Source: Lachnospiraceae bacterium | GTDB taxonomy: Bacteria > Bacillota > Clostridia > Lachnospirales > Lachnospiraceae | Direction: 5' to 3' | Assembly (NCBI GenBank): GCA_017468395.1 | Contig: JAFUIR010000004.1 | Location: 62,001 to 126,000, forward strand | Length of the DNA: 64,000 nucleotides | Shown: positions 1-64,000 of the stretch, piece by piece | Numbering within the stretch: the first letter of the stretch is position 1 | Layout of the letters: the number at the start of each line of letters is the position of its first letter | Made by a program: the position numbers and the translations under genes | Notes under the pieces: generated by a model | Databases searched by the model: none | Seen by the model: the letters and a program-made list of their open reading frames with translations, nothing else | Told to the model about the DNA's origin: nothing

Positions 1-1745
1 ATTTCCGGATTTTCCGCCGGCGCAAATCCCATAAAGGATACTACATACTCGCCGTTTCCCCTGGGAAGAGTCTGGGCGGTACCGGTCTTGCCTCCGATAG
101 CATATCCTGCCGGTCTGGCGCTTTTACCTGTACCCGTTGAAACTACTACATTACAGTAATCTACAATCAAATCTGACGTAGACTGGGATACCGTCTGTTT
201 TAAAATTCTGGGTTCAATATTTTCCACCACGGCTCCGCCGGAAGTTTCAATACGGCTTACCATATGAGGCTCATAATAATATCCTCCATTTATCAGGGAA
301 CAAAAACCGGTAATCATCTGAATCATAGTTACATTAAAGTTCTGCCCAAAAGAGTTTGTTGCCAAATCGGCACTTCCCATGGTCTCGTCAAACAACAGAC
401 CCGCTGTTCTGGCTTCACCTGCCAGATCAATATTCGTTTTCAGTCCGAAATTATATGCCTCCTGCTCTGTAGAAAAAAGTTCCGGGCCGGTTTTCTCCGC
501 AATTTTCATCATTGCAACGTTACAGGATCTGGCAAGGGCATCCGACAAATCCACCACTCCGTGACCACGTCCGTTGTTACAATGAATATCATGTCCGCCT
601 ACATTCCACACACCCTTACACTCATAGGATGCTTTTGTGGTAATTATGCCGTTTTCCAGCGCCATGGCAATGGTAAATGGCTTAAAGGTGGAACCGGGTT
701 CATAAGTATCGGAAATACAATAATTTCTCCAAATAGCATTTAAGGTATCATAATACTTATCTTCTTCCTTAAGTGCCGCAATTTCAGTTTCCGAATAAAA
801 TGCAGATAAATCATACGGGCTGTTTAAGTTAAAATTCGGATAACTTGCCATAGCCAGAATATTGCCGGTGTTTACTTCCATCACAATACAGCCCAAATTA
901 TTGGCACCGTTTCCTTCACGGTACTCGTCCTTATGTTCTTCGTTAAACTGGAGCAAATATTTTTCCACAATACTTTGGATATTCATGTCTATGGTACTGA
1001 CAACGGAATATCCGTCCACTGCCGGTTTGGTGGTTCTCTCCAAATTGGAATCACTGTTTAAATAGCCGTATTCACGGCCTGTCGTTCCATTTAATACATC
1101 ATCATAATACTCTTCCAGTCCAAACATACCTACATTATCGGATGTGGTAAATCCTATGACATCACAGGCAAGACTGCCGCCGGGATACACCCTTTTATAT
1201 TCTTCCTCAAACCAGATACCCTTAATATATGCCCGTTCCTCGTTTTCCTCATCCTCTTTCAAGGCGTTAAACTGTAATTTCCGCTCCAGACTCAGTTGCT
1301 TTATGGGCACATAATAAGAAGAGGTTGTATGATTTTTTACATAAGTTCTCACAGCAGTCATGTCCAGTTCGGGAAAAGCCTGTGCCAAAGCCTGCATGGT
1401 AGGCTCAAAATATTTTTCTTTGGACATAATAATTTTTGAGTCAATGACCAGATTGTACACCTTTTCACTGACTGCCAAAGTGGTGCCGTTGGCATCCACA
1501 ATGCTTCCTCTGCGGTAAGGAAGTGTCCGGCTGCTGTACTCCTGCTGGGACAGAACCTGTTTTTGATATTCCTGCCTGTTTTCCTGGCTAATCATCATAA
1601 TACGGACGCTTAACCCGGCAAAAGCCAGCAGTACTAACATAAACAGTACTACCAGCTTCTTTTGCATGGAAATAGTGAACCTATTTGGTCCTTTTTTCTC
1701 TTTGTGTTTTATTTTACTGCGATTATCTCTGTTTTTTTCTCTCAC
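1..1745 (-). CDS. Class B penicillin-binding protein (FtsI/SpoVD type), 3' end beyond the window
   Basis: Transpeptidase that cross-links peptidoglycan for division or the spore cortex. About 581 residues are visible and the C-terminus lies outside the window. Seen: a basic N-terminus, one membrane anchor near residues 30-47, a dimerisation region, and the three transpeptidase motifs STFK (catalytic Ser about 352), SCN (about 407-409) and KTG (about 553-555). The start is a GTG 14 bases after the ftsL stop with a weak AGCAGGTG site; an in-frame ATG at 1667 is the alternative and would remove 26 mostly charged residues. It is last in the visible mraZ-rsmH-ftsL-PBP run. Whether it is the septal PBP (FtsI/PbpB) or sporulation SpoVD cannot be decided, because any C-terminal PASTA domain would be off the edge. 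Confidence 0.9.
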   Translation of the reverse strand, partial: MREKNRDNRSKIKHKEKKGPNRFTISMQKKLVVLFMLVLLAFAGLSVRIMMISQENRQEYQKQVLSQQEYSSRTLPYRRGSIVDANGTTLAVSEKVYNLVIDSKIIMSKEKYFEPTMQALAQAFPELDMTAVRTYVKNHTTSSYYVPIKQLSLERKLQFNALKEDEENEERAYIKGIWFEEEYKRVYPGGSLACDVIGFTTSDNVGMFGLEEYYDDVLNGTTGREYGYLNSDSNLERTTKPAVDGYSVVSTIDMNIQSIVEKYLLQFNEEHKDEYREGNGANNLGCIVMEVNTGNILAMASYPNFNLNSPYDLSAFYSETEIAALKEEDKYYDTLNAIWRNYCISDTYEPGSTFKPFTIAMALENGIITTKASYECKGVWNVGGHDIHCNNGRGHGVVDLSDALARSCNVAMMKIAEKTGPELFSTEQEAYNFGLKTNIDLAGEARTAGLLFDETMGSADLATNSFGQNFNVTMIQMITGFCSLINGGYYYEPHMVSRIETSGGAVVENIEPRILKQTVSQSTSDLIVDYCNVVVSTGTGKSARPAGYAIGGKTGTAQTLPRGNGEYVVSFMGFAPAENPE

Positions 1746-1759
1746 TCACTACACCTGCT

Positions 1760-2260
1760 TTACTCCGGAATGTCCGCATACTGTCTCACATAGTCACTGC
1801 CTTCATTGGTATAAGTGATTATCTGGCCTTGCGCTGCATAATTCATTCCCAATTCGCCGATTGCAACACGCTTAATCTCTTCCAAATCAATCGCTCTGGT
1901 CAGTTTTGCATATGACTCGTCATTCTCCATTCTCAGTTCGTTGAGCTGGCTTTCCAAGGTTGCAATCTGCTTCACTTGGTCTGTAATCTCAAACTGCATC
2001 TGAATATAATTGATGAGAATGTAACCGGACACCAAAAGGGCTGCAATGAGAAATATCACATAGCCAAGGCTCATGTGACTTGCCTTCTCACGATTCTTTC
2101 TGGTGCTCTGGCTCAGTCTTTTTCTGGGCTCTTCTTCAATTGCCCTTCTTACATCCAACTGTCTTGCTGTGTTTCCCTCTATATAAGTTCTTGCATATGT
2201 AGTTTGTCTTTGGTGGGCGTATCCTCCTGATACCTGTCTTCTCCCCTGATAGGACGCCAT
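1760..2260 (-). CDS. ftsL: FtsL-like cell division protein
   Basis: Small bitopic divisome protein expected to act with FtsB/DivIC and the septal PBP. The 166 residues show a long basic cytoplasmic N-terminus (1-62), one membrane helix (about 65-87) and an extracytoplasmic coiled coil (about 88-125) with a heptad pattern around QIATLESQLNEL. FtsL sequences diverge strongly, so the call rests on topology plus position between rsmH and the class B PBP, which is the standard place for ftsL. The ATG is preceded by AGAGGT at good spacing. The 62-residue cytoplasmic tail is longer than in Escherichia coli FtsL but of a kind common in Clostridia. Confidence 0.82.
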   Translation of the reverse strand: MASYQGRRQVSGGYAHQRQTTYARTYIEGNTARQLDVRRAIEEEPRKRLSQSTRKNREKASHMSLGYVIFLIAALLVSGYILINYIQMQFEITDQVKQIATLESQLNELRMENDESYAKLTRAIDLEEIKRVAIGELGMNYAAQGQIITYTNEGSDYVRQYADIPE

Positions 2261-2290
2261 GACTTCTACCTCTTTTCTGTTACCCTTACA

Positions 2291-3229
2291 TTAATTTTCA
2301 TTTTTTTCAAAAACCCTGAGTTTTGCACTTTTTGAGCGGCTGTTTTCCTCAAGTTCCTGCTCTGAGGGCAAAATGGGCTTTCTTGTAATCACTGTTCCCT
2401 GTGACTTTTTTCCACAGACACACACCGGAAAATGTGACGGACATGTGCAGGGATTTTCCTGTTTCTTAAATGCCGACTTCACAATTCTGTCTTCCAGTGA
2501 ATGGAACGTGATAATACAAATTCTCCCCCCGGGATTTAATAATTCAATCATATTGTCCAAGGAATTTTTCAAAACATCCAGTTCGTGGTTACACTCAATG
2601 CGGATGGCCTGAAATGTTTTCTTGGAAGGATGACCGTTTTGTCTCATTTTTGCCGGAATAGCTGCCTTTATAATCTCTGTCAGTTCTCCGGTTGTTTCTA
2701 TAGGCTTTTGTGCTCTCGCTGCCACAATATGTTTTGCAATATTTTTGGCGAACTGGTCTTCCCCATAATCTCTGATAATGCGGAATAGTTCCATTTCGGA
2801 ATATCCGTTGACAATGTCCTTTGCCGTCAGGGTCTGACGCCTGTCCATACGCATGTCCAAATCTGTGTCATACTTATAGGAAAAGCCTCTTTCCAAGGTA
2901 TCAAGCTGGTAGGAAGACACTCCTAAATCCAGTACGATTCCGTCCACCTTGGTGACACCGCGTTCTGCCAGCACCGCTTTCATATTGCAATAGTTGCTTC
3001 TAATCAGTGTGATTTTATCTTCATATGCCGCCAATCGCTTGCCGGCAGCTTCGATGGCCGCATCATCCTGGTCAATTCCGAAAAATCTGCCTTTTGGGGA
3101 CAACCTTTTTGCAACCTCCAAGGCATGTCCACCACCGCCCAAGGTGCCGTCTACATAAGTACCATCCGGTTTGATATTCAGATTTTCAATGGTCTCCTTA
3201 AGTAAAACGGAATAATGTTTGAATGCCAT
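2291..3229 (-). CDS. rsmH: 16S rRNA (cytosine(1402)-N(4))-methyltransferase
   Basis: RsmH (MraW) uses S-adenosylmethionine to methylate N4 of C1402 in 16S rRNA near the P site. The 312 residues are the normal family length. Seen: N-terminal HYSVLLKE, the SAM-binding GTLGGGGH at about 29-36, [20 protein letters not shown] near 100, and C-terminal [11 protein letters not shown], all family hallmarks. GAGG lies a few bases before the ATG. It starts 16 bases after mraZ and is followed by ftsL, so it is presumably cotranscribed from the mraZ promoter. Confidence 0.97.
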
Positions 3230-3245
3230 ATCTGCCTCTTTATCT

Positions 3246-3677
3246 TTAAATAATCAATCCCAGTTCTGTCATATGTGCGGTTACTTCATCCATATCGTCG
3301 TAACCCACTGTACCTTCATATCTCTCCTTGCTCCAAATTTCCACACGTCCGCCCACACCAATCAGTGTTACATCTTTTTCCAGACCTGCAAATTCTCTGA
3401 GCACTCCGGGAATCAATATTCGTCCTTGCTTGTCCACTTCTGCAGTTGTGGCTCCTGCCAGAAAGAAACGGGTAAATTTACGGGCATCCGGGCTGTTTAA
3501 AGGAAGTCCTTTCAACTTCTCTTCAAAGACCTGCCATTCATGGTTGTCATACACAAATAAGCAGCCATCCAATCCTTTTGTTACCACGAATTCATCTCCC
3601 AGAACATCACGGAATTTTGAAGGAATGATTAACCTGCCTTTTGCATCTATCGTATGATTGTATTCTCCCATGAACAT
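3246..3677 (-). CDS. mraZ: Transcriptional regulator MraZ
   Basis: MraZ is a DNA-binding ring protein that autoregulates the division/wall cluster. 143 residues contain two AbrB-like SpoVT repeats: [13 protein letters not shown] (about 13-25) and [13 protein letters not shown] (about 83-95). The ATG giving MFMGEYNH was chosen because MraZ proteins characteristically begin this way and because a GGGTG element lies at suitable spacing; an upstream in-frame GTG at 3686 is less likely. It heads the operon with rsmH, ftsL and the PBP. The operator it probably binds lies directly upstream at 3731-3766. Confidence 0.96.
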
Positions 3678-3730
3678 ATCAATCACCCGCTTTCAAAAGT
3701 AGTCTGCCACGGAAAGGGCCTTGTAACCCT

Positions 3731-3766
3731 CCACTTTTTACCACTTAGCACCACTTTCCACCACTT
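3731..3766 (-). promoter_or_regulatory. MraZ operator: four direct repeats at 10-bp pitch
   Basis: On the plus strand CCACTT occurs at 3731, 3741, 3751 and 3761, i.e. AAGTGG four times on the coding strand, exactly one helical turn apart with 5-bp (or shorter) variable spacers. MraZ is known to bind short direct repeats with 10-bp periodicity upstream of its own gene. The repeats lie between the promoter -10 box and the mraZ start, so binding would cover the transcription start and early leader. Confidence 0.9.
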
Positions 3767-3774
3767 TTACTATG

Positions 3775-3803
3775 ATTTTATACTAAAATAACCCATCTGG
3801 CAA
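3775..3803 (-). promoter_or_regulatory. Sigma-A-type promoter of the mraZ operon
   Basis: On the minus strand: -35 TTGCCA (3798-3803), a 17-bp spacer, -10 TAAAAT (3775-3780). Predicted transcription starts near 3768, at the edge of the MraZ repeats. Confidence 0.75.
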
Positions 3804-3821
3804 GTAAAATCAATAAAAAAA

Positions 3822-3858
3822 TTCAAAAAAATAACGCCTTGCAAAGTCTTGCAAAGCG
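3822..3858 (-). terminator. Rho-independent terminator after lgt
   Basis: On the minus strand CGCT-TTGCAA, loop GACT, TTGCAA-GGCG forms a hairpin (3835-3858) using two self-complementary TTGCAA blocks, followed by TTATTTTTTTG. It closes the ychF-lgt unit before the mraZ promoter. Confidence 0.75.
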
Positions 3859-3947
3859 CCATTTTTCGCCGTTTTTCCCATGTATACCATATCTAGTGGA
3901 TGGTTTTTTGTCCCATACACTATTTAGTTTTCATGTTTTTTTGTATT

Positions 3948-4826
3948 TTACTCTGTTTTGGGATTTTCTCCCACTTTTTCTTTTTTCTTTATGCAGATGC
4001 GCACCACCACATCTGTAACTATCGCCCCCACAAAACACACAATCCCCACCATTTGGGAAACGGCAATCTGTGTTCCCGGAATCAGAAGCTGGTCTGTACG
4101 GATGCCTTCAATAATAAACCTGCCAAGACCATAGCCTCCCAGATAAATCAGACAGATTTCCCCGTGGAACTTCTGATATTTGCGATATACCAGCATAATC
4201 ATCAGTATCATCAGATTCCACGCACTTTCGTACAGGAATGTGGGATGTACCTGAATATAATTGGTTCCCTCCAACATGTGTGCCTTAATATCCGCTGTAA
4301 TATCAGACCTGTCACGCACTGCCTCCACAGGAATCCTCATGGCAAAAAGCCCGTTGCTGTAACCGCCAAACACCTCGCGGTTTACAAAGTTGCCCCAGCG
4401 TCCGATAATCTGACCAAGAATCAGACCATACACACCGGTATCAGCCAAGCGGAAAGGGTTGTATTTTTTCACTTTGCAATAGACAAAGGCTGTAATAAAA
4501 GCACCAATGACAGCTCCATAAATTGCCAGTCCACCGTTTCTGAGATTAAAAATACCAAGCAAATTGTCTTTATACTCATTCCACTGGAAAATGACATAGT
4601 AAAGTCTCGCCCCGATTACAGAGAAAATTACCGCATAAATAGCAAAGTCCCAATAAACTTCCGGGTCCTGCCCCGTCACTTTCGCCATTTTTACCGCCAT
4701 CAAAATCCCCGCAAGCACTCCAAGGGCAATTAAAATGCCGTAAAAAGCCACAAAAAATCCAAATATATCAATTCCCTGCTGCACATCCTTTAGGTAAATA
4801 CCCAAATTGGGAAATGCAATATCCAT
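3948..4826 (-). CDS. lgt: Prolipoprotein diacylglyceryl transferase
   Basis: Integral membrane enzyme that moves diacylglycerol from phosphatidylglycerol to the lipobox cysteine of prolipoproteins, the first step of lipoprotein maturation. Seen: about seven hydrophobic segments, the Lgt signature region GRWGNFVNREVFGG, a YGxxIALG-like segment near the N-terminus, HPTFLYES, and GLGRFIIEGIRTDQ near the C-terminus. The open frame extends to 4901, but those extra 25 residues have no good ribosome site; the ATG giving MDIAFPNL fits the family better. The start remains uncertain. It lies downstream of ychF in the same direction. A substrate, the lipoprotein at 6407-7267, is encoded nearby. Confidence 0.93.
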   Translation of the reverse strand: MDIAFPNLGIYLKDVQQGIDIFGFFVAFYGILIALGVLAGILMAVKMAKVTGQDPEVYWDFAIYAVIFSVIGARLYYVIFQWNEYKDNLLGIFNLRNGGLAIYGAVIGAFITAFVYCKVKKYNPFRLADTGVYGLILGQIIGRWGNFVNREVFGGYSNGLFAMRIPVEAVRDRSDITADIKAHMLEGTNYIQVHPTFLYESAWNLMILMIMLVYRKYQKFHGEICLIYLGGYGLGRFIIEGIRTDQLLIPGTQIAVSQMVGIVCFVGAIVTDVVVRICIKKKEKVGENPKTE

Positions 4827-4909
4827 ACCGCCCATCATTTCCTGCATTTTTTGACCAAACCTTTCTACCGTCACCGCCGCTACTGTCGCCGGCAATATCA
4901 TTACAAAGA

Positions 4910-6010
4910 CTATACGTTAAATCTGAACAGGATTACATCTCCGTCCTGTACCACATATTCTTTACCTTCCATGCGAACCAGACCTTTTTCTCTTGCCGCC
5001 GCCAGAGATTTCAAATCCAGAAGATCCTGATAATTTACCACTTCCGCTTTAATAAACCCACGCTCGAAATCAGAGTGGATTTTGCCTGCCGCCTGAGGTG
5101 CCTTTGTGCCCACCTTAATGGTCCATGCACGGGTTTCGTCCTCACCGGAAGTTAAATAACTAATTAATCCCAGCAGTTTGTAACTTGCTTTAATCAATTT
5201 TTCAAGGCCGGACTCGCTAAGCCCCAAATCCTCCAAAAACATGGACTTTTCATCATCATCCAGTTCTGCAATTTCCTGTTCAATCTGTGCGCAGATTACA
5301 AACACTTCGCTGCCTTCCGCCTCGGCATACTCACGCACCTTTGCCACCATGTCATTGGAAGCGCCGTCATCTGCCAAATCGTCCTCGCAAACGTTAGCCG
5401 CAAAAATCACCGGCTTATAGGTCAGCAGATTGTAGGATGCCAACCATGCCTGCTCGTCCTCATCATCGTTAGGCTCAAAACTCTTTGCCAGTTTGCCGCT
5501 CTCAAGATGCTCTTTGATTCTCTCCAAAAGATTCAACTCTTTTGCCAGAGTTTTGTCCATTCTGGCACCTTTGGCCACTTTGGCAATACGTCTCTCCAAA
5601 ATTTCAATATCAGAAAAAATAAGTTCAAAATTGATAGTTTCAATATCGCGGAGAGGATTTACGCTTCCGTCAACGTGAATAACGTTTGCGTCCTCAAAGC
5701 AACGCACCACATGCACAATAGCATCCACCTCACGGATATTGCTGAGGAACTGGTTGCCCAGACCTTCGCCCTTAGATGCACCTTTTACAAGTCCTGCAAT
5801 ATCTACAAATTCAATTACCGCCGGTGTCACCTTCTTGGACTGGTACAAGTCTCCAAGCAGTTTCAGCCTCTCATCCGGCACTGCCACAATGCCCACGTTG
5901 GGGTCGATGGTACAGAAAGGATAGTTTGCAGACTCCGCTCCCGCCTTTGTCAGTGAATTAAACAGTGTACTCTTTCCTACGTTGGGTAATCCCACGATAC
6001 CTAATTTCAT
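4910..6010 (-). CDS. ychF: Redox-regulated ATPase / GTPase-like protein YchF
   Basis: Obg-family P-loop protein (OLA1 orthologue) that prefers ATP and associates with ribosomes; implicated in stress responses. 366 residues is the normal length. Seen: Walker [10 protein letters not shown] (7-15), [12 protein letters not shown] switch region, [17 protein letters not shown], and a C-terminal TGS domain ending [19 protein letters not shown] precedes the ATG. A TATAAT-like element lies about 30 bases upstream on the minus strand, with a 12-bp tandem repeat further upstream (6075-6098). Confidence 0.97.
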
Positions 6011-6346
6011 TTTATCTATCTCCTTTGATTTTCCTTGATTATATAAGGTTTTTTCGCAGTTACTCTTTTGGTAGGTGCACCATTTAGTGCACCATTTATA
6101 TTAAGTTGAGAGTTTCTGCGGCTAATTCCATTTCCTCTTAAATCCTTTCCCATATTTAACTCCTTTCAAAAAAGAAGCCCTAATACAGCGTATAATATTA
6201 TACCATATCAGCGCTTCTTTTTGTATAGTTTTTTGTAGATTTATTTATATTTCTATCTTATGAAAAAAGCAAATGTTAATAGGAAATATGAAGAACAGAT
6301 AAATCAAGGCTCTTTCTTCTGTATATAAAAACCACTTAAACATTAT
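6011..6346. other. Non-coding stretch between ychF and the lipoprotein gene
   Basis: No convincing gene in either direction. It holds the probable ychF promoter area, the tandem repeat 6075-6098, a perfect 14-bp palindrome GTATAATATTATAC (6190-6203) flanked by complementary GAAGC/GCTTC arms (about 6170-6218), and AT-rich sequence without recognisable function. Confidence 0.5.
6075..6098 (+). repeat. Tandem 12-bp repeat upstream of ychF
   Basis: GTGCACCATTTA occurs twice back to back. Each unit contains the palindrome GTGCAC. Its position just upstream of the probable ychF promoter would suit a regulator site, but no regulator can be named. Confidence 0.6.
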
Positions 6347-6402
6347 AAAAAAACATCATATCCCATCACTTTATTATAGGTGATGGGGTATGATGTTTTT
6401 TT
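6347..6402. terminator. Strong bidirectional terminator after the lipoprotein gene
   Basis: A stem of more than 20 pairs (left arm about 6347-6369, right arm 6379-6402) pairs ACATCATA and CCCATCAC with their complements. It is flanked by A-run and T-run, so it can work both ways. It ends 5 bases before the lipoprotein stop. Confidence 0.9.
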
Positions 6403-6406
6403 GGTG

Positions 6407-7267
6407 TTAATAAGGAGCGAGTCCTGAAATATCGACTGTCTTACCTTTGGTGTACTCGGTGTCTTTCAATACGATGCCTCGGCATGCGTCTGTGATTCCT
6501 CCAAAACCGGTCATATCAACAGTTTCATACAAAAAGACATATGATTCACCTTCATACATAAAATGATGAACATTTTCGCCGAACTCATAGCTGTAGGTAT
6601 GAAAATCCCAACCATACCACACACCATCCTTTGATGGATATACGAATTTGACTGTTGCCGCATTGTCGACATACCTATAATATGTTTCTGTCTCTGTAGG
6701 CACACCCGGCGTATATTGTAAATCAAACGGTTCTGATGGATACACATAAACTTCCGGATAAGTAACGTAATATTTTTCACCATCATATGTGATTGGAACA
6801 TATCTTCCCGGTATATTTCCATAGAAATATTCACCACTGTTAGTTACAACTGATGATAACTCACCGCCTCCGTTCACATATACTTTTGTTACCGTATATT
6901 CCGTAGGTCTAAGCTGTGTTTCTAAGTGAGTAATAGTATCTTCAAAGTTGCGTTCAGCAAACACAGGAATAAATTCCACCTCACCATACTCTGCTACCAT
7001 GCTGTCAAGCATTTCATCAAAAGTTATGACAGAAGATTCTTCCTCATCTTCTTTTGATTCTTTGTCATTTGTTTCTGTATTCACATGTTCTTGAGGTGCT
7101 TCTGTGGGAGCATCCGTGGGAGCATCCGTGGGAGTTTCCGTGGGAGTTTCCGTTGCAAATGCAGAACCGGAACTACTGCTTGGGGCATCTGTGGAAGTAG
7201 CACCGCACCCTACCATACTCACACATAATACGATTGATACTAAACCCAAAATGATTTTTCTTTTCAA
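6407..7267 (-). CDS. Putative lipoprotein of unknown function
   Basis: Not recognised beyond class. Seen: a basic start MKRKIILG, hydrophobic h-region and a lipobox ending MVGC (Cys about 21), followed by a Ser/Thr/Pro-rich linker with PTETP/PTDAP repeats encoded by 12-bp tandem DNA repeats, an acidic stretch, then a roughly 200-residue folded-looking domain rich in Tyr, Val and Gly. The TTG at 7267 was chosen: AGAGGT precedes it at correct spacing and it gives a clean signal peptide, whereas the longer frame begins inside the operator palindrome. It is divergent from an XRE regulator and shares its control region. Expected location: lipid-anchored on the outer membrane face. Confidence 0.8.
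   Translation of the reverse strand: MKRKIILGLVSIVLCVSMVGCGATSTDAPSSSSGSAFATETPTETPTDAPTDAPTEAPQEHVNTETNDKESKEDEEESSVITFDEMLDSMVAEYGEVEFIPVFAERNFEDTITHLETQLRPTEYTVTKVYVNGGGELSSVVTNSGEYFYGNIPGRYVPITYDGEKYYVTYPEVYVYPSEPFDLQYTPGVPTETETYYRYVDNAATVKFVYPSKDGVWYGWDFHTYSYEFGENVHHFMYEGESYVFLYETVDMTGFGGITDACRGIVLKDTEYTKGKTVDISGLAPY
7104..7151 (-). repeat. Four 12-bp tandem repeats inside the lipoprotein gene
   Basis: Two units like GTGGGAGCATCC and two like GTGGGAGTTTCC (plus-strand reading) encode the PTDAP/PTETP linker. As the unit is a multiple of three, length change would lengthen or shorten the linker without a frameshift. Confidence 0.8.
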
Positions 7268-7284
7268 AACTCTTACCTCTTTTC

Positions 7285-7356
7285 GTAGAATTATTCTTAA
7301 CAAGAATAATTCTACCTCAAATCGGATATATAATCAAGGAAAATATTCTTAACAAG
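7285..7356. promoter_or_regulatory. Divergent promoter/operator region of the lipoprotein-XRE pair
   Basis: Seen: a perfect palindrome with 14-bp arms GTAGAATTATTCTT and AAGAATAATTCTAC around AAC (7285-7315), and a partial second copy of the core ATTCTTAACAAG at 7345-7356. The two centres (7300 and 7352) are 52 bp apart, about five helical turns. Minus-strand promoter for the lipoprotein: TTGATT (7332-7337), 17 bp, TAGAAT (7309-7314), so the palindrome covers the -10 and start. A plus-strand TATAAT (7329-7334) for the XRE gene would place its start at the second site. Confidence 0.75.
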
Positions 7357-7380
7357 CACATTTTGAAATGAGGTTATTTT

Positions 7381-7644
7381 ATGAAAGCCTTTTGGTATAA
7401 TCAAGACCGAAAAAATGTGTGTGGAATCAAAATAAGAGAGCTTCGCAAGCAAAAACGCATATCTGCAAAGAAGTTAGAAATTATGGCTAGCCTAGCGGGA
7501 TATGACAGCATTACGCAAAATGTTATCACAAAAATAGAGTTAGGCATTCGCTTTGTACCCGATTATGAAGTCGCCATTTTTGCAGAGCTTTTAGAAACCA
7601 CACCCGAATACTTATTAGGATATACAGAAAATAAAAGTAATTAA
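7381..7644 (+). CDS. Small XRE-family helix-turn-helix regulator
   Basis: 87-residue DNA-binding protein. After a short NVCGIKIREL start there is a Cro/CI-type HTH at about 15-70, with the recognition region SITQNVITKIELGIRFVPDYEV, and a short C-terminus ending in a LLGYT motif often seen in this group. A GAGGT site precedes the ATG. Being divergent from the lipoprotein gene and next to a palindrome with a second half-copy, it is probably an autorepressor that also controls the lipoprotein. No toxin or phage gene is next to it. Confidence 0.88.
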   Translation: MKAFWYNQDRKNVCGIKIRELRKQKRISAKKLEIMASLAGYDSITQNVITKIELGIRFVPDYEVAIFAELLETTPEYLLGYTENKSN

Positions 7645-7681
7645 GGGAATGTTCCAATAGTGAATTGAAACATTCCCTTTT
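7643..7681 (+). terminator. Terminator after the XRE gene
   Basis: AAGGGAATGTT and AACATTCCCTT form a stem with a short loop, followed by TTTTC. It overlaps the stop codon of the regulator. Confidence 0.85.
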
Positions 7682-7774
7682 CTGATGATGTTTTTATGGG
7701 GGCTTCGGATTAGTTATAGTCACACTTCTTTGCAGCCAACACTACATTATCATAAAATCCATTTTTCCGCTATT

Positions 7775-8656
7775 CTAATACTTCTTCTTACCCTTCAACT
7801 CCTCATAGAGCAGCACATAATTTTCATATCTTGTTTTGCTGATTTTGCCTTCTGCCAAGGCATCTTTGATGCCGCAGATGGGCTCGCTTATATGGGAACA
7901 GCCGCCAAAACGGCAGTTCTTTTCATGCTCTGCAAATTCCGGATAATAGCCCTGCAAGTCCTCTTTTTCCATGTCAAAAAGCGACAGGGAACTAAAGCCC
8001 GGGGTGTCCATAATATAAGTGTTACCCTCTAAGGCAATAAGTTGGGAATGCCGCGTAGTATGCTTTCCCCTCTCAATCTTTTTACTGATTTCACCGGTTT
8101 CCATACATACACCGCTTTGCAGTCTGTTCACCAAAGAAGATTTTCCTACACCGCTGGGTCCTGCTACCGTGGTAGTCTTGCCATGAAGCAGGGCCTTCAA
8201 TTCTTCCATACCGCCCTCTTCTTCGTGGGCGCTGACAAACAGTACCTGATAACCGCAGTTTTCATAAGTTTCCTTAAGTTTCTCACAGTCTTCATCCGAA
8301 GCAATATCTTTTTTATTAAAACAGATAATGCAGGGCAGTTTCTGCTGTTCCATCATAATCAAAAAGCGGTCCAGCAAGTTAAAATTAGGGCTCGGTTTTA
8401 CAATTGCAAATATCACCAGCGCCTGATCCACATTGGCAACCGCCGGGCGGATTAGAGAACTCTTTCGCGGCAATATTTCCGTAATATTTCCCTTTTTTTC
8501 ATCATCATCGAGAATTTCCAGCCGGACATCATCCCCCACTAAGGGCTTGGTGTTGTCCTTTCTGAAAATCCCTTTTGCTTTACATTCATAAATCCCTAAG
8601 TCTTCCACATGAACATAGTAGAAGCCCGCAATTCCTTTGATGATTTTTCCCTGCAT
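7775..8656 (-). CDS. rsgA: Ribosome small subunit-dependent GTPase A
   Basis: Circularly permuted GTPase that helps late 30S subunit maturation. 293 residues, normal length. Seen: N-terminal OB-fold (1-65), G4-like NKKD (about 114-117), P-loop GPSGVGKSSL (about 165-174), DTPGF (G3 after G1, as expected from permutation), and the C-terminal zinc motif with Cys/His in CRFGGCSHISEPICGIK. It is the last gene of the priA...pknB-rsgA run, 14 bases after pknB. Confidence 0.97.
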   Translation of the reverse strand: MQGKIIKGIAGFYYVHVEDLGIYECKAKGIFRKDNTKPLVGDDVRLEILDDDEKKGNITEILPRKSSLIRPAVANVDQALVIFAIVKPSPNFNLLDRFLIMMEQQKLPCIICFNKKDIASDEDCEKLKETYENCGYQVLFVSAHEEEGGMEELKALLHGKTTTVAGPSGVGKSSLVNRLQSGVCMETGEISKKIERGKHTTRHSQLIALEGNTYIMDTPGFSSLSLFDMEKEDLQGYYPEFAEHEKNCRFGGCSHISEPICGIKDALAEGKISKTRYENYVLLYEELKGKKKY

Positions 8657-8670
8657 AAATTCCTTCCCGA

Positions 8671-10830
8671 TTATTCTTTTACAAATTCAATCGATCTGGT
8701 AAAAGTCTTCTCTTCTGTGGTTCCCGGTGTAATCACTTCCGCACCGGTTTCCGGGTCAACGGTAGCCGTTCCCGGGGTTGTCACTGTGTAAGTGAAAGTA
8801 ATGATTCCGGTAGGCGAAGGAATTCCCGAACCGTTAGCCGAAATAGGAAACGCACTGGTGGTTGTATCCATTATTAGTTTCCCTTCACTGGTAGTAATCG
8901 TTACTTTTACGGGAGTGCCAGACACATAGTCCGGTGCCTCTGCCATGGTCGGAGCCGCAATGCTGGCATTTAATTTGTACGTTGCCTTGGTAGGCCCCAT
9001 ACTTACCTTAATGTCAACAGCAGTTCCTTTTTCCGCATACGCTCCGTAGGAATAACTCTGGTAACATACCAAACCTTCTTCATATTCATCACTGGCCATC
9101 TGGCTGGTGTTTCCTACCGCAAGTCCGGCCTCTATGATTTTGGCAACCGCTTCGTCCTCCGGTACCCCCAGCAAATTGGGGACACGCACTCTGGTATCTT
9201 CCACACCGAGGCTGACTGTCACTGTGACAGAGGAACCTTCCGGTGCTTTGCTTCCTGCTGCGGGATTTTGATAAATAACATTGCCCTTGGGTACTGTAGA
9301 ATTGTAACTTTCAAGTTTATTTACCACAAAACCCTTGGACGCTAAGGCATTAAAGGCAGCTTCATAAGAAATATTCATAACATCCGGAATTTTAACGCCC
9401 TCTGTACCGGAACTTACGGTCAATGTAACAATCGTACCCGGCGCAAGTTCGGTTCCCACGGACACATCTGCGCTGATAACAATGCCTTCTTCAAACGCCT
9501 CTGACTCCATATACTCTACTTCCGGTTTTAAACCGATTTCCCGCAAAGCATCTGTAGCCTCATCCAATTTCATGCCGGCCACGGAAATCATTTCCACAGG
9601 AATTGGTTCCTCGGACTCTTCCGGCGTCTGTGACGGTATTTCCGTTTCCGTCTGTGTCTGGGTCTGGGTTTCTGTGGAACCGTCTATCACTTTATTGCCC
9701 GTATCCCCCATCTGGAACAAACCCGCAATTTTTCCTACCATAAAAATGATAATACAGCAAATAACAATACCTGTTATCACCGCCAAAATGGTGGTCACTC
9801 TTTCCATTTTGGGGTTGTAATCATCTCCGTCTGCTTCCGCTTCGCCGGTTTCTTCATCCCAGTCAATTCCGCCGGTATCTGTACGCAGACGCATAGTTTC
9901 CTCCGCAGTATTTCTACCGGTCTGGCTCCTAATCTGGTCTACATCAGACTGAGGAATAAATCTGGTGGATGTCTCCGCCTCTGCATCATGGAACACTACA
10001 AAATCTGCTTCCGGCTGTTTCAAAGACTGCTTTAAATCTTCAATCAGTTCCCCCATGGACTGATATCTTCTGTCCGGGCTCTTCTGACAACACTTCAAGA
10101 CAATCTGGTCTACACTGTTTGGAATTTCTGCCACAAACTCTTTGGGTGCAGGTAATTCTTCCTGAATATGTTTAATGGCAATTGCCACGGTGGTTTCTCC
10201 GTTAAAGGGCACTCTTCCCGTAAGCATTTCAAACATTGTGATACCCAGCGAATACACATCACTTTTTTCATCACTGTAACCGCCTCTGGCCTGTTCGGGC
10301 GAGGTATAATGCACAGAGCCCATTACATTGGAGGTAATAGTGTTACTGGTGGCAGCCTTGGCAATACCAAAATCTGTTACCTTTACTTTTCCCTCTTTGG
10401 ATATAATAATGTTCTGGGGCTTAATGTCTCTGTGAATAATATGGTTATTATGGGCAGCTTCAATACCCATGGAAACCTGCAAAGCAATGCTGACCGCCTC
10501 TTTATAGGACAGTCTCGCCTTCTTTTCAATATATTTTTTTAAGGTGATTCCTTCCACCAGTTCCATAACGATGTAATGAATCCCGTTTTCTTCTCCTACA
10601 TCATATACATTCACAATGTTCGGATGCATCAGACCTGCTGCCGCCTGTGCCTCAATCCGGAATTTGGATACAAAATTTGCATTCTCCGAAAACTCCTGTT
10701 TCAGCACCTTAACAGCCACAAAACGGTTCAGTTTATGGCACTTTGCTTTATATACATCCGACATACCGCCGGTACCGATTTTTTCCAGTATCTCGTAGCG
10801 GTCGCCAATTAACATACCAATTTTAATCAT
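8671..10830 (-). CDS. pknB: PASTA-domain eukaryotic-type Ser/Thr protein kinase (PrkC/PknB/Stk1)
   Basis: Membrane kinase that senses wall fragments and phosphorylates cell wall and translation targets. 719 residues. Seen: kinase domain (about 1-270) with GTGGMSDVY, VAVKVL, HRDIKPQNI and DFG; acidic juxtamembrane region; one membrane helix near 345-370; a Thr/Gln-rich linker; three PASTA repeats (roughly 410-475, 476-542, 545-612); and a C-terminal Thr-rich domain of about 100 residues. The ATG at 10830 follows AAGGAG with ideal spacing; the longer frame starts on a TTG overlapping that site. It lies 17 bases after the PP2C phosphatase, the usual kinase-phosphatase pair. Confidence 0.96.
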   Translation of the reverse strand: MIKIGMLIGDRYEILEKIGTGGMSDVYKAKCHKLNRFVAVKVLKQEFSENANFVSKFRIEAQAAAGLMHPNIVNVYDVGEENGIHYIVMELVEGITLKKYIEKKARLSYKEAVSIALQVSMGIEAAHNNHIIHRDIKPQNIIISKEGKVKVTDFGIAKAATSNTITSNVMGSVHYTSPEQARGGYSDEKSDVYSLGITMFEMLTGRVPFNGETTVAIAIKHIQEELPAPKEFVAEIPNSVDQIVLKCCQKSPDRRYQSMGELIEDLKQSLKQPEADFVVFHDAEAETSTRFIPQSDVDQIRSQTGRNTAEETMRLRTDTGGIDWDEETGEAEADGDDYNPKMERVTTILAVITGIVICCIIIFMVGKIAGLFQMGDTGNKVIDGSTETQTQTQTETEIPSQTPEESEEPIPVEMISVAGMKLDEATDALREIGLKPEVEYMESEAFEEGIVISADVSVGTELAPGTIVTLTVSSGTEGVKIPDVMNISYEAAFNALASKGFVVNKLESYNSTVPKGNVIYQNPAAGSKAPEGSSVTVTVSLGVEDTRVRVPNLLGVPEDEAVAKIIEAGLAVGNTSQMASDEYEEGLVCYQSYSYGAYAEKGTAVDIKVSMGPTKATYKLNASIAAPTMAEAPDYVSGTPVKVTITTSEGKLIMDTTTSAFPISANGSGIPSPTGIITFTYTVTTPGTATVDPETGAEVITPGTTEEKTFTRSIEFVKE

Positions 10831-10847
10831 ATCTTGCTCCTTCAAAT

Positions 10848-11576
10848 TTACGCAAAGGGTTCAATAAGTACAACTGCGATATTATCTTTTCCCCCGTTAT
10901 CGTTGGCTGCTTTAACCAATGCCTGTGCCTTTTCCACGATGTCCCTTTGTCCGCTTAATATCATGCGGATTTCCTCATCTTCCAGCATATTGGTTAAACC
11001 GTCAGAGCACATTAATACAATATCTCCCGGCGTTAGTTCCACACTGAAAAAATCCACTTCCACTGTGTCACTTGCACCGATTGCCCTGGTAATGATGTTC
11101 TTATCAGGATGATTTCTGGCAGATGCTCTATCAATTCCGCCCATACGGACCATTTCCTCTACCAGGGAATGGTCTCTGGTAATCTGCTTTATCTCTTCAT
11201 TTACAACATACAGTCTGCTGTCGCCGACATTTGCCACCTGTAAGTATTTCCCCATAAAAGTTGCCGCCACTACCGTGGTTCCCATACCTTCCAGTTCTGC
11301 AACTTCTCCGCTTTTTTGTCTGATAAGCGTATTGGCAACTTCAATTGCCTTACCTAATATTATTACAGGATTCTTCTCAAAAGACTTCTCAATTTCAGAA
11401 ACTATGGTTTCCACTGTATACTTTGAAGCATAATCGCCGGCGTTATGTCCTCCCATACCATCCGCCACAATAAAGACATTGGACAAATTTCCGATAGGAC
11501 ACTCCGATGTATATACATAATCCTGATTCAGTTTTCTTTTTTTGCCGATGTCTGTTATAGAAAACGTCTTTAACAC
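10848..11576 (-). CDS. prpC: PP2C-type Ser/Thr protein phosphatase (PrpC/Stp)
   Basis: Metal-dependent phosphatase that counteracts the adjacent PASTA kinase. 242 residues, standard for bacterial single-domain PP2C. Seen: RKLNQDY near 14-20, VADGMGGHNAGDYAS (metal-binding Asp, Gly), GMGTTVVAA, VGDSRLY, DHSLVEEMV, SDGLTNM and DNIAVVLI. The start is a GTG with AAGGAGG nine bases upstream. It precedes pknB and follows rlmN in the same direction. Confidence 0.96.
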   Translation of the reverse strand: MLKTFSITDIGKKRKLNQDYVYTSECPIGNLSNVFIVADGMGGHNAGDYASKYTVETIVSEIEKSFEKNPVIILGKAIEVANTLIRQKSGEVAELEGMGTTVVAATFMGKYLQVANVGDSRLYVVNEEIKQITRDHSLVEEMVRMGGIDRASARNHPDKNIITRAIGASDTVEVDFFSVELTPGDIVLMCSDGLTNMLEDEEIRMILSGQRDIVEKAQALVKAANDNGGKDNIAVVLIEPFA

Positions 11577-11610
11577 CGTCTTATGCCTCCTTAATGCGCC
11601 TCATTCAAAA

Positions 11611-12651
11611 TCACTGCTCCATGTGACGGCGGCGAAGCTGCCCGCAGGCACCATCGATATCCCGTCCCATTTCCCTTCTTATTGTACAGTTTATTTTGTT
11701 TTTTTCAAGTTTATTTTTAAAAGCCTGTATCCGCCCTGCCTCGGACTGCACATAATCTCTCTCCTTAATGGGATTGACGGGAATCAGATTCACATGGCAG
11801 TTTAAGGGGCCCGCCAAACGGCTCAGACCTTCCGCATCCTCATTTGTATCATTGACACCGCCCACCAGACTATATTCAAAGGTCAGTCGTCTGCCGGTCT
11901 GCTCGTAATAATATGCACAGGCTTCCATAAGTTGTGCAATACTGTATTTGTTGGCAATGGGCATTAACTGTCTTCTTTTTTCGTCGGTAACGGAATGTAG
12001 GGAGAGAGCCAGAGTAATTTGCAGTTTCTCTTCCGCCAGTTTACGGATACCGGGCACAATGCCGCAGGTAGACACCGTCACATTGCGCTGACTGATATTT
12101 AAGCCCTTGTCATTTGTGAGCAGTTCTATAAAAATAAGTAAATTGTCGTAATTATCCATAGGTTCGCCGGTTCCCATTACCACCACATTGGAAACGCGCT
12201 CTCCCGTAATTCTTGTAATGGCATAAATCTGATCCAGCATTTCGGAAGCCTTCAAATTCCTCTCAAGACCATCCAGCGTAGATGCACAAAACTTACATCC
12301 CATGCGGCATCCCACCTGGGAAGAAATACATACGGAATTTCCGTGCTTATATTTCATCCACACACTTTCCACTACATTCCCGTCTGAAAGTTCAAAAAGA
12401 AACTTCTTCGTTCCGTCAATTTTGGATTCCTGCACCTGCAGAGCCTTTAAATTGGTATATTCATATTTTTCCGCCAGTTTTTCACGAAGAGCGGCAGAAA
12501 GGTTCGTCATTTCCTCAAAATTTCTTGCCAATTTCACATGCATCCAGTCATAAATTTGGTTTGCACGAAACTTCTTTTCGCCCATCTCTTCCATTTCCGA
12601 AACCACTTGGTCGTAGGTCATGGACTTTATGTCTTTCTTATCTATCATCAT
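11611..12651 (-). CDS. rlmN: 23S rRNA (adenine(2503)-C(2))-methyltransferase
   Basis: Radical-SAM enzyme that methylates A2503 of 23S rRNA (and some tRNAs at A37). 346 residues. Seen: CRMGCKFC cluster motif (Cys about 115, 119, 122), GTGEPMDNYDN, SLHSVTDEKRRQLMP and the C-terminal GACGQLR with the second catalytic Cys near 338. Two tandem ATGs start the frame; GAGG suits the second (12648) slightly better. It sits 18 bases after rsmB. Confidence 0.97.
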   Translation of the reverse strand: MMIDKKDIKSMTYDQVVSEMEEMGEKKFRANQIYDWMHVKLARNFEEMTNLSAALREKLAEKYEYTNLKALQVQESKIDGTKKFLFELSDGNVVESVWMKYKHGNSVCISSQVGCRMGCKFCASTLDGLERNLKASEMLDQIYAITRITGERVSNVVVMGTGEPMDNYDNLLIFIELLTNDKGLNISQRNVTVSTCGIVPGIRKLAEEKLQITLALSLHSVTDEKRRQLMPIANKYSIAQLMEACAYYYEQTGRRLTFEYSLVGGVNDTNEDAEGLSRLAGPLNCHVNLIPVNPIKERDYVQSEAGRIQAFKNKLEKNKINCTIRREMGRDIDGACGQLRRRHMEQ

Positions 12652-12669
12652 TGCCTCATTTCAAACAAT

Positions 12670-14007
12670 CTATGCCTTTGTTTTTCTCAGCCTTGCAAAA
12701 AAGAAACCGTCGTTTTCTCCCCCGCCCGGAAAAAGTTGCTGTGCATGCTCCTGCCGGAACCCAAACCGGGAACAAATCCATTCCGCCATTTCTTCATTTT
12801 CGGCTTTGTTAATGGTACATGTACTGTAGAGCAATATCCCGCCCTCTTTCACGTATTTTACGGCATTATTTACAATTTCCTTCTGCAACTGTAAAAGGCT
12901 CTGCAGCCCCTCCGGCGTAACATGATATTTAATATCACGCTTTTTACCCATGACTCCAAGACCGGAGCAAGGCACATCCGCAATAACTACGTCTGCCTTA
13001 CCTTCCATTGCAAAATCATATACCGTGGCATCATAAACCTCACATTTTACATTGGACAAATGCATACGTTCTATGTTCTCTTCTATTTGCCAGACTTTCT
13101 GGTCGGACACATCTCTGGATAGTACGCTACCTCCCGGAAGCACTTTTTCTGCTGCCAGCATAGTCTTACCGCCGGGCGCCGCACAAATGTCCAGTACCAA
13201 ATCCCCCGGCTTAATTTCGGCTGCTTCCACCGCAAGCATGGAACTTGCATCCTGCACCGTAAATATCCCCTCTTCATATCCCGGCAGCGATGCCACGCCC
13301 TCTGCACCATACAAATCCAGTGCATAAGAAACCTTTGGATGCTTTTTCACGGTTACACCCATGCTTTCCACTTGGCTTATCCATTCCCTCCTTTGGGCTT
13401 CTTCCACAGATGCTGCAAAGCGGATGGTCACAGGGCGCACTTCCAGCAATCCTTTCAATATTTTTTCGGTCTGCTCCCCGCCATATTGTTTTTCCCAAAA
13501 TTCTATAAGCCAAAGGGGCATGGAATATTTTACGGATAATGCTTTTTGTGGTTCCGTTCCTTGGTCCGGATAGGCAATGGTTTCTTTTTGCTTCACCACG
13601 TTTCTAAGAACACCGTTTACAAAGCCTTTCAGGTTCTGGAACTTTCTCTTTCCCGCCAGTTTTACAGCTTCGCTGACTGCTGCCGCATCCGGCACACCGT
13701 CCATATAAAAAATCTGGTAAACCGCCATGCGCATCAAAACCCTAATAAGCGGTTTCATTTTCCGCACCGGCACACTGGATACTTTGTCTATAATATAATC
13801 CAGTTCAATCTGCCGCTCTATGGTTCCCTCGGACAAGCGTTTTATAAAGGCTTTCTCCTGTCCGCTCAAATAGTCATATTTATTCAAAACGTCCCTGATT
13901 AACTTATGGGAAAAGGTCTTTTCCCTCTCCCACTCCAAGAGCAAATCCAGCACAATTTCCCTGCCGTTTATACCACAAGGGGCCGGTTGCTTTTTTCCAT
14001 TAGTCAT
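12670..14007 (-). CDS. rsmB: 16S rRNA (cytosine(967)-C(5))-methyltransferase
   Basis: RsmB (Sun/Fmu) makes m5C967 in 16S rRNA. Seen: N-terminal NusB-like helical domain (about 15-140), SAM-binding DICAAPGGKTM, a DVPCSGLG motif and the catalytic STCTI motif near the C-terminus. The ATG at 14007 is preceded by GGAGGAAGG and overlaps the last 8 bases of the upstream peptidase gene, indicating translational coupling; an upstream in-frame start at 14025 has weaker support. A normal single-copy family member at about 445 residues. Confidence 0.96.
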   Translation of the reverse strand: MTNGKKQPAPCGINGREIVLDLLLEWEREKTFSHKLIRDVLNKYDYLSGQEKAFIKRLSEGTIERQIELDYIIDKVSSVPVRKMKPLIRVLMRMAVYQIFYMDGVPDAAAVSEAVKLAGKRKFQNLKGFVNGVLRNVVKQKETIAYPDQGTEPQKALSVKYSMPLWLIEFWEKQYGGEQTEKILKGLLEVRPVTIRFAASVEEAQRREWISQVESMGVTVKKHPKVSYALDLYGAEGVASLPGYEEGIFTVQDASSMLAVEAAEIKPGDLVLDICAAPGGKTMLAAEKVLPGGSVLSRDVSDQKVWQIEENIERMHLSNVKCEVYDATVYDFAMEGKADVVIADVPCSGLGVMGKKRDIKYHVTPEGLQSLLQLQKEIVNNAVKYVKEGGILLYSTCTINKAENEEMAEWICSRFGFRQEHAQQLFPGGGENDGFFFARLRKTKA

Positions 14008-14710
14008 CTCTGCGCCTTCCTCCAAACAGTAATACCAATCTTAAGAGTTGTAAAATTGCTGCCGCTGCTGCTGCCACATAAGTCCATGCTGCCGCACTGA
14101 GCACCTTTTTACCCCCTGCTTTTTCCGTTTCTGTGAGAATACCGTAACTGCTCACTACCTGAAGCGCCCTTCTGGACGCATCAAATTCCACAGGAAGCGT
14201 AATCAACTGGAACAAAACCCCCAGCGAAAAAGCCAAAATTCCGATTTCAATCAGCGACTGGCTCCATCCCAGCAAAATCCCCAGAAAAATAATAGGGAAT
14301 CCCAAATTACTGCCGATACTTGCCACAGGCGCAAAAATACTTCTGAATTTCAAAAATCCGTACTCCTCATGGTGCTGGATGGCATGTCCGCATTCGTGAG
14401 CCGCCACGGAAATAGCCGTTACGCTTGGATAATTATAATTTTCGTAAGAAAGGCGAACGGTCTTGCTTCTCGGGTCATAATGGTCTCCCTTTCCATGTCC
14501 CAAACATTCTACCGTTACATCCGTAATTCCTTCATACTGCAAAATACGCTGAGCCGCCTCAGCTCCTGTCACTCCGCTTACATTGCGGACACCCGCATAT
14601 TTTTTCATGGCGCTGTTTACTCTGGCACTTGCCCATAAACAAATCACAGTACCGATAAGCACCAAAATATATGTGGGGTCAAAATAAAATCCATAGTAAC
14701 CAAATGGCAT
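14000..14710 (-). CDS. Membrane zinc metallopeptidase (YugP family)
   Basis: Predicted zinc-dependent peptidase of the neutral zinc metallopeptidase family 2 type. 236 residues. Seen: N-terminal hydrophobic segment (about 12-28), zinc motif AAHECGHAIQH (HECGH at 105-109), two hydrophobic segments around 125-170, and a C-terminal hydrophobic segment. Substrates are not known. Its place between fmt and rsmB is a recurring arrangement in Clostridia, from general knowledge. The ATG overlaps no neighbour upstream and the stop overlaps rsmB. Confidence 0.9.
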   Translation of the reverse strand: MPFGYYGFYFDPTYILVLIGTVICLWASARVNSAMKKYAGVRNVSGVTGAEAAQRILQYEGITDVTVECLGHGKGDHYDPRSKTVRLSYENYNYPSVTAISVAAHECGHAIQHHEEYGFLKFRSIFAPVASIGSNLGFPIIFLGILLGWSQSLIEIGILAFSLGVLFQLITLPVEFDASRRALQVVSSYGILTETEKAGGKKVLSAAAWTYVAAAAAAILQLLRLVLLFGGRRRDD

Positions 14711-14748
14711 CCTTCATTCCTCCATTTTTGAAATCTATCACTTTCCAG

Positions 14749-15681
14749 TTACTTTCCAAGTCTATCTCCCGGCTGCAATTTGTATCCCAAAAGGAAATCG
14801 TGGGTAGTCATGCGCTTTTTCCCCTCTAATTGCAGTTCATTGATTCGCAGCAATCCGTCTCCGGTCTGCACATAAATGCCCTCTTTTTCCACCGCCGTAA
14901 TAGTGCCGGGCATATCCTTTGACACATCCGAAACCACATCTGCATCCCAGATTTTAAGTTGCTTTCCCTGTAAAAAAGTATAGGCACTTGGCCAGGAATT
15001 CATTCCACGCACCAGCCTTTCAATTACCACCGCACTTTGGTTAAAATCAATCAGCCCCTGGGATTTCTGAATCATTTTTACATGGGTTGCCTTACTTTCG
15101 TCCTGTTTGACGCCCGTCAGCGTTTCTGCCTCTATCAGGGGAAGGGCTTCCACTATAGCCTGCGCCCCCAAAACCGCCAATTTGTCAAACAGTGTCTCCC
15201 CGGTTTCCTTTTTATCCAGATAAATTTCCTTCTGATATAAAATATCCCCCGTATCCATTCCTTCATTCATCTGCATGATAGTCACGCCGGTTTTTTCTTC
15301 CCCGTCAATGACAGCCTGCTGAATAGGACTGGCTCCCCTGTATTTAGGAAGAAGCGAGGCATGGATATTGATACAGCCAAACCTTGGAATATCCAAAATT
15401 TCTTTGGATAACAGCTGTCCAAAAGCCGCTACTACATATATATCCGCTTCATATTCTTTTAATACGGATACCGCCTCCGGTTTCTTAATCCTTTCCGGCT
15501 GAAAAACAGGGATACCATGCTTCAAAGCACATTCTTTTACCGGGGAAAATTGCAGTTCGCCGCTTCTGCCCTTAGGTCTATCCGGCTGTGTTACTACCAG
15601 ACTGATTTCATGTCCTGCTAAAATTAATGCTTCCAGTGCACCCACGGAAAAATCCGGGGTTCCCATATATATAATCTTCAT
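14749..15681 (-). CDS. fmt: Methionyl-tRNA formyltransferase
   Basis: Formylates initiator Met-tRNA using 10-formyltetrahydrofolate. 310 residues from MKIIYMGTPDF, the typical family start; AAAGGTGATAGC precedes it, so the longer frame back to 15744, which overlaps def, is rejected. Seen: FGQLLSKEILDIP, NIHASLLPKYRGASPIQ (catalytic Asn and His), GVTIMQMNEGMDTGDIL, and a C-terminal OB-like domain. It follows def by 25 bases; the two act in consecutive ends of the same N-formyl cycle. Confidence 0.97.
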   Translation of the reverse strand: MKIIYMGTPDFSVGALEALILAGHEISLVVTQPDRPKGRSGELQFSPVKECALKHGIPVFQPERIKKPEAVSVLKEYEADIYVVAAFGQLLSKEILDIPRFGCINIHASLLPKYRGASPIQQAVIDGEEKTGVTIMQMNEGMDTGDILYQKEIYLDKKETGETLFDKLAVLGAQAIVEALPLIEAETLTGVKQDESKATHVKMIQKSQGLIDFNQSAVVIERLVRGMNSWPSAYTFLQGKQLKIWDADVVSDVSKDMPGTITAVEKEGIYVQTGDGLLRINELQLEGKKRMTTHDFLLGYKLQPGDRLGK

Positions 15682-15706
15682 GCTATCACCTTTCTGCAAA
15701 TGCGTC

Positions 15707-16195
15707 TTAGTCTTCGCATTCCTCGTCTTCATCGTAGTTGACATCCATCAAAGGTCCTTCCACCTTTTCTACATAAAGATGTCCGTCCAAATGATCCAGT
15801 TCGTGGCAGATTGCCCTTGCAAGCAGTTCTGTTCCTTCCAGTTCAATGGGTTTCATCTTTTCATCCAGGGCAACTACTTTTGCATAGTTAGGTCTGGTTA
15901 CAATGCCGCTTTTGCCGGGAACGGACAAACAGCCTTCGTGTCCTGTCTGCTCGCCGCTTGTTTCCACCAATCTGGGATTAATCAGCACATGAAGGTCTTC
16001 TCCGGTCACATCAATTACCACAATTCTTTTTAAAACTCCCACCTGAGGCGCTGCCAGTCCCACACCGTTTGCCTCATACATGGTATCAATCATATCCTCA
16101 ATCAAGTCCTGAATGCGGGGTGTCATTTCCGTAACCTCTTTACAAGGTTTATTTAATACTTCATCTCCCATTTCGCGAATGTTTCTAAGTGCCAT
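15707..16195 (-). CDS. def: Peptide deformylase
   Basis: Metalloenzyme removing the N-formyl group from nascent proteins. 162 residues. All three motifs are visible: GVGLAAPQVG (about 44-53), EGCLSVPG (metal Cys about 89) and HELDHLDG (metal His about 131 and 135). The acidic tail DEDEECED is a minor peculiarity. Lies between priA and fmt, as usual. Confidence 0.97.
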   Translation of the reverse strand: MALRNIREMGDEVLNKPCKEVTEMTPRIQDLIEDMIDTMYEANGVGLAAPQVGVLKRIVVIDVTGEDLHVLINPRLVETSGEQTGHEGCLSVPGKSGIVTRPNYAKVVALDEKMKPIELEGTELLARAICHELDHLDGHLYVEKVEGPLMDVNYDEDEECED

Positions 16196-16215
16196 TTTTC
16201 TTTTCCTGCCTTTCT

Positions 16216-18468
16216 TTAAAAAGCGCTCATCGGGTCAAAGTCAAATTGTACCGACTCCCGCTTTAACTGCATTTTTTGTATTTCTTCCTCCAAAAGGTCT
16301 TTCACCTCAACAAGTTTATCATAATTCCCGCATTTTACATAGAAAACAAATCGAAAAACATCATTAATTTTTCCGATGGAAGCCGCTGCCGGTCCTATAA
16401 TCATCATCTCGCCCGGCTTTTGGGGCAATCCTTTTGAAAAGTTTCCCAATTTGTTTGACAGTTCATAGCCTGCTGCTTCCTCCTTTGCAAAAATTTGCAC
16501 CGCCATCATATGAGCCGCCGGTGGATATTGCAAAAGTTCCCTGTACAAAATTTCTTCCTCATAAAAGGACTCATAGTCCTGGGCCGCCGCATGAACCACG
16601 CTGTAATGCTCCGGCTGATACGTCTGAATCACCACTTCTCCGGGATTTTGACCTCTGCCGGCTCTTCCCGCGGCCTGGGTAAGCAACTGGAATGTTCTCT
16701 CACCCGCCCGGTAATCTCCCACGGAAAGAGACATATCCGCCGCAATAATTCCCACCATGGTTACATTGGGAAAATCATGACCCTTTACAATCATCTGCGT
16801 GCCGATTAGTACATCCGCCTCCCCATTTGCAAAGGCCGAAAGAATTTCCTCATAACTGTCCTTCTTTTTGGTGGTATCCGCATCCATACGAAGAACTCTG
16901 GCCTGCGGATATTTTTCTTTTAACTTTTCTTCTATCTGCTGGGTTCCCGCCCGAAAACCGGATATATATTTGGAACCGCACTTTGGACACCTGTTTACGG
17001 CGGGCTGCTCATAGCCACAGTAATGACACACTAATTTGCCTCCCCGATGCTCCGAAAGCGAAACATCACAGTGGGGACACTTCATCACATGTCCGCATTC
17101 CCTGCAGGAAATAAATCCCGCATATCCCCTGCGGTTTAAAAAGAGCATTATCTGCTGTCCTTTTTGCAACCTGTCCTCTATTAACTCCTGCATTTTCATA
17201 CTGAAAATGGAACGGTTTCCATTTTTTAACTCTTCCCGCAAATCTGCCACATACACCTTTGGCAAATGTCCACCTGTCAGACGCTCCGTAAGCCGGAACA
17301 TCTTGTATTTTTGCTGTTTAGCCCTATAATAGGCCTCTATAGAGGGCGTTGCCGAACCCAGTACCACACTGGCACCGCTTACTCTTGCAATTTCCTCTGC
17401 GGTTTCTCTAGCGTGATACTTTGGAGAAGACTCACTTTTATAAGTCCCTTCGTGTTCTTCATCTATCACAATCAGTCCCAAATCGGGAAAGGGGGTAAAC
17501 AGCGCCGACCTTGGGCCGATAATCACATCAATGTCGCCCTCCGCGGCACGTCTGCACTGGTCGAATTTTTCCCCGTCGGAAAGGGTGGAATTCATTACCG
17601 AAACCCTGTCCCCAAAGCGCTTATAAAACCTCACCACCGTCTGGTAAGTCAGGGCAATCTCCGGAATCAGCACAATAGCCTGTTTTCCTCTTGCCACCAC
17701 TTCTTCAATCAGTTTCATATACACTTCTGTCTTACCGCTGCCGGTAATACCATGAATCAGGTAGGTTTGCCGCTGCCCTTTATCATAATCCGCCATAATT
17801 TCACGGACAATATGTTTCTGGCTTTCGCTTAAGTTTTTTCCTTCCTGCTTTGTTTCAGACATTTTTATAGGATTTCTGTAGTATTCCTGTGTTTCTACTT
17901 TTATAATTCCCTGATTTTCCAAAGTTTTAATCACTGTTCCCGATACATTCAACTTGCTTGTAACCAAATGATACGGAAGACTTTGCAATTCCAATAATTC
18001 TTTTAAAAGTCTGGCCTGGGCTTTGCGGTTTTTCTTTATACACTGAAAGTAGTACTCCTCCGCTTCCTGCCTGTCCCAGCGCAAAACTACGGTTTTCTTT
18101 TCTAAGGTTTTTACGGATTGTTTTGCCGGCATTACTGTTTTCAAGGCCTGAATCATGGTTCCGCCGTAAGTTCTGCGAAGCCATGCCGCCAGCTTGATCA
18201 TGCGGTTCTCTGCCGACACATCGCCTTTTGCTATACTGTGCAGGTTCTTGATTTTTGCCGGGTCATAATCCGTTTTATCAGAAATACCCATAACATAGCC
18301 CTTGCGCATAGTATTGCCTTTACCAAAAGGCACATTTACGCTCATTCCCACTTCCAGTTTTTCTCTCAAAGACTGGGGAATCCGGTACTGAAAAGGACGG
18401 TCCACTTTCTCATGGGCAATGTCTATGATGATGTCTGCGTATAAATCTTTTTCATGCATGTCCTGCAT
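16216..18468 (-). CDS. priA: Primosomal protein N' (replication restart helicase PriA)
   Basis: 3'-to-5' helicase that reloads the replisome at stalled forks. 750 residues from MQDMHEKDLYADI. Seen: N-terminal DNA-binding domain with VDRPFQYRIP, Walker A HGITGSGKTEVY, DEEH box (VIDEEHEGTY), GSATPS, eight zinc-binding cysteines in CRECGHVMKCPHCDVS and CHYCGYEQPAVNRCPKC, and helicase motifs RMDADTT and TQAAGRAGRG. GGAGG lies 7 bases before the chosen ATG. A longer frame runs to 18633 but its first 55 codons overlap the structured intergenic element and are rejected. Confidence 0.96.
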   Translation of the reverse strand: MQDMHEKDLYADIIIDIAHEKVDRPFQYRIPQSLREKLEVGMSVNVPFGKGNTMRKGYVMGISDKTDYDPAKIKNLHSIAKGDVSAENRMIKLAAWLRRTYGGTMIQALKTVMPAKQSVKTLEKKTVVLRWDRQEAEEYYFQCIKKNRKAQARLLKELLELQSLPYHLVTSKLNVSGTVIKTLENQGIIKVETQEYYRNPIKMSETKQEGKNLSESQKHIVREIMADYDKGQRQTYLIHGITGSGKTEVYMKLIEEVVARGKQAIVLIPEIALTYQTVVRFYKRFGDRVSVMNSTLSDGEKFDQCRRAAEGDIDVIIGPRSALFTPFPDLGLIVIDEEHEGTYKSESSPKYHARETAEEIARVSGASVVLGSATPSIEAYYRAKQQKYKMFRLTERLTGGHLPKVYVADLREELKNGNRSIFSMKMQELIEDRLQKGQQIMLFLNRRGYAGFISCRECGHVMKCPHCDVSLSEHRGGKLVCHYCGYEQPAVNRCPKCGSKYISGFRAGTQQIEEKLKEKYPQARVLRMDADTTKKKDSYEEILSAFANGEADVLIGTQMIVKGHDFPNVTMVGIIAADMSLSVGDYRAGERTFQLLTQAAGRAGRGQNPGEVVIQTYQPEHYSVVHAAAQDYESFYEEEILYRELLQYPPAAHMMAVQIFAKEEAAGYELSNKLGNFSKGLPQKPGEMMIIGPAAASIGKINDVFRFVFYVKCGNYDKLVEVKDLLEEEIQKMQLKRESVQFDFDPMSAF

Positions 18469-18528
18469 CCGTCTTCCTCCTTCCCTGATTATCCGGTGGG
18501 GTATCTGTTTTAAGTGACATAATTCTTC

Positions 18529-18668
18529 TGCTGTAATAACTACTTTTCCACAGACTGTTGAAAAACGTCGGCACTTGGATTTACGAGCACAACGTGTGAA
18601 GGAAATCCTTAGTACCGCTACGTTTTTCACCAAGCGAAAGCGTGTCTTGGAAAAGTTTTATTACAGCA
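18529..18668. repeat. 140-bp imperfect palindromic element between murE and priA
   Basis: The two ends are inverted copies: TGCTGTAATAA and ACTTTTCCA at the left recur as reverse complement at the right, and inner blocks TGAAAAACGT and GGATTT also pair. It fills most of the 204-base gap and begins 4 bases after the murE stop. As RNA it would form a long interrupted hairpin. It could be a small miniature or REP-like repeat, or a processing/attenuation structure. Confidence 0.75.
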
Positions 18669-18672
18669 AAAA

Positions 18673-20142
18673 TTATTTTCCCCTTAAAATATCCGCAATC
18701 AAATCCCTCTCGTCCATGGGATATTTGACCCCTTTAATCTCCTGATAGTCTTCATGGCCTTTTCCCGCCAAAACGATAATGTCGCCGGGTCTGCCGTTTT
18801 GAATCGCATAGGCAATGGCCTCTTTTCTGTCGCAGATTTCCACATATTTCCCATCCGTCTTTGCTATGCCCGTCTTAATATCATTAATGATGTCCTGAGG
18901 TTCTTCAAAACGCGGGTTATCGGATGTGATAATCGTCAAATCCGCCAGTTTTCCGCTGACCTCTCCCATCTCATAACGGCGAAGTTTGGAGCGGTTTCCG
19001 CCGCATCCGAACAGACAAACCAATCTGCCGGGCTCATATTCTTTCAGAGATTTTAACAAACTCTCAAGCGCCATGGCATTGTGCGCATAGTCAATAAGCA
19101 ACGTAAACTCAGGGGAAACCTTTACCGGTTCAATACGTCCCTTCACTTTCACGTCCAAAAGGGCCTTCTTAATATTTTCCCCGGACACACCAAAATGGCG
19201 GCAGATAGCAATGGCGGTCAAAGCGTTATACACGCTGAACCTTCCCGGCGTTGCCACCTCTACGTCCATATCCAAAAGACCGGACACTGTAAACTCCACG
19301 CCCAGATTTCCCGATTTTTTCGACAGTTTCAAATTACTTGCCAAAAGGTCTGCTCCCTCTTTCAGCCCGTAAGTTTCCATTTGGCATGTGTGACCTTCCA
19401 GCACCGTTTTATAATGACTGTCATCGCTGTTTACAATGCCCACTTTGCACTGTTTAAAGAGCAGCCCCTTACAAGCCATATATTCTTCAAAACTGCTGTG
19501 TTCTGCTGGACCGATGTGATCCGGCTCCATATTGGTAAAAATACCATAGTCGAATACAAAGCCTTGCGTGCGGTGCAGCATCAGTGCCTGAGACGAAACT
19601 TCCATTACCACCGTGTCACAACCACATTCTACCATACGGCTGAAATACTCTTGAAGCAAATAGGACTCCGGTGTTGTATTTTGCGCATGAATGTGGGTAT
19701 CCCCAATAATGACTTCAATAGTTCCTACAAGTCCTACCTTGCGGCCTGCATTTTCCAAAATAGACTTTACCATGTATGTTGTGGTGGTCTTTCCTTTTGT
19801 TCCCGTAATACCGATAACAGTCAACTTGTCTGCAGGATTTCCAAAGTATGCCGCAGAAATAAAAGCCATGGCATATCTGGTATTCTCCACCCGTATCACC
19901 GTCACAGTCTCTCTTTGCTCAGGTAAAAGTTCTACGTCCTTACTTACCACCAAAACTTTTGCACCTTTGCTTACCACTTCCGAAGCAAACTCATGTCCGT
20001 CAAAAACAGCACCTTCAATACAAATAAAAAGGCACCCCTCAGTGACTTTCCGGGAGTCATAAACTACTTGTGTCACTTCAGTTTGCAGATTTCCGCAAAC
20101 ACATTCATATTCCAATTTTTCCAACAATTTCTCAAGTCGCAT
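18673..20142 (-). CDS. murE: UDP-MurNAc-tripeptide synthetase, meso-diaminopimelate type
   Basis: Adds the third residue of the peptidoglycan stem peptide in the cytoplasm. 489 residues. Seen: N-terminal YDSRKV and UDP-binding region, ATP-binding GITGTKGKTTTTYMV (about 111-125), ENTT/NTTPES region, EVSSQAL, DYAHN and GCGGNRSKLRR. The signature DNPR (in TSDNPRFEEP) is that of meso-Dap-adding MurE, so the organism probably has Dap-type peptidoglycan. It stands apart from the mra cluster at 1-4 kb. A good GGGAGG site precedes the ATG. Confidence 0.95.
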   Translation of the reverse strand: MRLEKLLEKLEYECVCGNLQTEVTQVVYDSRKVTEGCLFICIEGAVFDGHEFASEVVSKGAKVLVVSKDVELLPEQRETVTVIRVENTRYAMAFISAAYFGNPADKLTVIGITGTKGKTTTTYMVKSILENAGRKVGLVGTIEVIIGDTHIHAQNTTPESYLLQEYFSRMVECGCDTVVMEVSSQALMLHRTQGFVFDYGIFTNMEPDHIGPAEHSSFEEYMACKGLLFKQCKVGIVNSDDSHYKTVLEGHTCQMETYGLKEGADLLASNLKLSKKSGNLGVEFTVSGLLDMDVEVATPGRFSVYNALTAIAICRHFGVSGENIKKALLDVKVKGRIEPVKVSPEFTLLIDYAHNAMALESLLKSLKEYEPGRLVCLFGCGGNRSKLRRYEMGEVSGKLADLTIITSDNPRFEEPQDIINDIKTGIAKTDGKYVEICDRKEAIAYAIQNGRPGDIIVLAGKGHEDYQEIKGVKYPMDERDLIADILRGK

Positions 20143-20223
20143 AATTACCTCCCATAGTTATGCATTATCTATATATTTTACTCTATTTTGGGCATATTTA
20201 CCACCATTAATTGTATTGCATGC

Positions 20224-20250
20224 AAAAAGCCCGGGGGAATCCGGGCTTTT
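20224..20250 (-). terminator. Terminator after recJ
   Basis: AAAAGCCCGG and CCGGGCTTTT form a GC-rich 10-bp stem with a 6-base loop; on the minus strand it continues into TTTTTGC. It lies about 125 bases after the recJ stop and before murE. Confidence 0.85.
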
Positions 20251-20376
20251 CGCATTTTCTTATGAGGGGGGGAGATAGTGAGTTCATCAACTATCTGAAA
20301 TAACTATAACTTTAATTTGTGTCCATTTTGTGTTCAAATTATTAGAAAAAAATAAAAACAAAAGAAAGAATTTATT

Positions 20377-22161
20377 TTAACAGAAGTTTTGCAGCACAAT
20401 CTGCACCTCTTCTTTCCCCCGGAAAGAGTTTACGCCTATTTGATAAGTTACGGCCAACTCATAATTACATTTCTGTACAAACAGTTTTTCTGCCGCACCA
20501 TCGCCGTATTTTTCATCCACTACAGCCGCAAATTTACTCCATTCCCCGAAATATACCGCCTCTTTGCAAACGCTACCCTCTTCACAAATGACAAATTTTG
20601 CATAAAGACCGGTTTTTCCCATCTTGGATGCAGAAAGAAAATGCACATCCTTTCTGGCAAAAAGAGGTTTCGGGTTGGCTACCCCAAAAGGCTCTAACAC
20701 TTCCAGTTCCTTTGCCATTTTTTTATCTGCAAGTTCCAAGGGCATAGGAACGTCAATGTGCACCTTTGACACAAAATCATCCTCCGTCAGCGTACAGGTT
20801 TCGTTTATTTTTGCGGCAAACAGCTCCACATTTTTCTCTTCCATGGAAAGTCCCGCCGCCATTTTGTGACCTCCGAATTTGGTAAACAGTTCCTGACATG
20901 CCACCATAGCCTCATACATATGATAACTTTCTATGGAGCGCCCTGAGCCCTTTACTCCCTCCTCGCCCTTGGTGAGCACAAACACGGGTTTTCCATACTT
21001 TTCCCGGATTCTTCCTGCAATAATCCCTGCCAGACTTTCATGGCAATCCGGCAAATAAACTACCAGCACTTTTTCTTCCAAAAGTCCTTTTTCTTCTACA
21101 TATTTTACCGCCCCGTCTACCCCTTTTTGGGTCATAAGTTTGCGGCTGTCATTCAATTCTTTCAGTTCCCCTGCAATGGCCAGCGCCTCCTGCTTCTTTT
21201 GCGCATTTAACAGTTCAAGAGCCCGAAGAGCCGTATCTAATCTGCCGGTTGCATTCATACAAGGACCGATAATAAAGCCCACATGGTAGGCATTTATATT
21301 TTCCGGCTCAATGCCGTTTACTTCCATCAGTGCCAAAATTCCCTCTACGGGATTTTGACGGATCCGCTTAAGTCCTTCCTTTACCACAATCCGGTTTTCG
21401 TCCAAAAGTTCCATAACATCACAGATAGTTGCAATAGCTGCAAACTGCAAAAGTTCTTCCAAAACTTCCTGCATTTGTGGTGTTTGCATTTGGGGATTTT
21501 GCTCCTTTATTTTCCGGTACAGCGCACAAATTACTTTATAGGCAACCATTCCACCGCAAATACCGGGATAAGGATAACTGCAATCGCTTCTTTTAGGGTC
21601 TACTACCGCCGCTGCCGGTGGCAAAATCTCTGTTCTGACACCGTTTTCTTCTTTAAAAGGCACCTCATGATGGTCGGTTACCACCACTGTCATACCAAGC
21701 CTCCATGCGTAGGCAATCTGCGGCGCTGCCGCAATACCGTTATCACAGGTAATAATCGTGTCCACCCCTGCTTCATGAGCCTCCAGAATCAGTTGCTCAT
21801 TCAGACCATAACCATCCCTGATTCTGTGGGGAATGGCTGTGTCCACAATGGCTCCTATGGTTCTGAGACCTTTGGTCAAAATGTGGGCAGAACAAATACC
21901 GTCCACGTCATAATCACCAATAATGCGGATAACCTTCTTTTCCTGTATTTTATTTAAGATCACTTCCACTGCCTTATCCATATCTTTTAAAAGCATGGGG
22001 TCATACAAATCTGCCAGAGTGCCGTACAAATACTTTTGTACCCCTTCCTTGGTCACCACATCCCTGTTTCTAATAATCCGGGCAGTGACAGGGCTAATAT
22101 GAAACTTTTCACTCCAACTTTCAAAATCAGCCTTCTTGGCTGCAACAAACCACTTTTCCAT
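20377..22161 (-). CDS. recJ: Single-stranded-DNA-specific exonuclease RecJ
   Basis: DHH-family 5'-to-3' ssDNA exonuclease used in recombination and mismatch repair. 594 residues. Seen: DYDVDG (motif I, about 83-88), TCDNG, DHHEVP (DHH), GRLDTALRALELL, and the DHHA1-type GGHKMAAG near 420, followed by an OB-like C-terminal domain. It lacks the additional C-terminal domain of longer clostridial RecJ proteins. Lies downstream of scfAB-secDF. Confidence 0.96.
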   Translation of the reverse strand: MEKWFVAAKKADFESWSEKFHISPVTARIIRNRDVVTKEGVQKYLYGTLADLYDPMLLKDMDKAVEVILNKIQEKKVIRIIGDYDVDGICSAHILTKGLRTIGAIVDTAIPHRIRDGYGLNEQLILEAHEAGVDTIITCDNGIAAAPQIAYAWRLGMTVVVTDHHEVPFKEENGVRTEILPPAAAVVDPKRSDCSYPYPGICGGMVAYKVICALYRKIKEQNPQMQTPQMQEVLEELLQFAAIATICDVMELLDENRIVVKEGLKRIRQNPVEGILALMEVNGIEPENINAYHVGFIIGPCMNATGRLDTALRALELLNAQKKQEALAIAGELKELNDSRKLMTQKGVDGAVKYVEEKGLLEEKVLVVYLPDCHESLAGIIAGRIREKYGKPVFVLTKGEEGVKGSGRSIESYHMYEAMVACQELFTKFGGHKMAAGLSMEEKNVELFAAKINETCTLTEDDFVSKVHIDVPMPLELADKKMAKELEVLEPFGVANPKPLFARKDVHFLSASKMGKTGLYAKFVICEEGSVCKEAVYFGEWSKFAAVVDEKYGDGAAEKLFVQKCNYELAVTYQIGVNSFRGKEEVQIVLQNFC

Positions 22162-22212
22162 TTTCCCGGTTTCTCCTAGTTTTTGTTACAAAACATTCAA
22201 AGCAGACAAAGC

Positions 22213-22250
22213 AAATCAAGGCACCGGAATTTTCCGATGCCTTGGTTTTT
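22213..22250 (-). terminator. Hairpin after secDF, possible terminator
   Basis: AAGGCA-CGGAA and TTCCG-TGCCTT pair around a short loop. The T-rich side is clearer on the plus strand (GGTTTTT) than on the minus strand, so on the secDF side it may act as a weak terminator or 3'-end stabiliser before recJ. Confidence 0.6.
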
Positions 22251-22255
22251 GCCGA

Positions 22256-24538
22256 TTAAGGCAACTCTTCTACTACTTTTTTCGGTCTGTCTTTGATTTT
22301 CTTCTTTAAAATATACCAAAGTGCGCCTGCAAGACAAATCGAAGAATAAGTTCCTGCCGCAATACCTACCATAAGAGGCAGGGCAAACTCTTTAATGGCC
22401 GTAACGCCCAAAATATAAAGAGCCGCCACCATGATAAAGGTAGTCAGGGAAGTAAACAAACTTCTGGAAAGGGTCTGGGTAATACTCTTGTTGACCACTC
22501 CATCCAAATCCTCCAAACGGTCTTCCTCTTCCCTGTTTTCGCGGATTCGGTCAAATATGACAATAGTCGCATTAATGGAATAACCTACAATAGTCAGCAT
22601 ACATGCAATAAAAGTGCTTCCCACGGAAACTTTTGCTACCGCATAAAATGCAAGTACCACCAAAACGTCATGCAAAAGTGCCACAACACCACTGACACCG
22701 AAACGCAAATCCTTAAAGCGCAGCCTGATATAAAACAACATACAAACAATAGCAATCGCCACTGCAATAATAGTATCGGACTTCATCTCATTACTGATGG
22801 TGGAACTGATAGTTTCTGACTGAATCTGACCTTCCATTACTCCAAATTCGTTCATTAACATTTCATCCACTGCCGCTCTCTGGGCATCGGTCAAAGTATT
22901 GCTCTTAAATACAACCTCGTTGGTTCCCTGTACAGGCTGAGGCTGCACTGCACTACCGATAATTGACTCAAACTTCGGCAAAATTTCACTTTCAATGGCT
23001 GCCAGATCATATTCTTTGTTAAAGGTAACTGTAGTCGCTGTACCACCCTTAAAATCCAGACCAAAATTCAGAATTTCTCCGGTACTTACTTTATTAATGC
23101 CCATCATAACAAATCCGCCTGCAATAACTACCAGCGAAATAGCAATGAAAATGGCTTTTCTTCCCACAAAATTAAATGCCTTGCGCTCTTTTGCCACGCC
23201 ATACCACTTTTCTTTCTTAAATCCGATGGCATAGAAAGCATGCATCAGCAGTCTGGTAACGATCAGTGCCGTAAACATGGAAAGTGCAATACCGAGCACC
23301 AATGTCTGTGCAAAACCTCTGATGGAACCGGAACCGAAAATCCAAAGTACCGCTGCTGCAATCAAAGTTGTTACGTTACCGTCTATAATGGCAGAATTAG
23401 CCTTTTTAAATCCTATGTCAATGGAGGATTTTACAGTCTTGCCCTTCGCCAGTTCTTCTTTAATACGGGCAAAAATAATTACGTTTGCATCCACCGCCAT
23501 ACCAATGGACAAAATAATGCCAGCAATACCGGACAGGGTCAAAGTCAAATCAAATCCGTTGAGAAGCAAAACAATCAGTGCGGTATACAAAAGAAGTGCC
23601 AATGTGGCAGCTACACCACTGATGAAATAAACAACAACCATAAATACCGCAACCACAACCAAACCGATAGCTGCCGCTTTTAAACTGGTGCTGATTGCCT
23701 CTGAACCAAGCTGGGCACCAACCACCTTGGAATGCAGTTCTTCCAGTTCCAATTTCAAACCGCCGATGCGGATGGTGGAAGCAAGAGCCTCTGCCTCTTC
23801 CCATGTATAGTTACCTGTAATGGATGCCTTACCGTCAGTCAATGCATCCTGCACTGTGGGCACACATACAAAATTGCCATCGTAATAAATGGCCAGGGTT
23901 TTGCCGATTGCCTCTGTAGTAGCCTTCGCAAATTTTTCTTTTCCTTCATCGGTCAGAAGCAATTCCACGCCGATTTCCGTATTCTGCATGGAATCTGTAT
24001 AACTCATGGCACGGGCCTCTTTTACGTCCGTTCCCACCAATTTAATGGAACCGTCTGCTTCCAGCTCGTCCAAAGTTTTGTTAAGTTCATACTTAATGTC
24101 GTAATTTCCCTCAGAATCCACTACATAACTACCGGTATAGTTTTCCGTTCCGTCACTACCGGTCTGGGAAATAAAATAAAGTTGTCCCGGTTTGCCCAGT
24201 TCTTCCAAAATCTTATTGGCGTCCGATACACCGGGAATTTCTATGTTAATACGGTCTTCCCCTTCCTGATATACCAGTGCCTCTGTGCTGTATTTGAATA
24301 CTCGCTGCTGCAATTTGCTGATAGTGTCCTGCATATCCGTAGCATCCGGCGCTTCCTCGCCCACTACCTGATAAGTAATGCTGACACCGCCTGCCAAATC
24401 AAGCCCTAATGTGATATCGGATGCAGATATGGTACCGTAGTCATCAATACCGTACACATCCACCCATGTCACACCTGCCAGTGCCAAAATCATTGCCAGA
24501 ATGACAAGTATTCCTTTACCTTTTGTCATATTCGCCAT
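22256..24538 (-). CDS. secDF: Fused protein translocase subunit SecDF
   Basis: Membrane protein that uses the proton motive force to help SecYEG export. 760 residues with SecD (about 1-440) and SecF (about 455-745) fused. Seen: N-terminal helix, GLDLAGGVSITYQV (SecD start), a large extracytoplasmic P1-type domain, six helices including GMAVDANVIIFARIKEEL, then a second start GLDFKGGTATTV and six helices with GYSINATIVIFDRIREN. Fusion is common in Firmicutes. The ATG overlaps the scfB stop by one base (TAATG), implying translational coupling to the peptide maturase. Confidence 0.97.
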   Translation of the reverse strand: MANMTKGKGILVILAMILALAGVTWVDVYGIDDYGTISASDITLGLDLAGGVSITYQVVGEEAPDATDMQDTISKLQQRVFKYSTEALVYQEGEDRINIEIPGVSDANKILEELGKPGQLYFISQTGSDGTENYTGSYVVDSEGNYDIKYELNKTLDELEADGSIKLVGTDVKEARAMSYTDSMQNTEIGVELLLTDEGKEKFAKATTEAIGKTLAIYYDGNFVCVPTVQDALTDGKASITGNYTWEEAEALASTIRIGGLKLELEELHSKVVGAQLGSEAISTSLKAAAIGLVVVAVFMVVVYFISGVAATLALLLYTALIVLLLNGFDLTLTLSGIAGIILSIGMAVDANVIIFARIKEELAKGKTVKSSIDIGFKKANSAIIDGNVTTLIAAAVLWIFGSGSIRGFAQTLVLGIALSMFTALIVTRLLMHAFYAIGFKKEKWYGVAKERKAFNFVGRKAIFIAISLVVIAGGFVMMGINKVSTGEILNFGLDFKGGTATTVTFNKEYDLAAIESEILPKFESIIGSAVQPQPVQGTNEVVFKSNTLTDAQRAAVDEMLMNEFGVMEGQIQSETISSTISNEMKSDTIIAVAIAIVCMLFYIRLRFKDLRFGVSGVVALLHDVLVVLAFYAVAKVSVGSTFIACMLTIVGYSINATIVIFDRIRENREEEDRLEDLDGVVNKSITQTLSRSLFTSLTTFIMVAALYILGVTAIKEFALPLMVGIAAGTYSSICLAGALWYILKKKIKDRPKKVVEELP

Positions 24539-25935
24539 TAATTTTCTTCCTCCATTTCAGCCAAAGCCGCCTTAATCATAATCGCACATTCCACACGCTT
24601 GCGCTGTAATTCACAGCCAATGTCATAGGCATCGTTGATATTGCCGTGGAAATTGTAGGAATTGGCAGCGCATCCGCCGCTACAGTAAAACTTCGCAAAA
24701 CATTTTTTGCATTTTTCTTTTGCGTACACATTGCAGCATTTAAAATCATCTCTGATGTCAGTGCGGACAATACCCTCATCCACATTTCCCATCAGGAATT
24801 TTTCCTGTCCCACAAACTGATGGCAGGGATAAAAATCCCCCCAAGGGGTAACTGCCAGATATTCCGTACCCGAACCGCAGCCCGAAAGACGCTTTGCAAC
24901 GCAGGGACCACCCTCCAAATCAATCATAAAATGGAAGAAATTAAAGCCCTTACCTTCTTTTCTGCGTTTAATCAGTTCCACTGCCAACTTATCATATTCT
25001 TCCATAAGCGTGGGCAAATCCGCTTCCTGAATGGCATACCAGTCTTCCGGTTTGGCCACTACAGGCTCCACGGAAATCTGCTTAAAGCCCATGTCCGCCA
25101 AATGAGTTACATCCTCTGCAAAATCCAGATTATTGTGAGTAAAAGTACCACGCACATAATAATTCATCTGGTCACGGCTCTCTGCCACTTTTTGGAATTT
25201 GGGTACAATCAGGTCATAACTTCCCTGACCGCCCCTGAAAGGACGCATTTTGTCGTTTACTTCCTTCCGTCCGTCGATGCTCAGTACCACGTTTGCCATT
25301 TCTTTGTTGGCAAACTCCATAATTTCATCATTCAAAAGCACACCGTTTGTAGTCAGTGTAAAACGGAATTTTTTATTATGAGGCTCTTCCAGACTTCTGC
25401 CGTACTCTACCAGATCTTTTACCACCTGCCAGTTCATCAGAGGCTCTCCGCCAAAGAAATCCACTTCCAGATTTACACGGCTTCCGGAATTTGCCACCAG
25501 AAAATCCAACGCCTTTTTACCCACCTCAAAACTCATCAGTGCTCTGCGTCCGTGGTATTCGCCTTCTTCTGCAAAACAATACTGACAAGCCAGATTACAG
25601 TCATGGGCAATATGCAGACACAGCGCCTTTACAACGGTCTGTCTGTTTTTGAAATCAAAAATATAATTTTCATATAAATCGGGGGCAAACAGCTGACCTG
25701 CTTTTTCCAGTTCCAGCACTTCATCCACTGCCTCCATAATTTCTTCTTCGGGATATTTTAAATTTCCGCAGTTTAAAACTGCCGCTTTAATTAAATCCTC
25801 TTCTTTAATTCCTTCATTTACAAGAGGCTCAATCAGGCCGATCATATCATATACAATATCATCCACCACATGCACAGCCCCACTATTCACGTCCATAACA
25901 ATGTTATAGCCATTGTTTTTATATTGATGTATCAC
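24538..25935 (-). CDS. scfB: SCIFF thioether maturase, radical SAM/SPASM protein
   Basis: Installs a Cys-to-Thr thioether (sactipeptide/ranthipeptide type) in the SCIFF peptide. 465 residues. Seen: N-terminal peptide-recognition (PqqD-like) region (about 1-90), radical-SAM motif CNLACQYC (Cys 113, 117, 120), GGEPLMNW, and a C-terminal SPASM region rich in Cys, including GPCVAKRLSGCGSG, WGDFYPCHQF and CKKCFAKFYCSGGCAAN, for the auxiliary iron-sulfur clusters. The start is a GTG six bases after GGAG. It lies 87 bases downstream of the peptide gene scfA and overlaps secDF, matching the known genomic association of SCIFF with SecD/SecF. Confidence 0.96.
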   Translation of the reverse strand: MIHQYKNNGYNIVMDVNSGAVHVVDDIVYDMIGLIEPLVNEGIKEEDLIKAAVLNCGNLKYPEEEIMEAVDEVLELEKAGQLFAPDLYENYIFDFKNRQTVVKALCLHIAHDCNLACQYCFAEEGEYHGRRALMSFEVGKKALDFLVANSGSRVNLEVDFFGGEPLMNWQVVKDLVEYGRSLEEPHNKKFRFTLTTNGVLLNDEIMEFANKEMANVVLSIDGRKEVNDKMRPFRGGQGSYDLIVPKFQKVAESRDQMNYYVRGTFTHNNLDFAEDVTHLADMGFKQISVEPVVAKPEDWYAIQEADLPTLMEEYDKLAVELIKRRKEGKGFNFFHFMIDLEGGPCVAKRLSGCGSGTEYLAVTPWGDFYPCHQFVGQEKFLMGNVDEGIVRTDIRDDFKCCNVYAKEKCKKCFAKFYCSGGCAANSYNFHGNINDAYDIGCELQRKRVECAIMIKAALAEMEEEN

Positions 25936-25967
25936 GATGCTCTCCTTTTTAGTCCTTTACGATTAAA

Positions 25968-25993
25968 TAAGCAGCGACGCCAATCGCTGCTTA
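25968..25993 (-). promoter_or_regulatory. Intercistronic hairpin between scfA and scfB
   Basis: TAAGCAGCGA and TCGCTGCTTA form a perfect 10-bp stem with a 6-base loop, followed on the minus strand by only a short TTATTT run. It is 29 bases past the scfA stop and could be a leaky terminator or a 3'-end stabiliser favouring peptide over maturase. Confidence 0.75.
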
Positions 25994-26022
25994 CCTCAAG
26001 TCATTTCGTTCTGTTTTATAAA

Positions 26023-26166
26023 CTATTTAATCTTTTCGCAGCTCTGGTTGCCTACTGTGCAAGAAGTTTTGCAAGCAGACTGACAAGATGTCTGGCATTC
26101 GCCACAGCCGCCTTTTTTCATGGATTCTTTTAAATCTCTGGTATTGAGTGTCTTAATATGCTTCAT
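26023..26166 (-). CDS. scfA: SCIFF six-cysteine ranthipeptide precursor
   Basis: 47-residue precursor with six cysteines in its C-terminal part (21, 24, 28, 32, 36, 43), the defining pattern of SCIFF (six cysteines in forty-five residues). The N-terminus MKHIKTLNTRDLKESMKKGG acts as leader; the core contains GCGECQTSCQSACKTSCTVG with Thr residues available for thioether linkage. AAGGAGG precedes the ATG at good spacing. The maturase scfB follows. Its role is not settled; work on ranthipeptides in Clostridia has linked them to cell density signalling. The gene is short enough to be missed by length-filtered gene calling. Confidence 0.96.
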   Translation of the reverse strand: MKHIKTLNTRDLKESMKKGGCGECQTSCQSACKTSCTVGNQSCEKIK

Positions 26167-26223
26167 GAAAATAGCCTCCTTAATTATTCACCGGATTATC
26201 CCGACTTTAACTAATACTTGCAT

Positions 26224-26251
26224 AGTATAACATATATTTCTCATTTGTAAA
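26224..26251 (-). promoter_or_regulatory. Promoter of scfA
   Basis: On the minus strand: -35 TTTACA (26246-26251), 16 bp, -10 TATACT (26224-26229) with an extended TGn just upstream. Transcription would start near 26217, leaving a leader of about 50 bases with the strong ribosome site. It lies in the gap after the upstream small membrane protein gene. Confidence 0.65.
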
Positions 26252-26277
26252 AGAGTTTTTTCAAAAAATGACAAGTT

Positions 26278-26667
26278 TTACCCAAGCATGCCACCAAGCA
26301 TACCGCTTCCGGCGCAGATAAGCAGCGTGGTAACAAAGTCCGTGGACACTTGGGAAACGGACCGGTTTGCCACCAATGATACTATAAGCAACACGATAAA
26401 ATAGGCACTTCCCATAACAAATCCCCAGAAAAACTTCTTATTACCAATTCTCTTTCCCGTAATAAATCCCGCCAGAAACGTAGAAACCACATAAATTACA
26501 ACAATTCCCACAGACACCATTTTGGCGGAAAGTTCAAAACGGTACAATAGAAAAGCCAGAAGCACTAAAAGAAGCCCTGTTATTATGTACGAAAAAAGCA
26601 GACATTTTCCCAAAAGCAAAGCAGAAACCTTTCCTTCCGGCTCTTTCGACTCTCTCCTTCTCTCCAT
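26278..26667 (-). CDS. Small four-helix membrane protein (TIGR04086-like)
   Basis: 129 residues with a charged N-terminus (1-15) and four hydrophobic segments (about 20-42, 48-66, 76-100, 108-129), with a glycine-rich end SGMLGGMLG. The size, topology and position just upstream of scfA-scfB-secDF match the TIGR04086 type of membrane protein found in Clostridia; this assignment is from memory of that neighbourhood and layout. Function unknown. AGGAG lies 7 bases before the ATG. scfA has its own promoter, so cotranscription is possible but not required. Confidence 0.75.
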   Translation of the reverse strand: MERRRESKEPEGKVSALLLGKCLLFSYIITGLLLVLLAFLLYRFELSAKMVSVGIVVIYVVSTFLAGFITGKRIGNKKFFWGFVMGSAYFIVLLIVSLVANRSVSQVSTDFVTTLLICAGSGMLGGMLG

Positions 26668-26728
26668 TCCTTTACTCCTACCCTAACTAAACTTTATGTA
26701 AAATGTATATGTTTCAGTTGGCAACATC

Positions 26729-26758
26729 TTGACAAAAAACTTTCATTTATTGTAATAT
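26729..26758 (+). promoter_or_regulatory. Promoter of the CNNM/CorC-type gene
   Basis: -35 TTGACA (26729-26734), 18 bp, -10 TAATAT (26753-26758) on the plus strand, 54 bases before the TTG start. A perfect consensus -35 suggests good basal expression. Confidence 0.75.
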
Positions 26759-26811
26759 GAATTTTAATTACCATTTCAGTTAAAAAAAATTTACAAAGGA
26801 GTGAACTTATT

Positions 26812-28107
26812 TTGGATACCCCTGGTGTCATACAATCAATTATTATCGTTATTCTTTTAGGTCTGTCTGCATTCTTTTCATCAGCAGAAACTGCCTTCAG
26901 TACCGTAAACCGTGTCCGCATGCGTGCTCTCGAAGAAGAGGGAAACAAAAGGGCAACCGTTGTCATCAAAATCCTTGACAATTACGGCAAAATGATAAGT
27001 ACGATTCTGATCGGTAACAATATCGTAAATATCAGTGTCTCTTCCCTTATGACCACCCTTGTTATCCGCTTAACCGGCGGTAACACTTATGTAGGTATTG
27101 CAACCGGCGCACTTACCATATTGGTACTTATTTTCGGAGAAATCACCCCGAAAAACTGGGCAAAATCTTATGCTGAATCAATTTCCCTTGCCTATTGTAA
27201 AATCATACTATCGCTGATGAAAATTCTGACTCCTGTCATTTTTATTGTAGATTTGTTGGCGAAAGGTATCATGAAATTGCTTCATATTGACCCCAATAAA
27301 AAAGACATTATGACAGAAAACGAATTAAAGACCTATGTGGACGTCAGCCACGAAGACGGTGTTATCGAATCAGAGGAGCGCGAAATGATTTATAATGTGT
27401 TCGACCTGTCTGATTCCCAGGCGAAAGATGTTATGATTCCCCGCATCAACATGGTAACTGTCAGTGAGGATGCCTCTTACGACGAATTGCTGGAAATTTT
27501 CCGGGATTCTATGTACACCCGTATTCCGGTTTATAAAGAAGATCAGGATAATATTATCGGTCTGGTAAACATCAAGGACTTTTTCCTTACCTCCGACAAG
27601 GACAACTTCCACATTTCCGATATTATGCGTGAAGCCTACTACACCTATGAATTTAAGCGAACTTCCGATTTAATGTTTGAAATGCGTGCGGAAACTTTCA
27701 ACGTTGCCTTTATATTAAACGAATATGGGGCTACCGTTGGTATGATTACCTTGGAAGACCTTTTGGAAGAAATCGTAGGGGAAATCCGCGACGAATATGA
27801 TGAGGATGAAGAAGAATTCATTCAGGAAATCAGTGAAAGAACCTATCTTGTGGAAGGCAGTATGAAGTTGGATGACATTAACGATGCTCTAGATACTGAC
27901 TTGGAATCTGAGGACTACGACTCCATTGGCGGCATTATCATAGGCTCTCTTGACAGGCTGCCGGAAGACAATGAAGAAGTAACTTTGGAAAACGGAATCG
28001 CCTTGAAAGTCCAGGGAATTGAGCAGAACCGCATTTTGAAGGTTCAAATGGTTCTTCCCGAAAAAAATTCTGATGAAGAGGAAAACGATTCTGAAGACTC
28101 CGAATAA
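26812..28107 (+). CDS. CNNM-domain/CBS/CorC-HlyC family membrane protein (hemolysin-like)
   Basis: Often annotated as hemolysin or magnesium/cobalt efflux protein; the family is linked to Mg2+ transport, not shown haemolytic here. 431 residues. Seen: CNNM (DUF21) domain with three to four helices (about 1-185), including FFSSAETAFSTVNR near 20-33 and GEITPKNWAKS; paired CBS domains (about 200-330) with IPRINMVTV and NIIGLVNIKDFF; and a C-terminal CorC_HlyC domain (about 340-415) ahead of an acidic tail. The start is TTG, with AAAGGAG at suitable spacing and no competing ATG. It is the first plus-strand gene after a long minus-strand run. Confidence 0.92.
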   Translation: MDTPGVIQSIIIVILLGLSAFFSSAETAFSTVNRVRMRALEEEGNKRATVVIKILDNYGKMISTILIGNNIVNISVSSLMTTLVIRLTGGNTYVGIATGALTILVLIFGEITPKNWAKSYAESISLAYCKIILSLMKILTPVIFIVDLLAKGIMKLLHIDPNKKDIMTENELKTYVDVSHEDGVIESEEREMIYNVFDLSDSQAKDVMIPRINMVTVSEDASYDELLEIFRDSMYTRIPVYKEDQDNIIGLVNIKDFFLTSDKDNFHISDIMREAYYTYEFKRTSDLMFEMRAETFNVAFILNEYGATVGMITLEDLLEEIVGEIRDEYDEDEEEFIQEISERTYLVEGSMKLDDINDALDTDLESEDYDSIGGIIIGSLDRLPEDNEEVTLENGIALKVQGIEQNRILKVQMVLPEKNSDEEENDSEDSE

Positions 28108-28123
28108 TAGTACCGGTAATGGA

Positions 28124-28160
28124 AACGGTGACTTTCTTAATTGAAAGTCACCGTTATTTT
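28124..28160 (+). terminator. Terminator shared by convergent genes
   Basis: AACGGTGACTTTC and GAAAGTCACCGTT form a perfect 13-bp stem with a 6-base loop, followed by ATTTTTG. The loop and right arm overlap the last codons and stop of the convergent histidine kinase gene. Confidence 0.9.
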
Positions 28161-29450
28161 TGTTCCTTTTCCCACTTCACTCTCCACTTGGATTTCTGCG
28201 CCGTGCTTTATGGTAATATGCTTTACAATGGCAAGTCCAAGTCCTGTTCCGCCGGTAGATTTCGAACGGCTTTTATCCACCCGGTAGAAACGTTCAAATA
28301 CTCTTTCCTGACTTTCTTTTGGAATACCGATTCCGGTATCTTCCACTATCAAAAGCGTCTTTTCACCTTCCGGCAATACCGTCACTATTACACTTCCGTT
28401 CTCATTATTATACCGGATAGCATTTTCGCACAGGTTATACAAAACTTCTTCCAGCATTTGTTTGTCCCCTGACACATAACTTTCCTGTCCCATTAAATGC
28501 AAACTTACATTATGCTTATCTGCATTAAACTGGAGCATATCTACGCAGGTTTGGGCCAAAGTATACAAATTAATCTTTTCAAAAACCAATTCTCCACTGC
28601 TGCTGTCCAATTCAGAGAGCCTGATAATATCGTTAATAAGTGACAAAAGCCTGTTTGAATTTTTATGGATTCCTTTGGCAAATTTCACCACATCCGCATC
28701 CGAAGCCATCCCGGTTTCAATCAATTCCGCATAGCCGGAAATAGAAGTCAGAGGCGTTTTTAATTCATGGGTAACATTTGCAGTAAATTCCTGACGCACT
28801 TTTACACTTTTTACAATATCTTCATGTTGCTTCTTTATCATAGCCACAAAAGGTTGCAATTCTTCGTAAGTTTCAATTTCATCTATAGCATCCAGATTTT
28901 TAGCCATTTGTTCTACCGGTGCGATTAAACTCTCCGTCAGCAAATGCGCCATAATCAGACAACTTATCAAAAGCGTTGCTACAATAAGTGAAATTAACGG
29001 AACCGCATTGCCAAATACACTCCATAAGCTTTTGGCCTCCTTTGCCACCCGAAGTACATTACCATCTTCCAAAAGTCTGGCATAATAAAATGTACTTTTT
29101 CCAAGTGTGGCAGACTCCCTGACCGCCTTTCCTTCCCCTTTTTCCATGGCTCTTGCTATTTCTGTTCTTTCTTTATGATTTTCCATGGTGGCAATTTCGG
29201 CAGTATTATCATAAATGACATTTCCTTCCTGCCCTATCAGAGTGATTCGTAAAACATCATCGGAGACGGAACCTTCTTTTTCCCAATCTCCTAAAAGCGC
29301 TTCCTTTTCCAAAATCACGCTATATACTTTCAAATCTTCAAATACCTGCTTATAAAACAGTTTATAAAAGGCGGCACCGGTCAAAACCAGTGTCGCCAGA
29401 ATAGACAGTACCGCAATTACTACTAATTGCATATTAATCTTTTTCTTCAT
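28137..29450 (-). CDS. PhoR-like sensor histidine kinase
   Basis: Membrane sensor kinase for the adjacent PhoB-like regulator. 437 residues. Seen: helix at about 8-30, extracytoplasmic domain to about 150, second helix (about 152-175), HAMP/linker, HisKA with TANVTHELKTPLTSISGY (phospho-His about 227), N box NAIRYNNENG, DTGIGIPKE (G1), FERFYRVDKSRSKSTGGTGL (F and G2). The downstream neighbourhood (Na/Pi cotransporter with PhoU tail at 30166-31938) makes phosphate the likely signal. Four bases separate it from the regulator gene. Its 3' end carries a terminator. Confidence 0.92.
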   Translation of the reverse strand: MKKKINMQLVVIAVLSILATLVLTGAAFYKLFYKQVFEDLKVYSVILEKEALLGDWEKEGSVSDDVLRITLIGQEGNVIYDNTAEIATMENHKERTEIARAMEKGEGKAVRESATLGKSTFYYARLLEDGNVLRVAKEAKSLWSVFGNAVPLISLIVATLLISCLIMAHLLTESLIAPVEQMAKNLDAIDEIETYEELQPFVAMIKKQHEDIVKSVKVRQEFTANVTHELKTPLTSISGYAELIETGMASDADVVKFAKGIHKNSNRLLSLINDIIRLSELDSSSGELVFEKINLYTLAQTCVDMLQFNADKHNVSLHLMGQESYVSGDKQMLEEVLYNLCENAIRYNNENGSVIVTVLPEGEKTLLIVEDTGIGIPKESQERVFERFYRVDKSRSKSTGGTGLGLAIVKHITIKHGAEIQVESEVGKGTKITVTFN

Positions 29451-29454
29451 ACAT

Positions 29455-30138
29455 TTATTCCGTAGCAGTCATGATATAGCCCACATTTCTAACGGTTTTT
29501 ATCATGCTACCGCCTTCCTTCAGCTTCTGACGCAGTGTTTTTATATGCATATCCAAAGTTCTGGATTCTCCCTCGAAATCCGTGCCCCAAACTTTCTCCA
29601 GAATCACTTCTCTCGTGGTCACAATCCCCGCATTGGTCATAAGCAGTTTTAAAAGTTCATACTCTTTAAATGTTAATTCACAGATTTTATTATCCACATA
29701 CACCGCATGCTTTTCCTTGTCGATGAATACGTTGCCAAGAGTCAATGTCTTTTCTTCTGCAGCCTGTCCGCCGCTTCTTCTAAGAAGCGCCTTCACTCTT
29801 GATATAAGTTCCATAACCCCGAAAGGTTTTACCATATAATCATCCGCACCTATATCAAGTCCCTTTACTTTATCCAGTTCCGTTGTCTTTGCGGTAACCA
29901 TAATAACAGGCAAAGTTTTTGTATCCCCGTTTTCACGCAATTTCTTTACAATCTCTAGACCGTCTTCATCCGGCAGCATCACATCCAAAAGTATCAAATC
30001 CGGATGTTCACTTTTCAGTTTCTCATAAAAATCCTTCGCACACTCAAAGCCTTCCACTTCATGTCCTACATTTTTCAGCGCGAAGGTTTCTATTTCCCTG
30101 ATATTTTTATCATCCTCCACTACATAGATAAGTGACAT
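29455..30138 (-). CDS. OmpR/PhoB-family response regulator
   Basis: 227-residue DNA-binding regulator. Receiver domain (about 1-120) with DD near 8-9, phospho-acceptor in LILLDVMLPDEDG (Asp about 52), VTAKT and the conserved K in MVKPFG; winged-helix DNA-binding domain (about 130-225) with LTFKEYELLKLL and SRTLDMHIKTLRQKL. It is cotranscribed with the kinase and lies 27 bases after the phosphate transporter, so PhoB-like control of phosphate genes is likely but inferred from context. Confidence 0.93.
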   Translation of the reverse strand: MSLIYVVEDDKNIREIETFALKNVGHEVEGFECAKDFYEKLKSEHPDLILLDVMLPDEDGLEIVKKLRENGDTKTLPVIMVTAKTTELDKVKGLDIGADDYMVKPFGVMELISRVKALLRRSGGQAAEEKTLTLGNVFIDKEKHAVYVDNKICELTFKEYELLKLLMTNAGIVTTREVILEKVWGTDFEGESRTLDMHIKTLRQKLKEGGSMIKTVRNVGYIMTATE

Positions 30139-30165
30139 GGTTTGCTTCCTCGTCCTTTCTGTTCA

Positions 30166-31938
30166 TTAAGGCAGTGTATACTTGCTTCTGTATGCCATTA
30201 CGCGACCCTGAAAATCCAGATTATCGCTGGTTTTCAAAGTATCCTTGTACTCATGCGCCTCAAATTCTTCATCTCCGCTTTGCAACAGATTCACTGCAAT
30301 ATTAGAACAGTGGTCCGCAACTCTTTCAAAGTTCGTTGTAATGTCAGAAAGAATAAATCCAAGTTCGATGGTACATTTACCCTTACGCAGTCTCTTCACA
30401 TGACGTTTCTTCATCTCTACGTTCAACTGGTCAATAACTTCCTCCAAAGGCTCTACCAGTTCAGCCATTTCCAAATCTTCACTTTCAAAGACGTTCATGG
30501 ACATATTCAGGATATCTTTAATTGCTGTGGCAAACACTTGCAGTTCTTCCGTTGCTTTTTCCGAAAATGTCAACTGCTTCTCGTGCATTTCATCTGCTGC
30601 CTCTTTAATATTCAAAGCATGGTCGGAAATACGCTCAAAATCGCCGATGGAATGCAATAATACGGACAACATCTGGCTTTCTTTACCGGACAAATCCCGA
30701 CTGCTGAGTTTTACAAGATAAGTTCCCAGTTCATCTTCAAACTTATCCACCTCTGACTCCAGTCTCACAACTTCTTTGGCCTCTTCTTCGTTATAACTGT
30801 ATAACAGATTAAGTGACATATCCATGGATTTTTTCGCCAATCCTGCCATAACATTGGCTACATGTTTACAACGCTCCAGCGCAAAACCGGGTCTGTCCAG
30901 GAAACGCACATCCAAAGATCTCAGTTCCATTTCTTCTTTTGTAAGTTCCAGTTCGGTTACAGGACCATCCGGAATTGTAAAACAAACCAGTTTCACAAAC
31001 AACTGTGAAACAGGTAACAGAATAATACAGGAACCTATATTAAACAGAGAGTGTACTGTCGCAACACCGACTGCGGAAATGTAACTTTCCATAAAGGAAA
31101 AATCCACAAAAGAATCGATTGCATAAAATCCCAGCATGAATGCAGTAGTTTTGACAATACAATAATACAGATGAATCAATGCCGCTCTTCTTGCATCTTT
31201 GCTTGCACCTACGCTGGAAATCAAAGCCGTAACACAAGTACCGATATTCTGACCCATAATAACCGGAATCGCTGTGGCATAAGTAATGGTTCCCGTGCTG
31301 CAAAGAGCCTGTAAAATACCAACCGAAGCCGATGAAGACTGGATGGCTGCGGTTAAAGCAAGACCCGCAAGCAGACCCAACACAGGGTTAGAGAACATCG
31401 TCAAAATGCTGGTAAACTCGGGAACATCCTTAAGTCCGCTTACCGCACCGCTCATAATATCCATACCGATCATCAGCACTGCAAAGCCAACCAATATGGT
31501 AGCAATATCTTTCTTCTTATCCTTTTTGGAAAACATAATAATGATAACACCAATAATTGCCAAAATCGGTGAAAAGGAAGAAGGTTTTAACAATTTAACA
31601 AAAAAACTTCCGCTTTCGATTACAGACATACTAAGCATCCACGCAGTAATTGTAGTACCTACGTTGGCACCCATAATAATACCTACTGCCTGCTGCAGCT
31701 TCATAATACCGGAGTTTACGAAACCTACAACCATAACCGTTGTTGCAGATGAGGACTGGATGATTGCAGTAACACCTGCACCCATTAAAGCCGCTTTAAG
31801 AGGGGTACTGGTTAATTTTTCCAAAATCTTTTCCAGTTTACCGCCCGATGTTTTTTTCAGTCCATCGCCCAGAACATTCATTCCGTAAAGGAATAAAGCC
31901 AGACCTCCAATCATTTCAAGCACATCAAAAATAGTCAT
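30166..31938 (-). CDS. Na/Pi cotransporter family protein with PhoU-like C-terminus
   Basis: Sodium-coupled phosphate transporter (NptA/YjbB class). 590 residues. Seen: N-terminal transporter half (about 1-310) with the inverted repeat motif QSSSATTVMVVGF and QSSSASVGILQAL, each in a hydrophobic repeat; C-terminal PhoU-like helical domain (about 350-570) with repeated LHSIGDFERISDHALNI and ITTNFERVADHCSNIA, the metal-binding E/D motifs of PhoU. It is first in the transcription order ahead of the phoB/phoR-like genes, so the unit is transporter-regulator-kinase. Confidence 0.93.
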   Translation of the reverse strand: MTIFDVLEMIGGLALFLYGMNVLGDGLKKTSGGKLEKILEKLTSTPLKAALMGAGVTAIIQSSSATTVMVVGFVNSGIMKLQQAVGIIMGANVGTTITAWMLSMSVIESGSFFVKLLKPSSFSPILAIIGVIIIMFSKKDKKKDIATILVGFAVLMIGMDIMSGAVSGLKDVPEFTSILTMFSNPVLGLLAGLALTAAIQSSSASVGILQALCSTGTITYATAIPVIMGQNIGTCVTALISSVGASKDARRAALIHLYYCIVKTTAFMLGFYAIDSFVDFSFMESYISAVGVATVHSLFNIGSCIILLPVSQLFVKLVCFTIPDGPVTELELTKEEMELRSLDVRFLDRPGFALERCKHVANVMAGLAKKSMDMSLNLLYSYNEEEAKEVVRLESEVDKFEDELGTYLVKLSSRDLSGKESQMLSVLLHSIGDFERISDHALNIKEAADEMHEKQLTFSEKATEELQVFATAIKDILNMSMNVFESEDLEMAELVEPLEEVIDQLNVEMKKRHVKRLRKGKCTIELGFILSDITTNFERVADHCSNIAVNLLQSGDEEFEAHEYKDTLKTSDNLDFQGRVMAYRSKYTLP

Positions 31939-32069
31939 CTGTTTTTCCTCGCTTACTTTACATGATAAATTTTTTCACATTATATGTCATGTTGCCATTT
32001 TACTACATTTTTGTAAATGATAGCAATGCTTTAGATAAAATTAATGCAATTTTCTAAAAAACATCCAAT

Positions 32070-32097
32070 AAAAAAGTGCCCTTACGACACTTTTTTA
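32070..32097 (-). terminator. Terminator after the amidase gene
   Basis: AAAAAAGTG and CACTTTTTT pair around a 9-base loop; on the minus strand the stem ends in CACTTTTTTATTGG. It ends the hisS...amidase run. Confidence 0.8.
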
Positions 32098-32130
32098 TCC
32101 TTTTACTATAATATTTTTTACAAAAAACGC

Positions 32131-32667
32131 TTAACTAAACAAAGTTCCCAATATTCCGTCCGCAATAGCGCGGGCGCTCTCCTGAAACTTTGTATCAAAC
32201 AGATAATTGTCGGCATCTGTATTAATAAAACCCACCTCTACCAAAACAGCAGGCATATAGGTATCCCTAAGCACCACCAAATTTTTTCTCTCGTTGACTC
32301 CCTGATTTATAAATCCCACATTTTCCAGTTGCCCGTTTATATTTTCTGCCAGTCTGACTGCTTCGCTGTAGCGGTTATACACCAGCGTTTCCACACCGGA
32401 ATACTGATTGGGATAGGGACTGGAATTCCTATGAATAGATACAAAATAATCCGCTCCCGCCTGATTTGCCTCCTGCGCTTTCTGGTACGGGGATTCATAA
32501 ATATCATCCGTTCTGGTATACACCACATTAATGCCGTTTTGTCTCAGGATTTCTCCTACCGCCAAGGTCAGATTCAGCACATCATCTTTTTCCTGTCTCC
32601 CCTCATAAACTGCTCCGGGGTTGAAACCGCCGTGCCCTGCATCTAAAACCACTGTAAAATTCTCCAT
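32131..32667 (-). CDS. N-acetylmuramoyl-L-alanine amidase (Amidase_3) without signal peptide
   Basis: Zinc amidase cleaving the MurNAc-Ala bond of peptidoglycan. 178 residues, the catalytic domain only. Seen: DAGHGGFNPG (zinc His 12), a Glu near 27 in EGRQEKDD, SIHRNSS (zinc His about 79) and LVEVGFINT (catalytic Glu about 143). No signal peptide, SPOR, SH3 or LysM domain is visible, so export is unexplained; it may be released by lysis, act in mother-cell lysis, or use a non-classical route. It lies between the HD protein and a terminator. Confidence 0.92.
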   Translation of the reverse strand: MENFTVVLDAGHGGFNPGAVYEGRQEKDDVLNLTLAVGEILRQNGINVVYTRTDDIYESPYQKAQEANQAGADYFVSIHRNSSPYPNQYSGVETLVYNRYSEAVRLAENINGQLENVGFINQGVNERKNLVVLRDTYMPAVLVEVGFINTDADNYLFDTKFQESARAIADGILGTLFS

Positions 32668-32725
32668 AGTATCACCTCTTTTTCTCTTGTGATATACTAT
32701 GGAAAATCCGCTTAAATGGTTCGGA

Positions 32726-33382
32726 TTATAACATTTTTTGTCCGTTAATTACCAGTCCGAAACGGATACCTAATTTTTCTGCGGAACGTTTGCATAAAAG
32801 CATACGGCTTAAGAATATCTCAAAATAATCCATAACGGAACAGATACTCGTATCAATTGTAATAGTCAGACTGATTTCTTCCTTGCTTACCTGTACTTCT
32901 GACTGCGTAACCGCATAATTTACCCTGTCATGAATATCAAATTGAGACATATCCTGATTACGCACACGGCTGCGGCGCACGTCAGTTTTGTCTGCAAGAA
33001 TCAATGCTGCTGCCACGGGATTTACCGGAAAAGCAGTGGACTCATCGTGGTTACCGATGGCAGTAATGATAGTAGCCACATCATCCGGAGCCGCATTCAT
33101 CTTATCCAAAATACGAAAGGCCATCACTGCCCCGCTTTGGGCATGGTCCACCCGGTTAATGACATTTCCTATGTCATGGAGATAACCGGCAATGGCCGCA
33201 AGTTCCGCTTCTCTGTCGCTATAGCCAAGTACCTTTAAAATCCGGCTTGCCGTATCTGCAACTTTGCATACATGAGGAAAACTATGTTCTGTATAGCCCA
33301 AAGCCACCAAAGACTCATCCGCTTTCCTGATATAACTTTTTATATTTTCATCTGCCTTAATTTGTTCAAACGTAATTTTCAT
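32726..33382 (-). CDS. HD-domain phosphohydrolase of unknown substrate
   Basis: 218 residues. HD superfamily motif: H in HSFPHVCKVA (about 37), HD in AGYLHDIGN (about 69-70), later HDESTAF and D in LADKTDVRRSR. The C-terminus is a beta-rich segment with many hydrophobic residues. This widespread Firmicute protein may act on a nucleotide, but no substrate can be named. It starts 7 bases after the phosphopantetheinyl transferase gene and is followed by the amidase. Confidence 0.88.
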   Translation of the reverse strand: MKITFEQIKADENIKSYIRKADESLVALGYTEHSFPHVCKVADTASRILKVLGYSDREAELAAIAGYLHDIGNVINRVDHAQSGAVMAFRILDKMNAAPDDVATIITAIGNHDESTAFPVNPVAAALILADKTDVRRSRVRNQDMSQFDIHDRVNYAVTQSEVQVSKEEISLTITIDTSICSVMDYFEIFLSRMLLCKRSAEKLGIRFGLVINGQKML

Positions 33383-33389
33383 CTAAAAA

Positions 33390-34124
33390 CTATTCCTCTC
33401 TCATACTGATAGCAATGGCATACTCTTTCGGCGCCTTCACCTCATAAACCACGCATTTTTTTTCTGCCCGTTCCTGCTCTTTCACTTTCGCTTTTTCCAA
33501 ATCCACTTCAAAACTGTCAAAACCTTGGGCTAGTCCCTTTCCGGTTAATTTCATATAAGCCTCTTTTGCCGCCCATATTTTGTAAAATCGCTCTCTGTGC
33601 TGCGCCTCACCGCCTTGGCACCATGCTTTTTCACCATCCGAAAAGAACTTCTCTATGATAGTATTCTCCCTTTTAACCCGCTTCAAATCAGTTTCCGGTA
33701 TTTTTTGAATATCTGCCCCGATTTCCCTATCAGAAATTGCACATAAAACATATTCTCCTGAATGTGATAATGAAAAAAACAACTCCGGATACTGTTCAAA
33801 ATAAGGTTTTCCATGGGAACCGTATCTAAAGGCAAATTCCAAGGGTTCCCGAACTGCGCTTAAAACTTCCTCCAAAGATACCTGCTTACAACACAAACTT
33901 TCTGCATTGTAAGCAAAAACAGGACTTTCCTTTGCAGTATCCTCCAATTGTTTTTTCATAGCATACTGTAGTAAAAGCCCTGCTCCCATACGCAATATTT
34001 TATCTTCCGTCCGCTTCGCCTGTTTCACTTTTTGAAGGCGCTGTGAATCCAATTTTAAACAGGCCTGTTCATACAAGTCTTTGCAGCGAAGCGCTGTAAC
34101 GGAAAGTAAATATATTTCTATCAT
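33390..34124 (-). CDS. 4'-phosphopantetheinyl transferase, Sfp type
   Basis: Transfers phosphopantetheine from CoA to the Ser of a carrier protein. 244 residues, two pseudo-repeats as in Sfp. Seen: FSLSHSGEYVLCA (about 117-129), GADIQKI (metal Asp about 138), and WAAKEAYMKLTGKGL (metal Glu about 188). A stand-alone Sfp-type enzyme often serves polyketide or nonribosomal pathways, but none is in this window apart from the condensation-like protein at 38328-39659. Its ATG overlaps the aspS stop (ATGA), so it is translationally coupled to a housekeeping gene. Confidence 0.92.
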   Translation of the reverse strand: MIEIYLLSVTALRCKDLYEQACLKLDSQRLQKVKQAKRTEDKILRMGAGLLLQYAMKKQLEDTAKESPVFAYNAESLCCKQVSLEEVLSAVREPLEFAFRYGSHGKPYFEQYPELFFSLSHSGEYVLCAISDREIGADIQKIPETDLKRVKRENTIIEKFFSDGEKAWCQGGEAQHRERFYKIWAAKEAYMKLTGKGLAQGFDSFEVDLEKAKVKEQERAEKKCVVYEVKAPKEYAIAISMREE

Positions 34125-35920
34125 TCTTCTGTTTTTTCTGTAAGTGCCAGAGCAATCTGCAGTTCCTCTAACTGGGAAGGATCTACCTCGCCGGGCGCTT
34201 CTGTCATAAGACAGGATGCATCTTTCACTTTCGGGAAAGCGATAACTTCACGGATATTGTCCGCTTTTACAAGAAGCATTACAAAACGGTCCAAACCGAT
34301 TGCCAGTCCTGCATGAGGAGGCACACCATATTTGAAAGCATTGAGCAAAAAGCCAAATCTCTCATAGGCGCTTTCTTTTGTAAAGCCCAGCACTTCAAAC
34401 ATCTTTTCCTGTACGTCGGACTGGAAGATTCTCACGCTACCGCCGCCAAGTTCCACACCGTTAAGTACGATGTCGTAAGCTTTCGCACGCACTCTGCCGG
34501 GGTCGGTATCCAGATACTGCAAATCTTCGTCCATGGGCATTGTGAAGGGATGATGCATTGCCACAAATCTGTTTTCCTCTTCGCTGTACTCAAGGAGAGG
34601 GAACTCTGTTACCCACAGGAAATTGAATTTGCTTTCGTCAATCATATCAAGTTGTTTTGCCACTTCAATACGAAGGGCACCAAGCACGCTCCATACAAGG
34701 TTTGTTTTATCCGCAGCAAACAAAAGCAAGTCTCCTGCTTCGCCGCCCATAGCCTCTACCAGTACTTTCAATTCATCCTCTTTCATGAATTTTGCAAAAG
34801 AGGATTTATATGTGCCGTCCGGCATAACGGAAAGGTATGCCAAACCTTTTGCGCCGTAGCCTTTTGCGAACTCCACCAATGCATCAATTTTCTTTCTGGG
34901 CATTTCAGCCTGACCTTTTACGGTAATACCACGGACGGAGCCGCCGTTTTCCAGTGCAGAAGTAAACACACCAAAACCACAGCCTCTTACCACATCGGAC
35001 ACATCACAAAGTTCCATGCCAAAGCGGGTATCGGGCTTGTCAGAACCGAAACGGTTCATAGCCTCAGTCCACGTCATACGCTTAATGGGAAGTTGTACAT
35101 TCAGACCGATAGCGTCCTTGCACACTCTCTGCACCATGCGCTCTGTAGCATCAATTACGTCATCTACATCCACAAAAGACATTTCCATATCCACCTGTGT
35201 AAACTCCGGCTGTCTGTCCGCACGAAGATCCTCGTCACGGAAACACTTTGCAATCTGGAAATATCTGTCATAGCCGGAGCACATCAGAAGCTGTTTGAAA
35301 ATCTGAGGTGACTGGGGCAATGCATAAAATGTTCCGGGGTGCACACGGCTGGGAACCAGATAGTCTCTGGCACCTTCCGGTGTGGATTTGTTCAAAATAG
35401 GGGTTTCAATCTCCAAAAATCCCTCTTCATCCATAAATGCACGGATGGTAGATGTAATTTTACTTCTGAGAATCAGATTATTTTGAAGGTCCGGTCTGCG
35501 AAGATCCAGATAACGGTATTTCAGACGCAGTTCTTCCTTTGTCTTTGACTCTGCTTCAATCTGGAAAGGCGGTGTTTCTGCCTCAGACAAAACTCTAACC
35601 TCTGTAGCACGGATTTCAATTTCACCTGTTGCCAGATTTTCATTTACCGCTCCCGCTCTCTTTTCTACTTTACCAACGACTGCAACCACAAATTCACTTC
35701 TCAGTTTCTCTGCTTTTTCAAAATTTTCTTTTCCGCAATCACTTTCTTCAAAAATCACCTGAAGCAGACCTGCTCTGTCCCGCAGGTCAACAAAAATAAT
35801 ACCACCTTTATTTCTCTGTTTCTGTACCCATCCCATGACGGTTACAACCTCGCCCACATTCTTTGCGCTAAGTTCGCCGCATCTGTGGGTACGCTTTAAT
35901 CCCTGCATTGTCTCTGCCAT
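34121..35920 (-). CDS. aspS: Aspartyl-tRNA synthetase
   Basis: Class II synthetase charging tRNA-Asp. 599 residues with the bacterial layout: OB-fold anticodon domain (about 1-110) with [20 protein letters not shown]; motif 2 [19 protein letters not shown]; a GAD insertion (about 290-420); motif 3 [12 protein letters not shown]. Whether it is discriminating or non-discriminating (Asp/Asn) cannot be told from reading. It follows hisS by 35 bases, the common hisS-aspS pairing. No T-box fits in the gap. Confidence 0.97.
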
Positions 35921-35955
35921 AATTTTCAGCCTCCTTATTTGAATGAACCCCTTAT

Positions 35956-37215
35956 TTACATCAAAGGATTCTTGTAAAATTCACAAAATTCTTCGTAGCC
36001 TTCCTGCTGCAACTGTTCCTTCTGGAACTTCTTGTTTTTGTTCATGCGGACAACAAGTACTTTTTTACCCTCTTTTCTCTCTTCCTGAGCCTTGGCAATA
36101 ATCTCGCAAAGTCTCTCACCTGCCACACCTTTTTCAATCAGGTATGCCACCTTGGATGCCTTTGTGGGCACCTGGAAGCCTTTTTCCATAAGAAGCAGGA
36201 TAATTCTCTCAAAACCGATGGAAAATCCGCAGGCAGGAACATCATTGCCCGTAAAGTTTCCAACCATTTTGTCATATCTTCCGCCACCGCCGCAGCTGCC
36301 GCCAAATTCCGGCATGGCAATCTCAAAAATAGTTCCTGTATAGTAAGACATCCCCCTTACAAGGGTGGGGTCAAATACCAGTTCAAAGGTATCTGCCTTT
36401 GTGGCACATACGCTGTCAATAATTTCCTTAAAGGACTCCATTACCTCGCTGTCCAAATACTCTGCCAATTTGTCCATGAGGAAAGCCACACCATCCGCAC
36501 GGTTTTCAATTTCCACAAACAAATCCAAATATTTATCGCACTGTTCCTTACTGTATCCGTCTTTTAACAGTTCTTCTTTTACGCCGTCCACACCAATCTT
36601 GTCCATCTTATCCAGAGTGATAAACACGCTGTCATAGGATTCCTCGGGAAAACCTGCGTAAGCCGCCATAGCCTTCAAAATACGTCTGTCGTTGATGCGG
36701 ATTTGAAAATTATTAAAGCCCAGATTGGTCAGGGTCGTGGTAGTTGCCAAAATCAGTTCTATTTCAGCCAAATTAGACGCCTCGCCCAAAATATCAATGT
36801 CGCACTGCATAAACTGGCGGTATCTGCCCCTTTGAGGTCTGTCCGCACGCCATACATTTCCCATCTGAAGAGCCTTAAAGGGACTGGGAAGTTGTGCAGC
36901 ATTGTTTGAGTAATAGCGCACCAGAGGCACTGTCAAATCATAGCGCAAACCGCCATCCACCAAATCACTTTCTGTTTCTGCGGTTTCCAGATTTAATTTT
37001 TCCCCGCGCTTTAAAATTTTAAATATCAGTTTTTCATTTTCACCGCCCTGCTTATTGCTCAAGTTCGCAATATTTTCCACGCAGGGGGTTTCAATGGATG
37101 TAAATCCGAATTTACCATAAGTTTCTTTGATTACGCCGATTACATAATCCCGCACCTGCATTTCCGCAGGCAAAATATCTTTCATACCGGTTACCGGTTT
37201 CTTGCTAAGCGCCAT
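35956..37215 (-). CDS. hisS: Histidyl-tRNA synthetase
   Basis: Class II synthetase charging tRNA-His. 419 residues. Seen: GMKDILP near the N-terminus, motif 2 WRADRPQRGRYRQFMQCD, LVRGMSYYTGTIFEI, GGGGRYDKMVGNF and motif 3 GFSIGFERI; C-terminal anticodon domain (about 330-419). GAGGAG precedes the ATG. The gap to the next gene upstream is only 75 bases, so no full T-box leader is present. Confidence 0.97.
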   Translation of the reverse strand: MALSKKPVTGMKDILPAEMQVRDYVIGVIKETYGKFGFTSIETPCVENIANLSNKQGGENEKLIFKILKRGEKLNLETAETESDLVDGGLRYDLTVPLVRYYSNNAAQLPSPFKALQMGNVWRADRPQRGRYRQFMQCDIDILGEASNLAEIELILATTTTLTNLGFNNFQIRINDRRILKAMAAYAGFPEESYDSVFITLDKMDKIGVDGVKEELLKDGYSKEQCDKYLDLFVEIENRADGVAFLMDKLAEYLDSEVMESFKEIIDSVCATKADTFELVFDPTLVRGMSYYTGTIFEIAMPEFGGSCGGGGRYDKMVGNFTGNDVPACGFSIGFERIILLLMEKGFQVPTKASKVAYLIEKGVAGERLCEIIAKAQEERKEGKKVLVVRMNKNKKFQKEQLQQEGYEEFCEFYKNPLM

Positions 37216-37290
37216 GCTCTATCTCCTCATCTGCTGTCCAACGCATCACAGCAATTTCTTTATGTTCTGTTTACTTACAAGATTTTACAC

Positions 37291-38283
37291 TTATTTTTCT
37301 ACGATTGCAAGAGCACACATTGCTTTTGTTAATCCTTCATAAATATCATCCTCTTGCAGAATTGCAGAAAAAAACTTTTTAACCTCAACCAGACTGTTTA
37401 CCATACCACAGGTATCAATTTCAGCAAGCATCATTGCCGCATATGCCGCACGATAGCTAAATAACAACGGCAGATTGTCCCAATAGTGCTCATCACATTT
37501 GTGATTCAGCCCATATCCGAGTTTAAAATAAGGCATTATTTCCTCATGTATTACTTTCCGGCAGTCTTTTCCTTTCCCAAATCCGCTTATAAAACAAGCC
37601 TGGATAAAACTGGCAACATCATACAAATAATTGGCATAGCAGCAGCCGTCAAAATCAAACAGCCATATATTATTTGCTTCCACAAAGAAATTGTTTGCAT
37701 GAAAATCACCGTGACAAAGCCCGTAAATTCCTATGCTTTTTGGCAAAGAATTTACTTTTTCCTCAATAATATTAATTCTGTTTTGGACGTCTGGTTCCAG
37801 TTTGTCCCATATTTTTTTCTTCTGTTCGCTAAAGGAATCCTTCAGGGTTCTTCTCTGATAATTCATTCCTATTTCCCGCTCATCGGTACTTACATGATGA
37901 ATCATTCCAAGCAGTTCTCCCACACAAATAAAGAACATAGGGGTCATTTCTGTTGTCACCTGTATATTTCCCCTGGCTGCCCGGAACATACTGGCACGGT
38001 ATGATACATCATCTATTTCAAATTCTTCCAAAAGATTACCCTTTAGAGAAATACTTGGTTCGCAGATTGTCTGCTTAAACTGCTTTAAATCATCTACCCA
38101 CATTAATTCACTAAGAATTTCTTTTCTGGTTTTTTTAGGCGTTTTACTGACACGAATCATATAGGGATGATTGGGAAATATAAATGCATAGTTTTGAGTG
38201 GAGAAATGACATTTTGCTTCATCAATGTCCACCCCATAACATTCCAATAACACTTCCCGAATTTTTGCTTTTTCTTCATCCAT
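37291..38283 (-). CDS. Aminoglycoside-phosphotransferase/choline-kinase-like protein
   Basis: 330-residue small-molecule kinase fold. Seen: catalytic loop LCHGDFHANNFF (about 190-201) and metal Asp in WLFDFDGCCYANYLYDVAS (about 209-212), the standard APH Brenner and DFG-like motifs. The substrate is unknown: members of this family phosphorylate aminoglycosides, choline, homoserine, fructosamine and others, and the protein does not resemble a named resistance enzyme. The N-terminal ATP-binding beta region (about 20-70) is poorly conserved. It lies between hisS and a condensation-like acyltransferase gene. Confidence 0.82.
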   Translation of the reverse strand: MDEEKAKIREVLLECYGVDIDEAKCHFSTQNYAFIFPNHPYMIRVSKTPKKTRKEILSELMWVDDLKQFKQTICEPSISLKGNLLEEFEIDDVSYRASMFRAARGNIQVTTEMTPMFFICVGELLGMIHHVSTDEREIGMNYQRRTLKDSFSEQKKKIWDKLEPDVQNRINIIEEKVNSLPKSIGIYGLCHGDFHANNFFVEANNIWLFDFDGCCYANYLYDVASFIQACFISGFGKGKDCRKVIHEEIMPYFKLGYGLNHKCDEHYWDNLPLLFSYRAAYAAMMLAEIDTCGMVNSLVEVKKFFSAILQEDDIYEGLTKAMCALAIVEK

Positions 38284-38327
38284 ACTCTCTCATCCCTTTC
38301 TATCCGTAAATCTTGCCTGCTTTTCTT

Positions 38328-39659
38328 TTAGAAATCAGCATACGCCTCCTCAAAATCTTCCTTCCTGTTACAGACACACGGAATCCCTTCCTGCGCAAAC
38401 AAATCTCTCAATCTGCCAACATAGGGGTCATTTTTTAGGTGCGTGCAATAACTGATATGATAATGCCGGTCCCATTTTGCAATTTCAAGGATAACGGGTA
38501 TGGTATTTGCAGAAAGAATGAGGTAACTGTCCCGGATGTGCCGGTTAATGTCTTTGCCGTAATCCACCTCGCCCAGATAACTGAAGCCGTAAGTGTATTT
38601 GGTGCCACTTTGTTTGTTGACCTTTGCGGCATAAACTCTTTTTTCTTCCAGTGTCGGAAACTGTTCCTCCAAAACCTTATTAAATTTCTGCAATTTTTGT
38701 GCCCCGCCCAGAATACGCTCCTTACGGATGCCCTCCATAATCATATCCCTGCCGGCTCTAAGCTGCTGTGACCAGGAAAGACTTCTGATTTTTTCATCAT
38801 ACCACACCGGAATCGTGGCAACGCAGCATCGCAGCGTCTCTTTTGCTCCATACGCCTCTCTTGCATTGACCGCCAGGGCTGCCACCACCGGTTCTGTCTT
38901 TCTCTTATTTTGCTCAGCAATGACACGGTTCATAAACATGGTAAATACGGCACTGCGGCTGGAGCCGTGTTTTTGCATATATTCATCAAACTCCCCTGCA
39001 CTTACCAGCAATTCATACTGCAAACACATATGCTCCGACTCTATTTGCTCATCAGGGAGCTTAAATGCACGGTCATATTCATAAGTCCCGTCCGGGACAA
39101 TGATTTCCTCATCTTTCACAAATTCAAGACTGTCTGCATATTCTCTCGGGTCCTCCAAGGTATCCTTCAAAATAACATTCTTAGGAAGATGATTTGGTTT
39201 GCCATATTTCTTTTCGACATAATAATACAACAGAGTTTTCTGAAAAGCAATGATTCCCATGCCGTCAGACACACCATGGAAAAAATCAATTGTTATTGTA
39301 TCCCCATGATAACCAATCCGGGTCATATGCCCATGATTTTCGGGTGTGCAGACAGTACGAAGACACCCGTCATCAAAATGAATGACAGGTGTCTGCATAT
39401 TTTCCGTCAAATAAAGAAACTGTTTATCACCGGTAACCGAAAGTCTAAAAACCCTAAGTCTGCCCATAGCAACTTGGGCTGCATATTGCAAACACTCCGG
39501 ATCCACCGGTTCCTTTAATACGATTTTGGAACAAACCATGTTATTTTGCTTGCATGTCTTCTTGTAATACCGCATTCCGTCAAGAATTTTCATCCGCCCT
39601 TTGTCATCGAACAGATTGGAAAATCTATCATCCGCACATGCAGTTTTCTTGTTTTCCAT
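38328..39659 (-). CDS. Condensation/CoA-dependent acyltransferase-like protein
   Basis: 443-residue protein of the chloramphenicol-acetyltransferase-like fold. Seen: the active-site motif appears as FFHGVSDGMG (about 131-140), i.e. the second His and the DG of HHxxxDG with Phe in place of the first His; VYAAKVNKQSG and a DFGWG-like SYLGEVDYGKD region sit further on. No carrier, adenylation or thioesterase domain is attached. It may be a stand-alone alcohol or amine O/N-acyltransferase, or a degenerate NRPS-type condensation domain. Substrate unknown. GAGGAG precedes the ATG. Confidence 0.72.
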   Translation of the reverse strand: MENKKTACADDRFSNLFDDKGRMKILDGMRYYKKTCKQNNMVCSKIVLKEPVDPECLQYAAQVAMGRLRVFRLSVTGDKQFLYLTENMQTPVIHFDDGCLRTVCTPENHGHMTRIGYHGDTITIDFFHGVSDGMGIIAFQKTLLYYYVEKKYGKPNHLPKNVILKDTLEDPREYADSLEFVKDEEIIVPDGTYEYDRAFKLPDEQIESEHMCLQYELLVSAGEFDEYMQKHGSSRSAVFTMFMNRVIAEQNKRKTEPVVAALAVNAREAYGAKETLRCCVATIPVWYDEKIRSLSWSQQLRAGRDMIMEGIRKERILGGAQKLQKFNKVLEEQFPTLEEKRVYAAKVNKQSGTKYTYGFSYLGEVDYGKDINRHIRDSYLILSANTIPVILEIAKWDRHYHISYCTHLKNDPYVGRLRDLFAQEGIPCVCNRKEDFEEAYADF

Positions 39660-39725
39660 GGCAAATTCTCCTCACATTTTCACTTGTACGCCGCTAAACG
39701 CTCCCCCTCAAAGATTCATATTATT

Positions 39726-41675
39726 TTAGGGAATTGTCAATTCCCAGCCCACCAGAATCAGTCTCGGATTTTTTATCAGACCACTGTTGCACGAAACAAT
39801 ATCCTCCACAGTACAGCCGTATTTTCTGGAAAGCCCCCAAAGAGTATCGCCTTTTTGTACTGTATAAACCGCTTCCGCCGCTTTTTCAGCCTCACACATC
39901 GTAATGCGTCCGCTACCTTTTACGGTACTGTAATCCACAGTAAATCCGGGATACTTGACTGCCAACGGAGAATTGCCGGCACCCACCGTATCATTCTCAA
40001 AAGCCTGAACATAATTAGCCAAAACCAAATAATCTTCCATTACATAATCCAGAACATTTACTGCCCCCTCAAACATGGCAAAACCATCTCCCAGATTACG
40101 GAGAGTATAATTGTATCCTGCCAGATTGTATGTAGCATCCAAATCCAGTTCATCCCATGCACCGGTTTCTTTATTATAAACCTTTACATCATGAACCCGG
40201 TATGCCCCTGTGGGACCACCTGTCCATACCCCTTTATCATCCGCACGGACTGTAGATGCAACAGCAGTGTTGATACAATAAGTCAATCCAGATACTTGCA
40301 GGAAACCGCCGTTTTCACCATTTCCGGCTTCCTTTGCCCCCCATTCCAAGGCATCCAGAATCTGCTGCCCTGTAACGGACTGCAAACAGGCCACGTTACC
40401 AAAAGTATGAATTTCCTTACAGGTCTGATAACTGATATCTCCGGTAATCGTAGTTTTATTTCGGATACCGCCACCATTCATAAAAGCAATATCCACATCC
40501 ATATCCATGTTATCAAAAAGATAGTACAGAGCGTCAGCAGTAAAATCGCCGTTATTGGTTTCCTGACTACGCACCAGCCTGTTTCCACCCTCATCATAGT
40601 TTGCAAAATTCACACTGACACTGCCGATTTTCTTCTCCAACTGTTCGCTAATCTCTGAAATCCACGCATCCTTAATCGCCTTAACTTCCGCATCAGAGAG
40701 GACTTCCTTTCCCAAATACAGTTCAGAAGATAATTCATATCCCTCTACCGTCTCTCCATCCTTGGCAAGAATCTCCTCACACTCAATCAAATCTGTCTTT
40801 ACAGCACCTGTTTCATCATCAATCACCATCATACCAATGCGGTCGAAATATTCTCCGGTTTGTGTAAGCAGGACACTATGGCCATCCTCATCGGTTGCCA
40901 CTCTGCCTTCCACGGTAGAATGGGAATGACCGTCGATAAAAGCATCCAGACCACAGGTATTGGCAATTACATCTTCACTGGTCCATGGCTTGGAAGAAGC
41001 ATCGTCCCCCAAATGGCCCAGTGCAATCACTGTAGTAGCACCGGCAGCCTCCGCTTCATCAATAGCTGTCTGCACAGCCGTATACAGTTCTTCACCATCA
41101 TTTCCACCGGCAATATCGTAAATATAATTACCATTAGCATCCTGGAAATAAAAGGGGGTAGACTTAGTAAAGGTCTCCGGTGTGGTAATTCCAATGAAAG
41201 CAATCTTCTCTTCCCCGCATGTAAACATTTTCCAACCATCCAGCACAGTCTCACCGCAGACACCGTCCTTTTCATGATGGAAATTGCAGGAAACATAGGG
41301 AAACTCCGCCCATGAAACCACATCAAAAAAGCCATCCATTCCGTAGTCAATCTCATGGTTTCCCGGCGTTGCCAGGTCATAACCGGCAGCGTTCATCAAT
41401 TTAACGATGGATGCGCCCTTATCCATAGAACCATAGGCAGTTCCCTGTACATGATCCCCCGCATCCACGAGCAGAACATGCTCATACTGTGTCTCCAGTT
41501 CATCCTTAAGTGCCGCAATTACATCATAACTCAGAACACCGTCAATATAGGTATGTACGTCATTGGTGTACAGAATCACTGTATCCTTATCTTTTGCCTC
41601 TTCTTTGGCCGAAACAGGCACAACCAAACCGGCGCACAACACCATGGTCATAAATAATGTAAAAATCTTTCGCAT
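39726..41675 (-). CDS. Secreted 5'-nucleotidase/UDP-sugar hydrolase-type protein with LysM tail
   Basis: Exported phosphatase that probably releases nucleosides and phosphate from nucleotides at the cell wall. 649 residues from MRKIFTLFMTMVLC. Seen: signal peptide with cleavage near VSA; metallophosphatase domain with LYTNDVHTYIDG, DAGDHVQG, TPGNHEIDYGMDG and ALGHLGDD; C-terminal 5'-nucleotidase domain with RSQETNNGDFTADAL and MNGGGIRNKT; and a LysM domain at the very end (YTVQKGDTLWGLSRKYG). The start at 41675 follows GAGGAGAGG; an upstream in-frame ATG at 41714 would spoil the signal peptide. The LysM points to peptidoglycan retention. Confidence 0.92.
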   Translation of the reverse strand: MRKIFTLFMTMVLCAGLVVPVSAKEEAKDKDTVILYTNDVHTYIDGVLSYDVIAALKDELETQYEHVLLVDAGDHVQGTAYGSMDKGASIVKLMNAAGYDLATPGNHEIDYGMDGFFDVVSWAEFPYVSCNFHHEKDGVCGETVLDGWKMFTCGEEKIAFIGITTPETFTKSTPFYFQDANGNYIYDIAGGNDGEELYTAVQTAIDEAEAAGATTVIALGHLGDDASSKPWTSEDVIANTCGLDAFIDGHSHSTVEGRVATDEDGHSVLLTQTGEYFDRIGMMVIDDETGAVKTDLIECEEILAKDGETVEGYELSSELYLGKEVLSDAEVKAIKDAWISEISEQLEKKIGSVSVNFANYDEGGNRLVRSQETNNGDFTADALYYLFDNMDMDVDIAFMNGGGIRNKTTITGDISYQTCKEIHTFGNVACLQSVTGQQILDALEWGAKEAGNGENGGFLQVSGLTYCINTAVASTVRADDKGVWTGGPTGAYRVHDVKVYNKETGAWDELDLDATYNLAGYNYTLRNLGDGFAMFEGAVNVLDYVMEDYLVLANYVQAFENDTVGAGNSPLAVKYPGFTVDYSTVKGSGRITMCEAEKAAEAVYTVQKGDTLWGLSRKYGCTVEDIVSCNSGLIKNPRLILVGWELTIP

Positions 41676-41992
41676 ATAAAAACCTCTCCTCAATTTAACC
41701 TGCTTTCCATACAATCAGTTACAACTTATGTATGCCGGAATATGACCCCTCATACCCCTCCAAGAATTTAACATACTTTTTTCTCTTTTTGTGTGTCTGC
41801 GCATATTTCGACTTATTTTGCGCATATTTTATTGCAGGCAACTCATATAAAATAAATTGTAATACTACTTTCCTTTTTTGTAAATGTGTTTCGTTTTTTA
41901 GTTCCCTAAGCCCATATGATTTTTACTTCACGAAACAAACTATTTATGGTATATTTATATTATAAACAGAAATATGAATGGGAGGTTTCCAC
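41676..41992. other. Non-coding intergenic region upstream of divergent genes
   Basis: About 317 bases between the nucleotidase (minus) and the LytTR regulator (plus). No coding frame is convincing. It holds the paired direct repeat at 41798-41829 and AT-rich promoter-like sequence on both strands; no strong promoter could be fixed. No short AgrD-like peptide frame was found. Confidence 0.5.
41798..41829 (+). promoter_or_regulatory. Two 11-bp direct repeats, 21 bp apart (possible LytTR site)
   Basis: TGCGCATATTT occurs at 41798-41808 and 41819-41829, a 21-bp pitch. LytTR regulators such as AgrA bind direct repeats with about this spacing. The sites lie between the LytTR gene and the divergent nucleotidase, so either may be the target. 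Confidence 0.5.
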
Positions 41993-42718
41993 GTGAAAAT
42001 TGCCATTTGTGATGACGAAGCACTATGTCGCACACAACTTATTACACTGTTAAAAGAATATATTAATGCACACGAAGTTCAGGAAATATCGTATGCCGCT
42101 TTTTCCCGTGCCGAGGATTTGCTTGCAACTCGCGAGGCACAGGGCAGTTTTGATGTCTATATTCTGGACATTATGATGCCGGATACAAACGGTATTGATC
42201 TTGGGGTAAAACTTCGCAAGAAAGGGGACGATGGTATCATTATCTATCTGACTTCCAGCAAGGAGTTTGCCATCGATTCTTATAGTGCAAAAGCTTCCGG
42301 TTATCTGTTAAAACCAGTCTTGCCGCAGCATTTAACTTCTGCCCTGGAAGAAGCATATGCTACTGTAGTAAACAAAACGCAGGACGGCACTTTTGTCAAA
42401 ACAAAAGCCGGTCTTGTGCGAATACCGTTTGACAGTATTTTATATGTGGAACTGTGTAAGCGTACTGCCATTTACCATCTTACAAACAACAAAACCGAAG
42501 AAAGCACATCCCTTCGCATTCCTTTTGCAGAATCCATGCAGGAGTTGCTTAAAGATAAACGTTTCATACTTTGTGCCCAAGGTATTTTAGTAAATCTTAG
42601 TCATATTGTGCGAATCGAAGATACTCAGGTATTCTTTTCCGGAAACCATAATGTATATTTCAGTTCCAAGATATGCAAAACCCTTCGTTCCCAGTGGACA
42701 GATTTTTATTTCAGTTAA
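41993..42718 (+). CDS. LytTR-family response regulator (AgrA/VirR-like)
   Basis: 241 residues. Receiver domain (about 1-120) with ICDDEA (acidic pocket), DVYILDIMMPDTNG (phospho-Asp), and LLKPV; LytTR DNA-binding domain (about 135-240) with beta-rich repeats and SLRIPFAESMQELL. The start is a GTG: GGGAGG is seven bases upstream, whereas an upstream ATG at 41978 overlaps the ribosome site. It is followed by a GHKL kinase, giving an AgrCA-type pair. No AgrB or AgrD homologue is nearby, so the signal is unknown. Confidence 0.92.
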   Translation: MKIAICDDEALCRTQLITLLKEYINAHEVQEISYAAFSRAEDLLATREAQGSFDVYILDIMMPDTNGIDLGVKLRKKGDDGIIIYLTSSKEFAIDSYSAKASGYLLKPVLPQHLTSALEEAYATVVNKTQDGTFVKTKAGLVRIPFDSILYVELCKRTAIYHLTNNKTEESTSLRIPFAESMQELLKDKRFILCAQGILVNLSHIVRIEDTQVFFSGNHNVYFSSKICKTLRSQWTDFYFS

Positions 42719-42735
42719 TATCAGGAGAAATACCA

Positions 42736-44016
42736 ATGATAATACTCAGAGATTTATCCGTACTTTCTGCTCTTTTTTTTCGCTTGTTTACACTTTACTA
42801 CTTATTTGAGTCACGCTATCCCAAAAGGAAAACCATTTTGTTATTCTCCCTGACACTGCTTCCCCTTACTCTCGCAAATTTTGTCATATTCTTACAGACC
42901 GGGCCGCAAATTTATATGACCTTACTTCTGCTCACTTTAAGTCTTCCAAGTTTAATCATTCTTGGCTTTTTGACAAAGAACCTCGACGGACGTTTTGTCT
43001 TTACACAGTGTCTGGTAGACACAATCACCATTGAAATCGTGGATATTACCAATATTATTGAATATTATCTCCCAGGCAACGGATATCTTTTCACATTCTT
43101 TTCAAGAGTTATTACTTATTTAGTTCTGTCTTTGGTGACACATAAATATATCCGTCCCATTTACCGTGAGGTCCAGCAGACTGTGAAAAAAGGATGGCAC
43201 ATTTTTGCCGTTACGGCGCTTACCTTTTATATTGCAATCTCACTTTTTATGAGTTACCCTACCCTGGTAACGGAGCGTCCCCATCAGATACCCGCACTCC
43301 TTTTATTATTTGTGCTTATGCCCATTGTATATTTCAATATCTTTAAAATGTTAAGACAACAACAAATAAACTATGAAATATCCGAGCAGAAAAATATACT
43401 GCGCATACAGGTGGAATCCATGACAGAGCGTGTAAAAGAAGTGGTCTGCGCTTCCCAAAACTTCCGCATAGAACGTCATGATCTCAAACATAAAATTCAA
43501 ACCATCGCAGGACTTTTGGAAAACAAAAAATATGATGAAATCCGTTCTCTGCTGGCAGAATACGACTCTGCCATTGATGCAACGCAGGTAAATCATTACT
43601 GCACCAATGTGGTCATAGACACCGTGCTGTCCTCCTATCTGCAAAAAGCAGAGCAAAAGGATATTACTGTCAAAACAAAACTGAATTTCCCTATGGTTCT
43701 TCCTGTGCCGGAAACAGATTTGTCCATCGTATTTGCAAATGCCATAGACAATGCTATCTATGCCTGTGAAAAACTTCCTGTGAAAGAACGTTTCTTAGAA
43801 ATACAAGTACTGACTTCTCCCCGGTTCATGTTCCAAATCAGCAATTCCTTTAGCGGAGTGGTTACTTTTGACCAAAACAATCTCCCTGTCTGCCAGATGG
43901 AAGGCCATGGGATAGGCACCCGTTCAATTGCTACTTTCTGCAATAAACACGGTGCATACTATGAATTCAAAACCAGAGAAAACATTTTTATTTTGCAGAT
44001 TGTATTTCCCAATTAA
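42736..44016 (+). CDS. GHKL-type sensor histidine kinase (AgrC-like)
   Basis: 426-residue sensor kinase paired with the LytTR regulator. Six to seven hydrophobic segments over residues 1-200, then a coiled coil, HisKA-like motif RHDLKHKIQTIAGLLENKKY (probable phospho-His 248), N box FANAIDNAIYACEKL, and GHGIGTRSIATFC G-box. AGGAG lies before the ATG at 42736, 17 bases after the regulator stop; the longer frame from 42673 runs into the regulator gene. The membrane part is what AgrC-class receptors use for peptide detection, but the ligand is not known. Confidence 0.9.
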   Translation: MIILRDLSVLSALFFRLFTLYYLFESRYPKRKTILLFSLTLLPLTLANFVIFLQTGPQIYMTLLLLTLSLPSLIILGFLTKNLDGRFVFTQCLVDTITIEIVDITNIIEYYLPGNGYLFTFFSRVITYLVLSLVTHKYIRPIYREVQQTVKKGWHIFAVTALTFYIAISLFMSYPTLVTERPHQIPALLLLFVLMPIVYFNIFKMLRQQQINYEISEQKNILRIQVESMTERVKEVVCASQNFRIERHDLKHKIQTIAGLLENKKYDEIRSLLAEYDSAIDATQVNHYCTNVVIDTVLSSYLQKAEQKDITVKTKLNFPMVLPVPETDLSIVFANAIDNAIYACEKLPVKERFLEIQVLTSPRFMFQISNSFSGVVTFDQNNLPVCQMEGHGIGTRSIATFCNKHGAYYEFKTRENIFILQIVFPN

Positions 44017-44040
44017 CAAATCAAGAACACTATTCCAGAA

Positions 44041-44079
44041 AAAAACTCCGGTGAAAATCTCCCGGAGTTTCGTTTTTAT
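44041..44079 (+). terminator. Terminator between convergent kinase genes
   Basis: AAACTCCGG and CCGGAGTTT pair around a short loop, followed by CGTTTTTAT. It serves the plus-strand GHKL kinase; its T-tract overlaps the stop of the converging hybrid kinase gene. Confidence 0.88.
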
Positions 44080-46691
44080 AAACAATTGGATATGGCAGTT
44101 GAAACATGTTCCAGTTCTTTTATCATTCCTTCATGATTTTCATCAATATACTGGATATCCTCCGCCTGCGCTGCGCTCTGCATTTTTTCGGCAATATTGC
44201 CCAATCTTTCAAGCCCCAACGTTCTGGACGTACTTTTTAATGCATGGACTTCTACCTTATATCTTTTCCAATCTTTTGCCTCATAACATTGCTCGATTAC
44301 TTCTTTTCTTCCGTTGTTACAGTAATCTTTCAGGCACTGTATGTAGAACTCCGTACTGCCTGCACAATATTGGAGCGCCAGTTCCATATTTATATCCGAA
44401 ACAACTTTTTTCAAGTTTGCCAGCGATTGCTCTTTTATTTTGCTGTTCACATCTTCTTTATGCTTATTTTGTGTTTCGTTTTGGCCCAGCACTTTATCTT
44501 TAGGAAGATATTTCTCTATCTTTCTTTCCAGTTTTTTTCCATCTATGGGCTTTGAGATATAATCTGTAAATCCTTTTTCCAAGTACATCTCTTTCATACC
44601 GGACAAAGCATTGGCAGTCAACATAATAACCGGGGTGTCAATATTTTGGTTTTGCAAATCTTCTTTCATCTTTTCCAAGGTAATAATACCATTCATTCCC
44701 GGCATCATATGATCCATAAAAATAATGTCATAGTGATTTTGACAGGTCAATTCCAGACATTCTTCACCGCTTAATGCAGTATCAATCTTCATATGCAACT
44801 GCTTCAGAAGATTTTTAAATACTTCTAAGTTAATCTCAACATCATCAACAACAAGGATTCTTGCATCCGGTGCCGTAAAACGTGATTCATGTTTATATTG
44901 ATTCTTTTTTGTATTCAATGCCCCTACATCAATCTTGCCAATGGGCGAGGAATCTACACATTTTTGGGGAATCGCCACTGTGAATACGGAACCTTTACCA
45001 TATTCACTTTTCACTTCTATGGTGCCATCCATAAGTTCTGTCAGCGTTTTGGTAATATGTAATCCCAGTCCTGTTCCTTCGACATTCCGGTTTTTCTTTA
45101 AATTTAACCTCTCAAACTTGCCAAACAATTTGTCCATATCTTCCTTGGCAATCCCTATTCCTGTATCCTTCACTTCCATTATCAGCAGAAAATTCCCGTC
45201 TAAATTTTCCCCTGTTACACGCAAATGAACTTTTCCTTTTTCTGTATATTTTATTGCATTTGTAAGAAGGTTTAGCAAAATCTGTCTTATATGTACCACA
45301 TCACCATGCAATAAACCGGGTAAATTTTCATCACAATGTATTGCAACTTCTATGTTTTTCCGGATTGCTTTTTCAATAACCATGTTGTAACAGTCAACCA
45401 ACAACGAGGCCAGTTCGTAGTCCACTTTCAGTATTTCGATTTTTCCCGATTCAATTTTTGATATATCCAGAATATCACTAATAATTGCCAGCAGCGCTGA
45501 AGACGAATTATGTACAGCCGAGGCATACTCTAATATCTGCTTATCCTCTGATTCACGGCGTATCATCTCATTCATACCTATAATTGCATTAATAGGCGTC
45601 CGTATCTCATGAGACATATTGGACAGAAAATCACTTTTTGCCTGATTTGCCTCCTTCAAGGCATCCAACATCTCTTCTTCTTTCGTCAAATCATATACAA
45701 ATACAATGATACAGTATGGCTTTCCTGATTTATCCTTGGCAACAGTAAATCGCAGACTACAACTTTTTTTACCATTTTGGGTATGTAACTTCCATTCATC
45801 AATCATTCCATTTACCGCATTATCAAGACATTCGTCAGCCTGACTTTCCTCTATAGCAAACAGTTCGGACATTTTTTGTCCTTCCACTTTTGACAACCCG
45901 AAAAATGAATGCGATGCGTCATTTGCCATGTAAAGTTTTTTATCCATGTCAAAAACAAGAATATTTGCATTCATGGCCTGATACACATAAGTGCTGACGT
46001 TTTGGAGTGTTATGTTCAGCGCATTGTTATGCACGCAATTGTACCAAAAAATGAGAAAGGAAAAAGCCACCCCGTAGCAGGAGGAAGGAACAGACGGCAG
46101 TCCCAAAGTAGGCAATATTGTATCCGGAATTGTGGAGATTATCAGACACAGATGAGCCAGCATCAATACAAGAATAATTCTTTTATTTTGCTTTCTATGC
46201 CGGTTTAAAAGCCATACAAAGCCCATTCCAAACAGCACTATAATCGATACCGTCAGATAGATTTTATGATAGGCAGTCACAAATCCCTCTGCTGTATAAT
46301 AGGCAGTTCTTCCGTCCACCTGAACAAACCGGTGGTTATTGAATTTTGCCATCATAATAAAATCCGACACTCCATATATGACATATATAAGTTCTAAAAT
46401 CCGCCTGTAAATTGCAGGAATATTAATCATTATCATTACAATAATTAATAAAACACTAAGATAACCGACAATTGCAAACAATCCAACTGCCCTGGCTATT
46501 GCAATTTCCGCAGGTGATGTGTACATCCCCATGAAACCATAACCCAGACACCAAAGCGCAGCATATATGCCAAGAAACATAATGCCTAACCTTATTTTGC
46601 CCATCTCTTTTTCACGCACATAAAAACTAATACCACATACGCCGGCAATGGTTCCCAATATTATCAAACTACCATTAATAAGTTCTCCCAT
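44076..46691 (-). CDS. Hybrid sensor histidine kinase with receiver and Hpt domains
   Basis: Large membrane-bound phosphorelay protein of 871 residues. Seen: about seven N-terminal hydrophobic segments (about 5-220), PAS-like domain (about 230-335), HisKA with SDFLSNMSHEIRTPINAI (phospho-His about 361), HATPase with NLLTNAIKYTEKG and DTGIGIAKE, receiver with ILVVDDVEINL and DIIFMDHMMPGMNG, and C-terminal Hpt with EVHALKSTSRTLG. So it carries out the full His-Asp-His relay within one chain but needs a separate output. It starts 18 bases after the HD-GYP-REC gene, whose receiver is a likely partner. Signal unknown. Confidence 0.92.
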   Translation of the reverse strand: MGELINGSLIILGTIAGVCGISFYVREKEMGKIRLGIMFLGIYAALWCLGYGFMGMYTSPAEIAIARAVGLFAIVGYLSVLLIIVMIMINIPAIYRRILELIYVIYGVSDFIMMAKFNNHRFVQVDGRTAYYTAEGFVTAYHKIYLTVSIIVLFGMGFVWLLNRHRKQNKRIILVLMLAHLCLIISTIPDTILPTLGLPSVPSSCYGVAFSFLIFWYNCVHNNALNITLQNVSTYVYQAMNANILVFDMDKKLYMANDASHSFFGLSKVEGQKMSELFAIEESQADECLDNAVNGMIDEWKLHTQNGKKSCSLRFTVAKDKSGKPYCIIVFVYDLTKEEEMLDALKEANQAKSDFLSNMSHEIRTPINAIIGMNEMIRRESEDKQILEYASAVHNSSSALLAIISDILDISKIESGKIEILKVDYELASLLVDCYNMVIEKAIRKNIEVAIHCDENLPGLLHGDVVHIRQILLNLLTNAIKYTEKGKVHLRVTGENLDGNFLLIMEVKDTGIGIAKEDMDKLFGKFERLNLKKNRNVEGTGLGLHITKTLTELMDGTIEVKSEYGKGSVFTVAIPQKCVDSSPIGKIDVGALNTKKNQYKHESRFTAPDARILVVDDVEINLEVFKNLLKQLHMKIDTALSGEECLELTCQNHYDIIFMDHMMPGMNGIITLEKMKEDLQNQNIDTPVIMLTANALSGMKEMYLEKGFTDYISKPIDGKKLERKIEKYLPKDKVLGQNETQNKHKEDVNSKIKEQSLANLKKVVSDINMELALQYCAGSTEFYIQCLKDYCNNGRKEVIEQCYEAKDWKRYKVEVHALKSTSRTLGLERLGNIAEKMQSAAQAEDIQYIDENHEGMIKELEHVSTAISNCL

Positions 46692-46709
46692 TATGGCCTC
46701 CTTTGTTCC

Positions 46710-48653
46710 TTAGTTATTAAATATACTGTGTATAATCTCCTTGAGCGCAAGGGGCATAAAAGGTTTATTGATATAATCATCCACACCCATTTCTGTTGCC
46801 TTTTGAATCGTTTTAAGGTCTTTGTCCCCGGTCATAAATGCAACGGGCACGGTGCATTTTTCCCTAATACGAAGCAATGTCTCAAACCCATCCATTTCCG
46901 GCATCTGGACATCTAATAAAATTAAATCCACGGAAACTTTATCAAGCAATTCCAACGCTTCCCTGCCACCTGCGACACCTATCATTTCGTACAGGGGCTC
47001 ATCTTTCATAATGAACTCTACCATGTTTATATTAATAGGGTCATCATCTACCACGAGAATGGTCTTTTGCTGCAAATCACTTTCTTTCATTTTGTACTCC
47101 TTATCTTCATCTATCATTTGCAACATAACATCCGCAATCTCCGGGTCAAACTGTGTACCTTTTCCCTTTTCTATTTCTTTACGGATTACTTCCTGAGGCA
47201 AAGTTTTCCGATAACTTCTGTTGCTGGCCATGGCATCATAAGTGTCCGCAACACATATAATTCGCGCTATCTCCGGAATATTTTTTCCAACTAAACCATT
47301 AGGATATCCTCTTCCATCGAAACGCTCATGATGAAATTTAGCACCCAATGCCACCAGTTTATCCTCATAAATATCCTTCAAAATGTGATAACCTGTAATC
47401 GGATGAATTTTTATCTGTTCAAACTCTTCATCCGTAAGATTTGCGGCCTTATCAATTACCTCTTCGGGTATACGGATTTTTCCCACATCATGTAACAATC
47501 CCGCATAATAAATCTGCTCCTGCTCTTTTGCACTTTTGTTCATGCGTTTTGCTATTTCAAGAGCATATTCCGCCACGCGAAGAGAATGACCGTTGGTATA
47601 TCTGTCTTTTGCATCGATTGTCTTAACCAAGGCACGGACAATATTCATATTCATCTGTTCAACTTTTTGGTTACTCTCTCTTTCAATTTTTATGGAGCGC
47701 TTTATTTTTCTGATGGTATATCCATAAAAGAAAACAATCAATGCGGAAATAACAGTACAAATCAGAATATTTCGTATAAGTGTAAGGGTCACATCATGGA
47801 ACAACTTCTCTTTGCTCACAACCATTACAACATACCAGTCATTCATAACCTTGTCCGAAAAAACAGTATATGTTTCCCCTGCCAAATCTATTTCAAAACA
47901 ATCACCGGCTCCCAAATACACTTTTTCAAGTAGTCTGCCCATGTCATCGTCATCGTTATAATCTTTACCTTTTTGACTTATATCATTATGGGCAACCACC
48001 AACCCATTTTGGTCTACTACAAACCCATATCCCACACCATTAAGACGAATACTCTCCGTAATATTCTGAATCTCATTCAATTCAATATCCAATGAAATTA
48101 CACTGTCGTTATCCGGAAACATTTTACTTATGGACATCATAATCGTTCCCGTCTGGGCATCAAGATAAGGCGGAACCAAAACAGTATCCCCCTGTGCTTC
48201 TTTTGCAATAATATACCATTCCCTTTCTCTCGGAACATAATTTTCATCGGGAACCCAGCCGATTCCGTCTATGTATGTACCATTAAACAAACCATAAATA
48301 CCGGTAAAATTCTCATCAATCTCTGCCGTATACTTGGCAGATTCATAGGTCAGGAACTCTTCCAATTTCTCCGGAGAACTATCATTTTCCATCATATATT
48401 CAAGAGTCACTGCCGTTGTCTGTACAGCATTCATGCCTGTTGATAAATACCCCTCTAACTGCTCTGTTACCTGTGCCAGACTGGCAGTACCTATATCTTC
48501 CAAATTTTCAGCAGCGTTAGAATAGAATGTAATGTAATTGTGCATAACCATTATAAAAAGTGCCGCCAGTGTCCCGACAATTGTCAACACATACATTTTT
48601 TCATTCCATTTTCCAAGTAAGACTTTCTTAATATGTTCTGTCCTTTTTTTCAC
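46710..48653 (-). CDS. Membrane HD-GYP phosphodiesterase with C-terminal receiver domain
   Basis: Predicted c-di-GMP phosphodiesterase. 647 residues. Seen: N-terminal helix (about 22-44), extracytoplasmic Cache-type sensor domain (about 50-285), second helix (about 295-315), HD-GYP domain (about 335-500) with GHSLRVAEYALEIAK, GLLHDVGKIRIPEE and HHERFDGRGYPNGL, and a receiver domain (about 525-645) with DLILLDVQMPEMDG and KPFMPL. The REC at the C-terminus is unusual; it is normally N-terminal in response-regulator HD-GYPs. A GTG start at 48653 fits GAGGAG spacing better than the ORF start at 48668. It is cotranscribed with the hybrid kinase, suggesting phosphorelay control of c-di-GMP. Confidence 0.9.
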   Translation of the reverse strand: MKKRTEHIKKVLLGKWNEKMYVLTIVGTLAALFIMVMHNYITFYSNAAENLEDIGTASLAQVTEQLEGYLSTGMNAVQTTAVTLEYMMENDSSPEKLEEFLTYESAKYTAEIDENFTGIYGLFNGTYIDGIGWVPDENYVPREREWYIIAKEAQGDTVLVPPYLDAQTGTIMMSISKMFPDNDSVISLDIELNEIQNITESIRLNGVGYGFVVDQNGLVVAHNDISQKGKDYNDDDDMGRLLEKVYLGAGDCFEIDLAGETYTVFSDKVMNDWYVVMVVSKEKLFHDVTLTLIRNILICTVISALIVFFYGYTIRKIKRSIKIERESNQKVEQMNMNIVRALVKTIDAKDRYTNGHSLRVAEYALEIAKRMNKSAKEQEQIYYAGLLHDVGKIRIPEEVIDKAANLTDEEFEQIKIHPITGYHILKDIYEDKLVALGAKFHHERFDGRGYPNGLVGKNIPEIARIICVADTYDAMASNRSYRKTLPQEVIRKEIEKGKGTQFDPEIADVMLQMIDEDKEYKMKESDLQQKTILVVDDDPININMVEFIMKDEPLYEMIGVAGGREALELLDKVSVDLILLDVQMPEMDGFETLLRIREKCTVPVAFMTGDKDLKTIQKATEMGVDDYINKPFMPLALKEIIHSIFNN

Positions 48654-48721
48654 AACATATCTCCTCACATCAATTTTCTATTTATGTTTTCTTTTGCACG
48701 GATTTTCAAACACATCCATAA

Positions 48722-50179
48722 CTAATCAGCTACTAAAAGTTCTTTTTTTCGTTCAATCATTTCGTCAATTTTTTCTATATAGAGAGCCACATCCTTGACA
48801 TTATCGCATCGCTCTATCCGCCCATCCGGAAATACCACCTTGGTAATACTTCCTGCTCCAAGAGCTACAATGGTTTGTTTCTCCTCCATAATTAAAATAT
48901 TGTATAAGCCGTAATTTCCTTCCGTAGCATATCCTACATTTTCAAAATTACCGGACATATTTTTCTGGCGATACAGATAATATGGCTTCATCCCCAACTT
49001 TTCCGCACCCTGTGCAGCAATAGCCATAGTTTCATCCGTATTATTCAAAGTCTCTATCCCATTTTCCGTAATCCAGTTACTCAGTTTTGATGCACGCTTA
49101 ATTGCCAGGGAGTGCACCGTCAGACTGTCGGGCTTCATGTCCACAATGGCATCAATGGTGTTTGCCACATCTTCCGCAGTTTCTCCGGGAAGTCCCAAAA
49201 TAATATCCATATTGATATTGGTAAATCCTACTTCCCTTGCCAAAGCATAAGCCTTCCGTACCTGTTCCACAGTAGCTCTGCGCCCTATGATATCCAAAGT
49301 CTCCTGCTTCATGGTCTGTGGATTCACACTGATACGGTCCACACCATGCTTATGAAGAACCTCCAGTTTTTCACGGGTTATACTGTCTGCACGTCCTGCT
49401 TCCACCGTAAATTCCTGCACCGTAGAAAAATCAAAAATCTCTTTTAGCGCAGTAATCATGCGGTCAAGTTGCTCCGCTTCCAAAGTGGTGGGCGTTCCGC
49501 CGCCAATATAAACACTGTCCAAAATCTTATCTTTATAAGTTTCTGCCACAAAATGCATTTCTTTAATCAGGCAGTCAATATATTCTTCCACCCGCTGCCT
49601 GTAAGCTACTATAGCGTAGGAGGTAAAGGAGCAATACAGACAGGTAGTGGGGCAAAAAGGAATACCAATATATAGGCTATATCCGTTCTCGTAATGCACA
49701 GAAGACAGAATCTCTTTTTCCCTCTGTGCAATATCCAAAGCAAGCACGGCCTTTTCATCACTTACATAATGCGCCGTTTTCATGAAATCTAAAATTTCCG
49801 GTGCACTCTTTTTCTCTTCCAACATGCCCATGGCAATCTTTGTAGGACGTATGCCTGTCAGATTTCCCCATGGCAGTTTTTTACCGGTACTCTCACACAA
49901 AGAAGTGTACAAAAAACGTTTAAAAGAATCTTTGTACCGCTTGGCATCCTCTGCATTTTCGTTTTCCATATTCCGGCGAAATTTCTTATCATTGATTTGT
50001 ATATCCACGCCGTGCTTTTCCAAAGTTATCTCGATTTGGATGTCTTTTTCCAGTTCTGCCTTTTTTTCCGGCAGTGTCTCCGGTGTCAGCACTTTCACCA
50101 TCTCCTCCGGGTAAAATGCCTTCACAATGGAGTGAACATCATATTCGTATCTTGCATTATTTAACCTTACCACAAACAT
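48722..50179 (-). CDS. hemZ: Radical SAM coproporphyrinogen dehydrogenase-like protein HemZ
   Basis: Radical-SAM enzyme of the HemN/HemZ family, proposed for oxygen-independent coproporphyrinogen III decarboxylation. 485 residues. Seen: N-terminal alpha/beta domain (about 1-165), radical-SAM motif CPTTCLYC (Cys 176, 180, 183), YIGGGTPTTLEAEQL and EAGRADSI. The ATG at 50179, giving MFVVRLNNAR, has AGGAAGGG upstream, and the family begins like this; the longer frame to 50230 is rejected. HemZ in Clostridia without full heme synthesis may have another role. Lies in the ancestral relA-MBL-hemZ-hisS-aspS neighbourhood. Confidence 0.93.
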   Translation of the reverse strand: MFVVRLNNARYEYDVHSIVKAFYPEEMVKVLTPETLPEKKAELEKDIQIEITLEKHGVDIQINDKKFRRNMENENAEDAKRYKDSFKRFLYTSLCESTGKKLPWGNLTGIRPTKIAMGMLEEKKSAPEILDFMKTAHYVSDEKAVLALDIAQREKEILSSVHYENGYSLYIGIPFCPTTCLYCSFTSYAIVAYRQRVEEYIDCLIKEMHFVAETYKDKILDSVYIGGGTPTTLEAEQLDRMITALKEIFDFSTVQEFTVEAGRADSITREKLEVLHKHGVDRISVNPQTMKQETLDIIGRRATVEQVRKAYALAREVGFTNINMDIILGLPGETAEDVANTIDAIVDMKPDSLTVHSLAIKRASKLSNWITENGIETLNNTDETMAIAAQGAEKLGMKPYYLYRQKNMSGNFENVGYATEGNYGLYNILIMEEKQTIVALGAGSITKVVFPDGRIERCDNVKDVALYIEKIDEMIERKKELLVAD

Positions 50180-50276
50180 TGTACTTAAACCCTTCCTTCG
50201 CATTAAATGCCGACGGATATTATAACACAATCCCTGATTTTGCTCAACTTGTTTAACCTGAGGCTTTCATTTAATC

Positions 50277-50480
50277 TTACTCTTTTACTTCTTTCCTACT
50301 TTCTATTTCTTTCAGAATGTTTTCCGAAATACATTCCTCTACGGCAATTGCCACAGCATGCTACGTAAAATAAATCCCGAAGCGGCATATTAGGATTTAC
50401 TGTAGATTGATGTTCATACAAATTCATCTGATGTGCAATCACAAACGACAAATCATTTTCCTCCTTTTTCGCAGGAGGAT
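50277..50480 (-). pseudogene. Decayed Rpn/PD-(D/E)XK nuclease-transposase remnant
   Basis: The minus strand encodes fragments in two frames: first NDLSFVIAHQMNLYEHQS and TVNPNMPLRDLFYVA, then, after a frame change, AVAIAVEECISENILKE ending at a TAA (50277). EHQSxxNPNMPLR is the (D/E)xQ active-site block of Rpn-type nuclease/transposase proteins of Firmicutes, and AVEECIxxxIL resembles their C-terminal part. The middle is missing, so this is an internally deleted, frameshifted relic. Further traces may continue to about 50600, with an inverted repeat of GAAAGCCG type. It occupies most of the 496-base gap upstream of hemZ. Confidence 0.72.
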
Positions 50481-50675
50481 TCTTTAAGCATCGGCTTTCC
50501 GAACTCCTGCTTTTGTTTTTGTTTTTGGAATATAAAGCATTGATTTCAGAAAGCCGAACGGCTAAAATGGAAATGCACTTTTGTGCACCAGAATATTAGA
50601 AATATATGCTTTGAATGTATATTATCTCGTTTGTTTGTGTTTGTCAAGACGTATTATCAGGATTGTAAAAAGTTT

Positions 50676-51737
50676 CTATTTCTTAGCACCATTTATACCA
50701 TAACGTAAAGTACGGTACACTGTAATCCCCACTTCCAACACGCATGCAAAAATAATCACTGCCATAAGCAATTGATTCAAGTTTTCAAAGGCAAGCCACG
50801 GCAGACCGGTCTGTGCCAAAACTTCTGAGAGATTTTTTCCTGTAACCATTTCTATTTCTTCCACAAACTTCCGGTTCCACACAAGGGGATTGGGTAAAAC
50901 CTTCACTGCCACAAATACAGAAAAAATGCTGGTCACAATGGTAGTCCACATAACAGACAGGCAATATCTGCCTTTTATCAGTTTTACCAGTTCGTCTGCC
51001 AGTCCTCCCACCACACTCAGAACGAACAAAGGCAAAACCAAATTCCACATTTCCATATTAAAAAGAGGAATGGCAACCATTGCTCCACTGTCTGTTTTGA
51101 CCCAGGCGCCCATAAGTTCAGGTATGTAAATCAGCATAATTCCCACAAGTACATTAAAAATAATTCCTACAATACTGTCCCCTCTGGAAAGAAGGGCTTT
51201 CTTTTCCGGAATTTCCGGCAGTTTATCTACACTCCAACTGACTTTTTCTTTCACTTTTACCTGATTTTGTTCCATAAACCAGAAAATAAGTGTTACCATA
51301 CCAAAAGCCTGAATCAAGGCACTGGGAATTGCCCCGATATTTATCATACTGTCTTGCATAACATTGATAACGCCGTCTACACTCATAGTTTCCGTGCCAA
51401 CCTGTACAAAAGAATCTACCGCCGTGACAATGAGCATCCCTGCCGCAACACAGATAAGAACAATTTTCAATATCTGACAATACAGAGGATAATACTCGCC
51501 TCCCAAAAGATACTGCTTATCTCCTCTGTATTTTGCAGAAAGTTCAGAAGGCTCGCCCAATTCCCGCAGCACCTCCTGTACATTTTCTTCTTCGCTTTTT
51601 CCGTTATCGGCTCTCTCTTCAAGCATGTCTTCAATCAGCGTCTCTAACTCTTCTTCTATATCTTTACGCTGAGTTTCCGGTAACCGCCTCACCACATCAT
51701 ACAAATATCTTTTTACTAATTCATTCTGATTTTTCAT
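50676..51737 (-). CDS. HAAS/DUF1700-like membrane protein, partner of PadR
   Basis: 353 residues. N-terminal HAAS-like helical domain (about 1-75) with YLYDVVRRLPETQRKDIEEELETLIEDM... and GEPSELSAKYRGD, then about six hydrophobic segments. Proteins with this N-terminal signature commonly follow PadR regulators and have no known enzymatic role; some are antisigma-like. The start at 51737 has GGAGG at seven bases; the longer frame to 51809 overlaps padR. It begins 26 bases after padR, in one operon. Confidence 0.82.
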   Translation of the reverse strand: MKNQNELVKRYLYDVVRRLPETQRKDIEEELETLIEDMLEERADNGKSEEENVQEVLRELGEPSELSAKYRGDKQYLLGGEYYPLYCQILKIVLICVAAGMLIVTAVDSFVQVGTETMSVDGVINVMQDSMINIGAIPSALIQAFGMVTLIFWFMEQNQVKVKEKVSWSVDKLPEIPEKKALLSRGDSIVGIIFNVLVGIMLIYIPELMGAWVKTDSGAMVAIPLFNMEMWNLVLPLFVLSVVGGLADELVKLIKGRYCLSVMWTTIVTSIFSVFVAVKVLPNPLVWNRKFVEEIEMVTGKNLSEVLAQTGLPWLAFENLNQLLMAVIIFACVLEVGITVYRTLRYGINGAKK

Positions 51738-51763
51738 CTTTTCTCCTCCGCCTCCAAGGCTCT

Positions 51764-52099
51764 TTAGTTGTTTAATAATTTTTCCATACTGTCGGTCATT
51801 TCCCGCCATTGCTGCAGCAATTTCAAATAGACCGCATCCCCAAATTCCGTACGCTTATAATATTTGCGGGGTTTGCTTCCGTCCGTGTCCCATTCACTGA
51901 TAAGGATCTCCTGTTTTTCCAATCTGCGAAGCAGCGGATACAATGTATTGGTGTCCACACTTACCCCTTTGTCCTCCATATTCTTTACCAGTGTATAACC
52001 ATACTGTGGCTCATTTAACTGACTGAGAACACTTAAAACAATGGTTCCTCTTCGAAGTTCCTGGGTCAGGGAAAGAAGAATTTCATTCATCTCACTCAT
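51764..52099 (-). CDS. PadR-family transcriptional regulator
   Basis: 111 residues, the small PadR type. Winged HTH (about 10-90) with RRGTIVLSVLSQLNEPQYGYTLVKNM, TLYPLLRRLEKQEIL and SEWDTDGSKPRKYYKRTEFG, which are PadR hallmarks; C-terminal dimerisation helix (about 90-111). GGAG precedes the ATG by eight bases. PadR proteins usually repress their own operon; a perfect palindromic operator lies inside the promoter upstream (52188-52217). The second gene of the operon is a HAAS-type membrane protein. Confidence 0.94.
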   Translation of the reverse strand: MSEMNEILLSLTQELRRGTIVLSVLSQLNEPQYGYTLVKNMEDKGVSVDTNTLYPLLRRLEKQEILISEWDTDGSKPRKYYKRTEFGDAVYLKLLQQWREMTDSMEKLLNN

Positions 52100-52187
52100 G
52101 TGCTGTTCTCCTCTTTATTATTGGATTTAGCGGATTGTTTTCATTTACCTTTATTCATCATTTACTTTAATAAATATTGTTGAATTT

Positions 52188-52217
52188 ATTATAGTGTGCA
52201 TCGCACAGTATTGTCAA
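52188..52217 (-). promoter_or_regulatory. padR promoter with palindromic operator in the spacer
   Basis: On the minus strand: -35 TTGACA (52212-52217), 18 bp, -10 TATAAT (52188-52193), both perfect consensus. A near-perfect palindrome, TGTGC-ATC-GCACA at its core, spans 52191-52211, i.e. the spacer plus part of the -10. Binding by PadR would block polymerase directly. Confidence 0.85.
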
Positions 52218-52241
52218 GTACAAAATAATGAAAATCAAAAG

Positions 52242-52268
52242 AAAAAAGCAGGTAACTGAACCTGCTTC
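52242..52268 (-). terminator. Terminator after the MBL hydrolase gene
   Basis: AAGCAGGT and ACCTGCTT pair around a 6-base loop; on the minus strand it is followed by TTTTTTC. It ends the apt-relA-MBL unit just upstream of the padR promoter. Confidence 0.88.
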
Positions 52269-52295
52269 ATTTCTTTTGCAAATTATATTCTGATT

Positions 52296-52928
52296 TTACT
52301 GACAAAAAGGATTATACTTTTTCTCATGCTCTACTGTAGTACTGTCGCCGTGACCTGGGTACAACACCGTCTCATCAGGCAAAGTAAAAATCTTGTCCTT
52401 AATAGAGCGGATTAACTGACTGCTGCTGCCGGTAGGAAAATCGGTACGTCCCACGGACTCCTGAAAGATGGTATCCCCGCATACCATAAATCCGGCCTCT
52501 TCAAAATAATAGCAGCAACTGCCTATAGTATGTCCCGGTGTGGCAATTACCTTAAAAGGAACACCGGCCATATTCAGTTCCTCACCATCTTTCAAGTAAC
52601 CATTAGGTTTAATTGTGCATGCCCTTCCTGCCCACTCGGACACATTTGCATGAGCACTTTCACACAGCACCTGTTCTTCATCCAAAGCATAAATTTTTGC
52701 TCCTGAGGCTTTTCTTAAATCACTTGCTCCCCACATATGGTCAAAATGGGCATGGGTTAAAAGAATCGCCTTTATTTCAAATCCTTTTTCCTTTACCTTC
52801 TGATAAATCTGCTGACCATGGTCTGCCGGATCAATAAAAATTGCTTCCTTGCTGTCTTCTCTGTAAATCAAATAGCAATTAGTTCCATTACCGCCGATTA
52901 CCATGCGTCCGATTTTTATTTCTGCCAT
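52296..52928 (-). CDS. MBL-fold metallohydrolase (glyoxalase II-like)
   Basis: 210-residue metallo-beta-lactamase-fold hydrolase. Metal ligands visible: THAHFDH (about 58-64), GHTIGSCCYYF and GDTIFQESVGRTD, and YPGHGDSTTVEHEK near the C-terminus. It resembles the hydroxyacylglutathione hydrolase-like proteins found next to relA in Clostridia; substrate undetermined. It starts 16 bases after relA and is likely cotranscribed. Confidence 0.9.
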   Translation of the reverse strand: MAEIKIGRMVIGGNGTNCYLIYREDSKEAIFIDPADHGQQIYQKVKEKGFEIKAILLTHAHFDHMWGASDLRKASGAKIYALDEEQVLCESAHANVSEWAGRACTIKPNGYLKDGEELNMAGVPFKVIATPGHTIGSCCYYFEEAGFMVCGDTIFQESVGRTDFPTGSSSQLIRSIKDKIFTLPDETVLYPGHGDSTTVEHEKKYNPFCQ

Positions 52929-52944
52929 TTATCGTCCCCCTCGT

Positions 52945-55248
52945 TTAACCCGTTGTTCTCTCAATATCAATGACACTTTCCACGTTGCGGATTTTATCAA
53001 TGATACGATTTAATTCATCTCTGCTCCTTACTTCAAAAGAAGTCTGCATAGTTGCCAGACCTTGTTTATTGGTTCTGGTGTTCATGGACAAAATATCAAT
53101 ATCTTTTTCGGTAAGAGCCTTAGAAATATCTGCCAAAAGTCCGTTTCGGTTATTAGCGTAAATCTTAATTTCCGCAAAATATTTTTCACTGCCGTTTTCC
53201 GGTGCCTGCCAGTCCGCATCAATAATTCTGACTCTCTCCATTTCCGGCAGATTTATCACGTTGATGCAATCCGTTCTATGAATGGAAACTCCTCGGCCTC
53301 TGGTAACAAATCCTACAATTTCATCACCGGGCACAGGGGAACAGCATTTGGAAAATCTTACGGACACATCGGTAATTCCTTTTACCACAATGCCGCTTTT
53401 GGACTTCATGGATACCGGTTTTACACTTTGACTGTTTTCCGCAATACTTGCCAGCACTTCTTCATTAGTCAGTTCTTTCTTGTGGTCACGCTCGTAGTAT
53501 TCGGTCATTTTATTAATAATTTGACCTTCTTTTAAACCACCATGACCAATGGCTGCCAGCACACTATCCCAATCCCTGAAACCATATTTCCGCATAATGG
53601 TTTCCATGTACTCAGGTTTCATCAGGTTCGGCATATTGATTGCCTTTGCCTTACAATAAGCAATCAAAAGTTCCTTACCCTTCACAATATTTTCTTCTTT
53701 AAATTCTGCCTTAAACCACTGGTTAATCTTATTTTTGGCCTGGGTACTCTTTACCAGACCAAGCCAGTCGCGGCTGGGACCGCGGGAATTTTGGGAAGTA
53801 ATAATCTCAATGCGGTCTCCGTTTTTAATCTCATAATCAATGGTTACCAGTTTGCCGTTTACTCTGGCACCAACCATCTTATTTCCTACCGCACTGTGGA
53901 TGCTGTAAGCAAAATCAATGGGGGTGGAACCTGCAGGCAGGTTCTTTACATCTCCGCTGGGAGTAAAACAATATACGTTGTCCGAGAACAGGTCCAAATC
54001 GCTCTTTAAAAGGTTCATGAACTCTTTGTTGTCGGAAGTATCTCTCTGCCACTCCAAAATCTGTCGAAGCCATACCAGTTTTTCTTCTTCCCGGCCTTCT
54101 ACTTTCTTACCGTCAGATGCCTCTTTATATTTCCAATGGGCAGCGATACCATATTCTGCCGCCTTGTGCATTTCAAAAGTACGTATTTGTATCTCAAAAG
54201 GCTGTCCGCTTGTACCAATCAGTGTGGTATGAAGAGACTGATACATATTTGCCTTGGGCATGGCAATATAGTCTTTAAATCTGCCGGGAATGGGCTTATA
54301 CATCTCGTGAATCACACCCAGCGCCGCATAACAATCTTTTACGGAATCCACGATAATGCGGACCGCAAACAAATCATATATCTGATCCAGCGTCTTATTC
54401 TGGTTCTTCATTTTCTTGTAAATGCTGAAGAAATGCTTTACACGTCCGTCAATCTGCGCCTTGATTCCTGCATTATTAATATGCTCGCTGACCTCGTCAA
54501 CAATACTTTGGATATAGGACTCCCTGACACTCTTTCTAACAGCAATCTTATCAACCAAATCATAATATACTTCCGGTTCCAAATATTTTAAGGACAAATC
54601 ATCCAACTCCACCTTCAGTTTGGAAATACCAAGTCTCTGGGCGATGGGACAATAAACTTCGATGGTTTCCTTGGCAATTCTCTGCTGACTTTCCGGCTTT
54701 TGGTATTTCAGCGTGCGCATATTGTGCAGTCTGTCTGCCAATTTGATTATGATAACGCGGATATCCTTTGCCATGGCCAAAAACATTTTACGGAGATTTT
54801 CCGCCTGCATCTCCAGTTTTGTATCGCTGGCATCGCCACTGCTACCGCCGGAGAGGGGAATATTCTCCAGTTTTGTCACACCGTCCACCAAAAGGGCAAC
54901 ATCCGCACCGAACTCTTCTTCAATCTGCGCTTCCGTCATAATGGTGTCTTCTACCACATCATGCAAAAGACCTGCAACGATAGTTTCTTTATCCAATTCC
55001 AAGTCAGCCAAAATAATTGCTACATTTAAGGGATGAATAATATATGGCTCCCCCGACTTACGTCTCTGTTCTTTATGAGCCTCACTGGCCAACTGATACG
55101 CTTTTTCAATTAAACTGATGTCATCAGAAGGATGATACAAATGCACACGATTAATAAGCACCTGATACAATTCTTCGGGCGCCATACCTTCACGTATTTT
55201 GCTGCTTTTACCATCATCCAGAACCACTTTGTTTTTTTCTTCTGTCAT
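52945..55248 (-). CDS. relA: Bifunctional (p)ppGpp synthetase/hydrolase
   Basis: Rel enzyme of the stringent response. 767 residues. Seen: HD hydrolase domain (about 45-200) with HPLNVAIILADLE and GLLHDVVEDT (His and Asp); synthetase domain (about 250-370) with GRVKHFFSIYKKM and FKDYIAMPKANMYQSLHT; TGS domain with CFTPSGDVKNLPAGSTPIDF; zinc finger-like CCSPVPGD; and C-terminal ACT domain with VNRTGLLADIS-like ANNRNGLLADISKALTEK. Intact HD and synthetase motifs suggest both activities. It lies 25 bases after apt. Confidence 0.97.
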   Translation of the reverse strand: MTEEKNKVVLDDGKSSKIREGMAPEELYQVLINRVHLYHPSDDISLIEKAYQLASEAHKEQRRKSGEPYIIHPLNVAIILADLELDKETIVAGLLHDVVEDTIMTEAQIEEEFGADVALLVDGVTKLENIPLSGGSSGDASDTKLEMQAENLRKMFLAMAKDIRVIIIKLADRLHNMRTLKYQKPESQQRIAKETIEVYCPIAQRLGISKLKVELDDLSLKYLEPEVYYDLVDKIAVRKSVRESYIQSIVDEVSEHINNAGIKAQIDGRVKHFFSIYKKMKNQNKTLDQIYDLFAVRIIVDSVKDCYAALGVIHEMYKPIPGRFKDYIAMPKANMYQSLHTTLIGTSGQPFEIQIRTFEMHKAAEYGIAAHWKYKEASDGKKVEGREEEKLVWLRQILEWQRDTSDNKEFMNLLKSDLDLFSDNVYCFTPSGDVKNLPAGSTPIDFAYSIHSAVGNKMVGARVNGKLVTIDYEIKNGDRIEIITSQNSRGPSRDWLGLVKSTQAKNKINQWFKAEFKEENIVKGKELLIAYCKAKAINMPNLMKPEYMETIMRKYGFRDWDSVLAAIGHGGLKEGQIINKMTEYYERDHKKELTNEEVLASIAENSQSVKPVSMKSKSGIVVKGITDVSVRFSKCCSPVPGDEIVGFVTRGRGVSIHRTDCINVINLPEMERVRIIDADWQAPENGSEKYFAEIKIYANNRNGLLADISKALTEKDIDILSMNTRTNKQGLATMQTSFEVRSRDELNRIIDKIRNVESVIDIERTTG

Positions 55249-55273
55249 AATATATCAGCCACCTGAATATAAT

Positions 55274-55798
55274 TTATTTGCCTTCGTAACAAATTGCAGA
55301 GTCCAAACGATACCCCTGCAGTCTCTCTCTTCCTTTAAGCCCTGCCAGTTCAATCAGTACAACCACACCTACTACTTCGCCGCCAAGTTCTTCAATAAGT
55401 TCAATCATGGCTTTGGTAGTACCGCCTGTAGCAATCAAATCGTCCACAACAAGTACTTTCTGTCCGGGTTTTATAGAATCTTTGTGCATTTCAATTACTG
55501 CCGTTCCGTATTCCAGAGCATATTCTTTTTCTACTGTTTCACAAGGCAGTTTACCTTTTTTGCGGATAAGTACAAAGGGCTTATGATTATTGTATGCAAT
55601 AGGCGTTCCAAAAATAAAGCCTCTGGATTCCGGTCCTACCACCACGTCATAATCCAAATCTTTTATCTTTTCCTGCATAGTATCGATAGCAAGATGTAAA
55701 CCGTCTGCATCCTGCAAAACACTGGTAACATCTCTGAAAATGATCCCCTCTTCCGGGAAATCAGGAATACTTCTTACATATTCTTCCAACTTTTTCAT
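55274..55798 (-). CDS. apt: Adenine phosphoribosyltransferase
   Basis: Salvages adenine to AMP with PRPP. 174 residues. Seen: FPEEGIIFRDVTSVL near the N-terminus, GPESRGFIFGTPIA, and PRPP-binding VLVVDDLIATGGTTKAM. apt next to relA is a well-known Firmicute arrangement. A sigma-A-like promoter precedes it. GGAG lies before the ATG. Confidence 0.97.
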   Translation of the reverse strand: MKKLEEYVRSIPDFPEEGIIFRDVTSVLQDADGLHLAIDTMQEKIKDLDYDVVVGPESRGFIFGTPIAYNNHKPFVLIRKKGKLPCETVEKEYALEYGTAVIEMHKDSIKPGQKVLVVDDLIATGGTTKAMIELIEELGGEVVGVVVLIELAGLKGRERLQGYRLDSAICYEGK

Positions 55799-55846
55799 AA
55801 TCTATTCGCTCCTTTGACTAATAATCTTGTATGTACATTTCTATAT

Positions 55847-55875
55847 ATTATAGTATCTTTTAGCGGGAAAGTCAA
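55847..55875 (-). promoter_or_regulatory. Promoter of apt-relA
   Basis: On the minus strand: -35 TTGACT (55870-55875), 17 bp, -10 TATAAT (55847-55852). It starts immediately after the stop of the upstream membrane protein gene, with no terminator visible between, so read-through is likely too. Confidence 0.8.
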
Positions 55876-55879
55876 AAAG

Positions 55880-56386
55880 TTATTCCCAAACAAGCGTGCC
55901 ATAATATTCTGCATAAAGTACATTTTCTTCAAAGATACTCTCTGCGCAAATTTCCTGTAAAATCCGCTTACATTCCTCTGCCTTCTCCAGATAATATTCC
56001 TGCTTTCCGGTCTCGGAAACCTCTGCCGCTTTCATGTAAATCTGATACTGGTTATAAGTATCGTACATATCTACCTGTTCCCAGAGATAATCAAATTCTT
56101 CCTCATAACTTTGGTCATAATGCATGGACATGGCCAGAGAATCAAAGTCGCCGTTATTACAGTACCATGCGTAAGAATCCAAACGTTTTTCCACCGTATC
56201 CTCATTGAAAGTCGCAATGACACCACCTATAGTCACGACCATTGCCAGAAGTGCCATACCAAAAGCAAGCACAGCACCATAGGCAAGCACGGCCTTTACT
56301 GCCATTTTTTGATAATACCCCAACTTTTCCTTATAAGCAAAAAATGCCCATACAAACGCACAAACTACCACAAATAAAATTTCCAT
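55880..56386 (-). CDS. Unknown two-helix membrane protein (zinc-ribbon cluster, gene 4)
   Basis: 168 residues, not recognised. N-terminal helix (about 3-17), second helix (about 30-60), then an extracytoplasmic acidic and Tyr-rich helical region (about 65-168) with many EEE/YDQ-type turns. Its ATG overlaps the stop of the previous gene by one base (TAATG), so it is translationally coupled to the zinc-ribbon protein. No cysteines or catalytic motifs that I can name. Last in the four-gene unit. Confidence 0.75.
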   Translation of the reverse strand: MEILFVVVCAFVWAFFAYKEKLGYYQKMAVKAVLAYGAVLAFGMALLAMVVTIGGVIATFNEDTVEKRLDSYAWYCNNGDFDSLAMSMHYDQSYEEEFDYLWEQVDMYDTYNQYQIYMKAAEVSETGKQEYYLEKAEECKRILQEICAESIFEENVLYAEYYGTLVWE

Positions 56387-57012
56387 TATTTGGCCCCTCC
56401 CAATCTTTCAAGGAGTTTTTGAACCAGCGCCTCCCGGGCAGCCATGGTATCAGAATAATATTCATGTTCCACTGCAAACTGCGTAATCTCTTCTTCCGTC
56501 ATCTGCAAATAACCAATCATAAAAGCGCGTACCTGTTCTGCAGCCCGGCTGTCCGCCTCGTCTACCAGAATTTTATAACTGTTACTCAGCACATAATCCA
56601 GCGCACTTTCCCTAATTGCCTCGCCGGTATCCACCGCTATGACAATTTCATACATGTACTCCCGCACCATTTCATTTTCTATGCGCCTGTCACTTTCCTG
56701 CGCATACTTCCATGCGTAAGTTCCTTCTTTGGGAGTGCGCGCAATATGGTTATCCGCCAGCATATAAATTCCAAAAGCTGCAACAGTAAAAACAACCGCG
56801 GCTACGGAAAAACTGATAATTACTCTGGTCAAAAGCATTTGTACCATATCGGGAGTGCGGTTCTTTAGAATAAATTGGGGCAAAAGTTTATTTTTTGCCA
56901 TTTTTTCCGCAAGTTCCAACTGAAAAAGTCTTCCGGGTTCATAGGTACTGTTACAATATGGGCAGGCAGTGCTTTGAGAATCTACCTCGCCCCCGCAATT
57001 CGGACACTTCAT
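56386..57012 (-). CDS. Zinc-ribbon membrane protein of unknown function (cluster gene 3)
   Basis: 208 residues. N-terminal zinc ribbon MKCPNCGGEV with CPYC (Cys 3, 6, 17, 20), a helical cytoplasmic region, one membrane helix (about 61-85), and a long extracytoplasmic helical domain ending with FMIGYLQMTEEEITQFA. The MTEEEI stretch is shared with the C-terminus of the next protein at 57014, so the two look like paralogues with the same domain order. One base separates their coding regions. Confidence 0.8.
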   Translation of the reverse strand: MKCPNCGGEVDSQSTACPYCNSTYEPGRLFQLELAEKMAKNKLLPQFILKNRTPDMVQMLLTRVIISFSVAAVVFTVAAFGIYMLADNHIARTPKEGTYAWKYAQESDRRIENEMVREYMYEIVIAVDTGEAIRESALDYVLSNSYKILVDEADSRAAEQVRAFMIGYLQMTEEEITQFAVEHEYYSDTMAAREALVQKLLERLGGAK

Positions 57013-57013
57013 A

Positions 57014-57775
57014 CTACTTCAAATCCCTTTCTAAATATCCATTGACTATTTCCTGCAATTCCTCTTCTGAATCGCATCTTCGCAGATAATCAATTTCCTC
57101 TTCCGTCATTTCAAATTTTTCTTTCAAGAACAAAATCAGTTCCTCTTCCCATGCCATCAGAAGTTTTTCATTTCCCATAATGGCCCTGTCATTAATATAT
57201 TTCTGCAGGGAAGACAGAGCATCAGCCGCATATTCCAAGGTGTAAGACAAATACTGTTTAGCGCTGTCCTCATAAACCTCATATCCGTCATTTTCCTGAT
57301 AGTCCTCAAGTGATTCTACATATCTGTCATAACAATAATAGATATATTCTATACTATACTCGCCCACATCCATAATTTGGCTGTACTTTTCATATTTACT
57401 GTCCCACAGTTCAAAATCACTGTAATACTCATAAAATTTATCCCACTGCTCCTGGGCAATCATATTTTCCAAATTTTCCACATGCTTTTGATAAATCGCA
57501 TACTCAACTTTGGCTGAATACTTACTCCATGCAATGCCGATACCGCCACCCAAAATCAACAGGCTCAGCAATCCCGCCAACACAATAATAACAATGGTGT
57601 GAATTTTATTTACCTTCTTTTCAGGAAGGTCTTTCACTTTCTCCTGTGCCTCTTTATCAATGGCGTGTTTCACTTTCGCCTTCCTTTTTTCTACCATGAA
57701 AGGATTTTCCGACTGACAATGGGGACATCTCTCCAAATGCTTGGAATACTTTCCTCCGCAATAGGAACATATCAT
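57014..57775 (-). CDS. Zinc-ribbon membrane protein of unknown function (cluster gene 2)
   Basis: 253 residues from MICSYCGGKY. N-terminal zinc ribbon (Cys 3, 6, 17, 20), a basic cytoplasmic segment, one membrane helix (about 57-82), then an acidic, Tyr-rich extracytoplasmic helical domain ending KFEMTEEEIDYLRR. The ATG at 57775 follows GGAGG at eight bases; the longer frame from 57853 would put 26 extra residues before the ribbon. Domain layout mirrors the neighbour at 56386. Family unknown to me. Confidence 0.8.
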   Translation of the reverse strand: MICSYCGGKYSKHLERCPHCQSENPFMVEKRKAKVKHAIDKEAQEKVKDLPEKKVNKIHTIVIIVLAGLLSLLILGGGIGIAWSKYSAKVEYAIYQKHVENLENMIAQEQWDKFYEYYSDFELWDSKYEKYSQIMDVGEYSIEYIYYCYDRYVESLEDYQENDGYEVYEDSAKQYLSYTLEYAADALSSLQKYINDRAIMGNEKLLMAWEEELILFLKEKFEMTEEEIDYLRRCDSEEELQEIVNGYLERDLK

Positions 57776-57815
57776 ACATATATCCTCCGCCTCTATTTTC
57801 TTTAGAAATTTTACC

Positions 57816-58172
57816 TTATTTTTCAGTTTTGTGCAACACACTGCGCTCAACATGAATTGTATTCATCCATTCCCGGTCTTCTTCTGTAAAAAGGCTGATT
57901 TTTATAAACAACCTCTGCCCTTCCGGCCAGTAATCCAAAGGAATGTCCATCCGCAGAACCTCAGAAAGAGGCAGCACAGCATCCTGCCTAACACACACCT
58001 TTCTCCCCTGCTCATCATAAAATACCACCGGTAATATTTCTGTTTTCTCCCCTTCCTTTGCCTGTGCGTATTCTGTGTCCAGCATGGCAAAAATCCCCAA
58101 AATCAGCCCTAAAATAAGCCCAAAAATCCATACTAAAACCGTTCCTCTCTTACCACGTAAAAAACAAGCCAT
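57816..58172 (-). CDS. Unknown single-pass membrane protein (cluster gene 1)
   Basis: 118 residues. Short basic N-terminus, one helix (about 11-30), and an extracytoplasmic domain of about 88 residues with hydrophobic-charged alternation consistent with a beta-rich fold. AGGAAGG lies before the ATG. It is first in the cluster after a promoter nested in the rseP terminator. No homology recognised. Confidence 0.72.
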   Translation of the reverse strand: MACFLRGKRGTVLVWIFGLILGLILGIFAMLDTEYAQAKEGEKTEILPVVFYDEQGRKVCVRQDAVLPLSEVLRMDIPLDYWPEGQRLFIKISLFTEEDREWMNTIHVERSVLHKTEK

Positions 58173-58262
58173 AATGCACCTTCCTAAAAGTTTGAAATAA
58201 CGGAGCAGATAAAAGGCTCCCTAAAGTGAAAAATAAAAATAGAAATAAGAATAAAAGATAGA

Positions 58263-58284
58263 AACATACCGGAACCGATATGTT
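58263..58284 (-). promoter_or_regulatory. 22-bp quasi-palindrome at the cluster transcription start
   Basis: Arms AACATACCGG and CCGATATGTT match as inverted repeat with one mismatch and AA between. It lies just after the predicted start site (near 58286), suitable for a repressor or as a leader hairpin. Confidence 0.6.
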
Positions 58285-58292
58285 GTATAGAC

Positions 58293-58321
58293 ATTATAAA
58301 AGCAGCCGGTCACAATATCAA
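58293..58321 (-). promoter_or_regulatory. Promoter of the zinc-ribbon cluster, nested in the rseP terminator
   Basis: On the minus strand: -35 TTGATA (58316-58321), 17 bp, -10 TATAAT (58293-58298). The -35 lies in the loop/stem of the preceding terminator hairpin. Confidence 0.7.
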
Positions 58322-58361
58322 CTCGTAATATTGTCCAAAACCGACTGCCTGTTTTTATTGC
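58300..58361 (-). terminator. Terminator after rseP
   Basis: Outer arms GCAG-CGGT and ACCG-CTGC with an inner perfect stem ACAATAT/ATATTGT; on the minus strand it ends in GCTTTTATAATG. It closes the pyrH...rseP run. Confidence 0.72.
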
Positions 58362-58364
58362 ATA

Positions 58365-59447
58365 CTATCCAAAAATATTGACTAAATCATTAAACAGCAC
58401 CACTACCATCAAGCCAAGGAAAAACACCATACCGATAAAATGAACGATACCCTCTTTTTCCGGCGGCACAGGTTTGCCCCGTACCAGTTCAATGAGCATA
58501 AACACCAGTCTGCCTCCATCCAGTGCCGGAAGTGGCAACAGATTGAGAATACCAAGATTGACGGACAACAGTACCACAATGTTCATCATGCTCAGCACCA
58601 CGCTGGTAACACCATACTGTTTCGCCTCTTCGTAAGTCTTACCTACCACATTCACTGCGATGCCCACAGGACCTGCCACATCCTGACGGTTGAAGTTGCC
58701 GGTAATCAGCATTCCCAAACTCTTATATGTGGAACGTACCCAGTAGCGCAGTTCATGCCATGCATCACGGAAAACTTCGATTCCTTCGCTTTCCTCGTAC
58801 ACACCACCATATACGCCAAGGGCGTAAGTCCCGGTCGATTCATTTAACTTAGGGGTCAGCGTCGTAGTATTCTTCTGCCCCTCTCTCTCATAAACAATTT
58901 CCAAAGCCTCACCTTTGCTAATGGCCATAGTCAGGGAAATGTCTCTGAACAAATACATTTTTTCGCCATCAATGCTTACAATGGTATCTCCCGCCTTAAG
59001 ACCTGCCTCCTGGGCTGCGGAGCCTTCCACCACGTCATACACCTGGGGAAGGTCTTTGGGACTTAAGGAAACCAAAATAATAGCAAAAACAAACGCCAGA
59101 ATAAAGTTAAACAAAGGACCTGCCACTACTGTAGCAATTCTGGACCACACATTAGCCTTTAGGAAGGAACCGGAATCATCCACCGGGGTCGCCTCTGCAT
59201 CCCCTTCTTCCTGCTCTTTTTTCAGTTCCAGCCCATCCTCGCCCTCAAACATACAGGCGCCGCCGATAGGCAGAAGTTTCAGGGCATACACTGTTTCTTT
59301 TCTTTTAAAGGAAAAAAGCGTGGGACCCATTCCCACGGAAAATTCCACTACATGGATTCCGTTCAGTTTAGCAATGATAAAATGTCCGAATTCATGGGAC
59401 AGCACTACCACACCAAATATAAGCACAAATAAAATTAAAGTCATCAT
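58365..59447 (-). CDS. rseP: RIP zinc metalloprotease RseP (site-2 protease)
   Basis: Intramembrane protease that cleaves anti-sigma factors and signal peptides. 360 residues. Seen: HEFGH (about 18-22) in the first helix, a PDZ domain (about 125-200) with VVEGSAAQEAGLKAGDTIVS, LLPLPALDGGRLVFM (second metal/Asp motif) and C-terminal helices. Two tandem ATGs start it. It follows dxr by eight bases. Confidence 0.95.
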   Translation of the reverse strand: MMTLILFVLIFGVVVLSHEFGHFIIAKLNGIHVVEFSVGMGPTLFSFKRKETVYALKLLPIGGACMFEGEDGLELKKEQEEGDAEATPVDDSGSFLKANVWSRIATVVAGPLFNFILAFVFAIILVSLSPKDLPQVYDVVEGSAAQEAGLKAGDTIVSIDGEKMYLFRDISLTMAISKGEALEIVYEREGQKNTTTLTPKLNESTGTYALGVYGGVYEESEGIEVFRDAWHELRYWVRSTYKSLGMLITGNFNRQDVAGPVGIAVNVVGKTYEEAKQYGVTSVVLSMMNIVVLLSVNLGILNLLPLPALDGGRLVFMLIELVRGKPVPPEKEGIVHFIGMVFFLGLMVVVLFNDLVNIFG

Positions 59448-59455
59448 TACGTCTG

Positions 59456-60601
59456 TTACACCTCTGTCATGATAAATTCATAAGTCTCCGCTTCCGCCTG
59501 CAAAATCTGATTCACATCAGGATTCTGCATTACTTTATGGCGTTTCATGGATTCTTCAATCAACTCCGCAATTTGCAGATATTTTATCTTTCTGTCAAGG
59601 AAGAGGCTGACTGCCTTCTCATTTGCCGCATTGTAAACCGTAGGCATACTTCCGCCAATTTCCAAGGCCTCATATGCAAGACGAAGTCCGGGGAAAGCAT
59701 CTGTATCCGGCTTTTCAAAAGTCATACTGCCCAGTTCATAAAAGTCCACCCTCTTGCCGTCCATAGGTTTTCTGTCCGGATAAAACAGTGCATATTGGAT
59801 AGGCAGTTTCATATCCGGCATGCCAAGTTGCGCCATAATACCGCCGTCCACATACTGCACCATGGAATGAATAATACTCTGGGGATGCACTACTACCTGA
59901 ATCTGCTCAGGTGACACGTCAAAGAGCCACTTTGCCTCAATCACTTCCAGTCCTTTATTTACTAAAGTGGAAGAATCAATGGTGATTTTTCTTCCCATAG
60001 CCCAGTTGGGATGTTTTAAGGCATCTTCCACCCGGATATCCATAAGTTGATCCCTGCTTCTTCCTCTGAAAGGACCACCGGACGCCGTAAGCAAAATCTT
60101 CTCCACGCGTTTTTTCGGCTCGCCGTTTAAGGACTGGAAAATAGCGCTATGTTCGCTGTCCACAGGCAAAATAGGTACTCCGTACTGCTCTGCCAAAGGC
60201 ATAATAATATGTCCTGCCGTTACCAGTGTCTCTTTATTGGCAAGGGCAATGGTCTTCTTATTTTTAATGGCCTCGATAGTCGGTCTGATACCAATCATTC
60301 CCACAACCGCAGTCAATAATACTTCCACTTCCGCAAATGCCGCAATCTCCATCAGACCATCCATGCCGTAAGACACTTTCACATCCAAATCCGCTACTCT
60401 TTCTCTCAGGTCCGCTGCTGCCTTTTCTTCCCACATAACGGCAATCTTGGGATGGAACTCTCTGATTTGTTGCTCCATCTTATCTACACTGCTGCCTGCA
60501 GCCAGTGCCGTTACTTTCAGTTCCCCGTTAGCCCTTACCACATCAAGCGCTTGTGTACCGATAGAGCCTGTGGAACCAAGTATTCCCAACTTTTTCATCA
60601 T
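59456..60601 (-). CDS. dxr: 1-deoxy-D-xylulose 5-phosphate reductoisomerase
   Basis: Second committed enzyme of the MEP isoprenoid pathway. 381 residues. Seen: NADPH-binding GSTGSIGTQALDVVRA (about 8-23), ANKETLVTAG, ILPVDSEHSAIFQ, ASGGPFRG (substrate/metal region), HPNWAMGRKITIDSSTL, and C-terminal four-helix part. It supplies IPP/DMAPP for UppS, encoded two genes upstream in transcription order. The gene stands between cdsA and rseP. Confidence 0.97.
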   Translation of the reverse strand: MMKKLGILGSTGSIGTQALDVVRANGELKVTALAAGSSVDKMEQQIREFHPKIAVMWEEKAAADLRERVADLDVKVSYGMDGLMEIAAFAEVEVLLTAVVGMIGIRPTIEAIKNKKTIALANKETLVTAGHIIMPLAEQYGVPILPVDSEHSAIFQSLNGEPKKRVEKILLTASGGPFRGRSRDQLMDIRVEDALKHPNWAMGRKITIDSSTLVNKGLEVIEAKWLFDVSPEQIQVVVHPQSIIHSMVQYVDGGIMAQLGMPDMKLPIQYALFYPDRKPMDGKRVDFYELGSMTFEKPDTDAFPGLRLAYEALEIGGSMPTVYNAANEKAVSLFLDRKIKYLQIAELIEESMKRHKVMQNPDVNQILQAEAETYEFIMTEV

Positions 60602-60616
60602 TTCAAACTTCCTTTG

Positions 60617-61438
60617 CTATTTCATCAACAAAATTACCATGAAGTAAATCATGGGAGCTGTTACCAGGACACTGTCAAAACGGTCCATAATACCGCCGTG
60701 TCCCGGAATCAGTTTGCCGTAATCTTTAATGTCATGATTTCTCTTAATGGCAGATGCCGCCAAGTCGCCTAACTGGCTCATTACTGCACCAACACCGCAG
60801 ATAATAACCACGATCAGGTTCATGGACTGCTCTTTTACCACGTTATTCAACAAGAAATAACTGTACAAAAATCCTAGCAACATGGCACCTAATACGCCGC
60901 CGATACAGCCTTCCAAAGATTTTTTAGGACTAAGCACCGGGAAAATCTTTTTCTTTCCTATGAGTATGCCCACCAAATAAGCACAAGTATCGCAACCCCA
61001 AGAACAAATCAAAATCAGCCACACAATATAAATTCCGTAAGGCAGTTCCCTTGTCTGGTACATAAAGGAAAACATAACCGGAGCATAAATCAGCGAAAAT
61101 GTAGCCATAGCCGCCTGCTCAATCGTGTATTTTGGGAAAGCAATCACATAGACAAACATCTCCGCAAGAAGTGTGCCGATAATGACCATCATTTCCAAGG
61201 ATTTGCCTCCTGCGAAAAAAATCACCACATAATAAGCCAACACTCCGGCCAATCCCACTATTGTGAGTCCGTTCCATCCCGCTTTCTTTTCTTGAACGCC
61301 CGTAGCCGTTACCAATTCCAAATAAGCCACAAAGGAAATCAGAAGCAAAATACCTGCCATGACCGGTCCACCCATTATTAATGCCAATAGCGCAATGACT
61401 GCCAATACCACACTGCTGGCGAATCTGGTCCAAAACAT
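60617..61438 (-). CDS. cdsA: Phosphatidate cytidylyltransferase
   Basis: Makes CDP-diacylglycerol for phospholipid synthesis. 273 residues with about eight hydrophobic segments and the family signature near the C-terminus: SAIKRNHDIKDYGKLIPGHG followed by GIMDRFDS (about 232-256). It starts 3 bases after uppS and is followed by dxr, the standard uppS-cdsA-dxr-rseP order. Confidence 0.96.
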   Translation of the reverse strand: MFWTRFASSVVLAVIALLALIMGGPVMAGILLLISFVAYLELVTATGVQEKKAGWNGLTIVGLAGVLAYYVVIFFAGGKSLEMMVIIGTLLAEMFVYVIAFPKYTIEQAAMATFSLIYAPVMFSFMYQTRELPYGIYIVWLILICSWGCDTCAYLVGILIGKKKIFPVLSPKKSLEGCIGGVLGAMLLGFLYSYFLLNNVVKEQSMNLIVVIICGVGAVMSQLGDLAASAIKRNHDIKDYGKLIPGHGGIMDRFDSVLVTAPMIYFMVILLMK

Positions 61439-61441
61439 AAC

Positions 61442-62164
61442 TTACTCCTCCTTTATCAGGCCATATCTTCTGTCTCTACGATTATATGCCTCCACAGCTT
61501 TTTCCAATTCCTCTTTATTAAAATCGGGCCAGGCCACAGGAGTAAAATAAAATTCCGTATAAGCAAGTTGCCACAACAGGAAATTGGAAATTCTCTGTTC
61601 ATTACAAGTGCGGATAAGCAAATCAGGCTCAGGTATCCCTGCAGTATCCAGTGTCCCCGAAATCATATCCTCAGAAATATCCTCCGGCTGCAATTCCCCG
61701 GATTTTACTTTTTTTGCAAGATTTGTTACCGCTCTGCGGATTTCATCCCTGCCGCCATAATTAATGGCAATCTGGAAATTTAAACCGTCATAATCTTTGG
61801 AGGCTTCTTCCAATTCTGCAATTTTCTGCTGAATATCCGCATCCAATCCGGTTTTATCACCGATTACTCTCACACGCATACGGTTCTTTTCCGCATTTTT
61901 CAGGCAATTTTCCATGTAGTTTCGAAGAAGTTTCATAAGGGCATCCACTTCTTCCTTAGGCCGGTTCCAGTTTTCTGTTGAAAAAGCATACACCGTCAAA
62001 TATTTAATTCCCATTTTATAAGCGGCTTCCGCTACCACTTCCACAGCCTTGCCGCCCTGCTTATGTCCATAGTTTCTGGGCATGCCTTTAGCCTTTGCCC
62101 ATCTGCCGTTTCCATCTAAAATAATCGCAACATGTTGCGGGATTTTCAACTCTTCCATATCCAT
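61442..62164 (-). CDS. uppS: Undecaprenyl diphosphate synthase
   Basis: cis-Prenyltransferase making the C55 lipid carrier for cell wall synthesis. 240 residues. Seen: AIILDGNGRWAKAKGM (about 14-29), NYGHKQGG, TVYAFSTENWNRP, and INYGGRDEIRRAV and RTCNEQRISNFLLWQ. Normal length and motif spacing. Confidence 0.96.
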   Translation of the reverse strand: MDMEELKIPQHVAIILDGNGRWAKAKGMPRNYGHKQGGKAVEVVAEAAYKMGIKYLTVYAFSTENWNRPKEEVDALMKLLRNYMENCLKNAEKNRMRVRVIGDKTGLDADIQQKIAELEEASKDYDGLNFQIAINYGGRDEIRRAVTNLAKKVKSGELQPEDISEDMISGTLDTAGIPEPDLLIRTCNEQRISNFLLWQLAYTEFYFTPVAWPDFNKEELEKAVEAYNRRDRRYGLIKEE

Positions 62165-62203
62165 ATCCTCTATAAAAACAGTTCTATAAAAAAACAGTAA
62201 AGA

Positions 62204-62233
62204 TTCTCAGGCAGTTTTCCCCCTGCCTGAGAA
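62204..62233 (-). promoter_or_regulatory. Hairpin between frr and uppS
   Basis: TTCTCAGGCAG and CTGCCTGAGAA form an 11-bp perfect stem with an 8-base loop; the minus-strand continuation AATCTTTACTG lacks a true T-run, so it is an mRNA stabiliser or weak attenuator, not a strong terminator. Confidence 0.65.
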
Positions 62234-62262
62234 CCCCCTCGTTTGCATCATATTCAGACTGA

Positions 62263-62814
62263 TTATACAGTCATAATCTCCTTGGATTTTGCCTCTACAA
62301 GTACATCAATTTCTTTCACATACTTGTCAGTCATTTTCTGAAGATTCTCCTCTAACTGCTTAATTTCATCTTCGGAAACATCTTCTTTTGCCAGTTTTTT
62401 AAATGCATCGTTTCCGTCACGGCGGATGTTACGAACAGCAACTTTGCCTTCCTCGCCTTTTTTCTTTACGTCTTTTACCAGTTCTTTTCTGCGTTCCTCT
62501 GTTACTTCAGGGAAGACCAGACGGATTACACTACCGTCATCGGAAGGTGTAATACCTACATCGGAAGCCATAATCGCTTTTTCGATTGCCTTAATCAGGG
62601 ACTTATCCCAAGGTGCAATCTGAATCATTCTGGGCTCGGGAACAGAAACATTTCCCACCTGCTGAATGGGTGTCGGCGTACCATAATAATCTACTCTGAT
62701 TTTATCCAAAACATGAGGATTGGCACGTCCTGCACGGATAGTTGCCAAATCTGCCTCCAAATAATCATAGGCCTTTTTCATTTTGTCTTCGTATTGCTGT
62801 AATCTTGCGTCCAT
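62263..62814 (-). CDS. frr: Ribosome recycling factor
   Basis: Splits post-termination ribosomes with EF-G. 183 residues, standard length, all-helical. Seen: DLATIRAGRANP (about 22-33), RVDYYGTPTPIQQVG, RMIQIAPWDKSLIKAIEKAI, RLVFPEVTEERRKELVK and VRNIRRDGNDAFKK. It follows pyrH by 21 bases. Confidence 0.97.
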   Translation of the reverse strand: MDARLQQYEDKMKKAYDYLEADLATIRAGRANPHVLDKIRVDYYGTPTPIQQVGNVSVPEPRMIQIAPWDKSLIKAIEKAIMASDVGITPSDDGSVIRLVFPEVTEERRKELVKDVKKKGEEGKVAVRNIRRDGNDAFKKLAKEDVSEDEIKQLEENLQKMTDKYVKEIDVLVEAKSKEIMTV

Positions 62815-62835
62815 AATTGCGCCTCCTTATTTTCA

Positions 62836-63531
62836 TTATACGGTTACTTTTGTACCGTTGAAATTGCCGTTCATGGTATTTACAATACTGTTCTCTTCAT
62901 TCAATCCGAATACCCACATAGGCATCTTATTATCTCTCGCCAGAATAGATGCTGTCATATCCACAACCTGCAGATTATTTGCAATCACTTCATCTATACT
63001 GATTTCATCGTATTTCACTGCTGCCGGATTCTTTGCCGGGTCATCACTGTAAACACCGTCAATGGATTTTGCCAAAAGGATGACATCTGCATCCACTTCA
63101 ATAGCTCTCAGTACCACTCCTGTGTCAGTTGAGAAATAAGGATGTCCTGTACCGCCTGCAAAAAATACAACCATACCCTTTGCAAAATATTTATTTGCCC
63201 TGTCCTTTGAGAAAAGTTTGGTGAAGGAACCGCACTCAAAAGGTGTCAGTATATTTGTCATCATTCCCACGCTACGGAAAATCTCGGAAACATAAATACA
63301 GTTCATGATGGTGGCCAGCATACCAATCTGGTCTGCTTTTGTACGGTCAATATTTTCGCTGGAGCGTCCTCTCCAGAAATTACCGCCGCCAATCACAATT
63401 CCAACCTGTACGCCATCATCTACAAGCTGTTTAACCTGCAAAGCAACTTTGCGTACTGTTTCCTCATCAAATCCGGTCTTTTTTTCACCGGCCAAAGCCT
63501 CGCCGCTTAATTTTAATAAAATTCTCTGCAT
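62836..63531 (-). CDS. pyrH: UMP kinase
   Basis: Hexameric kinase making UDP from UMP. 231 residues. Seen: LLKLSGEALAG (phosphate-binding), VGIVIGGGNFWRGR, DRTKADQIGMLATIMNC, FFAGGTGHPYFSTDT and NLQVVDMTASILARDN. Usual partner of frr. The gene is preceded by a bactofilin gene. Confidence 0.97.
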   Translation of the reverse strand: MQRILLKLSGEALAGEKKTGFDEETVRKVALQVKQLVDDGVQVGIVIGGGNFWRGRSSENIDRTKADQIGMLATIMNCIYVSEIFRSVGMMTNILTPFECGSFTKLFSKDRANKYFAKGMVVFFAGGTGHPYFSTDTGVVLRAIEVDADVILLAKSIDGVYSDDPAKNPAAVKYDEISIDEVIANNLQVVDMTASILARDNKMPMWVFGLNEENSIVNTMNGNFNGTKVTV

Positions 63532-63551
63532 GTTATCGCCCGCCTGTCAAT

Positions 63552-64000
63552 TTATTTTTTGTTCATTTTGTACTCATCGAAGAAGGATGTAGGACTAACA
63601 TCTGCATAGCACTGTGAGCACATACCTTCAATAACCGCACCGTTGTTAATCTGTACGGATTTGGATTTGATGTTACCCATAACAATTGCGGAAGTATCCA
63701 AAATAACGGGACCTTGCACATCAATGTCACCTTTTACCGCGCCTGCGATTACAGCGCTCTTTGCAGTGATATTTCCGATGATAACGGAACTCTGTCCGAT
63801 TTTTACGGAACCTTCACTTGAGATTTCACCTGTAATTTTTGCATTGTCTGCGTAGATTTCTGCTGCCTTGGAATTACCGCAAATAGTACCTGTGATATTC
63901 AGTTTTCCCAAAATATCCACATTACCGTTGATGGCACCGATTACTTCCAGGGAACCTTCGGAAGCCACATCACCTGTGATGGTCATTCCTGCTGTAATAA
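63552..64000 (-). CDS. Bactofilin-like polymer-forming cytoskeletal protein, 5' end beyond the window
   Basis: Beta-helical bactofilin. The frame is open to the window edge, so the N-terminus is missing; an internal ATG at 63986 is probably not the start because ITAGMTITGDV reads like the usual continuous repeat. Repeating G-x-I-x-G units (EVIGAINGNVDILGKL, NITGTICGN, IIGNITAKSAVIAGAVKGD) are the family hallmark. C-terminal CSQCYAD has two cysteines. Lies upstream of pyrH. Confidence 0.88.
   Translation of the reverse strand, partial: ITAGMTITGDVASEGSLEVIGAINGNVDILGKLNITGTICGNSKAAEIYADNAKITGEISSEGSVKIGQSSVIIGNITAKSAVIAGAVKGDIDVQGPVILDTSAIVMGNIKSKSVQINNGAVIEGMCSQCYADVSPTSFFDEYKMNKK

Follow-up and report, generated by a model that had tools for sequence, protein, structure and literature searches.

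Introduction

Generic zinc-ribbon families such as Zn_Ribbon_1, Zn_ribbon_3 and DZR have the CxxC-CxxC ribbon in common with the proteins analyzed here, but their models are short and uninformative on the membrane and outer parts of these proteins. Zinc-binding anti-sigma factors have a conserved HxxxCxxC motif, and YfgM is a single-pass protein with an outer TPR domain that acts beside SecYEG. YfgM-like proteins resemble those of the present study in being single-pass with a helical outer domain but, to our knowledge, have no zinc ribbon and do not form a paralogous triad. The predicted plan of staphylococcal TcaA comprises an intracellular zinc finger, one transmembrane (TM) segment and most of the protein outside (PMC10328498). 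TcaA (NF053815) shares with our proteins an N-terminal zinc ribbon inside, one TM and an outer domain, but it is a single larger protein rather than a three-gene set, and its outer domain is unmatched in the ribbon proteins for which match coordinates were shown.

The present study analyzes a block of four open reading frames (ORFs) in a 64,000-nucleotide stretch of a Lachnospiraceae bacterium genome (GCA_017468395.1, contig JAFUIR010000004.1, positions 62,001 to 126,000), hereafter the window. Three of them, ZR1 (P0002), ZR2 (P0003) and T (P0004), are well supported as a recurrent three-gene genetic unit, the ZR1-ZR2-T module, which was not found described in the literature searched.

Organization of the locus

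The original prediction was of four adjacent, tightly packed genes for membrane proteins. All four ORFs are present on the minus strand (Table 1), and the spacing is as predicted, with 40 bases between P0001 and P0002, 1 base between P0002 and P0003 and a 1-base overlap of P0003 with P0004, but the unit consists of three genes. P0001 lies outside this module, and its best interpretation is that of an orphaned kinase tail. The flanking genes we take to be rseP and apt, names read off the translations with no database result. A start of P0002 at the listed longer position, 57853, is unlikely because GGAGG lies 8 bases ahead of the ATG at 57775, which is the better start, and no such site precedes 57853. 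The promoter-like site upstream of P0001 may drive both P0001 and the module; the scan of the region gave 11 such sites, against 7.6 expected in shuffles.

Table 1. Features of the locus and of related loci; nucleotide positions without a locus name are those of the window.
Feature	Location	Strand	Description
P0001	57816-58172	minus	118 aa; read as orphaned kinase tail, outside module
ZR1 (P0002)	57014-57775	minus	253 aa
ZR2 (P0003)	56386-57012	minus	208 aa
T (P0004)	55880-56386	minus	168 aa
Promoter-like site	58293-58321	minus	TTGATA-17-TATAAT (11/12), from scan; upstream of P0001
rseP (presumed)	58365-59447		flanks four-ORF block; name from reading of translation
apt (presumed)	55274-55798		flanks four-ORF block; name from reading of translation
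ZR1 ribbon	residues 1-23		CxxC-CxxC; then helix 24-47
ZR1 long helix	residues 51-106		contains single TM, about 61-79
ZR1 helical outer domain	residues 110-251		MTEEEI at 223-228
ZR2 ribbon and TM	TM about residues 64-82		ribbon MKCPNCGG...CPYC
T	TM about residues 39-57		without ribbon; five-helix outer domain
Kinases with P0001-like tail	L197:622-1800; L198:391-1812		two other genera
Non-triad loci (16): short, duplicated or missing ZR1	L056, L062, L068, L129, L130, L132
Non-triad loci: ZR2 in two frames	L061
Non-triad loci: contig end	L136
Non-triad loci: ribbon-less pairs	L189:1779-2772; L190:6138-7237		family f8; two-gene ribbon-less relatives of the module
Non-triad loci: single or no matches	L067, L137, L138, L188, L194, L195

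Relatives of P0001 were found in only two of the 99 other family genomes searched and both are tails of Ser/Thr kinases with PF00069, so a four-gene operon was rejected. P0001 has 31% identity over 102 aa with one of these tails (L198; E 2e-9 as a single comparison) and 42% over 53 aa with the other (L197; 1e-8), and one of the two kinases sits between PP2C and GcpE. The TM and extracytoplasmic tail of these kinases are like those of P0001, but the kinases have a catalytic domain and the window locus has none at P0001; the window's genome, which is 92.7% complete, yielded a single kinase domain, and this is elsewhere, at 10060-10797 of the window. In L225 (2036-5404) of G022, the sole other sampled genome of the genus, three ORFs come after rseP in place of the module: the first is of 210 aa and has no Pfam match, the second is a Ser/Thr kinase, and the third, judged by eye, is presumably GGDEF/EAL-like. 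Neither apt nor the module lies within the 8.5 kb read.

Recurrence and distribution of the module

Gene order was ZR1-ZR2-T on one strand in all 35 complete relatives. These derive from 44 larger loci scanned, 28 with a complete triad and 16 without, and from 22 named loci, eight with a triad, from which L200 was dropped as apparently the same record as L060 (28 + 7 = 35); they include the near-copies L184/L185 and L202/L203, and loci were selected because they matched. The gap between ZR1 and ZR2 ranged from -26 to 154 bases and was at most 19 in 29 of the 35, and that between ZR2 and T ranged from -121 to 112 bases with an overlap of at least 1 base in 30, some of these overlaps being possibly overstated as T starts were assigned mechanically.

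Within the family, 200 genomes were sampled, one for nearly every genus. Searches with single proteins matched ZR2 in 18 of them and ZR1 in 29, and the ZR profile matched below 1e-20 in 25, including the window's own genome. Twenty of these 25 carry a complete triad, three (G009, G073 and G112) have variants only, one (G137) has a broken module and one (G006) is cut by a contig end. At E ≤ 1.7e-9 the T profile matched 31 times, in 24 genomes, and every match adjoins a ZR gene; 20 of them had seeded the profile and had been picked beside ZR genes, but the 11 new ones are also beside ZR. Scattered, unlinked orthologues, which the original prediction named as a refuting outcome, were thus not seen among these strong matches in the 200 genomes. 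In the 25th carrier, G174, the T match was only 7e-5, and six further genomes in the T-profile tally had matches of 1e-4 or worse only. The module is patchy in the family (25/200) and G022 has none by the ZR and T profiles, so it is not generally essential; as the genome search scores 9-20 candidates per genome, such absences are not firm.

At a threshold of 1e-3 the ZR profile had at least one match in 168 of the 200 family genomes, mostly ribbon-TM matches of other proteins, and in the rows shown most of these weak matches map to the N-terminal ribbon-TM part, in frames whose lengths differ. Because of this the ribbon-TM architecture seems to be widespread in the family.

Beyond the family, the module occurs in five other families of the class. 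In the order sample 17 of 196 genomes matched at E ≤ 1e-9, with complete triads in f24 (G236, G268), f8 (G271, G359) and f2 (G363) among the loci read (all 17 except those of G239, G153, G108, G220, G286 and G379). In the class sample 17 of 291 matched at the same threshold, with complete triads in f58 (G420) and f31 (G431, G508) among the loci read (those of all 17 genomes except G239, G434, G486, G491, G512, G547, G549, G575, G595, G616 and G635). Only the window's own genome matched at E ≤ 1e-12 in the phylum sample (1/299).

Named carriers include Oliverpabstia intestinalis, two Candidatus Pullilachnospira and five other MAGs. In Lachnospira eligens ATCC 27750 (NC_012780.1), EUBELI_RS12375, RS12370 and RS12365 are the module, with profile matches of 3e-41, 7e-49 and 2e-19. 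Two of them are annotated only as "zinc ribbon domain-containing protein" and one only as "hypothetical protein", and recognition of the unit provides a defined subunit set in a type strain, which is a place to ask what the module binds.

Several of the loci without a complete triad are rearranged versions of the module. L056, L062 and L129 have the order ZRx-Tx-ZR1short-ZR2-T, that is, with a second pair of a ZR2-like gene and T; L068 has ZRx-Tx-ZR2-T; L130 has a ribbon-bearing ZR, a short ZR1, a ZR2 that lacks the ribbon, and T; and L132 has a short ZR1, ZR2 and T. Six short ZR genes were listed, of which that of L061 is half of its ZR2 and was left out of the short-ZR1 set. In the short ZR1 of the remaining five loci (L056, L062, L129, L130 and L132; 83-114 aa) the ribbon, stalk and TM are kept and the outer domain is lost, as if ribbon, stalk and TM were the needed part. 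In L061, ZR1 has Tyr at the third cysteine and ZR2 is split over two frames.

Protein structure and the proposed complex

The original prediction described two proteins with a matching CxxC-CxxC ribbon, a single helix and an acidic outer part, and P0002 and P0003 are indeed of this kind, with an N-terminal CxxC-x10-CxxC, then one strongly hydrophobic stretch and then an acidic outer part. The net charge of the outer part is -25 in P0002, -10 in P0003 and -19 in P0004. The AF2 models of ZR1 and T have a mean pLDDT of 92.2 and 92.3, respectively. Hydropathy, charge and the AF2 model are the basis for a predicted topology with the zinc ribbon inside, a single TM and an outer domain, and we regard this topology and the helical outer domains as supported, although more weakly. 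The original prediction of a small set of membrane proteins, with zinc ribbons that presumably lie in the cytosol and outer domains that are helical, is supported as well.

The window's own proteins differ somewhat from their relatives. ZR2 has a shorter outer domain than in the 35 complete relatives, where ZR2 is 243-348 aa long. T has an extra N-terminal hydrophobic stretch absent from 16 aligned relatives, and an internal start near codon 28 is possible because T relatives are 135-186 aa long (with mechanical starts). The hexapeptide MTEEEI, predicted to end both ribbon proteins, is present in both ZR1 and ZR2 but 25 and 32 residues, respectively, before the C-terminus. As the relatives have only a loose T-x-E-E, it was rejected as a shared motif or end signal.

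The four ribbon cysteines are present in window ZR1 and ZR2 and are invariant in the 38-row ZR alignment and also in 36 ZR1 and 43 ZR2, an invariance that is largely by construction, the rows having been chosen by the CxxC-CxxC pattern. Exceptions are known in the ZR1 of L061, the second ZR2 of L130, L189 and L190. Mean pairwise identity was 0.45-0.47 in the ribbon versus 0.14-0.20 in outer segments.

Profile alignment of ZR1 with ZR2 extends across almost the full length of both (hhalign E 5e-32, 242 columns), and by this comparison the two are old duplicates. A maximum-likelihood tree of 83 ZR rows split them, at a support of 67/93, into one side with every ZR1 (36) and another with all 43 ZR2 and four ZRx, ZRx appearing as a late ZR2 duplicate, and gives moderate support to ZR1 and ZR2 as two separate lineages. 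Alignment of the T and ZR profiles had a probability of 93-94% and E of about 2e-7 to 4e-7 (single comparisons) and spans the TM and the beginning of the outer domain; the T profile also matched some ZR outer domains at 1e-4 to 1e-5. T thus probably shares its outer domain with ZR1 and ZR2, which is likely rather than proven. Distance matrices of the three genes over 36 loci were correlated (mirror-tree Spearman 0.72, 0.64 and 0.71, each with 0/1000 permutations as high), consistent with one unit, but such correlation follows equally from the shared ancestry of the host genomes.

We lean slightly toward the view that ZR1, ZR2 and T are subunits of a single-pass membrane complex serving as a receptor or scaffold. 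The physical complex, its stoichiometry, zinc occupancy and partners, and the sensing or scaffolding role are all things that we infer. Because of the anatomy of the proteins, the complex would have two cytosolic ribbons and three related outer domains. ZR1, ZR2 and T would be made and inherited as a unit, each subunit having one membrane helix that continues, outside the cytoplasmic membrane, as a helical and mostly acidic domain, and these outer domains, which probably had one common ancestor, would be packed together. On the cytosolic side, ZR1 and ZR2 would each carry a short helical stalk and a zinc ribbon with four cysteines, placing two ribbons next to each other. The fast-changing outer domains could engage a partner in the envelope, and the paired ribbons, which are conserved, could hold a cytosolic partner or report binding to that partner. 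Against this reading are the patchy occurrence, neighbours that offer no clue to function, the separation of ZR1 from ZR2 at only 67/93, the loss of part of the outer domain in the window's ZR2, and a ribbon that is not kept everywhere. A more specific proposal, possible but put forward tentatively, is a heterotrimeric envelope receptor of gut Clostridia, with an outer fold unseen in solved structures, signalling inward through the juxtaposed ribbon pair; it would have arisen when an ancestral ribbon-TM-helical gene was duplicated and the third copy then lost its ribbon. The "envelope sensor or assembly complex" of the original prediction was, on this analysis, a plausible guess.

Family matches and other possible functions

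As originally predicted, the proteins of the window belong to no named family, with no Pfam or NCBIfam match at the curated cut-off; the best matches of ZR1 and ZR2 were mostly ribbon models. At E ≤ 0.01, PF13240 Zn_Ribbon_1 matched 19 of the 38 aligned ZR relatives, PF13248 Zn_ribbon_3 matched 16 and PF12773 DZR nine. Other families that matched more than one of the 38 were named ribbons or the short uncharacterized DUF7577 (10), UPF0547 (6) and DUF7575 (5). No family matched more than one of 20 T proteins. Where match coordinates were shown, no recurrent family model covers these proteins past their ribbon region, and none of the solved folds is prominent.

Weak TPR signals were present, with SRP_TPR_like in one of the 38 ZR members at 5.9e-4 and a designed CTPR2 at E 0.57. 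Together with the helical outer domains and single-pass topology, these could suggest an envelope chaperone or translocon-ancillary complex, in which TPR-like outer domains hold newly exported proteins, as YfgM does beside SecYEG, with docking of the ribbons close to the translocon or ribosome. We consider this unlikely, given that the TPR signals are near noise, that no Sec-named family is among the 25 commonest of 198 neighbour families, and that the distribution is patchy.

An anti-sigma model matched one of the 38 ZR members at 8.7e-4, and HxxxCxxC can be read at H13-C20 in window ZR1. Both observations, and the topology, fit a membrane-tethered regulator whose ribbons sequester a sigma factor, or another factor of transcription or proteolysis, until an outer signal sets it free. 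However, it is the four cysteines that are conserved columns and not the ZR1 histidine, so that the HxxxCxxC of zinc-binding anti-sigma factors is absent from the conserved ZR columns, and no sigma-factor family is among the same 25 commonest neighbour families; such a regulator is quite unlikely.

The same gross plan as TcaA could also indicate a set of TcaA-type wall proteins with an effect on wall polymers, in which the ribbon serves as a general-purpose anchor in the cytosol. NF053815 matched 14 of the 38 ZR members at E ≤ 0.01, the best at 1.4e-7 in a member whose match coordinates are outside the set shown. Where coordinates were shown (window ZR1, L053, L062 and L066), however, the matches end at ribbon, linker and TM, covering residues 2-90 at most, and scores among the members shown were 15-25 bits against a cut-off of 550 (15.3 for window ZR1 and 15-24 for relatives shown). 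ZR2 and T of the window had no match at E ≤ 1, and we consider a TcaA-type function very unlikely.

Genomic context and selection

Genes around the module are varied. The Pfam family seen most often in 138 neighbour proteins, ABC_tran, occurred in seven; there was no common family, and none in this set gives a functional clue to the module. The set was obtained after exclusion of ORFs below 120 aa or above 1000 aa, of eight loci without the module or nearly identical to another, and of L203, and 10 of the resulting 148 ORFs were dropped, namely four long ones (L050, L061, L130 and L205) and two each from the close loci L183, L199 and L201. Blast clustering over 20 loci gave one non-module cluster spanning six loci, probably ABC transporters, plus smaller ones. 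A conserved fourth gene was rejected, 26 neighbour ORFs inspected by eye being enzymes, transporters and regulators where recognizable, with several that look spurious. In L. eligens (L226:2120-5141) a substrate-binding protein and an ATP-binding protein, the latter read as a hybrid sensor kinase, are encoded directly upstream of the module on the same strand.

The patchy, context-free occurrence of the module and its presence on a 627-kb replicon in L. eligens could reflect a defence, selfish or phage-origin module carried between genomes. Some phage protein families of unknown function did match the N-terminal ribbon-TM part, phrog_6586 at 2.4e-5 (L066 ZR2, residues 1-72) and 6.6e-4 (P0003) and phrog_9700 at 2e-4 (L066 ZR1), but all PHROG matches with E < 1e-3 start at the ribbon, and the best PADLOC value for seven proteins scanned was 0.014. 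Searches of phage records with one ZR2, and of viral contigs with a pair of ZR2, gave no relative, and the two plasmid records matched are both Lachnospira replicons of 627-629 kb. With mostly housekeeping-like neighbours and purifying selection also speaking against it, such an origin is highly improbable.

The ratio dN/dS was 0.08-0.18 in nine of nine comparisons of module genes, made in three pairs of relatives other than the window, with dS up to 2.2 so that the most distant values are rough; the values point to purifying selection on the module genes in these pairs. Low dN/dS and the order kept in 35/35 loci argue that the module is more than chance. In the comparison of L066:4860-7028 with L199:5154-7196, the module had dS of about 1.0-1.4 and two flanking genes had dS of 0.1-0.16, as if the module had been locally exchanged or the flanks were strongly constrained.
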